DNA of 64,000 bases from Medicago truncatula (Eukaryota; Streptophyta; Magnoliopsida; Fabales; Fabaceae). The notes below the pieces were generated by a model. That model saw only the letters and a list, made by a program, of their open reading frames with translations. It did no database searches and was not told the DNA's origin. Numbering within the stretch: position 1 is the first letter of the stretch; each line of letters opens with the position of its first letter. This document shows positions 1 to 64,000 of this stretch, piece by piece. The position numbers and the translations under genes were made by a program. The stretch lies in contig NC_053046.1 of the NCBI RefSeq assembly GCF_003473485.1, positions 36,169,832 to 36,233,831 on the forward strand, read 5' to 3'.

Positions 1-188
1 ATGATTTCTTGTTGATTATTATGAGCGATAATTGGTGTTGCTTCTTCAAAATAAAATGAGTGATAATTGTTGTTGAATTTGGTGTATTGCTTGTTGAATG
101 ATGTTTCTGAGTTACATGTGTTTTGACAAGTCGTTGTATCTTGGTTGTGCATTTAAATGCTAGAGAATGCAATTATTACATACGACAT

Positions 189-220
189 TTAACTATCGTT
201 GAAGAGCAAACGATAGTTAA
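189..220. repeat. Perfect 12-bp inverted repeat
   Basis: TTAACTATCGTT at 189-200 is followed by an 8-nt spacer and its exact reverse complement at 209-220. No T-tract or gene end follows, so it is recorded only as a palindrome. Confidence 0.7.
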
Positions 221-2249
221 CTGCAGTTAGGGATAAATTGCTCATTTTTGGACTGATTGAGAGCAATTTTCGAGGTCTAAAGAGCAATTTTCTTCGGACA
301 TAGACAACATGTCAAATTATCCACTTTTTGCATCTTACACTGATACTCGACTTGCCCAAGTGTTTTTTTTCTCAATATATTACAAAACCCAAGAGGAAAA
401 AGAAATTAAGAAAACGAAGAGAAATGTTTAGACGTGCAAATTCTAAAAATGTCATAAAAATGAGCTTTTGAAGCTCACTTTAATTCAGGTCTTTGATCTC
501 TTCCAAGCTGCAACATTTTTTCTGCTTCCGTAACAATGACAAACTAGTATTATGTTTCTCCATTATTAGTAATAAAGGTTGAAGCATACGTGTACCAAGA
601 TTCAAAAATTCTTTCATAAAATGGTAAATAAGTTCCGTGAGGGAAACTACATACACCTTGATTGCTGCTTTACAAAAGAAATAAAAAAATTTGACGTACT
701 AGTTACAATTATTATATATCAACAAAAAGAAACGCTGGTCACAATTTCTCTAACTTATTTTATTTTTAACATTTTTTACGAATTCTTTTTTTTTTTTTGA
801 GCAAATTTTTTACGAATTCTTATTTAAACTTATATTTTGTCTTTCTTTTTTTCTTTCTCTTTTATCTTTTTCATGTACCATTTATTTCAAAATAAATATC
901 ACCTTCGGACACCATTGATCATAAAAAATAAAATAAAAAGATACACTTTTTCATTTAGTCACACGCATATAAAAGAATAAAACTATAAAAAAAAACAATA
1001 ATTAAGTCATGTGTATTTTTAAAATAATTAAATGTATACCTAAATGATTTTTATTTGAGATTATAAGTATTTTTTGGATCTTTCGTCAACAAAAAAAATA
1101 CTCCCTCCGTTTTAAAATGAGTGTCGCTTTAGCCAATTGCACACAGATTAATAAATGGAATAAAGTAGTCAAATGTCGTATCAATTTTACCAAATTATCC
1201 TAATCAACTATTAATTTGTTTTTTATTAAAGAAAGAATAATACTTTGGAAACATAATATTCATTGAATGGTACAATTAAAAATAAAAAATTATTATTGCA
1301 TTGGAAATTGAATATGGTGCTTATATGTAAATAGTAGCGTGCATATGTAACCTTCAATTGAAGTCGCTTTCTTCTTTTTTTGAAAAGAAGTCGCTTTCTT
1401 CTTGACTCACCACCATAATAATAAATTAATAAAAGAGATCTTAATAATATTTTCCATGATTCACACATAATTTACGAGATGGATGGTAATATTTTATCGT
1501 ATATCGTTACCTAATTCATCAACATCACAATATTAACGTAATTTCAAATCACATAAGCACATTTACGTAGTGTTCTTGTCTCGGACACAATATTATAGAG
1601 AATTATAGAGTAATCTTACGGTGAAAGTAGCTACATGGAAGAAATCGTTGTGTTCTTCGAGATTTCGTGGAAATTCATGGAAAAGCCCTATTGTTGGTGG
1701 TTTTAGCCAAAATCCATAAAAGATGTGTTATTTAGGAGGAGTGCATGTAAAAGACACTACAACGCTCAAATCAATATGTGATTGAAATTGGTGAGATATT
1801 TAGAGTGAAATAATCATCATACCTTGATTGATAGTATTGTTGCTTTTATATAGTAATCAAGAGATATCACTGAGTTTGACGCCTTATTAGACGTCACCCT
1901 TGTGAATGGACTTTGGCTCATACGGAATGGGGTTTGGTATGGTATGAAACATAAACCCCCTAAGTTGATTGCTTAAATGAGTGTAAAGAGTCGACTTAAG
2001 CATAGTCGTATGTGGTGTATCAACTTGTAAGGTTTGTTGAAACCAACAATGTTGATGTATATGAAGAGAGTGGTAAACTGATAATGCATTTTTTTTGAAC
2101 CTGTGTCACCATCATGTAGATATGTGACTTTGAGGGTTGTACTTTAGCATTTGTTTGCTTTTGCTATGGTGATGATTCCCATATAATTTTATTTAGAAGT
2201 AGAATGACATCTAAGATATGAGCTTAGAAGTTGAAAGGAGTCTCAGATT

Positions 2250-2449
2250 TAAGTTGGATAACACGTCAAAGAAGATCTCACCAAAGGTTCTTCTTAAACT
2301 TCAATTTCAGAATCATTTATGTTAGGTGGTCCCTATGTATTTTGGAAATATACCAGAATACGCAGGGACCACGTAACACAAATGGCTCTGAAACTTGAAG
2401 TTTAAGAAGAACCTTTGGTGAGATCTTCTTTGACGTGTTATCCAACTTA
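2250..2449. mobile_element. 200-bp foldback element (MITE-like)
   Basis: The left arm begins TTAAGTTGGATAACACGTC. The right end is its reverse complement and the inner sequence stays complementary almost to the centre, so the whole element is one near-perfect hairpin. The outer ~55 bp match with only one or two differences. No coding capacity. The family is not identified. Near-identical arms suggest a fairly recent insertion. Confidence 0.75.
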
Positions 2450-2568
2450 ATGTGATTTTTGACTTTGACTAACAAAATGAATAGAAACAATTAAGGTAAC
2501 ACAACTTAATGAAATTAAAAAACAATGACTTTTTTTTTTGTTAGGGAACCAATATGAACACACATAAA

Positions 2569-2797
2569 TATATGTCATTTTCGGTTTTCGCCCTATAAAA
2601 TTTTCAGTTTGATTTGCACCCTCGTAAAAAAATTATTTTCCAGAAACACCCTTAATAGGCCATTTTAAGAATTTTTTTTTAAGAAATTTTGGTTTTTGAA
2701 TGGCCTATTAAGGGTGTTTTTCGGAAAATAAAAATTTTACGAGGATAAAAATCAAACCAAAAATTTTATAGGGACGAAAACCGAAATTACATATATT
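2569..2797. mobile_element. Foldback element, 'atatgtcatttt' family
   Basis: Arms at about 2569-2666 and 2699-2797 are reverse complements with scattered mismatches, for example GGCCTATTAAGGGTGTTT against AAACACCCTTAATAGGCC. A related copy lies at about 59250-59510, sharing the ATATGTCATTTC-type ends and the adjoining TTAACCCT, so this is a dispersed family. Non-coding. Confidence 0.7.
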
Positions 2798-3323
2798 ACA
2801 GGGATGAAAAACACTATTAACCCTTTAATTACATCTATTTTTTTTAAAAAAAAAAAAACAAATCTGTTCACCAAAATTGACATCTAAAAAGAATTAAACA
2901 CTAATCTTTAAAAGGAGTACACTCCAAAATCTTTAATCCATACCTTGATACATTTGGAGATTGCTATTTTATTTTAGTTAAAAAGTTAAAAAGAAAACGT
3001 AACTCATAGTCATCATAAGTAACTACATGCACGGAGAAGGAAATAGAATGTGCAAAGTGCAAGCAACATATACCTCGAAGTGCTCTACGATTCTGCAGAA
3101 CAGAAAAAGCTGTGGGACCCATGATAACCCAATAACAAACAACTACATAGTACAATACAAAACAATAGCTTCAATCATCAACAGAAACAAGTGGAACAAA
3201 CTACTTTATAAATCATATTGGTACTAGATTCTATAAACAGAATTTTCATTTTCATTTTCAATTTTGATCTTATTTATTTTTCTTGAAGAAAAAAAAAAAA
3301 AAAAGAGGGTTGTAGCAAAATTC

Positions 3324-6300
3324 ACGCTGGCGGTGAAGAATGTTTCTGTTGATGAGGAGGAGCAGATTGAACTGCTACCTGATGTTGATAACAACGATGT
3401 TCAAATTCCAGACACTGCACATCAAATCAGCACTGGTTTGGTTCAATATAATTTTCATCAATGAATTTTTGGGTTATTATAAATTAATTATTATTTTTAA
3501 TGATTTTTTGTTTTTGTTGTTGTAGATTCATGGTTTCAAGTGGGGTTTGTGTTGACAACAGGAATTAATAGTGCTTATGTTCTTGGATATTCAGGGACCA
3601 TTATGGTTCCTTTGGGTTGGATTGGTGGTGTTGTTGGTTTGATTCTTGCAACTGCAATTTCACTTTATGCAAATGCTCTTATTGCTATGCTTCATGAATT
3701 TGGTGGGACAAGACATATTAGATACCGTGATCTTGCTGGATATATTTATGGTATGTTATTTTATACCCTTTTAACTAGATAGATAATAACACTAATGTTT
3801 GGATTATCAGCTTAATTAAGTGTTTGTAGCATAAGCAGTTATTATTTGAGTGATTATGTATAAACTATTTCTATAACAAAAGATGAAATAAAGTATAAGC
3901 TATAAATTGTTTTCGTAAGCTATCCTGGAGAGCTAATGGAAATAAGCTGAAAACGATTTATGGATATGTCATACTATGTTTGGATGAGCTCTTTCAAACA
4001 GTCTCATAAGTGATTATGTTAGTAGATAAGCTCAATAAGTCAATTCAAACAACCCCTGACTCAAGAACTTGATATTAGTGAGTGCCTAGTTTCTTTTCTT
4101 ATCTTGTAATCAAAGCCATGATATCAAGATTTCTTTACTGGATAAATCAGCTTTTTGTCTTTGAAATTATAAGGGTCGGACAATTTAGTTTTTCAAATTT
4201 GCATTATGACAATTGTTGAATGTAGATGCCGTATTGTTTTCTACGGAGATATCTGTTTTCAGGTACTAAATTAACAGACATTATTTAGTATAAGAGACTA
4301 AATTGCTATTTCAAAAATTAAGGGACTAGGTTGTCTGACACTTGATTTTCAAGGACAAAAAAGCTCATTTTCTCATATTTTTCTTCATGCTTTAGCAAAT
4401 GCAATTGTGACTGTAGCAGCAATATTGAATAGTATCAAGAATCTGGATGCATATGTGATCTTAAAACCTTGCTTGTCACGTCTTTTTGTTGTGTAAATTA
4501 GCATATCATAGCTGCTTATGTTTGTTCCATTTTCATTGTAGGTAGAAAAGCATATTCCCTCACATGGACTCTGCAATATGTCAATCTTTTCATGATAAAT
4601 ACTGGTTTCATCATTTTGGCTGGTTCAGCTTTGAAGGTAAAAATATGAAATAACATAATCAACCATAATCTCATCATTCGCTTTAGACTTTAGTCATTTA
4701 TCTTTTCTGGTTGCACCCAAAAAAAAAAAAAAACACTTTTGAAGTCTTGTATAAAAAATTTGAGTAGTTATTCCATTTTTCTGTTTCTTGGCTAACCTGC
4801 TAACGGTTCTGGATCTTGTTTTTTCTGCGTGCTTCATTTTGACAAGTTATCTACTTCTTCTTTCTGTGACTTCATCAATAATGATACATCAACTGCTCCA
4901 ATTTTGCCAATTTTTTTGTGTCTAAGATCATGTTAATTATGAATCAGCGGGTGCAGAAAACAAGATTAATGATGGAGACATTAGAAAGTTGAGTTGATAA
5001 TGTTACATTCTCTCTTTATGTGGTTTAGATGTGTGCAAAGAAGACTTATAGAAAGAATACTACAGAAATTATATCAAATAGAAATAGTCCAATAAATCAA
5101 TAATTAGAGGTAAAAAATTACCAAAGAAAATAATAAGCAAAAATCTTAAGATTGACTTGGATTTAAATTATCTGTTACTATACATGATTCGTGATATAGT
5201 TTCGTAGTGGTGTTTGATTCGACCTCATCTAATGGAAAAAAGGTTTTGATTATGATTTTGTTGGCGACTTATTCTGTTTCTGGTTCGGCAAAGAAGTATG
5301 ACAACTGCAACAATAATCTTACACTGTTTATATTAACCCTGATGTCAATTTGTGCATTCATTAAGATGGTGTTTATACAAATCTTCTGCTTTGAGATATT
5401 TTCTAAATCTTATTGATTTATTGTTGTGCAGGCTGTTTATGTTCTATTTAGGGATGATGATCAGATGAAGCTTCCGCATTTTATTGCCATAGCAGGACTT
5501 GTGTGTGCAATGTTTGCCATTTGTATTCCTCATCTTTCAGCTCTTGGAATTTGGCTCGGATTTTCGACGGTCTTAAGCCTCGCATATATTGTCATAGCAC
5601 TTGTATTGTCACTAAAAGATGGTAATGTCATTTGACTTGTACATCATAGCTACATTTTCATTGACACTCATTCGATTAATATACTTTGGCGTGAAGAGAA
5701 TAATTCACATGTTTAATACTTGGTTTTCTGTTCCCTAGTGCCTCTGTAACTAATTGTTTCTTTGCTTTATGTTCATGTTATTAGAAATTATAGTTGATTC
5801 TTTAACTTCATATAACTAGTGTTATGGCATACATCTGAAACTGTTGTTCAGATCTTGAACGTGTTCTGAGTTTCCTCTTTCCCTCTCTCTTTAGTCTGAA
5901 CATCATTGAACATTCTCATTCATGTTCTCTGCTTACCAAGGAATATAATGTCACTCTTTTGTGATTTTGGTCTTCTGCTGATATTCTGAGAAACTGTAAT
6001 TTGATTTATTGATAAACTATATATACCTGAAAATATCCTTCTTGTATGTAGTATTTCAGCTGATTTTTTTTTTAATCAATCAGCTGATATTTTGTGTACT
6101 ATATCTTTAAGCGATAACATTTTTTGAGAAATTTGCATCCCGTAATGTTAGTTTATATTTATATATTAACCATTTTCTATGTCTCAATGCACGTGAAGGT
6201 ATTTTTTTAGAGTTATAAACAAGATCTAAACTTACTCATTTATTCATAAATTAACCAGAATACAGTTCAGATCATATCACTGAATTCAATATAAAATGAT

Positions 6301-7872
6301 TATTAGTTTCTAGTTTTCTCTTACCTTTCCAAAATTTGTCTTTATCTTGTTGTGAAGGTTACGGCTCTAAGCAGTAGATAGTTCGGCTCGGCTATCGGGT
6401 GCCTATCAGCATTCTCCTGACTTCTCTAAACGATTAGTTACTTATTTGCAATAATTGAGAATCACAAAGCTTTACTCATTATCAACAATTGCTTTTCACT
6501 TTGCTTGCATGATTAATTCTGTCTGGGTTTGCATACTAACAAGCAGTTTATTATTACTATTAGGAATAAAATCACCAGCTCGAGATTATAGTGTTCCGGG
6601 GACATCAACAAGTAAAATATTTACGACAATTGGGGCATCCGCTAATCTCGTGTTCGCATACAATACGGGAATGCTTCCTGAGATACAGGTATGATTCAAG
6701 GTTATATTATTTCTTCCTGGAGTTTTTGTGTGGAGTTGTAACCTTTCCATTTTTAAAGTGAGCTTTACTTTATTTGGTTGTAACCTAATAGGCGACGATC
6801 AGACAACCAGTTGTAAAGAACATGATGAAAGCGCTATACTTTCAGTTTACCGTTGGAGTTCTGCCATTATATCTGGTTACCTTTGCAGGATACTGGGCTT
6901 ATGGATCTTCGACACAAACTTTTTTGCTGAATAATGTCAAGGGTCCAATCTGGGTGAAAGTTGTGGCAAATATTACAGCCTTTCTTCAATCAGTCATTGC
7001 ATTGCATGTAATCACTTCTAAACCAATATTTTACTGCTTATAAAAATTTGGTTTAAATGCTATTTTAGTCCCCCCTATTTTGTTCCACTTATGATTTTGG
7101 TCCCCTCAGTTTTAAATACACGAATTTGGTCCCCCAGTTTTCAAAACGTCTGATATTTTCCCCATCTAAACTTTTGGGGTTGATTTTTGATGATTTATCA
7201 ATCAAGTGAGATACTGATGTGACAACTGAGGTGATGACATGAAAATGAGTTGTTTAGCGAGATGGTGCCAGGTCATCAACTCTAGTTGCCGCATAAGCTT
7301 TCACTTGTCAAATCATCAAAATTCAGTCTCAAAATGCAGTGGAGAAAAGGTCTGTCATTTTAAAATTAGGAGCTAAAATCGTGAATTTAGATACAGGGGG
7401 ACCAAAATCTGAATGAGGTACTGAATTCGAGCCTAAATATTTTATAACTTGAATATATTCAGTATACTAATAACCTCTCTTATGCTTCTGGTAGATATTT
7501 GCAAGTCCGATGTACGAGTATTTGGATACCAAACATGGGATCAAAGGGAGTGCTCTGGCTTTTAAGAACTTGTCATTTAGAATCTTGGTAAGAGGTGGCT
7601 ACATGACTTTGAATACATTTGTATCAGCTCTATTGCCATTCCTTGGAGATTTCATGAGCCTCACAGGAGCTATAAGCACATTTCCTCTTACATTTATCCT
7701 TGCAAATCATATGTACCTAGTTGCAAATAAGAACAAACTAACATCCACTCAAAAGCTTTGGCATTGGATCAATATTTGGTTCTTTGCCGTCATGTCTGTT
7801 GCCGCAACTATTGCAGCGCTGCGGCTTATTGCTTTAGACTCCAAAACTTATCATGTTTTCGCGGATTTATGA
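3324..7872 (+). CDS. Proline transporter (ProT-type AAAP permease), seven exons, no ATG start
   Basis: Plasma-membrane H+-coupled importer of the amino acid/auxin permease family; plant ProTs move proline and glycine betaine (family knowledge). Exons: 3324?-3435, 3526-3750, 4542-4636, 5432-5621, 6564-6688, 6792-7007 and 7495-7872 (stop TGA). All junctions are GT/AG and phases match. The sequence shows [10 protein letters not shown] then [34 protein letters not shown] and [14 protein letters not shown], all ProT signatures, followed by successive membrane segments to a hydrophobic C-terminus. Exon 1 is open from 3237 but contains no in-frame ATG. An ACG at 3324 would give 446 residues, close to the ~440 of Arabidopsis ProTs. 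Either a near-cognate start, an upstream coding exon, or start loss explains this. Product call is strong; functionality is uncertain. Confidence 0.85.
3790..4370. repeat. Repeat-derived sequence in ProT intron 2
   Basis: Intron 2 (3751-4541) carries two repeat-like segments. One at about 3795-4070 has the 'AAGTGTTTGTAGCATAAGC' style of a plant MITE. A second at about 4150-4350 has imperfectly inverted ends (GGACAATTTAGTTTTTCAAA against TTTCAAAAATTAAGGGACTA-type sequence). No coding content. Confidence 0.4.
7052..7440. mobile_element. Foldback element inside ProT intron 6
   Basis: The left end (TTTAAATGCTATTTTAGTCC) and right end (GAATTCGAGCCTAAA) are imperfect inverted repeats. Inner blocks with 'TTTTGGTCCCC' are mirrored by 'GGGGGACCAAAAT'. 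It sits fully inside the intron and does not touch either splice site. Confidence 0.5.
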
Positions 7873-8931
7873 TTAATAAATTCCATATTCTTTCAGCAAT
7901 TCGAGTGTTGATGAATCTTGCTTCAAATATGCTTTCATTAAAAAATCTGAATTACTTTTAACATCAGAATGTTTACCTGTATATTTTGTTAAACACACCT
8001 TGCACCCCCACTTAAATGCAAATTTTGGTTCTAATTATGAATATGAATTGTGGACTTTACTGTAAGCCGTTTATTTGGTTATAGATCAAATAATTTCATG
8101 AGTTCCTCGAGATGAATCAGTTAATAACAAATCACCAATCAAACAATAAACAATTGAAAACAAGTTGAAGATGATACAATGAAATTGGCCCATTTTAATT
8201 AATTCTTGGTAACAAGTTAAAGTTGCAATAATAATGATCTCCATTTCTGACTACATATGTCATGGCAGCAAGCTTGATTTCGTGCTTAATAATATCGATG
8301 TATCAAAATCACAAAAGAAATACTTTCAATGCATATTCTTACAGTAGAATTTATCAAATTTTCCTAACTAAAAACAACTTTAAATCATATGATGTAAAAC
8401 TCCAGCACCTGCAACAAACTAATAAGAGACTAGATTAGTGTTAAACATCATGTCATTTCCTTAAACCGCACAGCATGACCCCTTAATATAAAAAATAAAC
8501 TAACTATTTTTCAAAATGTATGAGAATGGAAGATGGGAGACAAAAATGTTAAGGTAGACAATAATGGCTCATCGTTTGCTGAGCATGACTTCACTATTAC
8601 CAACTAGGTAAGTTAACAACTATTTATTTTGGTTGATTCCAATGTAAATGACATAAGTAGCAAAATAACCATACTTCAAGCTACATCTTAGCTACTATGA
8701 CACTACTTAATTCATAAACTTGCTCTATTTCAGCTTTAAAATGCCAATGTGTTGGTGTTGGTTGAAAATATACATGTTAAAGAAGTCTTACATTGCTTAG
8801 AATTATAAAGGAAGAGGTTGAAGTTAGATACAAGCTTAATGATTCCAGATGGTGTGCATCTTGTAGCGAATAAATAAAGCATATATAGGCATCACTCTGC
8901 TTCTCTTACACTTTAAGAAACAATCATATGG

Positions 8932-9133
8932 CCTACAAGAGTTGTCAAGTAAGAAAGTAAACAACTGAAGGAATCACCTTGCTTGCCTTGCACTTCAAGA
9001 AACAACCTTGCTTGTCTTGCACTTCGAGAAACAACCTTGAAGTGCAAGTCAAACAAAGTTGTTTCTTGAAGTCCAAGACAAGCAAGGTGATTCCTTCACT
9101 TGTTTACTTTCTTGCTTGGCAAGTCTTGTAGGA
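8932..9133. repeat. Nested inverted repeat rich in 'CAAGACAAGCAAGGT'
   Basis: The segment 8932-9008 (containing GGAATCACCTTGCTTG) is mirrored at about 9040-9133 (CAAGCAAGGTGATTCC). A shorter direct repeat, 'AAGAAACAACCTTGCTTG' and a variant, lies inside the left arm. It looks like a foldback element with internal duplication. Non-coding. Confidence 0.6.
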
Positions 9134-9340
9134 CACAAGGTTGGTTTTTTTTTTTTTTTTGAATCAACACAAGGTTGTTTCTTGAAATGCTACAATCCCA
9201 GAGTATACTAACAACTTATATTCCTATCCCTGAACCAAACCAAAAGTTATTATACCGATGGTTGGGGAAAAGCAAACATTGAAAAAATAAAAAGAACTAG
9301 CATACTCTATCGTAAAGAGTATAATCACTTGAAGTTAAAA

Positions 9341-9601
9341 AATTCTAAGGTGTGTTTGGATTGAAGGTTTAGGAGGGGAAGGGAGGGAAGGGTTCACTTT
9401 TAATTTTTAAATTACGAACAACGTAAAATATTTTTTTAAAATAAATTAAGTGTTTTTGAAGTATTATATAATCATTTATCATGTTGTTAACTCAATTTTC
9501 TATAAATCATTTTATAATGTCCATAATTTAAAAAAGAAAAGTAAGTCCTCCCCTCCCTTCCCCTCTTAAACCCTCCATTAAAACACACCCTAAGAATTTT
9601 C
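9341..9601. mobile_element. Foldback MITE with 'GGTGTGTTTGGAT' ends
   Basis: The left end TAAGGTGTGTTTGGATTGAAG, with GGAGGGGAAGGGAGGG following, is mirrored on the right by CCCTCCCTTCCCCTC and AAAACACACCCTAA. The flanking AAATTCTAA/TTAGAATTT also mirrors. About 260 bp, non-coding. Confidence 0.7.
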
Positions 9602-10749
9602 AAATTGTCTTCATGGACAATCATAGTTCAAAAGAACTATCATACTCCATCATAAAAAATATACTTCACTCGAATTTAAACCACTCCAATAATTTTCACA
9701 TGTCAAAAATCATGCTAAAAACTTATCGTGCAACTTCCATATTGGTTGAAAACTCTTCAACCACTGACATAATCTCAAACACACTTTGCATCAATGTCAA
9801 TCAATACTCTCATACTAATCAACACCTCGTGTAATCAAGTTTGTATCAACACATCCTTGTCTTGAAAAATCCACAACCTAAAATTGTGTTCCTTTATTTT
9901 CTCGCCGAATCTTCCAACACAATGGTCATCTCATTGATGCAAATTAATGAGTGGGTAAATAAAGGAATCACCAATTAATCATATCCATGAAACTTGAATT
10001 TGTCCGCAGATAAAGGAAACAATAATCAAAGAAACAATGTGACGTTGATTGAAAGATAAGGGAAGAAAGTTCAAGAACGAGAAATTGAAATTGAAAAACA
10101 AATACAAAAATATTCAGAAAGAATTGAAAATGGGAAAGAATATAGATGAAGTAGAAAAAAGTGGAGAAAGATGTAACATAATTACAGTGGGAGCAAGAAC
10201 AGAATGGTGGATGGTTATTCCAGTGCCGGTGACAATTTAACCGAAATTGATATCATCGAAGACACTATCATGATCTGGGTAAAGTATGATAGTTACATTC
10301 ATGATATCTATATCGGTTTTGTCGTTATTGCCGGCACAAAACTCACACGCACAAACAGAAAAGAGGAGAGATCAGGTGAGTTTTCACTTCAAAGCAATGG
10401 CTTGGCATATGCCTTTTTATAGGCTTGCAATTTTTTCTTTTCTTAACAAACAAGTAAAATGAATCCTACCTTGTACGTTAAGTAAAATACATATTCAGTT
10501 CTTTGGTGAAGCCATTTCTTCCTTGGTACTCAAGTCAAGGAATTTGTTCTTTCGGTATTTGGTGCTTTAGTGGTTCTGTTATAGTGTAATCATCAGGGAT
10601 TTGCTTTAATATGGAATTTAATTCTGTATCTTTTTATCATTATCATTGAATGTGTGATAAACTGGTATAATTTCAAATTATTTACAGTTAGCTTCTAGTT
10701 TTCTTTTTCCTTTCCAAAATTTCACTTTAACTTCTATTTTTCTAAGACC

Positions 10750-10889
10750 CTAAGAGTGTGTTTGGATAGGGGAATGTTTTGAGGGAATGTAATGTTTTGA
10801 GGGAATTCAACCACTTTAAGGTGAATCTTGATTCACCTTAAAGTGGTTGAATTCCCTCAAAACATTCCTCCATCCAAACACACTCTAAG
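10750..10889. mobile_element. 140-bp hairpin MITE 'TAAGAGTGTGTTTGG'
   Basis: TAAGAGTGTGTTTGG at the left is mirrored by CCAAACACACTCT at the right. The central AACCACTTTAAGGTGAATC is followed at once by its complement, so the core folds into one long stem. It lies inside the ProT relic and has no counterpart in the parent intron, so it was inserted after the duplication. Confidence 0.75.
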
Positions 10890-11636
10890 CATTTCATAAT
10901 TCAACTTGGCTTTCAGGTGTCTTTCAGCATTCTCTTGACTTCTCTGCATGAGTGGTTACATACTGCAATAATTGAGAATCACGAAGTTTTGCTAAATGAC
11001 AATAATTCCTTTTCACAATGCTTGATTTGTTATATTTAAGTTGATAAATTCAGTGATTTATGATTAAGTTCAATATTCGCTCAGCAATTATAGTGTTGAT
11101 GGATCGTGCTTAAAATATGCTTTCATTAAACTTAATGAATTACTTTTAACATCAGAATATTTACATGTATATTCTATTATACACACCTAGCAGCCCCACT
11201 GAATAAGTGGCTTGTAAAGGTAAATAGTAAGTACAATTTTTGGCTTTCAGAAGACCCTAAGGTACAAATTGTGAATTAAGAAATTAATTATAAGTCCTTT
11301 ATTTAGTTATAAATCATATAATTTCACCAGTTACTCAAGCAAAATCAGTTTGGAACACATCGCCAATCAAACAATAAGCAATTGAAAAGAAGCTGAAGAT
11401 AATACAAGGAAATTGGCCCATTCTAATTAATTCTTAGAAAATTAATACAGCACCCATCAAGCTAAAGTCACAATAATGATCTTCGATTCTCCTTTTTTGG
11501 CTACATGTAGCAAACGTGATTTTGTGACTAATAATATCAATGGATCAAAAATCAATAGAGATACTTTAAATGTATATTCTTACAATAGAATTTCTCAGAT
11601 TTTCCTACCTAAAAACAACTTAAAATCATGTGATGT

Positions 11637-11688
11637 AAACTCCAGCACCTGCAGCCATTAAGAAACTCCAGCACCTGCAGCCATTAAG
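11637..11688. repeat. Exact 26-bp tandem duplication
   Basis: Two perfect adjacent copies of a 26-bp unit beginning AAACTCCAGCACCTGCAGCC, at 11637-11662 and 11663-11688. The equivalent place in the parent copy (about 8398) has one diverged copy, so the doubling is recent. Confidence 0.9.
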
Positions 11689-12543
11689 AAACTGGATTAG
11701 TGTTAAACATCATGTTATTTCCTTAAACCTCACAATATGATCCCTTTTGATAAATAAAGAACCATATTCTTCAAACTGTCCAAGAGAATGAAAGATGAGA
11801 AACAAAAATGTTAAGGTAGACATTAATAATGGCTTAAGTTTTGCTGAAGATGCTAGCTTTAAATTTGGAGTTTTGGACATCGCTATTATTACCTACACCA
11901 GGCAAATTTACATTTATTTTGGTTGATTCGAATATAAATACCACAATTACCAAAACAGCCATATTTTAAGCTAGATAATGCTAATAAGACACTCTATAAT
12001 ACACTTCTGTTATTGTTTAAAAAAATCACGTGGATACAACTAAATCACCTAGGTTTCATTCCCTATTTGGTGGGACACATTTGCTAAAGTAAAGAGATTC
12101 ACGATAGTTTTTACCTAGTAAAAGTGTGCAAGAAAGTGTGTGGTTAATTGTTCGCAACTTAGCATTGATCTTTAAGCTATTTCATGTTGTTGTTTTGCCC
12201 AACAATCAGAAAGGAAGGAAAAAAAAAAATCACTGAAGACCCATGCAGTGAACTAAACACAGAATCCAGTGAACTAAATTTTTGCAAATGTGTTGCAACT
12301 TATAGCAAAGTATCCCTCAGACTGCTCGCAATATCATTTTCAGAAAAATACAGCTTTCATGTTTATAGTCAACAAACATATAATTTTTTCATATGCTATG
12401 TTCATTAGTGCTCAAGGAACTCCAATAACAACAGATATTTCCTATGATTATTATTTACTATACTCAGTCTACACACGCAAAATAAAAAGAATGTTTAAGT
12501 CAGACATAGCTATATAAGTATTGAAATCTCACCTTGCTAGACA

Positions 12544-12777
12544 TCACCCAGAAACCAGCTTTACAATAATAAAGATGGAGTTAAAAAGTATGAGAGGAAC
12601 TCTTAGGTACTGAGTTGCGTAAATGAGACCTATAATCTGGCCTTTGAAAGATTTTGTCCTGCCTCCTGAAAAATCTGATAAGCCCCATCCTTTAGGGACA
12701 AGAAAGCGGTCTTCATTTAGTATCGCTAGTGCGTTTGCAAGAAGCAAAAGGCCTTCAAGTAATGTCCACAAACCCAT
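12544..12777 (-). CDS. Yos1-like / IER3IP1 family protein
   Basis: A 77-residue integral membrane protein in one coding exon; start ATG at 12775-12777, stop TGA at 12544-12546. Yos1/IER3IP1 proteins act with Yip1-Yif1 in ER-to-Golgi transport (family knowledge). The sequence shows a first hydrophobic segment (residues about 3-20), the family block NEDRFL at about 21-26 followed by PKGWGLS, a central KGQIIGLIYATQYLR, and a second hydrophobic segment ending in KLVSG. Length is the family's usual 75-80. Five codons upstream remain open, but GATGCAG|GG just before the ATG looks like a splice acceptor, suggesting a 5'UTR intron and arguing against a retrogene. It lies in a 1.25-kb segment present in only one arm of the local duplication. 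Confidence 0.88.
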   Translation of the reverse strand: MGLWTLLEGLLLLANALAILNEDRFLVPKGWGLSDFSGGRTKSFKGQIIGLIYATQYLRVPLILFNSIFIIVKLVSG

Positions 12778-13343
12778 TTCCCTGCATCGCAAAAGAAATC
12801 CAACCCAACTGAGGAATTACTTCAAGTCATTTGCAGTAATAGTAAATATTTTGTGTGTGGTAACATTTTAACAGAAGCAGATGATAACAAATGACTAAGA
12901 CAAATCATATAAAGCTTCCTCTAGAAGCTCTGTCATTGACCACAACTCAAACTTCTCCACGTGAACTATCTCAATATACATAACTTCTAAAAAAGTGGAA
13001 TCATAATTTAAGTTTGTCAAATCAAATACTATATCTTAATTATCTATAAAAGCATAAATTAAAACACAATGAATGACTTGTAGAAGGATGGAAGATATGA
13101 TATGTTAGAATGAAGACTACTTGATGATTTACAAAAACATTGAAAAACTATGCACGGGCAACAAATTTTAAAGATCAAGTTCATTCTAGAGCATTGAGTG
13201 AAGCACTTAAATGGCAGAAACTTGTATTAGTCATATCTTTCATAGCTTCTAAGTTCTATGACACTACTTAATTCAACTGACTTGTCTATTTCAGCTCTAC
13301 AAGGCCAATGGTTATTTCATCAATGCAACTAATCATAACACCA

Positions 13344-13470
13344 AACCCACTTGGGTTGGTCTAGTGGTATTGGCTTGGAACCTGGGAGTGTGCTCCTCCT
13401 CAAGGTCTTAGGTTCGATTCTCTCTGGTGCCAATTTGAGGGGGTTGGTTTAGCTTCAAAAAAAAAAAAAA
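13344..13470 (+). mobile_element. tRNA-derived SINE with target-site duplication
   Basis: The head holds pol III promoter boxes: A-box TGGTCTAGTGG at about 13357 and B-box GGTTCGATTC at about 13411. The element ends in a run of 14-15 A. A 16-bp direct repeat ACTAATCATAACACCA flanks it exactly (13328-13343 and 13470-13485). Complete and probably young. A 5'-damaged relative of its 3' end occurs near 52413-52468. Confidence 0.88.
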
Positions 13471-13485
13471 CTAATCATAACACCA

Positions 13486-15221
13486 TGAAATTAACTAGCA
13501 AAATTAGGTGGTGGAACAAGGTTCAGGTTTCACTGGGGTAGGCCAGAGACTGCAAATGTTTAAGTCAACAAATGGGGCCTCGACGAAGGCACGATTCTCG
13601 TTGGTCCTAGACAAGAGAGGTACATTCTCGTTGGCTCTAGCCCAATATGCCTAGTGAGCCCATCTACTTGAACTACCGCTATTTTTGCTAATGAGTTGTA
13701 GTTCTCCTTGTTGAAAACCATAGCAAGCAGCGGCAGATACAGCAACAAAGGTGAGTTAATAATCAAGTAAACCATCAATTTCAAATTTCAAATACTCTTA
13801 TATTGTCATTCACTACTCTTTCATAATTTAATACTCTCTCATTCTCTCAACTGTCTCTCCTCTCTCATTTTCCTTTTGCTCTTCTCTCTTTGACAACAAG
13901 AAGAACACGGCAGGTATAAGAATTCATTTTCCTAATATCATTAATTATTTCATTTGTTGTTGACCTTCATATCATGTATATTTAACAAAAACAGTCTTAA
14001 CACAATTTTAAAATTATATCAACAACAAAAAAGCAAATATACAAAATATATTCATTAGTTATACAAAAAAGCAAATAAGAGATAGAGGGATGAGCAGCTG
14101 ATTCTGAGAGTGAGAGAATTGAGAATATGGTTTAGTATCAGTTTAGTTTTATTTTTTTATGCATAACAATTTGGGCTTTGTAAATAAAAAAAAACTATGT
14201 TTTTAGTTAAACCACAACAAGTAAAGTAATAGCATAAAGTGAATTTTTTTTTAGAAAGAAATGAATATTATTTGAGACATATTACAAGAAAATCTAAGTG
14301 AAATTTTTGTTAAATCATAACAAGTAATAACAGAAAGTGAAAAAAAAAAATCTTTTGATTTGCAAATAAAATTTTTATTCATCTGTAAAAAAAAAAAAAA
14401 AAATCTGTTCTATCAAAGATTCATTGAAAAAACAGACTTTTTTATCAGTAGCATCGGAACTAAAAAAGATTCATCTACAAAAAAAAAAATTACATCTCTA
14501 GAAATAAAACAAAATCACATCCAATTTCATATTTGTATTGTTGTTGCTGCATGTAATGGAAACAAAATATGTAAAGAACTTGACCTTGATGAAGACAACA
14601 ACCCAGGTTTAAGTGTTTGTGTAAAAATTCTGACCCAGATCTGGACAACATACAAGATTGGGATGAAAACACGTAAGCTCTTACCCGGCGCGGTGGTTGC
14701 AAGCTCCGGCGTGGTGGTCACCGGCGAAGGTTGTCCGTTCCTGATATTTTTAAATGGGTTTTGTAGAGAAGATGGAGGGGACTCTTTTTATGGTGATGGA
14801 TTTTCAAAAATGAAGATGGTGGAGCAATGTAACGACCGCCGGAGACACACTGAAGGAGGGAGGAGGCGGCGGCTAGGGTTTGTTTGAGAATGAGAGAGTT
14901 TTCCAGATTTCTTTGGTGAAGAGAGAGAAAATTAACTTTGAAATAAATATGGTGTGTGTGGAATAAAGTCAAATGACAAAAAATAAAATAAAAAGAAAAT
15001 TATAAAAAAATACTCTAAGTTTGTACGAGATAGAAAGGGGTAAAGGGGTATAGACTTTTTTTATTGCAAAATTAGTGTAACATAATAAAAATAAAAATAA
15101 ATAAATTCTTTAAAAAATATATAAAAAATAATAATAATAATAATAATTTCTTTATCAAATAATAAAAAAATAGTAGTAGTTTATTTAACCTCTAAAAATA
15201 TAATTTAATAAATGTTATTTT

Positions 15222-15263
<42 letters not shown>

Positions 15264-15657
15264 AACGACGTGTTTTTTTACAAGATCTAAAGACGTGTTG
15301 TTACATTAATTAATGAATATTAAAATTTAAAAAAAAATTATATTCATAAAAACATAAGGTAAATATATTTCATTGTTACATAAAAATAACGGTAAAACAT
15401 TGATCGTTTGATACGTACAGCATACCAAGAGAGTAGTAGAAAAAGAGTGATGTGTATAGATTTGAAGTGAGGCAGTAACAGACGATATATAAATAGTTTA
15501 AGAGACAAGTTTTAAAAAAGATTGACAAAATATATTATACAAGGGTCAACTCATCACTTCAGAATTTTAAAATAATTGTTGTAAACGAGACAAGTTGTCA
15601 CTTCGCAAAATTTTTAAAAAATTATTATAAACAAGACATGTTGATATAAATTTTAAA
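13486..15657. other. Gene-free, TE-like stretch
   Basis: No recognisable gene. A GC-richer patch at about 14660-14890 (CCGGCG repeats, CGGCGGCTAGGGTT) resembles the patch at 23180-23230 inside the Helitron candidate, and both are followed by GAGAATGAGAGAG-type sequence. A frame of 175 codons at 14360-14887 crosses it, but has low-complexity Lys runs and no recognisable domain, so I do not call it a gene. A pyrimidine-rich leader-like stretch at 13840-13910 ends in GCAG|GTATAAG, but no coding exon follows. Confidence 0.5.
15225..15261. repeat. (AT)n microsatellite
   Basis: About 37 bp of uninterrupted alternating A and T. Confidence 0.95.
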
Positions 15658-15674
15658 ATAAGTATTGAACATAT

Positions 15675-15756
15675 TTTGGTAGTGGTCGGAATTTGAACCC
15701 CGAACCTTGGATATATTATGCATTATCCACACCAACTGAGCTAAGTTCACGAGGAC
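15675..15756 (-). mobile_element. 82-bp tRNA-like retroposon (mini-SINE)
   Basis: On the minus strand the body starts GTCCTCGTGAAC, then carries an almost perfect A-box TTAGCTCAGTTGG and a B-box GGTTCAAATTCC, and ends CCACTACCAAAA. A perfect 17-bp direct repeat, ATAAGTATTGAACATAT, flanks it at 15658-15674 and 15757-15773. The whole unit is little longer than a tRNA. It lacks a paired acceptor stem, so it is not a working tRNA. Confidence 0.85.
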
Positions 15757-16054
15757 ATAAGTATTGAACATATGATTTGTCGTTACTGATATATATTATA
15801 AAATAATTATTATACACGAGACAAGAGATACATTGATATATATTATTAAACATTATTCTCCTTCCTTCAAAAAAAACATTATTCTCCTTTTTTTTCAAAC
15901 ATAACGTAAATGAAAAACTAACTTAAAAAAATAATAGAATTATACACAGCATTTGTTATCATTGAGTACAAATTCAAAATAATTATAACACAAAGAGACA
16001 AGTTTTAGCCGATATGAATTTTAAGATAATTATTAACCATGTGACATGTCATCA

Positions 16055-16056
<2 letters not shown>

Positions 16057-16104
<48 letters not shown>
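16057..16104. repeat. (TA)n microsatellite
   Basis: About 48 bp of pure TA dinucleotides, close to the 3' end of the LINE. Confidence 0.95.
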
Positions 16105-16106
<2 letters not shown>

Positions 16107-16157
16107 CGAAGTCCTTCGAAATTTCATAACCGTCCTTATTAAAATTCACCATCTTCT

Positions 16158-19100
16158 TTTTTTTTTTTTTTGAGGGAAAAAAGATATATATTAATTCAAA
16201 AGGTCTTTGAAATACATAGCATGAATACCTAAGGGCACCTCCTCAATCCAAACTAAGTTTGGTTCTGAATGGGCCAATTGTGCTAAACTATGTGCAGTAT
16301 GATTCCCATCTCTAGGGATAAAACTAAAATGACAGATGTCAAAGTTTAATTGGAGTTGGTGGATTTCCGAAAGAAACAGACCAAGATAGGATCTATCTAC
16401 ATCTATTCCAACCTTAATCCTTTGTATTAAGCTTTCATTGTCTGCTTCAAACTGCACTTGACGAAACCCATAATCTTTTAGCAAAGCGCATGGCTATCAT
16501 GACCGCAAAAGCTTCTGCTTCAATAACCTTTTCAGATCCAGTGGTAACCCAGGTTCCTGAAGCCATAACCAGACCCTCGTCATTCCGAATAATCACACCA
16601 ACACCCCATTTTCCTTTAACTCGAAGACTAACATCTGAGTTTACTTTAACCATATTCGCAGCTGGTTTCTTCCATTTAACTATGTTTGGAGCTGTTATTG
16701 GTCGATTTGGGAGCGGTCTAGAGCGAGTATCGGAATGGGAGTTATATGCAACTGTAGCTCCAGTATCAGAGACCTTAGCAGATGAAGCTTTTTGAGCACT
16801 GTGAAAGTCCTTGATGCATCTTTCAGAACGCTGGATGATGTCAACATCAGATATGTATTGGTTTTCGAACACGCATAAGTTTCTTGTATGCCAAATATTA
16901 TAGATAATAGATGCAATTTGAATAATGGTAGATTCGTCCTGGTTGGATATGATTTCATATAACCAGTTGATGCAGTTTGGGTTAGGGGTGTCTGCAAATC
17001 TAATAGCCAGGCTAGAACCAAACCAAACCTTAATGATATTAGGACAGGTCAGAAAGGTATGTGTAATGTCTTCTACTTTAGCATTGCATCTAGGGCAAAG
17101 TAAAGAACAGTTAACCCCCCTCTTGTTGAGCTCCGCCCTGACTGGAATAGAGTTATTTAGAATCCTTCATAATAAGTTTTTGTGTCTAGGGATGGTATGA
17201 AGTCCCCAGATTTTCTTCCAAATAACAGTCTCAGAGTTGCTGGTGGAAGGATTTAAGAGATTTTGATCCTTCCATCCCCTAATAGCTCTGTAACCACTTT
17301 TGATAAAGTGGTTGCCATCTAGTTCATGCATCCACATAACTGAGTCCTTAATGTTGGTGTTAATTAAGGGAATTTGATAAATAGCCTCCTGATCAATGTT
17401 TATGAAATGGGAGTTGATGATTTCTGATTCCCAACTAGGAATTTGTCTGTTTTTAAGGTCCTTAACATAAATAAGCCCGTTAGTTGAGTTCTCAGCTGTC
17501 AATATCTTGAAAGATTTATGTGAATTAATCCATTGGTCTCCCCAGATCTTTGTAGTGTTACCATCACCAATCCTTCAGCAGCTCCCTTTGAGGATAACTT
17601 CTATAGAAGTATGAATACTCCTCCAGGCATAGCTAGGGTTGTAACCAATCTGGGCCTGCAAAACATCAGTATGGGGGAAATACTTTGCCTTGAAACACCT
17701 AGAGATAAGAGATTCAGGTTCAATGTGAAAGCGCCAAACTTGTTTAGCAAGCATGGCCAAATTGAACTCCCTCAGAGTTCTGAAATCCAAACCCCCCTCA
17801 AACTTAGACTTAAAAAGCTGAGATCTTTTTATCCAATGAATTTTCTTCTGTGTGTCAGAGGAGCCCCACCAAAATGATCTCCTTAGATCTACCAAATTGA
17901 GTCGGCATCCCTAAATACTTATCAATATGATCGCTGATTCTGATAGGCAAATTTTCTTGAAATAGAGATTTGATATCCTGAGAAATGTTAGGACTGAAGA
18001 TCATTTCAGATTTATCCAGGTTGATTTGTTGTCCAGATATCTCCTGATAATACTTCAGAATATCCATAATGGCTTTAGCCTCTTCTGGTCTGGCTCTAAA
18101 AAATAAAATGCTATCATCAGCATACAATAAATGAGAAATATTAGGAGCATTAGTAGCTATAGAGATGCCTTGTATGAGGCCTTCCTGTTGAGCTTTATTA
18201 ATCAAACCAGATAGGACCTCAGCACAGATGATGTAAAGGTAAGGAAACAGGGGATCTCCTTGCCTTAGACCTCTCTGGGGGAAAAAGTCTCAGTAGGTTG
18301 ACCATTAATGATAACATAAAAAGTAACAGTTTTGACACAATGCATAATAGTTTTAGTGATATTGTTGGGGAAACCCATAGAAAAAAAGAGTTTGAGCAAT
18401 AAAATCTCATTCTAAACATCTAACTTTATCCCAACAAATCCTTTATTCCGCCTTCTAGGTTTTTTTCAAGTATTGGAAGGTTTCAAAAACAATTAAGGAA
18501 TTATCAGTGATAAGCCTCCCAGGAAGAAAAGCGCTCTGAAAATCTTTAATAATGTGGGGTAAAATCTGTTTGACCCTATTAGCCAGTGTCTTAGTGACAA
18601 TTTTTAAAATAACATTACATAGGCTAATAGGTCTAAAATCAGCTGGAGTGTTAGGAGAGCTGATTTTAGGAATGAGGCTGATGTAGGTATGGTTAATATG
18701 GGATATATTACCATCATTATTAAGGATGTTTAAAACAAAGTCTAAAATATCATTCCCAATAATCTCCCAATAATGGTGAAAGAAAAGAGCTGTCAAGCCA
18801 TCAGGTCCTGGAGCATAATTGCTCTTGAGGGATTTGATGGCTGTTCTAACCTCTTCAATAGAAAAATCTTTGTTAAGAAGATCAAAATCAGTAGGGTTAA
18901 TCCTATCTTTCACCACAATAAAAGCATCATATTGAGTATGATGGGTAGTACTAGTAAAAATATTTTTAAAATAATCAAGAAAATTTTTGTGGATAAGGTA
19001 ACTGTCCTGATGGCTATTGCCAGTAGAATCTTTGATAGTATAAATCTGATTTTTCCTTCTCCTTTGATTGGCTTTGTGGTGAAAGAACGTGGTATTAAGG

Positions 19101-20409
19101 TCACCTTGTTGAAGCCACTGAATTTTTGCCCTTTGACCAGATGAGTTTTCTCCTTGCTTGCTAATGCTCATAGATCCCATTTTGTCCATAAGCCCTTTTG
19201 GTATTGGGCTGAACTGCCCAGCATACAGAGATTTTAAGGGATTGCTACTAAAGGTTTTTTCAGCCCTTTCCACCATTCTTCTTCCAAAAATTTTGGTTCT
19301 GAGCCAAACTCCTCTTGGATTTGTTCCACCTTCATACTGTAGTGGTGGGTTTTTACAGACATCCAGATTGTGTCCTACTAATCCACACCCAAAACAAAAC
19401 ATGGGTAGGTTTTTAAACCTAAAGTCAATCCATGTGATTCCATCATTATCATTACCAATGAACATCCCTGCCCTAATGGGATTTTGAATGTTGAATGAGA
19501 TTTTCACCTTAACAGTTTTGGCCTTTTCTGGAAACTCATACAATCCAACATCAAGAACAGTGCCCAGCTGAGAACCCAATTCTTGCCCCATGATGATGGA
19601 TCTACAGTGAAGGGGAAGTCCCCAGAATTGGATCCATAGGGGGACATGATCAAAGTCTAGGGATTTAACATCTAAGTTACGATCCCAATTATGTAAAACC
19701 AGCCAACAATTCCTAATTATCCATGGACTCCCCTTTAGGATTCTTTGAATATCATCTTCATTTTCCATTTGAATTTGAATAATCTTGCCTTCCAGTTCAT
19801 TAATCTTGAGACCAACATGCTTACACCATATGCTAGAGAGGGTGTTATAGAGAATCTGAGTAGAGATAGGCTTTTCAGCTAGAATTTTACCAATGAGACT
19901 ATGTTGACAGTGTTTGATACTTTCTTTGACATGAGATTCTTGGTAGTAAAAGAAAGGGTCAGATGAATTTCCTTCTGTCACCGTTTCTGTTTGCTGAAAT
20001 TCTGTGTTTTGAGCAGGGATCTGAAAATCTTGATTAGGCTCTTGAAAGGAATGGCTAGAGCTGGCTTCATAGAACGGTGAGTATTCTAGTAGAAAGACTT
20101 GAGGGGCTGCTCCCAGTTGGAGTTTTTGGATTTCGAAAGGACGCGCCACCATCGGAGAGGGTGCTGATTGAAAAACCATAGAGTTTGTGTTTGAAAAATT
20201 GTTATTGTCAGTGGATGAATTCATGGTGAAATTGAATGCAGACAGAGATAGGAGAAAGGGGAAAGGAAGAAAATTGATATGAAAAGGAGAAAAAGGAGAA
20301 AAATTCAACACCAAAAGGTGTAAACCACAACCCTAAGGGAAGGAAATTAAGATGCAACTATCATCAATCAAAAGATTGGTGAAGGAAAACAGAAAAACAA
20401 ATATGGATG
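16158..20409 (-). mobile_element. L1-type LINE (non-LTR retrotransposon), about 4.25 kb
   Basis: The element lies antisense. Its 3' end is the poly(T) run at about 16158-16172 and its 5' end is near 20400. Imperfect direct repeats AAATTCACCATCTTC (16143-16157) and AAATTCACTATATTC (20410-20424), 13 of 15 matching, are a plausible aged target-site duplication. It encodes a nucleic-acid-binding region, reverse transcriptase and RNase H in L1 order, but lacks the endonuclease. It is inserted in a field of 'ACACGGG-CAAGTYGTCA' repeats present on both sides (15.5-16.1 and 20.4-20.6 kb). Confidence 0.85.
16191..20224 (-). pseudogene. LINE polyprotein: DUF4283-zinc knuckle / RT / RNase H, broken
   Basis: Reading on the minus strand: ATG at 20222-20224; DUF4283-like region; zinc knuckle C-x2-C-x4-H-x4-C (CFGCGLVGHNLDVC); then, in the same frame, the region just before RT (WLQQGDLNTTFFHHKANQRR). 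The ~230-residue APE-type endonuclease that normally separates these is absent. RT follows (YAPGPDGLT, FRPISLCNV, FQSAFLPGRLITDNS) until the frame stops at 18455. Thereafter pieces continue in shifted frames: MGFPNN..INGQPTE, YADD at about 18120, a zinc-binding RT segment (17167-17895), and RNase H with NSD, EAEA and EADN acidic motifs (16191-16872). The SKAYDRVEW motif is missing near 18430. Not autonomous. Confidence 0.85.
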
Positions 20410-20424
20410 AAATTCACTATATTC

Positions 20425-20851
20425 TTAATTTCATGTGTTAACTTTAAAAGATTTATTATACACGAAACAAGTTGTCACTGTTAACTTTAAAAATTATTAT
20501 TATACACGGGCGAAGTCGTTACTGATACAAATCTCTACTAACATCTACTTCTACTAATAATTATTTTTATACACGGGCGAAGTAATCAGTGATACAAATC
20601 TACTAACATCTACTTCTTCTAACAACAATAACAATATATAAAAATCAAAGTCCACCAAAATTTCATAATAATCCTTATTAAAACTCATTATCTTCTTAAT
20701 TTAATGTGCATAATTGCATTTTTCAAAGTTTAATTTATTTAAAAAAAAAAAACTAATTAAGGACAACGATCATCACAAGTGTAACTAATTTCCACTAATA
20801 ACTATGTAATTTATTTATTTATTTTGATGGACTTCGGTTTTTATATATATA
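20425..20851. repeat. Short array of 'TATACACGGGCGAAGT' motifs
   Basis: Three copies of a motif close to ATTATTATACACGGGCGAAGT, each followed by TCACTG or TACTGATACAAATC, lie within about 150 bp. The same motif family occurs at 15.5-16.0 kb and through the Helitron candidate. No gene. Confidence 0.6.
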
Positions 20852-23800
20852 TCTCTTAATATAAGAAGAGAAGATGTTGTGGAAAATATATTTATGCCCT
20901 ACAATGGTTGATTGCCACGTCCTAACAATGGGGGTAAAACATGTCATAAATTTATTTTATTGAACTAAATTACCTCAAGTAACTTTAATGATGTCATGTA
21001 ACTAATAAAAAGTATCGGTTTAGGTGATGGCATGAGTAACTATGATGATATCATGCAAGTTGAACAAAGTCTTTAGTTTAGTTACTTTTGAATCTAAAAT
21101 TTACCTTTTCTAACTATTATTATTACTTTATGGTTTCAAATTTTTACACATTTTTCTCCAAATGACTTGACGAAATCTAACTGCCTTTCCCATTCCCACA
21201 GTTCCATTACTTTTAAAAATTTCCCATTTTTCAATAAAAAAAAAATGTCATTCATGACTTACATCATGTCATATCACATATTTCAAATTTCAAAACTCCC
21301 CCTAAATTTTAAAACACAAAGATTTTGAAACCATATATTCAAAGTCACTTTCACTCATATTTGTCATTCTCAACTTCTTTCTCCCAAACTACAAATGTCA
21401 ATACCTTTTCTTCTTTTCAAACTTTCTAATCTCCAACTACTATTTTAATTTTATTTTGCAGAAAACTTGAAAGTTGTTCATTTTACAACTAAACAAGTAG
21501 TTGAAAGTCCTGCAAAAAAAAAAAAAAATTATCAGAGATCCACAAGGGTATTTGATGTCTAAAATTTACTCTCTTCATTATTTAATATGTACCTCTTTTT
21601 TGTTTTTCTTATCTTCATTATTTGTCTTAATCTTCAAAGAAAGGAGACACAAGTAAGTAATTTACTCTTTTCATAATCTATCATGTACCTCTTTGTTCAA
21701 AAAATAAAATAAAATATGTACTTCTTCTTTGTTCTTCTGATCTTCATTATTTGTATTTATCTTTAACTACATATTTTGATCTAGATATGTTTTTGCAGAA
21801 AGTTGAATAGAGTTTTTGTCCTTCAGCAAACTACAAATAAAGTAAGGAGACAACAGTGAGGAAATGAAAAGATAAATTAATTGATTTAGTACATATTGTA
21901 TAAATTTTTGCTGAAAATGATGAATTAGTGTCTTGTATGTTGCTAATAAAATTGAAAACTATTATATTTTGCAGGAAAGTTGAATGTTGTTCTTTTCACT
22001 TTAACAAACTACAAAGAAAGAGATGCTTAAATACAAGATAAAGGAAAACCGTGAAGAGTTTGATCAGTATATTTTTTGTGTGATTAAATATTTTTTTGAA
22101 GAAATGAAGATAAATACATAAGAATAAATTTTAGTTGTAATCCGTATACATAATTTTGTTTAAGGAAGTGGCGTCTATGACTGTAATTATCTACTAATTA
22201 TATTTATTGTACAAAAAATACTATTAGTTTTTTAGAACACTTCATAAAAAAAAATTATGGTTAATGAGGAATACGGTGTTTAGTTTAGTTAGCATTATAT
22301 ATTAAATGTCTGGTTCATATGTTTATTCCACCGAAATGGCAACTTTTTGGCTTGAAAAAAGAAATATCGTATTTTAATTTGTTTTTAGATCCAAAAAAAT
22401 TATTTATGTTATTTAAAGAAATTAATAAATTTTTCTCAGATCTAGAAACAAACGAATGATTCTTCAAACCATACAACTTAAAATAAATTGAGAAAGATGT
22501 ATCTGTAAAAATACAAAACTATGTGGCTTGACAGATACAAAATGGTTTAAATTATCAACAAAGTAATTTCATTATATATATAACAACACGAACAACTAGA
22601 CAGTTGAGAGAATATCTGAAATTGTAGATTAAAACTAAAATATTTGGAAAAATTTAAACATTTCAAAAATAAATGATTGATCTACAGTTTCAATACTTGT
22701 GAAACTTATTTATTAAAAAAATCTCAAATCCAAACCAGATCTGATACATATAGTCACTTATGGTGTTGTTTTTGTCGTTGCATGCATAAAGTTGAGAAGA
22801 AATTACAGAGATCTGATACTTATCTTTTAGTGTCTCTTATGTTGTTTTTGTTGTTGTTGTTGCATGTATGAAGTTTGAGAAAAAATTGCACTCTATTGAT
22901 GTAGTAGATGCAGAAGAAGAAGTATTGTGCATATATTTAGGTGCTATAGTGACAATTTCAGTTAATAGGCAGTCAAAAACATGGTCTGAACTCTAAAGCA
23001 TCCTGAAACATTTGAGTTTTGTACTGAGTGATGGGGTCAAACGTGGTAAAAATTTACAAAGAAACAATGAAAGTGTAATTTGATAAATTCCTCCTTTTGC
23101 AAATATAATTTGATAGAAAGATAGAGGAGAAAGAGAGCTTCAATAGTATGCATTTCGTTTGGAAAAAGAAGGCTGGTTGGAGTGGTTAGTCGCCGGAAAT
23201 AGGGTGGCCGCGGCTAGGGTTTCTAATGCGGGTGGAGAACACTTGAATGAGAGAGAGAGAGAGAATGAGAAGCTGAAATGAATATTTGGTTTATGATTTT
23301 CTTTGTTTTGGTGTTATAATTTGGGCTATTGGCTATTAATGGGCCGACATTTAAGGAAGTCCGTCCTATTTTCTTTTAACTCATTTAAAAACAAAACGTT
23401 TTTATCTCAATATTTTTTTTGAAAGTTCTTTTTAAAATTTTGACAAAAAAATAAATAAAAATTCCCTTTCAAATATATGGTATACGGGAGAGAGAGAAGC
23501 CCTTATCTTCTCTTTCAAAATTAATACCACTCAATTAATTTTTATTATATATTTAACTATTTAATAATATTAATATTATAAAAATAATATATTTAACTAT
23601 TTAAATTTCAAAATTATTTTTCTCAAAAAAAAATAAAAATATTAAAACTATGGTTATACATGTGACTATTCACCAATATTTTTGCTCATGTTAGTTATTG
23701 ATAAAAAATTTAAAACTATGGTCATACATGTGACTATTCACCAATAATATAATTTTAAAATGATTATTATACATTGGACAAGTCGTCAGTCTCACAAATT

Positions 23801-23964
23801 TTTAAAACAAATATTATACATAGAAGAAGTTGTCATTGTTGAAAATTTAAAATAATTATTATATAATGGACAAGTCGTCACAAATAAAAATATATAAATA
23901 ATTATCATCACTGTTAAACACATACACGGGATTGTATTGATTAAATGTCCAAAATAATTTTTAT

Positions 23965-24320
23965 TTTTTTTAAGCAAGGAGGGAGGACAGGCATCAGGAG
24001 TCATCATCGACATCCCAACTAGGTTGGCACCCCGAGATAACTCCATCCTATGCCACCAAACTCGAAAAATTTATTAAAAAAAGGGGAAAAAGTTACATAC
24101 AAAAAGGTGGGGGGACTAAACCAAAACCAACAAAAAAAAAACAGCAGAAAATAGAAAAATACAAATAAACAACCCAAAAGTAGATTAAGGGAATCTATAA
24201 TTGGGTAACCCACAACTGTCCCTATAAAAATCAATTTTCACCTCATTTGGAAGAGTGTCAATCCAAATCTCACCAATAAAAAATCATTGGGCATGCGGGT
24301 TAGTGTCACCCCGTGCACGG
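23965..24320 (-). mobile_element. Truncated retroelement inside the Helitron
   Basis: GC-richer than its surroundings, with a short poly(T) at its left edge (about 23960-23970), as expected for an antisense 3' tail. A 9-bp direct repeat AAAATAATT occurs near both edges (about 23952 and 24346), a weak target-site candidate. The minus-strand reading is in pieces with no recognisable domain. Confidence 0.4.
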
Positions 24321-24999
24321 GATTTGGAAGGCTGCTTGGATAAAATAATTATTATACATGAGTCAGGTTGTTTTAGATAAAATAAAATAAAATAGTTATA
24401 ACACAAAAGACAAATCGACGTTGATATAAATTTTAAAATCTTTATTTCACACTTGATAAGTGGTCAATGTTCAAATTTAATAATTATTTGACACAGGTCA
24501 AATCGACACTGATAAATTTTTTAGCATAATTGTTATAGACAATATAAGTTTTTTTTTTTTAAGGATTATAGACAACGTCACTGTTGAAAATTTAAAAATC
24601 TATTATTATACACATGAGATGTTGTCAATAACATAAAATTAAAATAATTATAACGTACAATACAAGTCAACAATTATATAAATTTTAAACTAACTATTCT
24701 ATATAGGACTAGGACAAGTCCTCAGGGATACAAATTTTTAAAGAAATATTATACATAGGTAGAATTGTCCATGGTAAAAATTAAAAATAATTATTATGCA
24801 CAGTACAAGTCGTAATATATATAGTCAAAATGTCATTGATATGTGAGACGTGTGAGGATTTCGGAAAGTGAATAATAGAAAGATAGTGATAATGTGTATA
24901 GAGTTGAAGTGTGGTAGTAGTGCGTGTGGTGTGGCGGAAATTTTAAAAACTATCATAAAAAGAAATTTACAATTAATTAATAAATGTATAGAATAAGTT

Positions 25000-26610
25000 G
25001 TCGTTGACTAACTAACTTTTATACACATAACCAATTGTTATTTATAAAAGACTGATCTTGCTAAAACGTTCATGCTATTTATAATATCACCTCACTTCAA
25101 ATCTATAATGATATTGAACCCTCATAAACTAATATGCACGGGATAAATGAACATTGACTAAACTTTCAGAAAATAAAATAAAAATACACGGGATAAATTA
25201 TCATTGACTAAACTAACCTTGATTTACACAATAAGTTGTCCTTTATAAAAACTGTTCATGCTAAAACATTTAAACTATTTATAACATCATCACCTCAATT
25301 CAATTCTACAACGATATTGAACACTTATCAACTAGAATGCACAGGATAAACAGAGATTGAATAAAATTTCGTAGAAAACTGAAATGCATCGGATAAGTGG
25401 TCATTGGCTAAAATTTCAAAAGTAACATAAATGCACGAGAGAAGTTGTCGCTAACTAAACTAACTTTGATAAACAATATTTAGAAAAAATTGGTTTTGCT
25501 AAAATGTTCCTGTTGTTTATGATGTCACCTCACTTCAATTCTATAATGATATTGAACCCTCATAAACTAAAATGCACGGGAGAAACGAACATTGACTAAA
25601 CTTTCAGAAAAAATAAAATACACGGGATAAATTATCATTGACTAAGCTAACCTTCATTTACACGACAAGTTGTCCTGTATAAAAATTGTTCCTGTTAAAA
25701 CTTTTAAACTATTTATAACATCATCACCTCAATTCAATTCTACAACGATATTGAACACTTATCAACTTAAATGCACAGGATAAACAGAGATTAAATAAAA
25801 TTTCGTAGATAACTGAAATGCATCGGATAAGTGGTCATTGACTAAAATTTCAAAAGTAACATAAATGCACGAGATAAGCTGTCGCTAACTAAACAAACTA
25901 TGATAACCGATATTTATAAAAAATTGGTCATGCTAAAATGTTCATGTTGTTTATAATGTCACCTCACTTCGATTCTATGATGATATTGACCCCTCATAAA
26001 CTAAAATGCACGGAATAAATGAACATTGACTAAACTTTGAGAAAAATAAAATCAAAATACACGTGATAAATTATCAATGACTAAACTAACCTTGATTTAC
26101 ACAATAAGTTGTCCTTTATAAAAACTGTTCATGCTAAAACATTTAAACTATTTATAACATCATCACCTCAATTCAATTCTACAACGATATTGGACACTTA
26201 TCAACTAAAATGCTCAGGATAAACAGAGATTGAATAAAATTTCGTTAATAACTGAAATGGATCGGATAAGTGGTCATTGATTAAAATTTCAAAAGTAACA
26301 TAAATGCACGAGATAAGTTGTCGCTAACTAAACTAACTTTGATAAACGATATTTATAAAAAATTGGTTTTGCTAAAATGTTTCATGTCACCTCACTTCAA
26401 TTCTATAATGATATTGAACCCTCATAAACTAAAATGCACGGGATAAATGAACATTGACTAATCTTTCAGAAAGAAAAAAAATACACAAGATATATTATCA
26501 TTGACTAAACTAACTTTGATTTACACAACAAGTTGTCCTTTATAAAAATTGTTTATGCTAAAATATTTAAACTATTTATAATATCATCACCTCAATTCAA
26601 TTATAAAATG
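25000..26610. repeat. Tandem array with about 440-bp dimeric unit
   Basis: The anchor AAGTTGTCCTTTATAAAAAC recurs at about 25225, 25667 (variant), 26106 and 26531, spacing 442, 439 and 425 bp. Each unit consists of two related half-units of about 220 bp: one with CACCTCACTTCAATTCTATA and ATTGAACCCTCATAAACTA, the other with CACCTCAATTCAATTCTACA and ATTGAACACTTATCAACTA. A partial unit precedes the first full one. No coding content. The order A-B-A-B is a small higher-order structure. Confidence 0.85.
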
Positions 26611-27189
26611 ATGTTAAACTATTTATAATATTACATGACAAGTTGTAATTTTTTTTTTGAGCAAAAGTTGTAATATTATAATAAACTGTTGGATATTATT
26701 TTTAATATCTATATAGACTTAAAATACACACACAATATCTCATTTTCCATTATATTCAAATATTATAACATTGTTTACGTTTCAAGTTTAACAAATTTAA
26801 ATAAACTTATGTTATGTAAAAATTGTATTATATTTTAATGTGCATTATCATATTCTGCAAAATGTAACAATCATTATAGAGAAATAACTGCCCATCATAT
26901 GTAAAGAAGTTATATTAACATTTTCAAAACCTAAAAAAAAAATATTACATCAAATTTTTAAATAACAATATATAACAACCATTAAAAAGAAAATCAGACT
27001 CTTTTAAACAACAAACGGTTACTGTACCCATGCGTCAGCACGGGTATGTTACTAGTAGTATAGAAAATTTACAAACTGAAACAATTAGTAGATTCAGAAT
27101 TCACAAACAATAACAAAAGAAACAGCGCGGAATCTTAGATCTAGCAACGAATTCAAGTTTCAACAACGAAAAAAAAGGTGGAGGGAGTT

Positions 27190-27342
27190 ACCTGAGAATA
27201 GAGAGAGAACCAGAATGGAACGGTGGATGGTTTCGTCGGTGCCGGAACCGGTGTCTGACGTGGACCGTGGATCAGGGAAGATGATCAATGACAATGTTGT
27301 TAATCGGGGAGTAGAACTAAGAAGGAACGGATCTTGTGTCAA
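27190..27342 (-). other. Exon-like fragment next to the Helitron 3' end
   Basis: A frame open on the minus strand for about 50 codons (beginning MTQDPFLLSS) ends in CTCAG|GTAACTCC, a good splice donor at about 27190. No partner exon is recognisable to the left, where the Helitron ends 134 bp away, and the protein is not one I recognise. It could be the first exon of a gene cut off by the insertion, or chance. Confidence 0.25.
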
Positions 27343-27499
27343 AACGCAGCGTTATGTCAAATCTCAATTGCTTTTGTGGTGGGTTCAACTTTTCTTTTTG
27401 TTACGCAAGCAAGGGTTAAGTTTGTTTTTGAGGGAAGTATGGTTAATTTTGTTTAAAAGTAAAATTTAAACAATTCAATTTTTTATAATATAAAAAGAG

Positions 27500-28256
27500 A
27501 AATGCTAATAACAGACTCTCTAACACACTCTCTCCAATTGGGCCACCTCCTCATCATCATTTTAAAACAGTGGAATTGACAACCTGCTCTGCCGGTTCAT
27601 AAAAGTAAAATAGAATGCTTCCTTTATTTATTATTTAATAATTAATAAAATAAAATAAAAATAGCTATTGTACAGGGAAAAAAAACTAATTTATCATCGT
27701 TATCAAGAAAATAACACCAGGTTGTGAAGGGTTCTTCCTCCCCCTTATTCCGTAAGAATACTATACAAAACAAAAGTGTCCTTTCTCTTTTAGCATTGTT
27801 TGTGTTATATTTGATTTAAAGACGAATTTTAATATTTCTTTCTAAGGTGTGAACTTTGTTTTCTCCAGGATATATTCTTGAAATTTTTCCAGAAGCAATT
27901 TTACCCTTTCACATCTGGGCAATAATACCACTGATAAGAATGAAGAATTGAAGGATCTGAAGATTGTTTGAATTTGAAACGATGGGGTTTTGTTCATCTT
28001 CATAGATTTGAAAATTCATCAGATATTGCAATCATGTTACACTCATGGCGGTGGAAAATAAAATCCAGGTTGTGGATAGGGAATGCTAATTGGGGTTAGT
28101 GGTGACAGATAATAACCGTAAAATAAAATAGAAACAAAAAATGGAACTTGTTTAGCGGGTTAACAAGTTAAGGAATAGAAAAGACATATGACGTGGGCCA
28201 ATAAACAAGAGTGTGTTTAAGGGAGTGTGTCAGAGTGTTTGTCAATAGCATTCCTC
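27500..28256. mobile_element. TIR element about 760 bp ('GAAATGCTAATAACA' ends)
   Basis: The left end GAAATGCTAATAACAGACTC.. with ACACACTCTC is mirrored at the right by GAGTGTTTGTCAATAGCATTCC and AGTGTGTTTAAGGGAGTG. The inner TTGGGCCACC is mirrored by GTGGGCCAAT. The interior is non-coding. It resembles small hAT/Mutator-derived elements; the class is not settled because I could not fix a target-site duplication. Confidence 0.6.
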
Positions 28257-28659
28257 GTATAAAAATTATACAATCTCAACGGGTATTATGTCGACTAATA
28301 AAAATGTCAAAATTATAAAGTTGCATGTCCTGATCGAGGTTCGAATGTAAACTATAAACTTTTGTGTGTGTGTCTTAAATGACTATTATCATTTTGTTTA
28401 TCTAAAAAGAAAGTACTACAATTATGTACTTCGAACTTAGTTGAGTTCTTTTTTTAGAGTAACATCAATATTCTTTCATTTAAATTGGTAAACATTACAT
28501 TGATTGTTAACAATACTAAGTTATGATGAAATTGTGAACAACTTCACGACATAATGCTTACTCATGTGATTGTGACAAAATAAGTGAAGATTTCAAATTC
28601 ATTGTTTGAATTTTGTAATAGAAACCAAACAAAAAAAAGTCATATATGAATAGGACGAA

Positions 28660-29160
28660 CACTATAACAAAACAAGAAATCAAAATGTTGCACCAAGACC
28701 CCTATAGTCAAAAGCGGTTGGGCAAGCCGATATAACGATGCAAGCGGAAAAATCAGGTTCACCGCGCCATGCCACATCAGCACATGTCGGAAGTGGAAAG
28801 CGGTCAAAGTGGACCGCTATGCAGCGGCGAAACACAACGTTAATGCGGCCAAAGAGGCTGCTACAACCAGGTTAGTTAGAATCGTGAGCCAACACGTAGA
28901 AACGGACGATTTTGTGATCTTCGTACCCTTTAGGTGAGTTCGTTCATGAACATAAACACAAATTGATGGTATTTTAGTATTTTGTTTTGAATAGTATGGT
29001 ATTTTAGTATTAAATATATTAGTGTCTGCGTCACTGAAATAACATATGTTACGCTCCCTATTCCTGCATTGAACCAATTTTGGGTTGGCTACACTGCGCC
29101 ACATTTCCGCATTCACAACTGAGACAAAAAAAACTCGAATCTTAAAAAAAAAACACATTG
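28660..29160. other. GC-rich patch, possible CACTA-type end
   Basis: CACTATAACAAAACAAG at about 28669 resembles CACTA transposon termini, and the following 250 bp are markedly GC-richer (many GCGG and CCGC words). No matching inverted terminus was found in the window. A 113-codon minus-strand frame crosses it without recognisable domains. Assignment is tentative. Confidence 0.3.
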
Positions 29161-29453
29161 AAATAAAAATGAGAAGAAAAAAAATGGAGATAATTTCGAA
29201 CCAAAAACAAAATTAAAAATAAATATTATGTAACTAAATATATTTTGAATTTTGTTCTTCTCAATTATCAACGTAACTAAGACCGTTTTTCAATGTAAGA
29301 AAGTTAATAACACTAAGTATGAGTTTCATATGGGTTCCACCACTTTATGTAGATCTATTTTTAAAGTGTGGTAATCATATGGATTTCTTTCAAGTAGATG
29401 TTAAAAAGAGATTGTCTATATCACTCTTCTTCTTATTCATCAATACATTTCTT

Positions 29454-29680
29454 GGCTTAAATACTCTTTTGGTCCTTTACCTGTTTAATTGGTATCGCTT
29501 TGGTCCCTTAACTAAAAAAAAGATTGTTTGAGGATTTTAAGTTTTTTTTTTTAATCTCGTTTTGGTCCCTTCTGTTAGGTTTCCGTTAGGGTTTTAAAAA
29601 AAAGTTAACTCCTGGACACGTGCCACCTTGTCATTGGCTCTGAGATTTTTTTTTACAAAAAAAATTTATTATTATTTTTT

Positions 29681-29714
<34 letters not shown>

Positions 29715-29802
29715 TTTAAAAAATTCCCAAAGCCAATGACAAAGTGACACGTGTCTCAGAGTTAACATGTGTCACCTTGTCATTGGTTCTGGGAATTTTT
29801 TT

Positions 29803-29833
<31 letters not shown>

Positions 29834-30043
29834 AATTATTTTTTTTATAAAAAAAATCTCAGAGCCAATGAGAAGGTGACACGTGTCCACACTTAACGTT
29901 TTTTATTAAAACTAACGGAAACCTAACAGAAGAGACCAAAACGAGACTAAAAAAAAACTTAAAATCCTCAAACAATCTTTTTTTTAGTTAAGGGACCAAA
30001 ACGATACCAATTAAATAGTTAAAGCACCAAAAGTGCATTTAAG
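29454..30043. mobile_element. 590-bp foldback element ('GGTCCTTTACC' type)
   Basis: The left arm starts GGCTTAAATACTCTTTTGG and the right arm ends CACCAAAAGTGCATTTAAG. Arms mirror for well over 100 bp, including AAAGATTGTTTGAGGATTTT against AAAATCCTCAAACAATCTTT. The centre holds AT dinucleotides and a second set of mirrored 'GCCAATGACAAGGTGACACG' blocks. Non-coding. Confidence 0.75.
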
Positions 30044-30758
30044 TTTCATTTTCCCTACTTTCATTTTCTTCATCATATTTTCTCTTTCCCCTCCACTAAA
30101 ATTCATTGTTCAATTCGATTATATAAAGAAACCCTTTTGAAATATATATATCTTCAAAATAGGTATCAAGAGGGTTGAAGAATCATTCCATTTCATCTAT
30201 TTTCCAAACAATGGAATGACAATTTTGCTCCACTCCATCGTAAAATACATAAACAATGGAATGAAATCTCTATTTCATTCCGCTATGTCTCATTCCATTG
30301 TACTTTGTTTCGTTCCGCTCCACTCCATTATGTTCCATCAATTCAAATGTAACCTAAAAGATTACATGATACGTTTAACCTTAATTAAACGAAATTATAA
30401 AACTTAAAGCACTCCATAAAACATTTGAGCAAATAAATCAATTGATATCAAGTACTAGTTAATAAATAAATCAACTCATGTTTACAAGTCCGAAATTGAA
30501 TTCATGTTGAATTCTAAAGCCTGGTAAATTAGTTTAACATTCATTGCATATTAAAAAATTAAAATAAAACTCTTAACATGACTATAAATTGTCCATTGTA
30601 TAAGATCTACCAAGTAACATGATGTATCTCTATTCTAACATATCATTCAAGTTAAGTTTCACTTTTACAACTCAAATCCCAAAATCACTCTGCATATTTA
30701 CACACTTTCTAACCAACTTTATTTAATCTAATGACTCAACACACCATCATTGGATAAA

Positions 30759-33338
30759 TCATAAGGATTCGTGATTTGTTTCTGCCATCAAGTGGGTTGG
30801 CTTCTGACAAATGCAACCTGGGAAAGGGTTAGCATAGAAGGTCTCTTCAAATTTGGGGTGGCGGTGAATTTTTCTAGCTTGAGGTGCTCCTTTTTTCTTT
30901 GCATGTATACTCTTAACCTTTGTTGAGAAATCATTCCAAGAAATCAAACCATTATCCAATTGATCAATCAGCCTCACAAATCTTTGCCTACAACATATCA
31001 ATCTCTAAATGATTAAAAGTAATTAAACATATTAATTATAAGCTAATTATCTAGTAAAATAGAGCATAATTAGTAAGTTGTTAAAGAGTAAGATCAATAC
31101 TTGTCTGGGCTAATGGTCTTTTTGAATCCATCAAATTTTCTATGCCCCCTAGCTGCTTTAGCCATATTCCCATCATAGCTATAAACAAAAACATCACTTT
31201 CAACAGTTATGTAGTAATCAAGAGCAGCAAGTTGATTTAAGTGTCCTTCAAAAGGTTGTAACTCTTCTTTTGTTGCTAAAGAAGAGTGCCATAGCAAATT
31301 AGGGAACTTCTTTTGAAGTGGTTTCATTCCTTCTGAGCCATAAATAACTCCTGCTGCTACATAAATTTTTGTATCAACAGGATATCCAAGTGCTTCAAGG
31401 AAAACAGCAACTTCTCTTGGTGTCATAGGGCAACTACCCTTTAATCTCTTTGATTTGCTATCAATTTCTTTTTCTTTCCAATGTTTCACTGAATATCTCA
31501 TTTTTTTTAGTTCTTGTGTTTCTTCTTTTGTTAGGTTGTGACTGCAGCCTGTGAATGCTAGCATATCCTTTTCATATCTGCATATATAAGGGTTATATAC
31601 AAGATAAATAACCTCGCTTACAATAAGTACTTAAATTTTAGCCAAGTAGGTTAACCATGTAGTCGATGAATTACCTTAAATGGAGAGCAATATAAGGGGT
31701 GTTGTTTTCTCTAAGCCTGTTTACCAACTTCTTTCCAAGCTCTTCAATTGGGACTGCAAACCTAAGCGCCTCGTACATAGCGCGGCAACGCACTCTCTGA
31801 ATTGAACTAGCTAGACCATTATTGACTAGACGAGAATCAGTATGAGTGAATTTGATTACTTTGTGTTTCTTCAATAATTGCAACATATCTGTTCTATAAT
31901 AACTTGCCTACATGTTCCAAACCAATAACAAAATAGATTAAAAAAAATCAAAGTTTCAAATTGCGATTGGAGGTTGTGGTCGCGTCACAACTTTTGATGT
32001 TGTAGAGTATCACAACCAATATGTACGACCTCAATTACAACTGCATTGTAATTTTGACAACAAAAATCGTTATTTCGCGACATACAAGCCACTACCAACA
32101 ATCTTGATTTAAAACCCTAGTTTACAATTTTGTACTATATGTAGATAATGAGTAATATTAATTACCTTAGACCAAGATACAGGGGCCTTCAAAGCTGGCT
32201 TAATTGCTGCAAGTTCAGGTGGTAGAGACTCCACTACTTGAACATCTTCATTTAGAACTTCAACGAAGTTCTTCCAGTTAAAAATTTCTTTAAAATCACT
32301 AAGACAATTAAACTATTAGAACATGAACAAATCATACTATTATATTAATTTATTTCACTTGAAAACCCAAGTTTAGAGAATCAATCCTTACCTAGGATCT
32401 GTCCAAAAGGAATTATGATCTAATGTAGGAAAAACAAGAGTTGCATTCATTATTTTTGCAATTGCAACCATGTCGCTTATCTGCAATATGATGAAAACTA
32501 TATTTATTCTCACAAAAATTATGTTTAAGCAAAAGTTAAATTATGATAAATAAAAATTAGCAATTTATAACTGCATACTTACTCCGGTTTTCATTTGATT
32601 TAATCCTCCATTGGCGTGAACCAAAAGATATCCATTTGTGTTGTTTCCTTGCCCTATATAATAGAAATTCTTCATGGTTATACAAAGATGAATGATAGAG
32701 TGTGAATCACTTATATCAAATTTTACTAAAAAAAAATTGAGCAGTAAAGAGCTTAATTTGGACGCACGTATATCTTTCTTTGCTCGTCCCATGCAATTGA
32801 AATAGTTGTCACTGTTTGGATGCTTCCAAATTTCGAGAGTCTATCTAACAAACATCAGAGGAAAACTAGCATCACAATCTAAATGTGTTTATTTTTGAAA
32901 TGCAAGTAAGTTGTAGAATATAAAAAGTGAATGAAAGATAGAGAAAAACATGTATGTGCCTCACATACAATGTCGCGTTTTGAAGTACAAATGACACAAA
33001 CATTGTGAAAATTACTCCTTACATGGTAATGAAACAAAATGCCATGAATAATTTTTTTCATTTACCGGCCAATTGTTTGGTGAAGGTTCATCTTGTACCA
33101 CGTTTGAAGGAATTGCAGTATCCAAATCTAGTTGATCAGAAAACATGTTCATTAATATAAACTTGGTAATCACACACATTAAAAGAAGAACCATTAACCC
33201 CCCAAATAAATGTCGTTGCTTGAATTGTTTTTGCCAATATCTTATTTTACGTCGCATAGTGAAAATGTCTTTGGTGCCAAAAGACATTAATCCATAACGG
33301 TCCTCTCCTCCATCCAATAGGCCCCTCCTTGGTGCCAT
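30759..33338 (-). CDS. O-fucosyltransferase family protein (GT106/DUF246 type), eight exons
   Basis: Predicted type II membrane glycosyltransferase of the secretory pathway; plant members include pectin/RRT and O-fucosyl enzymes, and the exact substrate cannot be told. Exons on the minus strand: 33338-33066, 32840-32768, 32653-32583, 32480-32392, 32298-32166, 31907-31675, 31577-31101 and 30987-30759 (stop TGA). All GT/AG, phases consistent, 525 residues. An in-frame ATG two codons upstream (33342-33344) is an alternative start. A membrane anchor ([16 protein letters not shown]) is at about residues 48-63. Family motifs: [57 protein letters not shown], and C-terminal [11 protein letters not shown]. 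No disabling change seen. Confidence 0.92.
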
Positions 33339-33344
33339 GAACAT

Positions 33345-34555
33345 TCAATGAAATAAGAATTAGCCAGGCTTGACAAAAGAGAAATAATTATTAAATTTTT
33401 AAATGAGGTTATTAGAGAGATTTGAATTAAGGTTGATGAATGAAGAAGAGGTAATGAGAAACAAAAAAATTAACCATAGGTTCAAGTGGGTGGGGTTAAT
33501 TGGAAGGACTTTTGTTTTTCTACCTTTTGTCTTTGGTGAGGCTTTTGTATAGTTAAATGGTTATTCTATATTTCATGAGAGCGGAATATTAGGCTATATA
33601 TTCTCTTTGTTTCTCATGCTTTTATAGTTTGTATGCTATATTCAGTTTGATGAAACATGTGACAATTTCATTATTACAGTATAATAATAATACACTATAG
33701 TAGCATGAAAAATGATGATGATCATCATCATGTAATAAAAATAGTATTTGCCCTAAAATGTTGGCCTAGACGCATTGTAGAATATGAGTATGCAACACAT
33801 TTCGTGTGCTAGTCCCCACTAGTTTTTCTATATGAGGTAAATATATCACATGTTTTCTTTCATTAAAAAAAATACTATTTCTTGAAACACATATGTCTAG
33901 TTAATAGTTTTTTCTAAAAATAAAAAGTTTTCCCCTAAAAAAATTAAATGTTTGAGTTGATAAGTTTTAATGGCTCACAAAAGAAATTGGATTGTCCATA
34001 GTCAATAATTCTATGTCTTCAAGCATTTGGCACGTGATTATTAGATTGAAATCAAATAATCCAAATTTAATGTTGATTTTAATTTTTTAAATAAAAAATA
34101 CTGTGCTTGAAATATAGATTATAAAATCTCGATTCAATCACCACATATGTATCAAATGACAGCTTTCAATATTCTCGTGTAATATATTGTAAAAATAAAC
34201 CACATGTAGCATAATAATTGATCATTTTTTTAGTTTAAAAAATAAAAGAAGTTTTATTTTTTTGAGGGAAAAAATTAAAGAAGTTTATTAATCGTAAAGT
34301 TACTGAAATATGTAATTTACTAAAATATAAATGTGGAGTTAATATAATGTCTTCTATGGGTGATAGTTCAACATCTCCTATGTGGAGAGTTGTTGTAAAG
34401 GTTTGGCCGAATGCTAAACCAAACATATGTTTTAGATATTTAAGGATGAAAACACCATCATATTTTGGAAAAAGGCTTGGATCCTGGGGTATGCAATATG
34501 CTAATCTTGAAGACCAATTTGGTACTCTTGTCCTACCATTAAAATTACTAATCCT
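33345..34555. other. Upstream flank of the O-fucosyltransferase gene
   Basis: AT-rich non-coding sequence expected to contain the promoter and 5'UTR of the minus-strand gene. No reliable core promoter is visible. A 70-codon frame at 34347-34559 has no recognisable domain. Confidence 0.5.
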
Positions 34556-34559
34556 ATAG

Positions 34560-34975
34560 CATTTTATAGCAATAGTACGGGATGGAATTGGGATCGAATT
34601 TTGAGATATATTTTTGATGTATATGAATCAAGTTATTGATCTTGTTCAACCTCCTTCCCCGACACCTCGGACGTGCCCCATCAGAATCAAGCTTTTAATG
34701 GAGAATTCTTCATAAAAACTACATATGAGATGCTAAGTAATAGAATTAATAGCGAGGATTGTTTGAATTCCTTTGACAAAAATTGGAAGTGTAAGGGACC
34801 AACTAGAATTAGATATACTTTGTGGAAAACTGTTCATGGAAGACTTCTCACAATTGAATAAAGAGTCATAATGTTGATGATGACTTGTAGTATCAAGTGT
34901 GATAGATGTATGGAAGACCCAAAATCAATTTTTCATATTCTAAAAGATTGCGAAGATACTCTAAGGTAAATTGAT
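34560..34975 (+). pseudogene. LINE relic: zinc-binding RT C-terminal region
   Basis: A broken plus-strand frame reads NGEFFIKTTYEML, then WKCKGPTRIRYTLWKTVHGRLLT, and after a stop CDRCMEDPKSIFHILKDC. This order is the zf-RVT domain found after the reverse transcriptase of plant LINEs. Several stops and frame changes; no poly(A) tail or ends identified. Bases 34890-34935 are mirrored at 34965-35010, a local inverted repeat that ends the relic. Confidence 0.7.
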
Positions 34976-35224
34976 TTTGAGTCTTCCATACATCTATCAC
35001 ACACTTAATAGTAGTCTACATTAGGATTTGTCTGTCTTCATATTATTGGGGCCTTCCTAGGTTAATTTATTTCATTATACTTTTACATATCAATTTACAA
35101 ATGGGAAAAGATATTTATAGCGACAAAATGTTTAGCGAAAGTATTCCGAACGTGTGTTTCACTAACTCGAAATTATTGACATAGCATATTATTTCCACCC
35201 ACTTCTGTGAATTCCGCAAAGCCG

Positions 35225-35440
35225 TACTTTTGTATTGGTTAAATTTGTTTTCGCGAGTCTTTCTTGATAATATTTTTCGCTAGCTGTGGCGATGCTCTTT
35301 GACTAATCTGGCTCGTGCGTAGAGGCATGCACACTGACCAAGCGTTGTTCCCTCTCGGAATGGAACCCGGTATTCTATTCTCCAGATATGTCATTGGAAA
35401 GAACTTTTTACCACTGGAGTCCAAACAACTTGATTTAGCA
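35225..35440. other. GC-richer patch, possible organelle DNA insertion
   Basis: The patch is much less AT-biased than its surroundings and has a purine/pyrimidine texture like plant mitochondrial DNA. A 61-codon frame is open on the minus strand (starts MDSSGKKFF). I do not recognise a mitochondrial or plastid gene in it, so this is only a suggestion from composition. Confidence 0.2.
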
Positions 35441-36115
35441 ATGCTCTTTGCTGATGTATCATAGTTCCCATAATGTTTATTAAAAAGCTCAATCTAGAGA
35501 TATACCATTATACTAGCTATAAAACCGCCAACAACAATAATGATAGGGATCTGTAAAAAAATAATAATGATAGGGATAAAATCAGTAATTTTTTTTAAAG
35601 GAATAATATTGATATTTTTTTGGATGTTAATCTTTCAATTTTTAAGGAAGAGGTCATAGTAATTTTAGAGTTTGGTTGAGAGGAATGATATGAATATTTT
35701 TTGTTTTGTTTTAAATCTTGTAAATATAGATTATATGTTTTAATCCTTGTAAATTCATTCACATTGAAGTTTGTTGTTATAATCTATTGTAGTCTTCCTT
35801 GTCAAAAAAAATAAAAAATTCATTGTAGTCTTTATGAAATTGGTCCTTACAATAACTTTTTTAGTCCTAATTTTGAAGGATTAAAATCAATTATTTTACA
35901 TATTAGAAAGATCAAATCTAATACGAATCAAGTTTGCAAGGATTAAAATAAAACAATAAGGACAAAAAGCAAAAATTAAATATTTAGAAGGACTATTTTA
36001 TTTTTATTTTTATAGAAAGACTGAAACTAAGACGAAGACGATTATACTATTTTCATATTTGAAATCCTAAAGAAGTGTGTTTGTTTTAGCAAAAACAATA
36101 AAAGAGGGTAAGAAA

Positions 36116-36158
36116 AGCCCAATGGATTGGGCCTGAAAGTAAAACCCTAACTGGCCCA
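36116..36158 (+). promoter_or_regulatory. Telo-box and site II elements of a ribosomal-protein promoter
   Basis: AGCCCA (36116-36121), TGGGCC (36128-36133), telo-box AAACCCTAA (36142-36150) and GGCCCA (36153-36158) are packed into 43 bp, about 115-155 bp before the eL33 start codon. The telo-box plus TGGGCY site II pair is the known arrangement in plant ribosomal-protein promoters, bound by TCP and Myb-type factors in growing cells. Confidence 0.8.
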
Positions 36159-36271
36159 CTCAATTTAACAAAGTGTATAAGAACCCTAGAACCAAAATGA
36201 ATCTGTGCTGCTTCCGCCGAACGAAGACTAACAGAGACAGAGGCAGCTTCTTCATCTTCACACCAATCAAA

Positions 36272-37362
36272 ATGGTTAAAGGACGACAAGGAGAACGTAT
36301 CAGGTTTCTCTTCTGTCCCTTCGATCTATACCTTTCAACACTTTTGATTTTATTGTTTCGGTTTTACTAATCATGTTATTTTGATTTTGTGTTTTTAATC
36401 AGGCTTTATGTCAGGGGTACCGTTCTTGGTTACAAGAGGTACTTGTTTTTCTTCTCCATTTCGATTTATTTGCAGTATTTATAGGTTAATTAAATCTAAT
36501 TTGGGTTTAAGATTATATATAATTTTTTTCTTATGTTGTTTATTGGATTTTGATTTTGATCTGTTTAGCTGAACTTTATTTGTGCTAAGAAATGTTGAAT
36601 GTTGTTTTAGCTGGACTATGCTGTTCTTTGAATTTTATAGTTCATGTTAGATATTAAAGTTTTCTTAAGTACATTCAGCATCTAATTTGTGTTTTTGATA
36701 TATAAATTTAAGAGCAAAGACTCAATTTGGTCCTTCACAAATTTTGCATTATCACAGTAGGGACAATCAGTCCGCCTGTTATATGATTACTGATTTGGGT
36801 ACTATTTTTTGTATGGAGTTAAATTAACCGGCCGGAAAATAATGAAATGAGACCAAATTCGATCTTCACTCTAAATATAAATATATAATTTTTCCTCTGT
36901 CGGTGCATAATGGGTCTCCGCTTGTGTATTTTGGTTTTGATGTTGGTCTGGTTTGCTGGGGATTATTTGTGCTAAGAAATTGGTAATGCTGTTATAGGTC
37001 CAAGGTTAATCAATACCCAAACACCTCTCTTGTTCAGATCGAGGGGGTAAACACCAAGGAAGAAGTTGCATGGTATGCTGGGAAGAAATTGGCATACATT
37101 TACAAGGCTAAAGTGAAGAAGGATGGTAGCCACTATCGCTGCATTTGGGGTAAGGTTACCAGGCCTCATGGTAACAGTGGTATTGTTCGTGCAAAGTTCA
37201 AGTCTAACCTTCCACCAAAATCAATGGTAATTTTTAAAGACATATAAATGGTTTGTTTTTTTCTTTTTCACAAACTGTTTTATTGTTTCTGAAAGTTTTG
37301 GTGTTGATTTGTTTGTGCAGGGAGCCAGGGTTAGAGTATTTATGTATCCAAGCAATATATAA
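36272..37362 (+). CDS. 60S ribosomal protein eL33 (L35a), four coding exons
   Basis: Structural protein of the cytosolic large ribosomal subunit. Exons: 36272-36303, 36403-36438, 36998-37226 and 37321-37362 (TAA at 37360). The joined frame gives 112 residues, the usual plant length. It starts [20 protein letters not shown] and contains [36 protein letters not shown] and the C-terminus VFMYPSNI, all diagnostic. The start is the conserved family Met; an in-frame ATG 25 codons upstream (36197) is also open. The stop codon is one base from a GT donor (37364), so a 3'UTR intron to about 38932 follows. That spacing is under 50 nt and would not be expected to trigger nonsense-mediated decay. Expression should be controlled by the telo-box/site II cluster. 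Confidence 0.95.
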
Positions 37363-37802
37363 GGTAATTTTACCATTTTATTAATGTTTGTTAACTTTAT
37401 ATATAGATTATTGATTGCTGAATGTTGAATTAATATGCTTTTCTGAACACGTGGTTTACGATTTTTAGGGCCATTATTATGATTCAATTGTTGACAATCC
37501 AAATAATCATATTATTAATTTTGCTATGTTAGATACGTTGTACCGATTCCACTGAATCAACTTGAAGTCATAAGTTCTCCCATTTCTGTTTCTCTAGAAT
37601 TGTCTTGTGCAGTATGTTTTTTAATTATCCATGTGTGTCTTAGTTTGTTGTGCATTGTGCTATTTTCACGGTGTATATAGTGGTTGTATTAATCATAAAA
37701 TTGTTTCTTTTATTTCTTAATACCTCAACTGATTGTTTATATTATTGGCTTTCTTTGGTGAAAGCTGAAAATTAATCTTTTGATATCTTTCTGGAAAACA
37801 AA

Positions 37803-37939
37803 CTGCACACAGATCATCTTGGGAACAAGGTTTATAGTTTCTAAGATTTTATGTGTGCGGATAGTAACTATAAAGCCTTTCTGCTTGAACCTTCTCCTCC
37901 ATGTATGGAGATGTGTTCCAATAAAACTGGCTTACAAAT
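37803..37939 (+). ncRNA. Candidate H/ACA box snoRNA, copy 1
   Basis: Two hairpins, hinge and tail as in H/ACA RNAs. Hairpin 1 closes with GCACACA/TGTGTGC and has an upper stem CTTGGGAAC/GTTTCTAAG with all nine positions paired (G-T wobbles allowed). The H box ATAGTA (37861-37866, ANANNA) follows. Hairpin 2 closes with AAGCC/GGCTT, has an inner stem TTGAAC/GTTCCAA and an apical CTCCA-TGTA-TGGAG. The ACA box is at 37934-37936, three bases before the likely 3' end. Guide pocket strands in hairpin 2 would be TTTCTGC and TAAAACT; target not identified. Confidence 0.7.
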
Positions 37940-38022
37940 TTATCTAGCAAGTATTGTGTCTAAATTTTTTATTTCAATTTGATAGATAAAAATTGATCAT
38001 TTGTTACTCTGTCAAAAGAAAA

Positions 38023-38174
38023 TCGCACTTAGTTCTTCTTGGTAACATTTGTTTTAACAAAAATTGTTTCTAGGATTTTATCTGTGCGTATATCAAGTGA
38101 AAAACCATTCTGCTTGAGACGTCTCTTGTATCTATGGAGATGGAGATGTGCTCCAATGTAATTGGCTCACATTC
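38023..38174 (+). ncRNA. Candidate H/ACA box snoRNA, copy 2
   Basis: Same architecture as copy 1. The outer stem of hairpin 1 is GCAC/GTGC; its upper stem keeps pairing although bases differ (CTTGGTAACA with TGTTTCTAGG). H box ATATCA at 38090-38095. Hairpin 2 has TTGAG/CTCCAA and an outer CCA/TGG. ACA box at 38169-38171. Pocket strands ATTCTGC and TGTAAT differ from copy 1 mainly on the 3' side. Confidence 0.68.
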
Positions 38175-38283
38175 TTATTTGGTTCTGCTTGAGCCTTTAA
38201 CCTTATATTGTCTGTTTTCTCTCCTTATTTCTGTTTTATAAAAATCAAAACTGATTGTTTGATCTCTTTCTGGAGATCCAATA

Positions 38284-38427
38284 CTGCACTTAGTTCTTCT
38301 TGGTAACATTGTTTAACAAAAATTGTTTCCAGGATTTTATCTGTGCATATAGCAAGTGTAAAACCTCTCTGCTTGAGGCTTCTCTTTTATTCATGGAGAT
38401 GTTCTCCAATGTGACTGGCTTACATTC
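38284..38427 (+). ncRNA. Candidate H/ACA box snoRNA, copy 3
   Basis: Closest to copy 2. Hairpin 1 closes GCAC/GTGC and its upper stem is CTTGGTAACA/TGTTTCCAGG. H box ATAGCA at 38349-38354. Hairpin 2 has TTGAG/CTCCAA. ACA box at 38422-38424 in GGCTTACA. The outer stem of hairpin 2 is weaker than in copy 1 (AACC against GGCTT), so this copy could be less stable. Confidence 0.65.
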
Positions 38428-39109
38428 CTGAAAAATTAATTTATAATGTTATGTAAAAGCTCTGCTTACTTCTTTTGCACATAGAAAGATAGAGGGTGTG
38501 ATTGGTTTTTGTTTTCACACCTCATTTGGTAAATTGGTTTGCTTAATCTTGTTATTTGCTTGTTGGTTTTTTAATTAAAGTATATATTGATTCCTTACAT
38601 TGAGATTATAGGTTTTAGATCATTTCTTGTTAGTTGGTGCCTGTTCTACATTTCTGTATAGTAGTATCTGTTCTTTCATGGGAGCATCTTAACTTAAGAC
38701 TAATTGAGGTTATTCCACACGCTAACTAGCAAAGTGAATTATTTCTTTGATGTACCAATTTATTATCATTAGGGCACTTTATAATAACTGAGAATGTTAA
38801 TGCTATCATCCTCTTATTTTAGAAATTGCATGCTTAATCTTTGCATTTTGGTACAATGCCCTTGAATCATTTTCTTAATCAATTAACCTTGAAGTTGTTT
38901 GCCTAATCTTTGCATTTTGGTTGTCTTTGCAGATTTTCAGCGGTACCTACAGCCAGCAGTTGGATAGGTCATTGAAGTTTTTATTCATCCTGTTTTGGTT
39001 GTCTTTGCATTTTGGTTGTCTTTGCATTTTGGTATTTTTTTTTGTATCTCTGAACAGAATTTCCTTTTTCTAGGATGTTGAATTCGAATGTTTTTATTCG
39101 TGTTTTGTT

Positions 39110-42100
39110 GAGTACTAATCTCATTTGCACTGTTTTGTTTTTGTTTAGTCCTTATCTCGAATGGAGTCCCTCTTAATTTGGTTCTTGTGTTTACGTAAAA
39201 TTAGATTAAAACAAATAACTATTGAAATCCAATTCCCTAAAATTACTTAACTAAGTAATTTTCAAGGTTAATCCTCATTATTTATGCATATTATTTGCGA
39301 ACCTGCCCCACTCAGGTGAAATTAAATCAGTCCCATTACATATACGTGTGTGCGTGTTATGATGCAATCATGATTCATGATGAATCTTTTTGCTATAACT
39401 AGCAATTTCCTTTATTTAAAGATGTGAATGTATTTTCTTAGATTTCTCGAGGCCTCGTTGGAAGAAAATTATAGGTGTCATGAGTGTGATTAGTGATCCC
39501 TTAAGACTATTTTCTCTTTGGAAAAATTAAATAAATTTACTTGTTTTTAAAATTTAGAAACTAGCTATTTAACTAACATCTATAGATATCGTTCATGAAT
39601 AATGCGCATAACCCAATATCGTTCATGAATAATACGCATAACTCAATTTATGAAAACATATCAGCTTTAGATCCGCATTTGTAACGTTACCCAACCAAAA
39701 AAAGTAATCTTTAATCAAATGATGACACTCCAATGTCCCATGAACTTTATGTGAATGATAAGAAATGGAAATATTTTGGGTTGACAATTTTTTTGGACTT
39801 CATGACCAAATCAAATTGTGCATGCATGTTCGCAATAACTTACAATTTATGCAACCTTTTTTGACATGTTCGCAACCCTCAACTTTTTATTTTTCATTTT
39901 TTAGGTAGATGATATATTTTCCAATTTAACATGGATAAGGTGGAGTAATATAACTTATTTAGAGATTCCGTTTGATATGATATAATATTGGGTTATGCGT
40001 GATTGGAGATGCAATAGTATTGTATATACCCTCTAATTAGCAGATGTTCCATATTAAGAACAATAGTAAAAGTTTCACATCAAAATGAAATGAAAAATAT
40101 TAGTCAAAAATTCCTTTAGTTAAATAGTTAATAGTCTCTCTTAACGTTTTTTCCCCGTAAAATCTAAATTTATGTCTTATATGCATTCATAGGAGTTTCA
40201 CTTAGAAGAGTTCTCCCAACTAAATAGAATAATCTATTGTTAGTAAACCCAACATTAACCCTTTTTTAATGACAACTATTAGGAACTAATTGTTAGATTA
40301 ATATATTTACGTAACTAATTGTTAGATTAATATTTTTACTCTATTGTTTGAGTTTGAACTCTAACTCCTTAAATTTTAACTCAAATCAATTGAGTTATCA
40401 AATTCCCACCTAACATTAACACCTTGTTATTGCATTTCGAGAATCAAATGAGGTGGAAAAAAGAAATTAAAGGATATGCCTAACTTGGAGACAGCAAAGT
40501 TACAAAGTCAAGATTAACCCGAAGTTTAATTTGTTAGGCAAGATAAAGTCAAGAACGGTAAGGTAAACACACATTCACATATTAGGAATTTTTTGGTACT
40601 AGGGAGACGCCAGCAAATAATTTTTTTTTTCTCTCCAAAATAAATGAGCACATAACCAAAGAAATTTGTAGACAATATATACTCCTTTGGCTTCGAGATC
40701 GAGATATCATTAGCCGAAGAAGACCCTGGCCAATCCACGTGGCCTGCTTGACGAACGTCAGCGACGGAGACATCGTAAATTGGCCTGCGGGCATCGCGAT
40801 AAGTCCTCTGTCCTACTACAGGTGCTGCGACAACCTTTACCAAGTCTTAGCGATTGTCGACCACCAGATCCGCTGGTCTGCAATATTCACCCTAGCCCAC
40901 AGGCACACGTCCTAGCCCACAAGCACGTAGGTTCCTAAATTTTACCTTTGAAGTCAAATGACACTCTATAGTTAAACTTTTTATATGAAAAATGAAAAAA
41001 CGGTTATGAAAATTGTTTTTTCTTGATTGTCTTTTAAAAGTTGTGGATAATTTACTCAACATCACCAACAAAAAAAAAAGATGTTGAGCAAATTAGCTCA
41101 ACATTATTTCAAAGATAATTTGTACCTCGCGGTCCTCGTTCGTAGAAAAATTCATCATACTTTTACACGTGATACCTTAACGTTTCAACTAGCTCACGTT
41201 TTCCCTTTCTTTTTCTCAGGCAAACCAGCTCACATGTTACGACTACTACTTTTCTTTTAAAGAATGTTACTAACACTATTAAATATTGATATTATGCTAC
41301 TAATTCATTCATCCCATAATAACTAAATTTGTTTATTGTACAATTATTAAGAAAAAGTGTATAAGTGAAAGAGAAAGAAAAATAATTTTAAGTAGTTTTT
41401 TTTTTTTTTGCAAATGACTCGGTCATCTTAAAATAAAAAAAATATTAAATATTGACATTATTTATAGTTTGACATATCAATCACGAAGGTTAAGTGCAAA
41501 GTGAGCACTTGGTCTCAATTTCCATGTGATGTTAATGCAAATTAAAGAAGCAATGTGATTCTCAACGCTAAGTCCTTGTCCAGAATAACTTATAGCTGTC
41601 TGCAATGCATATCACGTCCAAATAGAAAGAATTCATCCCTACACATGCATATATTTGGACGTGACGTCTATTTTTGGTTCAAGTAAAAAAATTAACTCAT
41701 TATTATTAACAAAATTTAGAGTACAATGATTCAAAAAAATAAATAATTTAGAGTACAATTGGATGAAAAATGAAGGTTATTAATTATTACAAGGAACACG
41801 TGTGATAGACACATTTTCTATGGCATGAGTGTTACCATTAACTTGTCGTCTAAAAAATTGTTGTAGCCAAATAAAATGGTTCTCCAATCTTCTAATATAA
41901 TCTTATTCAGTTCTATTAATATTGACAATTAGCATATCACCTGCAACTTATTTTCAATTTAGTTTAAATATGACGTCTAAAAAGCCCTATTGCAATAATC
42001 TATTGTAGCACATGGAGTAGATCATAATACTTTGTTTGTGAGTTTGGATTTGAAAGGGAGAGGAGAGATGTTGACTTATTTTTTATTTTTATTTTTTAAA

Positions 42101-42540
42101 ATTAAATACACTACTAAAAACACTCTATTTTAAACATCCTCTCTAATATTCACTTTTTTATTGAGCAAGATCAATGTAAAGTTTACACATTAAAAATATA
42201 ACTCACGTAAAATGGTAAAATCGACATTGATTTCACTCAATGACCTAATAAAAGAGTGAATGTTAAAGAGTGTGTTCAAAATAGAGTGTTTCTTCATTTT
42301 ATAATAATTTATCATATTGCTATTTTTTTTTTAAATATCATGTAAATTTAGCTCTTCTAAAATATAACTAAAAAACAAGTGATACTGCACAGACGTATGA
42401 GTTAAAATCCTCAAATAAGTTTTCTTTTTGTTGGTGAAATCAGTTATTCAGATATTCTATTTGATCATTATTATAAACCAATATTTATTTTCAAGTTTAC
42501 TAAATATATTTGATATATAAGTTATTGCCGTCGATATTGT
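39110..42540. other. Gene-free stretch with a GC-rich island
   Basis: AT-rich intergenic DNA. The exception is about 40680-40930, clearly GC-richer, with a minus-strand frame of 105 codons (40526-40843; contains DARRPIYDVSVADVRQAG) that I cannot assign; it may be a retrotransposon gag or leader fragment. Short direct repeats at 39590-39650 (ATATCGTTCATGAATAATGCG, imperfect). No gene supported. Confidence 0.5.
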
Positions 42541-42544
42541 CGTC

Positions 42545-42930
42545 GGTCGCTCAAAGTCATTATTATCAGTTCAGTCATATTGGTGGGGGTGGCTTTGTCT
42601 CGTCGGTCTATCATACAGGTCACTTGGTTTGCAACAATGTGGAAAATATGGAACAAAATCAAGTCACTAACTTACAAGTGGTTGAAGGGGGAAACACGTC
42701 AGTCTTCCTCTCAATTATCATGGTTGGTGGCTAGGTCTGTTTTCTATTCTCGGAGTAGACTAATTGTCTTTATTTCTTTCTTCGCTGCTAGGTGGTTGGC
42801 TTTTGCCTTGTAAATATTGTGACGAATTCTGTTTGTATTTTGTTGTTTCTTCTTTAGCACAACTTATGCTAGGAAGACCATTTTTGTTGTGGTAATATAT
42901 TGCATTTTAGTCTCTGAAAAAAAAAATATT
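42545..42930 (+). pseudogene. LINE 3' relic with poly(A) tail
   Basis: The plus-strand frame at 42580-42813 reads WFATMWKIWNKIKSLTYKWLKG, resembling the extreme C-terminus of plant LINE polyproteins (W-x-x-W-K-x-R/N..., then ..WLK). It is followed by a TTTGTATTTTGTTG-type 3'UTR and, after TTTTAGTCTCTG, an A-run at about 42919. Frameshifted and 5'-truncated. Confidence 0.5.
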
Positions 42931-44526
42931 TGATATATAATATCAAATACATAAGTAAGATTATTCAATAAATATAAAAAAAAAGTAATTTTAAAATTTA
43001 TTAAATAATTGATATATTTTTCAAGTAGTATATAATATCCTCTCAAAAAAAAAATAGTATATAATATCAAATACATAAGTTATTCAATAAATATATATAA
43101 AAAAAAAAATGAATGTTTGTTATATAAGTAATTCGATTACTGGTCAAAATGGTTTGGCAGCATCCAATAAAAGTTCAAAACAAACTTGGTTGGGGACCCA
43201 TATCATAGTTTCAAAATCAGCATTTTATGCATGAAAATAATTTTATTTTCTACCCTGACTAACAGGTTGCTATATTAGCACTAATTGCGCTACCCGGACC
43301 CGTTTAATTTGTTTGTAGAAAAACAAACAAGGCGGCGTTTGGACCGGCTTTACCATCCCAATCCCAATTCCTCCTGTCCTCTCCTTGCGCCAAATGGGAT
43401 TCCCTTCTTTGTTTGCTTACCAAATTTCTAATTTGGAATTCCATTCGTATTTTTTTTTTTCTCACTCATCTCATCCTCACACTTCAAATTATAACTTTTT
43501 ATTCGCAATCCAATCAGCTTAGCTCAGTTTCTAATGATATTACATTTTATATGCAGGGGTTGGGGTTCGAACCCCGATACTCAATTTCTTCACAATTAAA
43601 AGCTCTAACCACTATATTATTTGACAAAAACTTAAAACAGATTTTTCTATGATGCGTGAATTTGCATATATTGAAACATGTATATTTTACATTAAATATT
43701 ACATCTGTTCAAAAATATATGTTACTTTAAAATTTTCACCAAAATTAGGATTTTTCATTGCAATTTTACTTAAAAAATTTGACTCATATTCTAAATTTTG
43801 TTTGCACATTTTGGGTCATTATGAACAATTCACTGCTTGCGATTTCATTATAAATTCATCTTCCTAAATTGTATTATTTTCTGTTCATATTTTTTTCCTT
43901 TGCTATTTAAAAGTTGTTTTAATCTAGTCTTTTTCCAGCAAGATTCAAGATATTCATCTTTCCTATATCATTAAAATTTCTTATTATTTTGAATATATCT
44001 TATAATTTCTTCTATGTATTATGCATTTAAAATTTTATATATTTGTTAATAAATCATACTTTTGACTCAGTCTAGCCTTCTCAAAAGAAAAAAACTCGAT
44101 ATAGCTAAACTTAATTCATGGTTTTTTTGTTGACAAAATACGTATACTACAGTTGAATCTTTTATATTTTTTCCCACCTAATATATGCGTATTTGTTGTT
44201 TTTTGATTCCGTGTATCTTCCCTTTGGTGACACCTTCAACATTTTATATTTGACATCTCAAATAAAAACACTTAAAATTAAAACGAGTAAGAAAATAAAA
44301 GAAAGTGCAAGGAAATGGATCTCAACTAAGTCGAAGTCCCCGTTTGTATACGCGTTCCCGTTTACCTTTCCTTCACTCATACAATACAATACTAATTACA
44401 CCGATTTTGTCTTTTATACGCTTTTAAAACACACTTTCTTCTCCCTTAATTCCTTCCTTCTATTCTAACAAACCAATTCCTCTTCACAGATCCATCCATG
44501 AACAAAACCCAATAATTCCCAAAACC
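42931..44526. other. Intergenic flank upstream of the UDP-sugar transporter
   Basis: No gene. AT-rich with poly(A)-type simple sequence. Contains one antisense SINE head (about 43545-43620). The last ~200 bp should hold the 5'UTR of the transporter; no clear TATA context could be chosen. Confidence 0.5.
43545..43620 (-). mobile_element. Antisense tRNA-derived SINE head
   Basis: The minus strand shows an A-box-like TAGTGGTTAGAGC and a perfect B-box GGGTTCGAACCCC in tRNA spacing. No acceptor-stem pairing, so not a tRNA gene. Ends and target-site duplication not found, so the borders are approximate. Confidence 0.5.
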
Positions 44527-47500
44527 ATGAAAGAATCAAGCAAAACCTTCACAATAACATTAATCTCAGCATGGTACTCATCCAACATAGGAGTTCTACT
44601 CCTAAACAAATACCTTCTCTCAAACTACGGTTTCAAATACCCAATTTTCCTCACCATGTGTCACATGACAGCATGTTCCTTATTCAGCTACGTTGCAATC
44701 GCGTGGTTCAAAATGGTTCCAATGCAATTCATGCGTTCTCGTCTTCAATTCTTTAAGATCGCTACTTTGAGTTTTATTTTCTGTGTTTCCGTCGTTTTTG
44801 GTAATGTTTCGTTACGGTATCTTCCTGTGTCGTTTAATCAAGCTATCGGTGCTACTACGCCGTTTTTTACTGCGGTTTTTGCTTATGCTATGACGCTCAA
44901 AAGAGAGGCTTGGCTTACTTATCTTGCTCTTGTTCCTGTTGTTACTGGTGTTATCATTGCTAGTGGGGTAAATCTCTATCTTTTAACTGCATGTGTAAAA
45001 CTTTTATGCACATACATACATAATAATCACTTTGGTTTCGTGTTTGATTGAAATGTGTCGGTGATCACATATTGTCGGTGGTGAAACTTTATAAATTGCA
45101 TTTTGGGGTATGGGAAATGTTTTTGGATTAGCTTTTGTAGTTTTTTATTGTTTGGTAAGTCCCCTTGCTTATGAAAATCAAATTTATAGTATCAAAGTTA
45201 TCAAGTAAGCAAAAATCCTTTTAAAAAAAAATGTAAGTAAAAATCAAAAGGTATTTATTCCAAATTTGAGTTGAATTTGTTTTGACTTCTACTTGTATTT
45301 AAGACGGTAGAGAGTATATTCTAGAACAGTTTTGGAATGATTCTGTTAGTGCATTAATCACAACAAATGAAATGGAGTACTATATATATATATATATATA
45401 TTTTTGTCTTAATCCGTAGAGGGCCCTTGTAATTCAGAAACAATTGTGTAATTTACAAATGAGAGCGGACCTCGGATCTGAGGTGAGAGAAAAATAACAT
45501 AAAAGTCGGAAATAGTCTAGCACGGATATAGACACGGACACCATACACGATATGAACACCGACACGCCGAAACCACTAATAATTTGAGAAAATCACATAA
45601 TTTAGTGTAATTATATGGGATAGTGTCGTGTCAGTATTGGGCACGTGTCCAACATCGGGACACGCCTAATCCGAGGAGTGTCCGTGCTTCATAGTCTACA
45701 TGTATACGGGGTGGATTTTGTGTAAAGAAAAAAACCATTTCTCAATTAAAGAATTCTGGTCAATGACTATTCCGGTATGAAACTGAACTTGGGGTGCTCT
45801 TGATCGATTTGAGTGCTCATTAACCACTTGAGGTTGACCATGTTATTTATGTTTTTGGGATTTTGGTAGTCAGAAGCTAGATCAAGGTTTTAAATAGAAG
45901 TCGCGGTTGTGCTGTGATCCTTCAAAGTGCGGAGAACCGCAGTGCTTGCTGCATATCTGTCCTTAACCTTAGTTGCAGAGGTATAAAAACCTCATATTGT
46001 GCCCAAATCGCGATCTTGGAGTTTGTTTTTAAAGCTGGGAGCTAGACTCCAGTTAAAAGGGAAACATTTGAATCAAATTAAAGAAAATTATGGTCCTTGC
46101 CACTTATCATAAGTCATTACTATCTTGAAATTTTTATTGCTTGTGCCAATTCTAACTATTGGTAATTTAGCAACCATACAGATCTAGTTCAATTATTTTT
46201 ATGAGCAATGGAGTGGCATGTGAAAGATTGATCTATTACTTCCATTGTGTACATAAGAATGTCTACTTTTATAATCGGTGAAATATCTGATTTAAGTTTG
46301 TCTTAGGATCTGAGCTAACCTTGATTTATATGATGTCTGATGCCATATGAAATGAAACACTATTCACTTTGCAGTTACTAATAGGTGTAAGAAATGACCA
46401 AATCTTTATCAATAGGAACTTCATATGTTCATATTGTGTGGTGTTCTCTGTTTTTGGTGGAATTATTTCGTGTTTTGATTATGGATTTTTTTAAACCAAA
46501 CTAGGAAAATAAGAATCTTTATGGCTTCTGATGCATTTGCTATTCTTTTCTTTCATTGCTTACAGGGTGAACCAAGTTTCCATTTGTTTGGGTTCATAAT
46601 ATGTGTTGCAGCTACAGCGGCACGAGCCCTAAAAACAGTGTTACAAGGAATTTTGCTTTCATCTGAAGGGTATGTATGAGTAACATGATATTACCTCATT
46701 AATTTGTTTTCTTCTGTTGTCAAGTTATATAATAAATGGGTATTGACATCCTTGTTGTGTCTTAGGGAGAAGCTGAATTCTATGAACCTTCTACTTTACA
46801 TGGCTCCAATGGCTGTTGTTTTCCTTCTTCCTGCTACACTCTATATGGAAGAAAATGTGGTAGGCATCACGTTGGCTCTTGCCAGAGATGATATGAAGAT
46901 CATTTGGTACCTGCTGTTCAATTCCGCACTTGCATATTTTGTCAATCTGACCAATTTTTTGGTCACAAAACATACCAGCGCTCTCACCCTTCAGGTATGC
47001 CTCCCTTTTCATACAGTCGTGCAACTTTTTGCTAAATTTATATATTTACTCAAACAAACATGCCTGCCTGCTGTCTTTTTAGTTGGAACCTAACTTTTTT
47101 TTCCATTGTTATAAACAAGTTTCTTAAAATTCATGACTAGTTATAAACAAGTTTCTTAAAATTCATGACTGAATTGATTTTCAGTTTCTATTTCATAATT
47201 AATTCAAGCCTCTTGGAAAAGACTAAAGAGGTTAAGGGAATGCTGCTTATATTTCCCCTAAAGCCAGTAGTAGTAGGGCAGTATATTCAAATACTTGTAT
47301 TGCTAGACATCACAAGAACCTAAAGCTAAGGATGTCATTTGTTTTTACTAAAATTTTGTCTGTAATTGCAATTATCGGACGTAGAGTTGCTATCAGTATT
47401 CTTTGTTCCATGACATTTCAGGTTTTACTGATTCAGATCATTAGATTTCTTTGGCCAAAAGCCGGCTGCTGCAATTTTTTTTTGCTAAATTGCTTAGTAG

Positions 47501-47914
47501 ATATACAATTGTTGTAAAATTTGTAGGGTTTGAGGTTATAGTAACAAATAAAAATGTAAATATTTTTTTTTAGGATTTTTTTCTCTTTTAAAGTTTTATT
47601 TTCCTACACCTATTCTAGATCAGGAAAAGTTCAATGAGTAATGATTCAAATAAGGATGAATGAGTAGATATATTGGATTCAAGATGTGCAATTATCATGT
47701 AGTCTAGTATTTGATATATTTGCTTAAAATGATGTTTAACTACTAATCCAAGAGTTTGTTCATATAGGTACTTGGGAATGCTAAAGGGGCTGTAGCAGTT
47801 GTAGTTTCAATTCTAATATTTAGAAACCCAGTTTCAGTCACTGGAATGATGGGTTATTCACTCACAGTCCTTGGAGTTGTACTTTACAGTGAAGCCAAAA
47901 AGAGAAGCAAGTGA
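44527..47914 (+). CDS. UDP-sugar transporter (UUAT / TPT-NST family), four exons
   Basis: Golgi/ER nucleotide-sugar antiporter. The closest Arabidopsis relatives by remembered motifs are the UDP-uronic acid/UDP-xylose group (At5g04160, At3g11320, At5g05820), which feed pectin and xylan synthesis. Exons: 44527-44967, 46566-46669, 46766-46994 and 47768-47914 (TGA); all GT/AG, frame continuous, 306 residues. N-terminus [40 protein letters not shown], then [90 protein letters not shown] and a basic C-terminus EAKKRSK. About ten membrane segments. The start is the first ATG and matches family length. Confidence 0.93.
45515..45705. repeat. 'ACACGGACACC' repeat in transporter intron 1
   Basis: AGCACGGATATAGACACGGACACC at the left is imperfectly mirrored by GAGTGTCCGTGCTTCATAG at the right, around an AT-rich centre. 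It resembles a dispersed legume repeat. It lies well inside the 1.6-kb intron. Confidence 0.5.
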
Positions 47915-50060
47915 TTCTGATATAAGAATTCATCAGTGAGTTCTCTATACTTTGTGCTGACAACTTCAAGATTCTATGAGACAAAATTGTTCAGAATCAG
48001 GATGTTACAGACTCTATATAAGAATTCTTTTGGCCCCACATAGAAAGCCTTATTGAAGGGGTTTCCCATTATATTAGCAACTGTCCAGAAATAGCTCATG
48101 GTACCAAGTTCCAGTAAGTGAATGATCTCTGTACTATACCCATGTTGGCATACTGAGGAATGTCTTGTAGTCATTTATTCTTGAAGAAAGAGTTGTATAA
48201 TTGGATCTCTACTCATTTGTTATTTACAATACTTAAATTTGTTTATTGACGAGAAAATTCGTATTTTTTAATTGTAGTATTTAGTACCCGATTAGGCAGT
48301 GTAGTTTTATGGTTTGGTGAGACATTGTCTATTCAAAACTAGAAATTACAATAGTAATTATTTGGTGACATGTTTTTATCTTTTGAATGCTCTGTTTATG
48401 CTCAAAATAATTGTGTTCAATTTTTTAGCAAAAGCTTTTGAAGAAAATAATCTATCAAACTCACTAATTTAAACATATTAAGTATCTCTATGTTTCTATT
48501 TTGGGCAAAGTTGGGTTGATAAATTGTTGAAAAAGAAAGTTCAAGAGCATCATTCATGGGTTTACCCTATTGATTTTCGCTAGAGAAAATATGGTCCATC
48601 CCCAAGTTAATAATCTAAGTCAACACTCATCTTTAACTGAATATACTCTAGCTATTACAGACAATTTAAGACATTCTTAACTCTTAAGGCTTTGATCACA
48701 ACTCGACCTGTCTTGACATAAAGAAGTGGAAGCTCCATTCATTTGCATTTTACTACTCCTTTTGTAACCATGGCGAGGACCATTATTACATGCATATGCC
48801 ATCAATTTTTTTTATGCATTCATGCAAAGAGTATATTTGTGGTCCTTGGAACAAGATCGGATGATCTAAATTTTAAGTTTGGTATTTTTATTTTTAAAAG
48901 AAATTGAAAGTTGCATTGAAATATGAATTGTCTGATCTTGATTCAATGGTCTCATGTATGTTGACTGCGTGAATGCGTCAAAATTTTGCACATCAAATTC
49001 GATTTCCATTCATATATTCAGAGAGTTAAGACAAATTAAATCTAATGAAAATGGCATTGGTGAAGAGATGTTGTTCAAATGGAATACATTTATATTTTTC
49101 AACTGTGAATCTCTTAGTTCTTTTAGTTTGCTTACATGATGTCACCTTATAGAAGCTATATTTTTTCCTCACATCCACTCAATAAAAACAATCTAACTCT
49201 TCTAAAGTTAACATACCTTAAAACAAGAATATCAATAGTTGTTATTTCAAGAAGAATTTAATTTCATATACTTTATTACTCTAAATATTTTTTAGACCGT
49301 TAATATATTATAAACCGTCCGATCACGATAACTATTTCACTTTATTCATAACCATATCTAAAGTCACAAACATAATCAGATGTGATTTGTTTATAGCGTA
49401 AATTCTTTTTGCACAAACAATATATCAAAATAAAATTATTTTAACAAACTTAATTATTTTCATGTACCTTTTCAATTAGTTATTGGTAACACATTCACAT
49501 TAAAGAAGCTGAAACTAAAAAATATTTAGCCTATGTTTGGTATCATAATGTGTAAGCTAGAATCACGGTGATCCACCGTAATTTTTCAAAAGATATATTT
49601 TGTAGCTTCTGCAAAATCACACTGGATCACTGCCGTAATACCAAACACACACTTAGTTTTTTTGACAATTAAAGTCGGGTTCAATGCTGTGGTTATTGGT
49701 TAGTTAGTTAGTTGGTGAAAGAAGAAGGGTAGAGGGGTGAAAGAGAGAGTAAAAAAATTAGTGACTGAGTGCAGACAATAGTAGCAACAGAACTAGAGAG
49801 TTGAACCTGAGTGATATCAGTCAATCAAGTAGCACTATATAATATATGATTCATTAGATATAGTAGATATATATATAGATATACACATTCATATATAGTT
49901 ATAGTTAATATGAAAAGCAAAAAAGAAACAAGAATCACGTTCCCGCCAAATTGTAAAAACTCTGTAACTAAACTAAACTAACTAACCAATTCATCATTCA
50001 TTTCATAAACCCTTCAAAAACCTTTCTCTCTCTCATCACCTTCCAAGAATCACCACCATC
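47915..50060. other. Intergenic, transporter 3' flank and GH17 promoter
   Basis: No coding gene seen. A foldback element is at 49545-49665. The last 200 bp (TATATAGATATACACATTC.., then CTCTCTCTC-rich leader) are the probable promoter and 5'UTR of the GH17 gene; TATATAG at about 49890 is a weak TATA candidate. Confidence 0.5.
49545..49665. mobile_element. Foldback MITE 'TGTTTGGTATCATAATG'
   Basis: TATGTTTGGTATCATAATG with CACGGTGATCCACCG at the left is mirrored by CACTGGATCACTGCCG and GTAATACCAAACACACA at the right. Related, more diverged elements at 51748-51876 and 55486-55632 share the 'TGTGTTTGGTTCCGCG' left end. Confidence 0.65.
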
Positions 50061-51191
50061 ATGTTTCATCACAGTACCTTCATGATTTCTCTAACAACTT
50101 TCTCTCTCTACCTTCTTCTCTCTCTCCTCCCAACAACCACCACCTCCCTCCCCACAATCGGCGTCACATACTCCTCCACCACCCGCCAAGACTCACCACC
50201 ACCACCCTCACCTGACCGCATCACCACCGCCATGCAAAATCTCAAACTCACTCACCTCCGTCTCGAAGAACCCGACCCATCCATAATCCGTTCTCTTCTC
50301 TACACCAACATCTCCCTCTTCCTCACAATCCCCAACTACCTCGTCACTCCCATCGCCACTAACCGCTCCATCGCACGTGCATGGATCTACACTCACGTGC
50401 TTCCCTTCTACCCACGCGCCAAAATCACCACCATCTCCGTCGGTAACGCCTTCACCGACGTTTACCCTGAATCCATCAACAACCTCCTTCCCGCCATCTC
50501 CAACGTTCACATCTCCCTTCGCGACCTCGGTATTCGTAAAATCTCCGTTTCAACTTCCTTCTCCTTCGTCACCGCCGTAACTTCCCCTTTTCCACCTTCC
50601 TCCGCCGCGTTTCAAGAAATTCCCGGCGTTAACCTGATCGGTCCACTTCTCCAATTCCTCTCCGATACTAATTCATCTTTCTTGATCAATCTTTATCCCT
50701 ACAATCTCTACCGTTTACGTCCTGAGATTCCTCTCGGAATCGCGCTTTTTCAAGAACATCCGTTTAACTTCCGTGACGATTTCACTACCGGAGTTCGTTA
50801 TAAAAACCTCTTTGATATTATGGTTGATGCTGTGGTTTCAGCAATGGCGCTGGAAGGTTACGAAACGATTCCGGTGATTGTTACAGAAACCGGTTGGCCT
50901 AGCTCTGGAAGTGAGCTTGATGCGAATTCGGCTTATGCAGAGATTTATCTGAAGGGATTGGTGAAGCATTTGAAGTCCGGTGCCGGAACGCCATTGTTGA
51001 AAGATGGAGTGAAAGGGGTTTATCTGTATGAATTGTTTGATAAGGAAGGTGCTGGAAATGGAAGGAATTGGGGGATTTTGTATCCGAATGGTTCGACAAA
51101 GTATGATAAGATTGATTTCTCTTCTGGATGGAAAAGATTGGTGAATGTGGGTTTCATTTTGTTGCTGATTGTTCTTCAGGTTTGTTGTTGA
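50061..51191 (+). CDS. GH17 glucan endo-1,3-beta-glucosidase-like protein, GPI type, atypical active site
   Basis: Single-exon gene, 376 residues, cell wall or plasma membrane. N-terminal signal peptide at about residues 1-29 ending near TTTTSLPTIGVTYSS; GH17 barrel; C-terminal hydrophobic tail (about 361-376) fitting a GPI anchor signal. The nucleophile motif is intact: PVIVTETGWPSSG, Glu276. The acid/base site, normally VGNE, reads VGNA (127-130; GCC at 50448-50450), so the expected catalytic Glu is missing. Other family marks: NLLPAISNVHISL, YELFDKEG, NWGILYPNGS. N-glycosylation sequons at NIS, NRS, NSS, NGS. Active hydrolysis is doubtful; it may bind glucan instead. Codons in the first half are strongly C-ending, unlike the second half. 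The first ATG gives a good signal peptide. Confidence 0.92.
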   Translation: MFHHSTFMISLTTFSLYLLLSLLPTTTTSLPTIGVTYSSTTRQDSPPPPSPDRITTAMQNLKLTHLRLEEPDPSIIRSLLYTNISLFLTIPNYLVTPIATNRSIARAWIYTHVLPFYPRAKITTISVGNAFTDVYPESINNLLPAISNVHISLRDLGIRKISVSTSFSFVTAVTSPFPPSSAAFQEIPGVNLIGPLLQFLSDTNSSFLINLYPYNLYRLRPEIPLGIALFQEHPFNFRDDFTTGVRYKNLFDIMVDAVVSAMALEGYETIPVIVTETGWPSSGSELDANSAYAEIYLKGLVKHLKSGAGTPLLKDGVKGVYLYELFDKEGAGNGRNWGILYPNGSTKYDKIDFSSGWKRLVNVGFILLLIVLQVCC

Positions 51192-51747
51192 TTAGCTCTG
51201 TTTTAGTGTTAATGTTGTTTAAGTTTTGATGTTTAGTGATAATGATTAGTTAATTGGGTTTTAAGATTTGTAATTAGATTGGTTTATGAAACCAACAGAA
51301 ACAGAAAGTTTGTATTCTTCTGTAGAGAACTATTGTGAATTGTGTTTGAGTTAATGACTCAATGAAGCTTGAATTCAGATTCTTTTGTTTTGTGTAATTG
51401 GATCTCTTTTGCAGAAGTTTTGATTTTTTGTGTAATGAATTATTTGATGAAAATGATTTCTTTGGAAACTGCTAAATTTGTGTAAATTAGATGTGTGGTT
51501 TTAAATAAATTCTGCGGTCCAATGTGCATAATATAGATTTTTTTTATAGCATGTAGTGTAGTGAATTAGTGATAACAAGGCCTGATATGTTATTAGAGGC
51601 AATATAAAATTTCACAGGGCTAATATTTACTCTAATAATGTACTATAATTATGAACTTCTATTTTAATTTTAGGTTAAGTGATAAATCATGAACTTTTTT
51701 CTTAAATTATTTCACAAAATTGAGATCGTTTAAAATCAAATTTACAA

Positions 51748-51876
51748 GTATGTGTTTGGTTCCGCGTTCAAAACCCTTGGAACTAAGGCAGAAAACCACG
51801 TCGGTGTGGAAGCTAGACTTTGTGGCTTGAGGAAATCGCGTGCCATTGTGCCGTAATGGTGAGCAAACACTCACCC
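51748..51876. mobile_element. MITE 'TATGTGTTTGGTTCCGCG', copy A
   Basis: Left end TATGTGTTTGGTTCCGCG; right end GTGAGCAAACACTCACCCAAAT. A close relative lies at 55486-55632, and both sit at the same relative place beside the duplicated HAD exons, so they were duplicated with them. Confidence 0.55.
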
Positions 51877-51959
51877 AAATATAGATACAAATTCTTTGTT
51901 AATATACAGCAAAATTTATAGTTGAACCAAAAACTCTATAGGATGAAACTAGTATCCAG

Positions 51960-52870
51960 CATCTATGCTCTCCTTTGAGGCTCAAACATGTCACATATAG
52001 GATCCACATGAGAACATGACTGCTTATGATACTTTTTATTCTGAATCTCTTTGTCTGTATTACATTCCTTTGCCTGGTAAAATATTCATTCTCTTTGGTA
52101 GAATCTTCACCTTCTGCTCTGCAAAAACAGAACATATTGGTGGCTTAAAATGTGGCTCTCATTCACATACTTTGTGTATGTTTGGTCCAAAGTGTAGCAA
52201 TATAAACAGGTTATACCCAATATAAACATGTGAAATATACTTGTGGATAATTTTATTGAAGCTTTAAAGTATAGCTTTTGTCAAAGTCACCATGGTTCAA
52301 TGCGAGTCTCACAATCTCGGCGTCAATCCAAACATGCACTTTATAATCGAATATAATAATAAATAGAAATAATTAAATGCACATTAATTAGTGGTTTTAG
52401 TATCTCATGTTGATTCTCCTCGTGCCAATTTAGATGGGCTAATTTAATTTCTTAAAAAAAAAAAAAATTATCTTCATTTAACTTTTTTTATAACAATTTT
52501 GCATAAGATGATTGAAAGGTAGTTTAAGAACAGTTTTCTGCAAAAATCATTAAAAACAGAAGAAAACAAAGAAACTTTAGAATTTAGATATCTTAAAAAC
52601 AACATTTGTGATTTCTCTTCAATCATTATCTAGAATATATGTGGAACTTAATACCTCATATCAATGAAGACCAGCCTCTAAATCCAGCATCAACAAGTTG
52701 ATTGATGGTGACATTTTGGTGTGTTCCTGACTCTCGATAAAAAAAATTATAGACCAAACCACTAGCTTGAAGGTTCTTGTATAATCTTAATATAAGCATG
52801 CGCTTTAAATTCTTTGCCTCTATGATACATTTGCTAATGTTGTTATAATGAAAATCCAACACAAAAAACC
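51960..52870 (-). pseudogene. Decayed copy of the last two exons of the HAD phosphatase-like gene
   Basis: About 52675-52870 matches exon 3 of the gene at 55712-57991 (ILRLYKNLQASG, then a frameshift, then RESGTHQNVTINQLVDAGF). About 51960-52110 matches exon 4 (STKENEYF-RQRNVIQTK-FRIKSIISSHV), but with a deletion of roughly 50 bases, after which DPICDMF continues out of frame. Flanking non-coding DNA also matches, so this is a segmental copy (51.75-52.9 kb against 55.49-56.47 kb). No exon 1 or 2. Confidence 0.8.
52413..52468 (+). mobile_element. SINE 3' relic
   Basis: GATTCTCCTCGTGCCAATTTAG..GGGCTAATTTAATTTCTT followed by an A-run resembles the 3' half of the SINE at 13344-13470. The head with the A-box is missing or unrecognisable. 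Confidence 0.45.
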
Positions 52871-53054
52871 TTGTCAAATGTAGTAAATGGGTGAAAATCC
52901 TAACCAATTGTTTTATTTTATCTATGCCTTCAAAAGGCGTGTTTCTGTATGGATTTGAAATTTAAATTAATAGTGTGTTTTTACATGATTTGAAGTGTTA
53001 ATCATGTTATAATTTTTTTTTGCTCTATAAATATTGTTAAATGAGTTTGAATCT

Positions 53055-53059
53055 CACTC

Positions 53060-53088
<29 letters not shown>
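53055..53088. repeat. Poly(A) run
   Basis: About 30 consecutive A residues after CTCACTC, probably the tail of a degraded retroposon; its body upstream is not recognisable. Confidence 0.7.
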
Positions 53089-53091
<3 letters not shown>

Positions 53092-53664
53092 AAAAGATAG
53101 TGCTTAGGCACATATAGAAATCCAACCCCGGATTCTACAATGCAAAAAGTAACATGTCTAGTCATATATTTTATTGTAGACATAAATTCTTTCATAGGTG
53201 TATGATTTTTAAGTATCATAAACTTAATAAGATAGCATATATATGTTATAGGGAAACATTAAATCATATTATATCTACACACATTTTTTTCCATTACGTA
53301 TATTTACTCAAAGATGCACCTCGTGGTTGTAGTACATGAAACAATCAAAACTGAATGACATGAGCAACTTATCAAATTATGGAAACATTAGCAATATCCC
53401 ATCTGTTTCAATAAAACATTATCACATGCCAGAGTCAAGTTCATAATGGAAGTACAAAATGACTAAAAATCACTCACATGTGCCAAAATTGTGTATATGG
53501 ATCAAAAGCTTGAAAGCAAATCTCCAGAAATGCCGCATGTCAAGTTTGACCTATATGAAACAAAGGTGATTCTTGGAGGAAGATGCGTGCATGGGTATAG
53601 AAAGAGATTTTTTGAACCTAAAACTGACGTATCGGCACTATAGGTTAGATTAGTTGGCAAATTT

Positions 53665-53835
53665 TTTTTTTTTTTGAAATCAGCAAAATTTATTGAAATC
53701 GAGAGTGTACAAGGCGCACAACAAACTCGAGAGCATAACAAATACAAATGTCTCCGACATACCGGAAAACAAGCCCAAAACAGATCCCTAAACAGTCAAA
53801 AAACAGAAAACAGAAAACAGAAACTGCTATGACAG
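53665..53835 (-). mobile_element. Antisense retroelement 3' end
   Basis: A poly(T) run at about 53666-53680 is followed by TGAAATCAGCAAAATTTATTG. On the minus strand this reads as a 3'UTR ending CAATAAATTTTGCTGATTTCA plus a poly(A) tail. The upstream part is GC-richer but has no clear frame. Class uncertain, LINE most likely. Confidence 0.4.
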
Positions 53836-54372
53836 CAGGAGAAGGATCAACGAAGGAGGCCGACCATTAAAGATGTTATTGGCTTTTATAATAAGAACTT
53901 GTTTAAGCTAATGAGTGATAAGATGCAATATTGTGATGGACTTGTAATTAAACTAATGGGAAATGGTAAGATTCGGTCTTAAAAATTTGCCAGCGTAGCG
54001 AATCTAGTTGTTCTGAAAATAACCTATGCTTGGCCTAGTTTGATCTTCCTTCCCTCTATCACTGGTCCAATACTTACCAAACCTTTCAACTGGTTTTTCC
54101 TAACACGTTGGGGTCAATATAGGTACCTGCAGAAATCCTTGTACTCACAGATCAAATCACACTACTCTATAAGTAACAATAAACTAAGGTCACTGTCCAA
54201 AAGGAAGAGAGAGCTTAAGGAAATATTGATGAGAGGAGGTACAAAGGTCCAGTGTGTCAAGAGTGACAAGAAAGTCAACCCATCAGAGTTAAGAGTAAAA
54301 CCACCATGTAAGAAGGTAACCAAGTGTTTCTTATTTTGTTGTAAGTTGCAACCTTCTCTAAATGACTAAAAC

Positions 54373-54531
54373 TTACTGCATTTCATTAAAAATAATTGTC
54401 TCAATACAATGTGGACAAAAATAAAAAATTTGGCGATTAGCAAAAAAGCTTGATGCCCAAGCTAACTCATGGACCACTCGATTAACTTGTCTCCTAACGA
54501 AATTGACCCCGCAATTGTGATTCATATTTAG
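54373..54531 (-). pseudogene. LINE RNase H C-terminal fragment
   Basis: Minus-strand frame with GVNFVRRQVNRVVHELAWAS, then PHCIETIIFNEMQ and a stop (TAA at 54373-54375). This is the usual end of plant LINE RNase H domains (VRRQANxVAHxLA...). Only this tail remains. Confidence 0.65.
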
Positions 54532-54617
54532 TACTTCTCTACACTTCTCACTAATTTTCCATATTTTGTCATGCTAATATATACTAATAATAGGTACATT
54601 CATTTTGAGAAACTTAC

Positions 54618-54930
54618 CTTGACATTTCTTTAAGATCCTGTTGTAGAGTTGATTGCACAATATTGAAATTCAATTTGGCTGCTTCAAGCAAGACCTTATT
54701 TGCGTCCTTCCTATTTTCATATGAATCAATATACCATCGAACTTCAAGACTTCGGACTCTACGATGTAATGGCAGCTCCAATGAATGATTCACTTGATCA
54801 ATGAGAATACTGCTTCTACCTTCACTAAGGTCTTTGAGGTGCATGCTAGTGAAAGCATTGGCTTCATCCAAAATTTGTTCTCCTTCATAAGATAGAAACG
54901 TTGCTAATTTGTTCTCCTTCTCAAAAATAT
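54618..54930 (-). pseudogene. Isolated terpene synthase exon
   Basis: One exon-sized frame, bounded by CATACAG|AT at the left (54931) and TCAAG|GTAAGT at the right (54617). It reads [41 protein letters not shown] and [22 protein letters not shown], matching the exon of plant terpene synthases in the N-terminal (class II-like) half. Compared with the family a piece before FLSYEG is missing in frame. No other terpene synthase exon (RRx8W, DDxxD) is in the neighbourhood, so it cannot make an enzyme. Confidence 0.8.
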
Positions 54931-55485
54931 CTGTATGTACGAAAAATGAAATTTAAATATCAAATTTACTTCTGATAGTGACCTATCATTGTCAAGGCTA
55001 GCTAATTGTGGTCCTAATCATATAGAATTCAATAGTTTATAATTTTTTTAACATACCTTTCTCAAACTGAAATTGGAAATTCTGTTCTAATCTTCAAAAT
55101 TGGGTCCTAATAAAATTGTAAGGGTCTACCTTTAAAATCTTTTTTCGTGGTTCATATTAGATGCACTTGTTTATCATATACTACAATGGTACAATATTTA
55201 GGTAATGTTTTTTTTTTACCAAAAAAAAAAAAATTACTTCCAGACAATCCATGTGTTTAGGTAATGGTACAATATTAGATGCATGTGTTCTTGGATTTCA
55301 AACTTTTGATTACTTGCACACAATCCATTTCAATCTCCACATATGCAAATTGAAAGTTTGCAACCATTTAAGTTTATATACAAACATTAGGAAAAATTGC
55401 AAATATTAATTACATTATTTGAAGTACACTTTTAGCTAAAAATTATTTTACAAAATTGAGATAATTTGAAATCAAATTAACAAAG

Positions 55486-55632
55486 TATGTGTTTGGTTCC
55501 GCGTCCAAAACCCTTAGAACTGCGGCAGAACACCTCATTGACGTGGAAGCTACACTTTGTAGCTTAGAAAATCACCGTGAAAAGGTACGTCACTGTCCCT
55601 TGGTGGTGGCCAAACGCTCACCCAAACATACG
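55486..55632. mobile_element. MITE 'TATGTGTTTGGTTCCGCG', copy B
   Basis: Same ends as copy A at 51748-51876 with about 150 bp between; lies just past the stop codon side of the intact HAD gene. Right end GCCAAACGCTCACCCAAACATA. Confidence 0.6.
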
Positions 55633-55711
55633 CAAACACACCTCTTTTTTAATATACAAAAAAATATTTATCGAATCAAAAACTCTATAGGGTAAAACTA
55701 ATATCCAGCAC

Positions 55712-57991
55712 CTATGCACTCCTTTGAGGCTCAAACATGTCACATATAGGGTCTGGTAGCAAAAACTTTCGCATTCCTGTATCTGCATCTGTAACAGTCA
55801 AAATATCAACATGACTGCTTATGATACTTTTGATCCTGAAGCCTTTTGTCTGTATCACATTCCTTTGTCTAGAAAAATATTCATTTTCTTTGGTAGAATC
55901 TTCATCATCTGCTCTGCAAAATCAGAACATATTGGTGCTTAAAATGTGGTTCTCACATAATTTGTGTATGTTTGGTACAAAGTGTAGCAATATACTAGGA
56001 AACATGTCACATATACTTTGTGGATGAACAATGAGTTTGTCAAAATCAAGGTGGTACCGTAATTTTGTTGAAGCTCTGAAGTGTAGCTTTTATCAAAATC
56101 AGTGGTTCAATGTGATTTTTACAATGACACCGTCAATCCAAACACGTACTTTGTAATCAAATATTATTTTAAATAAAAATAATTAAATGCATAGTAATTC
56201 CTTAGTGTCTTACAAATATACAAAACAATATTGGTGGTTTTTCTTCAACCATTATCTAGGATATATGGGTGGAAAATAATACCTCATCATCAATGAAGAC
56301 CAGCCTCTAAATCCAGCATCAACAAGATGATTGATGGTGACATTTTGGTGTGTTCCTGACTCTCTTGATAACAAAATTATAGACCAACCACTAGCTTGAA
56401 GGTTCTTGTATATTCTTAACATAAGCACTCGCTTTAAATACTTTGCGTCGATGATACAATTGCTAATGCTGTTTCAATGAAAATCCAACACCAACAGAAA
56501 ACTTTGTCAAGTTACTGCTAACAAAATATGCAGATTAGCATCAATTTGGATTAGCTACATAAAAAATGTACAATAATTACATTTGAGCTGTTATAGCATG
56601 AACAATATTAGTATTTATGCTATAACCTTATAAATTAATGTACATTAATCATGAATAATTTGAGCTGTTATAGCATGATTAATGTACAATAATATTATTA
56701 AGACACAGACATTCCAGCTGTCCTAGATCTTAGCATTTATGTGTATTTAACATTATCTAGAATCATGGTACATAATGGATAGAGGATCTTCTAATACAAT
56801 AAACAAAGTTCATGAAGATTCAGATTACAAGTCTTCAAATTTTTCTATATGAAATTACATCTTCAAAGTAGTGAAATGTATTATCATAAAGAACACAAGA
56901 AAGTAGAATTCTCTTTACTAATATTGCAAAACCGGGATCCGAATTATTCGCAGTCAAGAATCTACACAGTCAACAAATCGAACGGCTAAATTTTGAGTAT
57001 GGAAAATAAATATCAAACACAAATTCAAAACTATACATCATGAGCCGTCTCGACTTTAAGTTTTCCGACTAAATGAAATCCAAATTCCAAAAATTCAACT
57101 AATAGAAATAAAATCCAAATCTTAAATTATAAAATTACCTTAGTAACAAATTGGAAGAATGAGGAGGATTCCATTGAAAAAGGCTATCTATGTCTATCAA
57201 CACAACATCAAAACCATCTTCTGATGGTTTAACACCATTGAAGTAATCCTCAATCACAGATTTGGTTGAATCCAAGTCTCTTGCATATTGACCACCTTTG
57301 ATATATTGTAAAGCCAGGTCCTTACAAATGTTAGGAACATTATGTTCTTCCAAATTATTGAGCTTAGCATGCAGAGAATGAATTTTGCAATAACTATAGT
57401 CATTATTTATATTCCTAAGCTCAATAATTCCACCATTGCTATTTTGACATGATTGTAGCATCATTGCCATTGAAACTAGCAGAGTGACTAATAAAAGTCC
57501 AAGAGCGGCAAATCCAGCAATGAAGATTGTTGCAGAAAATGATGTGATGTAGAAACCTGATTCTAGCACAAAACTACTCCCCATCTCTGTGAACAAGAAA
57601 AAAACAGGACCAAGAATACTAATCAAAATTAGACTTTAATAACAATTAGTTGAATATAATATCTGTTTGCTCGAATAGTGTGATTAAGAACGAGTGCATC
57701 ATTAATTTATTCCTTAAAACAATAGGGCAGGTCTCCAAAATGACTTTTGAATATGAAAATTCTCGATCACACTAGTCTTTTTTCTGATCCAAAATAACTA
57801 ATACAATCAAGAATTTTCAATTTCATTGATTTAGACGATGGAATTCCTCGTCCCCTACAATTTCAAGGACTAAAACGATGAATCGTTAATGAGCAGATTC
57901 TACCATATAGGTGATAATAATTGTTGATCATACCAGAACCAGCTGAGAGACTCCTTGTAGAATACATATGCTCATGGCCATATGCAGACAT
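55712..57991 (-). CDS. Membrane-anchored HAD superfamily subfamily IIIB acid phosphatase-like protein
   Basis: Resembles the Arabidopsis At2g39920 group (from memory). Exons on the minus strand: 57991-57934, 57586-57139, 56468-56283 and 55913-55712 (stop TAG). Splice sites are GT/AG, phases fit, 297 residues. The start MSAYGHEHMYSTRSLS is typical of the group. One membrane segment at about residues 36-63 (SATIFIAGFAALGLLLVTLL). HAD motif I is DID at 151-153 (VVLIDIDSLF); motif II Ser lies in IILLSRES at about 203. The C-terminal acidic motif of classical IIIB phosphatases (GDQWSD) is not visible; the equivalent part reads SIISSHVD, so activity is uncertain. Its last two exons have a decayed copy 3.5 kb downstream. 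Confidence 0.85.
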
Positions 57992-57999
57992 AATAACAC

Positions 58000-60900
58000 T
58001 CCAAGATTAATCTATCTTTAAGATCCAATTCAAATAACACCAAAAACTTGCTTCAAGAAATCCAAAGTGTGTCCTGAAATTTTAGAGAAACTTGGTCATT
58101 GTTCATAACAAAACTCATAAAAGCTTCTAGTCCTAAACACATGGCTTCACATCACAATCACCAGGCACAGTTGCAAACAACATTAATAGCTCTAAACAAA
58201 TTAAGGTGGAAGAAAAAGAGTGGACACTGACCCAAATAATGTTGTTTGTTATATTACACCAATAAGATTCTAACACAACATGATCAAAACAGCCATGTTG
58301 TGAACATGTGTGCAGTTAAGCCGGTGATTTGGGAAGGTAGGGAAAGAAAAGAACCTATGACAGACATTATTATTATATGAATATGATGATGATATAGACA
58401 AAGTGAATTATGGATGAAAGATTATGGTCCAAATAGTATAATGTACAGCTAAGCCTTTGAATTTAACGTGCCTTTCCATGATTGGTTAGTGACATATTTA
58501 ATTCTAGCATACATAGCAAAAATAATTGGCTATCTTATCTATACCACCGTAATTAAATTCTAAAATCATCTAAATTCTATAACCATTTCTCATCTTATTT
58601 GGAATCTTTTTTTTAAACAATCTTTTTTTAATCTTATAATGAAAAAAACACACAGTTATGCGGATATTTTGATATCGACAATTAATCTGAAATAGGGTAG
58701 TTCGGATTACACAATAACAAAGTCAATATAAAACGATCTTAACCGTTTATTTTCGATCCATTGAGATTAAAAATTGTGTGACATAAATCTATGGTCTGTA
58801 TTATGTCTTTGCCTCAATTGTCAAAACTCCAAAACTTTTCCACTTCGATTGAATTTCTCTAAACAAAATTTTACTATTCTCTTCCTCTAAGATTATAGTG
58901 AGTATTAATTTCTTTTGTGACGATATAGTAATTATTAACTTTATATTTAAAAATGCCAATCATTATCTGGAAATGATTAATCTGAAATAGATAAGAAATA
59001 AAAACAATATTAGTCACTGTCTAGATTCTAGATTGTAGCTCCCACAAGAAATATAATTACACCTAAAGCCACTTGGCAAGGATCCAATGGTGGGGTAAAG
59101 CAAGCAGTAGTGACTAGATTCAAGATTCCAAGAGTCCTGTGTAATTTATCTATATAATAAAACATTAAAACGAACATCAGACACGACATTGATACGAACA
59201 CGTAAATATTGGTTAAAAATTGACAAAGTGAATTAATTAAACAAAAGGGTTAATAGGTCTTTACATTTATGTAATATAGGTCATTTCTGATTTTCCTCCC
59301 GGTAAAAGTTTTATTTTAATTTTTTTGATTTACCCTCCTGATAGGCCAAACAAAAATGAATTTTTTTTGAAAAATAAAATAAAATTGGTTTTTGTTTGAC
59401 CTATTTAAAAACAAAAATATTTTACAGGAGATTGAATCAAAATAAAAATTTTACAGGAGGAAAACTAGAAATGACATATATTATAGAGAGGTAAAGATCT
59501 ATTAACCCTAAACAAAATTACATGTGTTGTTGTCAGATATTGATATGTATTGGACACTAAATTTTTATCAGAAGTGTAGGTGTTCTAGAGTAATTATAAT
59601 TTATAACAATAATTTATAAATAATGCACAAATAATCCACATGGCACATGGTGTAATCAGAGGAGTTCCCTTCCAAATGCAATCAACATCATTCATTTATT
59701 CATTCATCAGTTAACCAAGACGGAACAATTGCACAATGGAATAAATTCTGATGATCAGGATGTTTGCCAAATCTACATTTTTATTTGGATTTTTCTTTAT
59801 GAATGTAAAAATGTGGATTTGGCTACCTTCGTAATACCATCACATCACATGCTTAGTTTTGGTAACTATACTAATACATGTACTTGTCTCATTTATTTAA
59901 AAAAAAACTGTGTATTTGTCTCACCTTGCCGACCTCCAACAATCTTCTACTTTGTTACATCATTTAAGTGTATTTGTATGTAAAATCTAGTTCAATCGAC
60001 AACACAGATTTGTAGACCGAAAACATACAATCAGATTCAAATCTAAAATATTATACTTATGTGTGAGTTTCAGATGTTCTTTGTTATTTCGTCTATAAAA
60101 TATAAAATTATTTGACTACATTTCACCATTTTCTTCTGCTAAATATTTTAAAAACTTTTATCTTTTTAAAAAATGCTAATCATTGTCCGGAAATGAAATT
60201 AATTAATATGAAGTAGATAAGAATAAAATTAAAACTGTATATGACACGATGTCACTCTTAGATAGGTAGCTCCCACAAGCTTGCGTTGAACATTGAAATT
60301 ATTATTACACTTTAGAGCCACTTGGCAAGGCTCCAATGGTGGGTAAAGGAAGTAGTGTCTAGATTCTAGATTCCAAGAGTACTATGTAATTTTCCTTAAA
60401 AAAGAAAAGAAAGAGTTATATTAAGAATAGTCCATACTCCACAATCCACAATCCACTTGGTGCAATCAGGCCAAATGCAATCACCATCATCAGAAATCAG
60501 TTAATAAGGACAGAACAGCTGCAAAAATTCTGATTAGGATGTTTGCCAAATCCACATTTTCACTTGGACATTTTTGTGAATTTCTTGCATTCACCAATTA
60601 TCTTTGTTTTTTTTTTTTTTTTGGATTTGATTTATTAAAATAAGAAATATAGATTGTTCAAGTTTGTTGAAGATTTAAATTATGTGCTCTTCAAGCTACC
60701 ATTGTAGGGATCTGAATAGTTCTCATATGTTCTATGAGCACCATCGTAAAGATCTTAATTCATGCGGTCAAAATAACATGTAGTTACATGTATTAATTGA
60801 TCTCGACTATTAATTTAAGATTTGTAAATCAATATTTTAGATTCATTCATTAAATGATGTATGTAGTCTATAACAAAAATCATATACATAATTAATTGAA

Positions 60901-62170
60901 TGAATCTAAAATGTAAATTTTTGCTTATAAATTTAAGAGACCTTGTCAAATAGATTTCATTAGTTAAGTGAAAACTGAAATTTGGTCACAAAAACAAACT
61001 AATGGTTTCATTCTAATCCATGTGAAATGTTGGGTACATATTTTGTATTGCTGGGAAAAATTACAACCTAGAAAAATTGAAATATAACTGTGCAAGTTAC
61101 CTAAAATAAATAAAATAATAAAAATGGTGCTTATGAGATATATTTCTCTAAAAAAAAGAGAGATATTTACAAGATGCGCATATTTTCAAATAAATTTTTA
61201 AATTTGTTCTACATACTACAAGAGAAAAAATAAAACATTCAAATCCCTTTCACCCAAAGAAAAAACTCAATAATTATTAATTATAAATAGAGTTCACTGG
61301 TCTGCATTAAACATTCTCACAAAGTGTCAGAACAACATAAATGAATCTAAACAAATTGATAATGATTCTTGTACTACAGAAATTGCTGTCACAAAAAATG
61401 CTTGGAGGACAACTATGGTGTTTCAAAATATGAACCACCAAGATTCCCAGTGCTGCAGTTACAACCAGAGAATAACAATAAAAAGGTTCATTCATATCTT
61501 GATATCATAATATTCTTTAAGAATAGTCCCTTTATTTTTAATTGATTAAATTAAAAAAAAAAATTATTTAATTACCTTTGACAAAATTGATTCAACAGAA
61601 ACTCAATTATTTGTTTCATAAAAATAACTCTTGGGCTATGTTTGATTAATCATGTAAAAATACATTGAACCACAGAAACATGTAAAAATTGAAGGACTTA
61701 CAATTCATTTCACATACAATTGAAATCCCAAACACATTCATTTGAAAAGAGAAATGAAATTTTCCTAATGCATTTAAAATACCTTAAATATTTGGAAAAT
61801 AGATTTCAGAAATTCTGTTATTTTGGAGTCAATCCATAGCTGGATGGTTTGAATTATCAGACCTATGCTCTTATTAAGGTCCAACACTTCCGAATTGCAA
61901 CAAACTCAACGACAATACAATTTACCTATCAGTCAAAACTTAAATCATGAATATCATTCTACATCACTATGGTTTTTCATAATCACCGAATCATGCCCTT
62001 TTTCATAAATGAAAAACTTATCTGAAGGTTCGTTTATCGACTGATGATCATCGATGGTGAAGATCAGGTCACAAAATTGCATTGTCATTTGTCAGCAAAG
62101 TAGTCTCTCACTAATTAATCAAAATCTCTATAGAACTGATTCAAGTTTCAACCACTTGTTTATGAGATTA
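58000..62170. other. Intergenic stretch with an internal duplication
   Basis: No gene supported. About 59035-59155 and 59635-59790 recur at about 60270-60395 and 60445-60570 (shared GCCACTTGGCAAGG-TCCAATGG and GATGTTTGCCAAATC). The first copy has gained the foldback element at 59250-59510. A 62-codon minus-strand frame at 61307-61495 is hydrophobic at its start, but I do not recognise it. Confidence 0.55.
59250..59510. mobile_element. Foldback element, same family as 2569-2797
   Basis: The left end GGGTTAATAGGTCTTTACAT is mirrored by GTAAAGATCTATTAACCCT. Inner TAAAATTTTTATTTTG-type arms mirror with mismatches. Interrupts one arm of the local duplication, so it arrived later. Confidence 0.65.
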
Positions 62171-62225
62171 CTCCGTTCAAAATACTATTCACTTCATGTT
62201 CTACAGTTCTGGCCAACTCAACGGC

Positions 62226-63700
<1,475 letters not shown>

Positions 63701-64000
63701 TTAAAAAGTATTACTTCTAAGATCTACTTGCGATTGAGAACTTAGAAGGGATCAATGAGATAAATAGGGGAAATCAGAATAGAGGGATTTAATTTGTAAT
63801 GGGATAGCTTTTGTGTGAAACGAGCAGTTTAGAATAAAGAGAACACTTGGGAAGAATTATATTTTCCATTTTCTGTTCAATTTCAATAAAACAACAGATG
63901 AATTCTTTTATGACAATTTTGTTTGCATCAGCAGCTCACACACAATTAGACTGTCACCTACACTAGATTATGATAAAAGGTCCATACACTAGAATGGCTT

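Follow-up and report, generated by a model that had tools for sequence, protein, structure and literature searches.

Introduction

In box H/ACA guide RNAs, the pocket is expected to lie 13–17 nt before the H or the ACA box. Two human guides of this class are the closest points of comparison for the predicted targets of the locus described here: SNORA21, which we take to be the guide for 28S Ψ4470/4471 in the older numbering (4441 in PMC6182160), and ACA65, presumably the RNA that also goes by the name SNORA79. ACA65 guides both Ψ31 and Ψ86 of U6 (PMC7960923, in excerpt). In plants, most hosts of intronic snoRNAs encode ribosomal or ribosome-biogenesis proteins, and Telo-box and Site II motifs have been described for plant ribosomal-protein and snoRNA genes (excerpts of PMC4660826). 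By the count of PMC8351944, domains IV and V of Arabidopsis 25S rRNA have 13 mapped pseudouridines that lack a known snoRNA, and guides with a clear target are therefore useful.

Here we describe three units that would be tandem duplicates of a box H/ACA snoRNA, forming a small cluster in the predicted 3'UTR intron of an eL33 gene of Medicago truncatula. The array resembles the plant intronic H/ACA clusters described in the excerpts of PMC4660826 in its two hairpins, its ANANNA hinge, its ACA three nucleotides from the predicted 3' end, its ribosomal-protein host and the Telo-box and Site II motifs upstream. It departs from them in being built of homologous copies, in lying in a 3'UTR intron and in matching no Rfam family at threshold. 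Its predicted U6 site is the equivalent of the Ψ31 served by human ACA65, but its second pocket is predicted to face large subunit (LSU) rRNA and not a second U6 site. The predicted LSU rRNA site is that of human SNORA21. Unlike either human RNA, the array leaves Rfam silent at threshold.

Results

An eL33 gene with a predicted intron directly after its stop codon

The window, by which we mean the whole 64-kb stretch of DNA that was analyzed (C5:36169832-36233831, read on the + strand), comes from a genome of 430 Mb. Joining the eL33 exons of the window by eye gave a protein assigned to Ribosomal_L35Ae (Pfam, E 1.8e-44), and its best match among solved structures is a chain named eL33y (9h3g), which covers residues 1–112, all 112 of them. 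The host features are the following.

36116..36158, + strand: putative promoter elements of the host gene; one Telo-box, AAACCCTA at 36142, and three Site II motifs, at 36116, 36128 and 36153
36272..37362, + strand: eL33 (RPL35A) coding region with introns; ATG at 36272, stop TAA at 37360-37362
37364..38932, + strand: predicted 3'UTR intron; donor AG/GTAATT one base past the stop, acceptor TTTGCAG/ATTTTC ending at 38932

The putative acceptor at 38932 appears to be of fair quality, and the Telo-box and Site II motifs upstream of eL33 are candidate promoter elements; over both strands of the window, matches to the two motifs number 6 and 22, respectively. Short direct repeats around TTTGCATTTTGG were seen at 38827-39040, near the predicted acceptor.

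A protein search of the genome returned at least six eL33 matches, namely the window copy, four on C7 and one on C4. None of the four C7 copies has a stop inside the matched exon, and in 4/4 of them, the paralogues in which the last coding exon was found, AG/GTAA follows the stop directly; when stop contexts were compared, no end was located for the C4 copy. Because the donor recurs in all four C7 paralogues, an intron directly past the eL33 stop looks ancestral. The sequence-only reading had placed the units in an intron of the 3'UTR, immediately past the eL33 stop codon, and the Pfam and 9h3g chain matches, the donor and acceptor, and the donors of the paralogues support it on both the host and the intron.

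The paralogues themselves merit brief comment. Those on C7 (L012-L015, G000:C7:50612476-50631737) stand in tandem, and the members of each pair, L012/L013 and L014/L015, are 10,843 bases apart with near-equal scores and identical stop contexts, pointing either to a recent duplication of 10.8 kb or to a duplicate in the assembly. The C4 locus (L016, G000:C4:63650273-63653572) holds an eL33-like stretch of 45% identity with three stop codons and is probably a pseudogene.

Three tandem units with H and ACA boxes

The intron carries three candidate H/ACA snoRNAs.

37803..37939, + strand: copy 1; H box ATAGTA at 37861-37866, ACA at 37934-37936, canonical two-hairpin free fold
38023..38174, + strand: copy 2; H box ATATCA at 38090-38095, ACA at 38169-38171
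38284..38427, + strand: copy 3; H box ATAGCA at 38349-38354, ACA at 38422-38424

All three had been proposed from the sequence, and each was recovered with its boxes in place and with start-to-start spacings of 220 and 261. An ANANNA motif and an ACA followed by three nucleotides are present in 3/3 units. Pairwise identity between units is 76, 77 and 87%, as against 54–69% for their 85-nt flanks in the same gapped alignment, and the flank values are near the random level (mean 62% for pairs of random intron 85-mers, up to 200 in number and some of them overlapping the units). Identity falls off downstream of the ACA. Copies 1 and 3 also share 74% identity over the 42 nt that immediately precede them (37761-37802 and 38240-38281), and the duplication may thus extend past the RNA on the 5' side.

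A 629-base query matched this locus only, across the genome, at E 0.001. In the window, a model built from the three units (R1) gave 11 matches: the units themselves, three on the - strand that overlap them (28.6, 21.3 and 18.8 bits) and five elsewhere that score at most 15.5 bits. R1 detected no fourth unit in the window. When applied to the five paralogue loci on C7 and C4, it found nothing up to E 1, and Rfam returned 0 matches in the same loci. The C7 loci extend about 1.4 kb beyond the eL33 stop, and within that distance the four keep the donor and show no similar RNA or hairpins. Given the single genomic match of the 629-base query and the silence of R1 and Rfam at the paralogues, the array seems, by DNA similarity and a three-sequence model, to be confined in this genome to the one eL33 copy.

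A covariance search with Rfam, which had been put forward as a check on the class, assigned none of 4227 families to the window at gathering threshold. On the intron, with E values up to 10 admitted, three weak matches appeared. Two are to H/ACA RNAs, yeast snR85 (RF01240; 20 bits, E 0.54, gathering 37) and human SNORA14 (RF00397; 16.9 bits, E 4, gathering 36); these are the best weak matches for copies 2 and 3 and fall far below gathering. The remaining one, to mir-276 (14.8 bits), was judged to be chance.

Copy 1 folds as a canonical H/ACA RNA

Free-fold z-scores are -5.62, -3.21 and -1.68 for copies 1, 2 and 3, with 0/200, 0/200 and 14/200 shuffled sequences, respectively, folding as well. 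Copy 1 adopts the textbook two-hairpin shape in its free fold (-43.6 kcal/mol). Both strands of the window were also scanned blindly with a descriptor that combines an ANANNA box, an ACA, two single hairpins of -6 kcal/mol or lower and a pocket 13–17 nt before each box. The scan yielded four candidates. Copy 1 scored -41.5 kcal/mol; the remaining three scored -17.8, -18.4 and -19.7, with an overlap between the second and third of these. In 20 shuffled 64 kb strands, the descriptor found 22 candidates, the best at -20.3. Copy 1 stands far above both sets, and the H/ACA identity first proposed from the letters is supported. Copies 2 and 3 were not among the candidates of this strict scan.

In both of these copies the 5' hairpin is firm, with pair probabilities of 0.65–1.0 that are mostly near 1. 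Their consensus 3' hairpin has pair probabilities of 0.00–0.02 (copy 2) and 0.02–0.59 (copy 3), and it competes with a longer-stem free fold that buries the ACA. Thus, two hairpins flanking an ANANNA hinge are found in the fold of copy 1, and only the 5' one is firm in copies 2 and 3. With 3' ends as predicted, the ACA is unpaired in the fold of copy 1, and copies 2 and 3 pair it when folded freely; RNAalifold likewise places it inside a stem, a result that speaks against the guide reading. The distances from pocket to box are 13 and 15 nt in copy 1 and 14 and 15 nt in copies 2 and 3.

Changes in stem bases between copies had been read as evidence for selection on RNA structure. With the structure of copy 1, itself one of the three sequences, as the reference for pairing counts, 86.7% of cells pair, as compared with 20–49.5% when the partner is slid. 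Two-sided changes affect 3/35 copy 1 pairs, a count reached by 62/500 column shuffles, and neither copy 2 nor copy 3 keeps the pairs at columns 1-67, 7-61, 8-60, 14-54, 21-47 and 82-144. As for the two stems that had been offered as examples, the lower-stem case consists mostly of copy 1 pairs that are missing in copies 2 and 3, and in the second case the changes that keep pairing are one-sided. The claim that stem bases change with pairing kept stands for the three two-sided pairs but not for the six broken ones or the one-sided second example. Since there are only three sequences, the structure comes from one of them and 62/500 shuffles do as well, covariation is no proof of structural selection here, and it was dropped as the main argument.

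The 3' pockets fit a site just before the A-loop of LSU rRNA

Pocket strands of the three units were taken from alignment columns. Units, boxes, geometry and pairing with the genome's own U6 and with a human 28S stretch were computed; in plant 25S, the target letters are presumably the same as those of the human stretch.

37878..37928, + strand: copy 1 3' pocket; left TTTCTGCTT at 37878-37886, right CAATAAAACT at 37919-37928; LSU rRNA, 8+4 pairs
38107..38163, + strand: copy 2 3' pocket; left ATTCTGCTT at 38107-38115, right CAATGTAATT at 38154-38163; LSU rRNA, 9+5 pairs
38366..38416, + strand: copy 3 3' pocket; left TCTCTGCTT at 38366-38374, right CAATGTGACT at 38407-38416; LSU rRNA, 7+5 pairs

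The core of the 3' pocket is invariant in 3/3 units (left TCTGCTT, right CAAT). With the human 28S letters, all three pockets fit CATTG-U-G-AAGCAGAA and leave exactly two target bases unpaired. Both this target and the U6 target below were picked by inspection, and each random trial scores the top site of a 6.1 kb i.i.d. target, which is no model of real rRNA; on that footing, random targets scored as well in 16/8000 trials for copy 1, 2/8000 for copy 2 and 30/8000 for copy 3, and because the three copies are related these scores are not independent.

The human 28S probe that holds the target stretch (PMC6502789, in excerpt) has the target U 27 nt before the A-loop U. Human Um4468 minus 27 nt is 4441, which places the target U at Ψ4441, a position listed at 87% (PMC6182160, in excerpt). 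The target of the 3' pocket is most likely the equivalent of this human 28S Ψ4441, just before the A-loop. In the numbering of PMC8053127, seen in excerpt (Um2922), the predicted plant site is U2895; the excerpts of PMC9483110 and PMC10281867 do not show the target 25S position.

In the genome's own assembly, an exact 25-mer of the presumed plant 25S target had 0 matches, and a eukaryotic LSU piece found only five, at 75–82%. The exact target pattern was also searched for in viral contigs (0) and in genome contigs (0 before the eukaryotic contaminant described next). Eukaryotic LSU rRNA is present on that contig, L003 (JAMFSA010000192.1), which is recorded as part of a Mucilaginibacter MAG and is probably contamination; as judged by eye, it has the target stretch with C in place of U at the same 27 nt spacing. 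A member of the viral collection, L002 (IMGVR_UViG_3300009564_000091), holds a 37-base stretch that we take to be typical of eukaryotic LSU rRNA, and for that reason it may be misfiled.

U6 snRNA as the predicted target of the 5' pockets in copies 2 and 3

38029..38083, + strand: copy 2 5' pocket; left TTAGTTCT at 38029-38036, right TTTTATCT at 38076-38083; U6 U26, 5+7 pairs
38290..38342, + strand: copy 3 5' pocket; left TTAGTTCT at 38290-38297, right TTTTATCT at 38335-38342; U6 U26

Copies 2 and 3 have one and the same 5' pocket, which fits GATAAAA-U-U-GGAAC of U6 with 7+5 pairs, one of them G-U, and exactly two unpaired bases. The U6 letters come from the same genome, in which a 39-base core occurs at 13 exact places; the 3/3 U6 loci that were fetched score 113.1 bits with the Rfam U6 model and are identical over 103 nt. 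The target U is U6 position 26, nine bases before U35, and on the human U6 letters as we know them it is equated with Ψ31. Human U6 Ψ31 and Ψ40 are both listed in the excerpt of PMC7960923, and their spacing matches that of U26 and U35, as would be expected if U26 is the equivalent of Ψ31. A plant U6 primer in print matches the start of the 39-base core (PMC3819348, in excerpt). In the random trials on 6.1 kb i.i.d. targets, the U6 score of the 5' pocket was reached in 55/8000, and no trial (0/8000) reached the two copy 2 scores jointly.

Altogether, 5/6 pockets match a site, the exception being the 5' pocket of copy 1, for which no U6 fit was found. Its left strand differs at 2/5 paired positions, one of them beside the unpaired bases, its right strand differs at the seventh position, and its lower stem is longer. 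The suggestion that the pocket strands differ, and that the copies might guide different sites, therefore applies to the 5' pocket of copy 1 only: the 3' core is common to all three units, and copies 2 and 3 share their 5' pocket. A search for the CAB box of Cajal-body guides (scaRNAs), UGAG in an apical loop, found TGAG nowhere in copy 1, at 38115 in copy 2 and at 38374 in copy 3. In both cases it occupies the final base of the left pocket strand together with the foot of the upper stem, outside any loop. Guides for U6 can be nucleolar. Neither a plant guide for the U6 site nor the array is mentioned in the articles examined, which came from literature searches aimed at other questions.

Discussion

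We consider it quite likely that the three units are intronic H/ACA guides for the 25S site and, in the case of copies 2 and 3, for U26 of U6. As predicted from boxes, geometry and pairing, the copies are probably real guides of a known class. Pol II would transcribe them together with the host mRNA, splicing and trimming would release them, and a dyskerin/Cbf5 core, which in this class comes with Nop10, Nhp2 and Gar1, would bind them as it does other members of the class. The 3' pocket would then pair with 25S and expose the U of CATTG-U-G-AAGCAGAA to pseudouridylation; in copies 2 and 3, the 5' pocket would expose U6 U26 in the same way. The class is an ordinary one, intronic H/ACA snoRNAs in a ribosomal-protein gene; what is noteworthy is the pair of rRNA and U6 targets and the asymmetry between copies. 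Given the shared transcript, the coupling of ribosomal-protein and modification output that had been put forward earlier is plausible, although putative.

The most serious competitor to guide function for all three units holds that copy 1 is the only working snoRNA, copies 2 and 3 being duplicates in decay with a misfolding 3' hairpin. The failure of both in the descriptor scan, the low probability of their 3' hairpin and the modest z-score of copy 3 (just -1.68) are what decay would look like, but their 5' hairpins fold with most pair probabilities near 1, their H and ACA boxes are intact, and their pockets still fit U6 on the 5' side and rRNA on the 3' side with 9+5 and 7+5 pairs. On balance, we regard decay as unlikely.

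Far less probable is a role of the repeats as hairpins that control splicing or retention of the 3'UTR intron. The units do lie inside the predicted intron, 2/3 of them fold stably, and copies 2 and 3 have alternative folds. Against such a role stand the correct H/ACA box distances, the pocket geometry and the fits to uridines that are pseudouridylated in human, and the four eL33 paralogues keep the donor with no such hairpins within 1.4 kb. A functionless chance tandem duplication of AT-rich intron DNA seems to us the least probable explanation of all, even though the silence of Rfam at threshold and a covariation signal no better than shuffles are both consistent with it. Identity is far higher within the units than in their flanks, the descriptor score of copy 1 is far beyond anything in 20 shuffled strands, and the target fits are seldom equalled in the random trials.

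Returning to guide function for all three units, copy 1 has the best 3' hairpin but is without a U6 fit, and a division of the two jobs among the copies may therefore have begun. A more ambitious version, which is possible but which we hold with some doubt, is that two conserved pseudouridines of the plant, one in the 25S segment preceding the A-loop and the other at U6 U26, are both guided by this array, with its copies in the course of splitting the work: copy 1 would have dropped its U6 pocket and stiffened, and copies 2 and 3 would keep the U6 pocket as their 3' hairpin weakens. If the assignment is true, ribosome and spliceosome would alike be served with modification from one ribosomal-protein intron, and a guide with one rRNA arm and one U6 arm would tie modification of a splicing RNA and of the ribosome to a single transcript. 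The tandem copies make such a division of labor directly testable.

Elsewhere in the window, a - strand open reading frame at 18455-20314 matches DUF4283 and a zinc knuckle, and the beginning of a reverse transcriptase is matched at a score narrowly under its cut-off; judged by these domain matches, it is a LINE-like retroelement.
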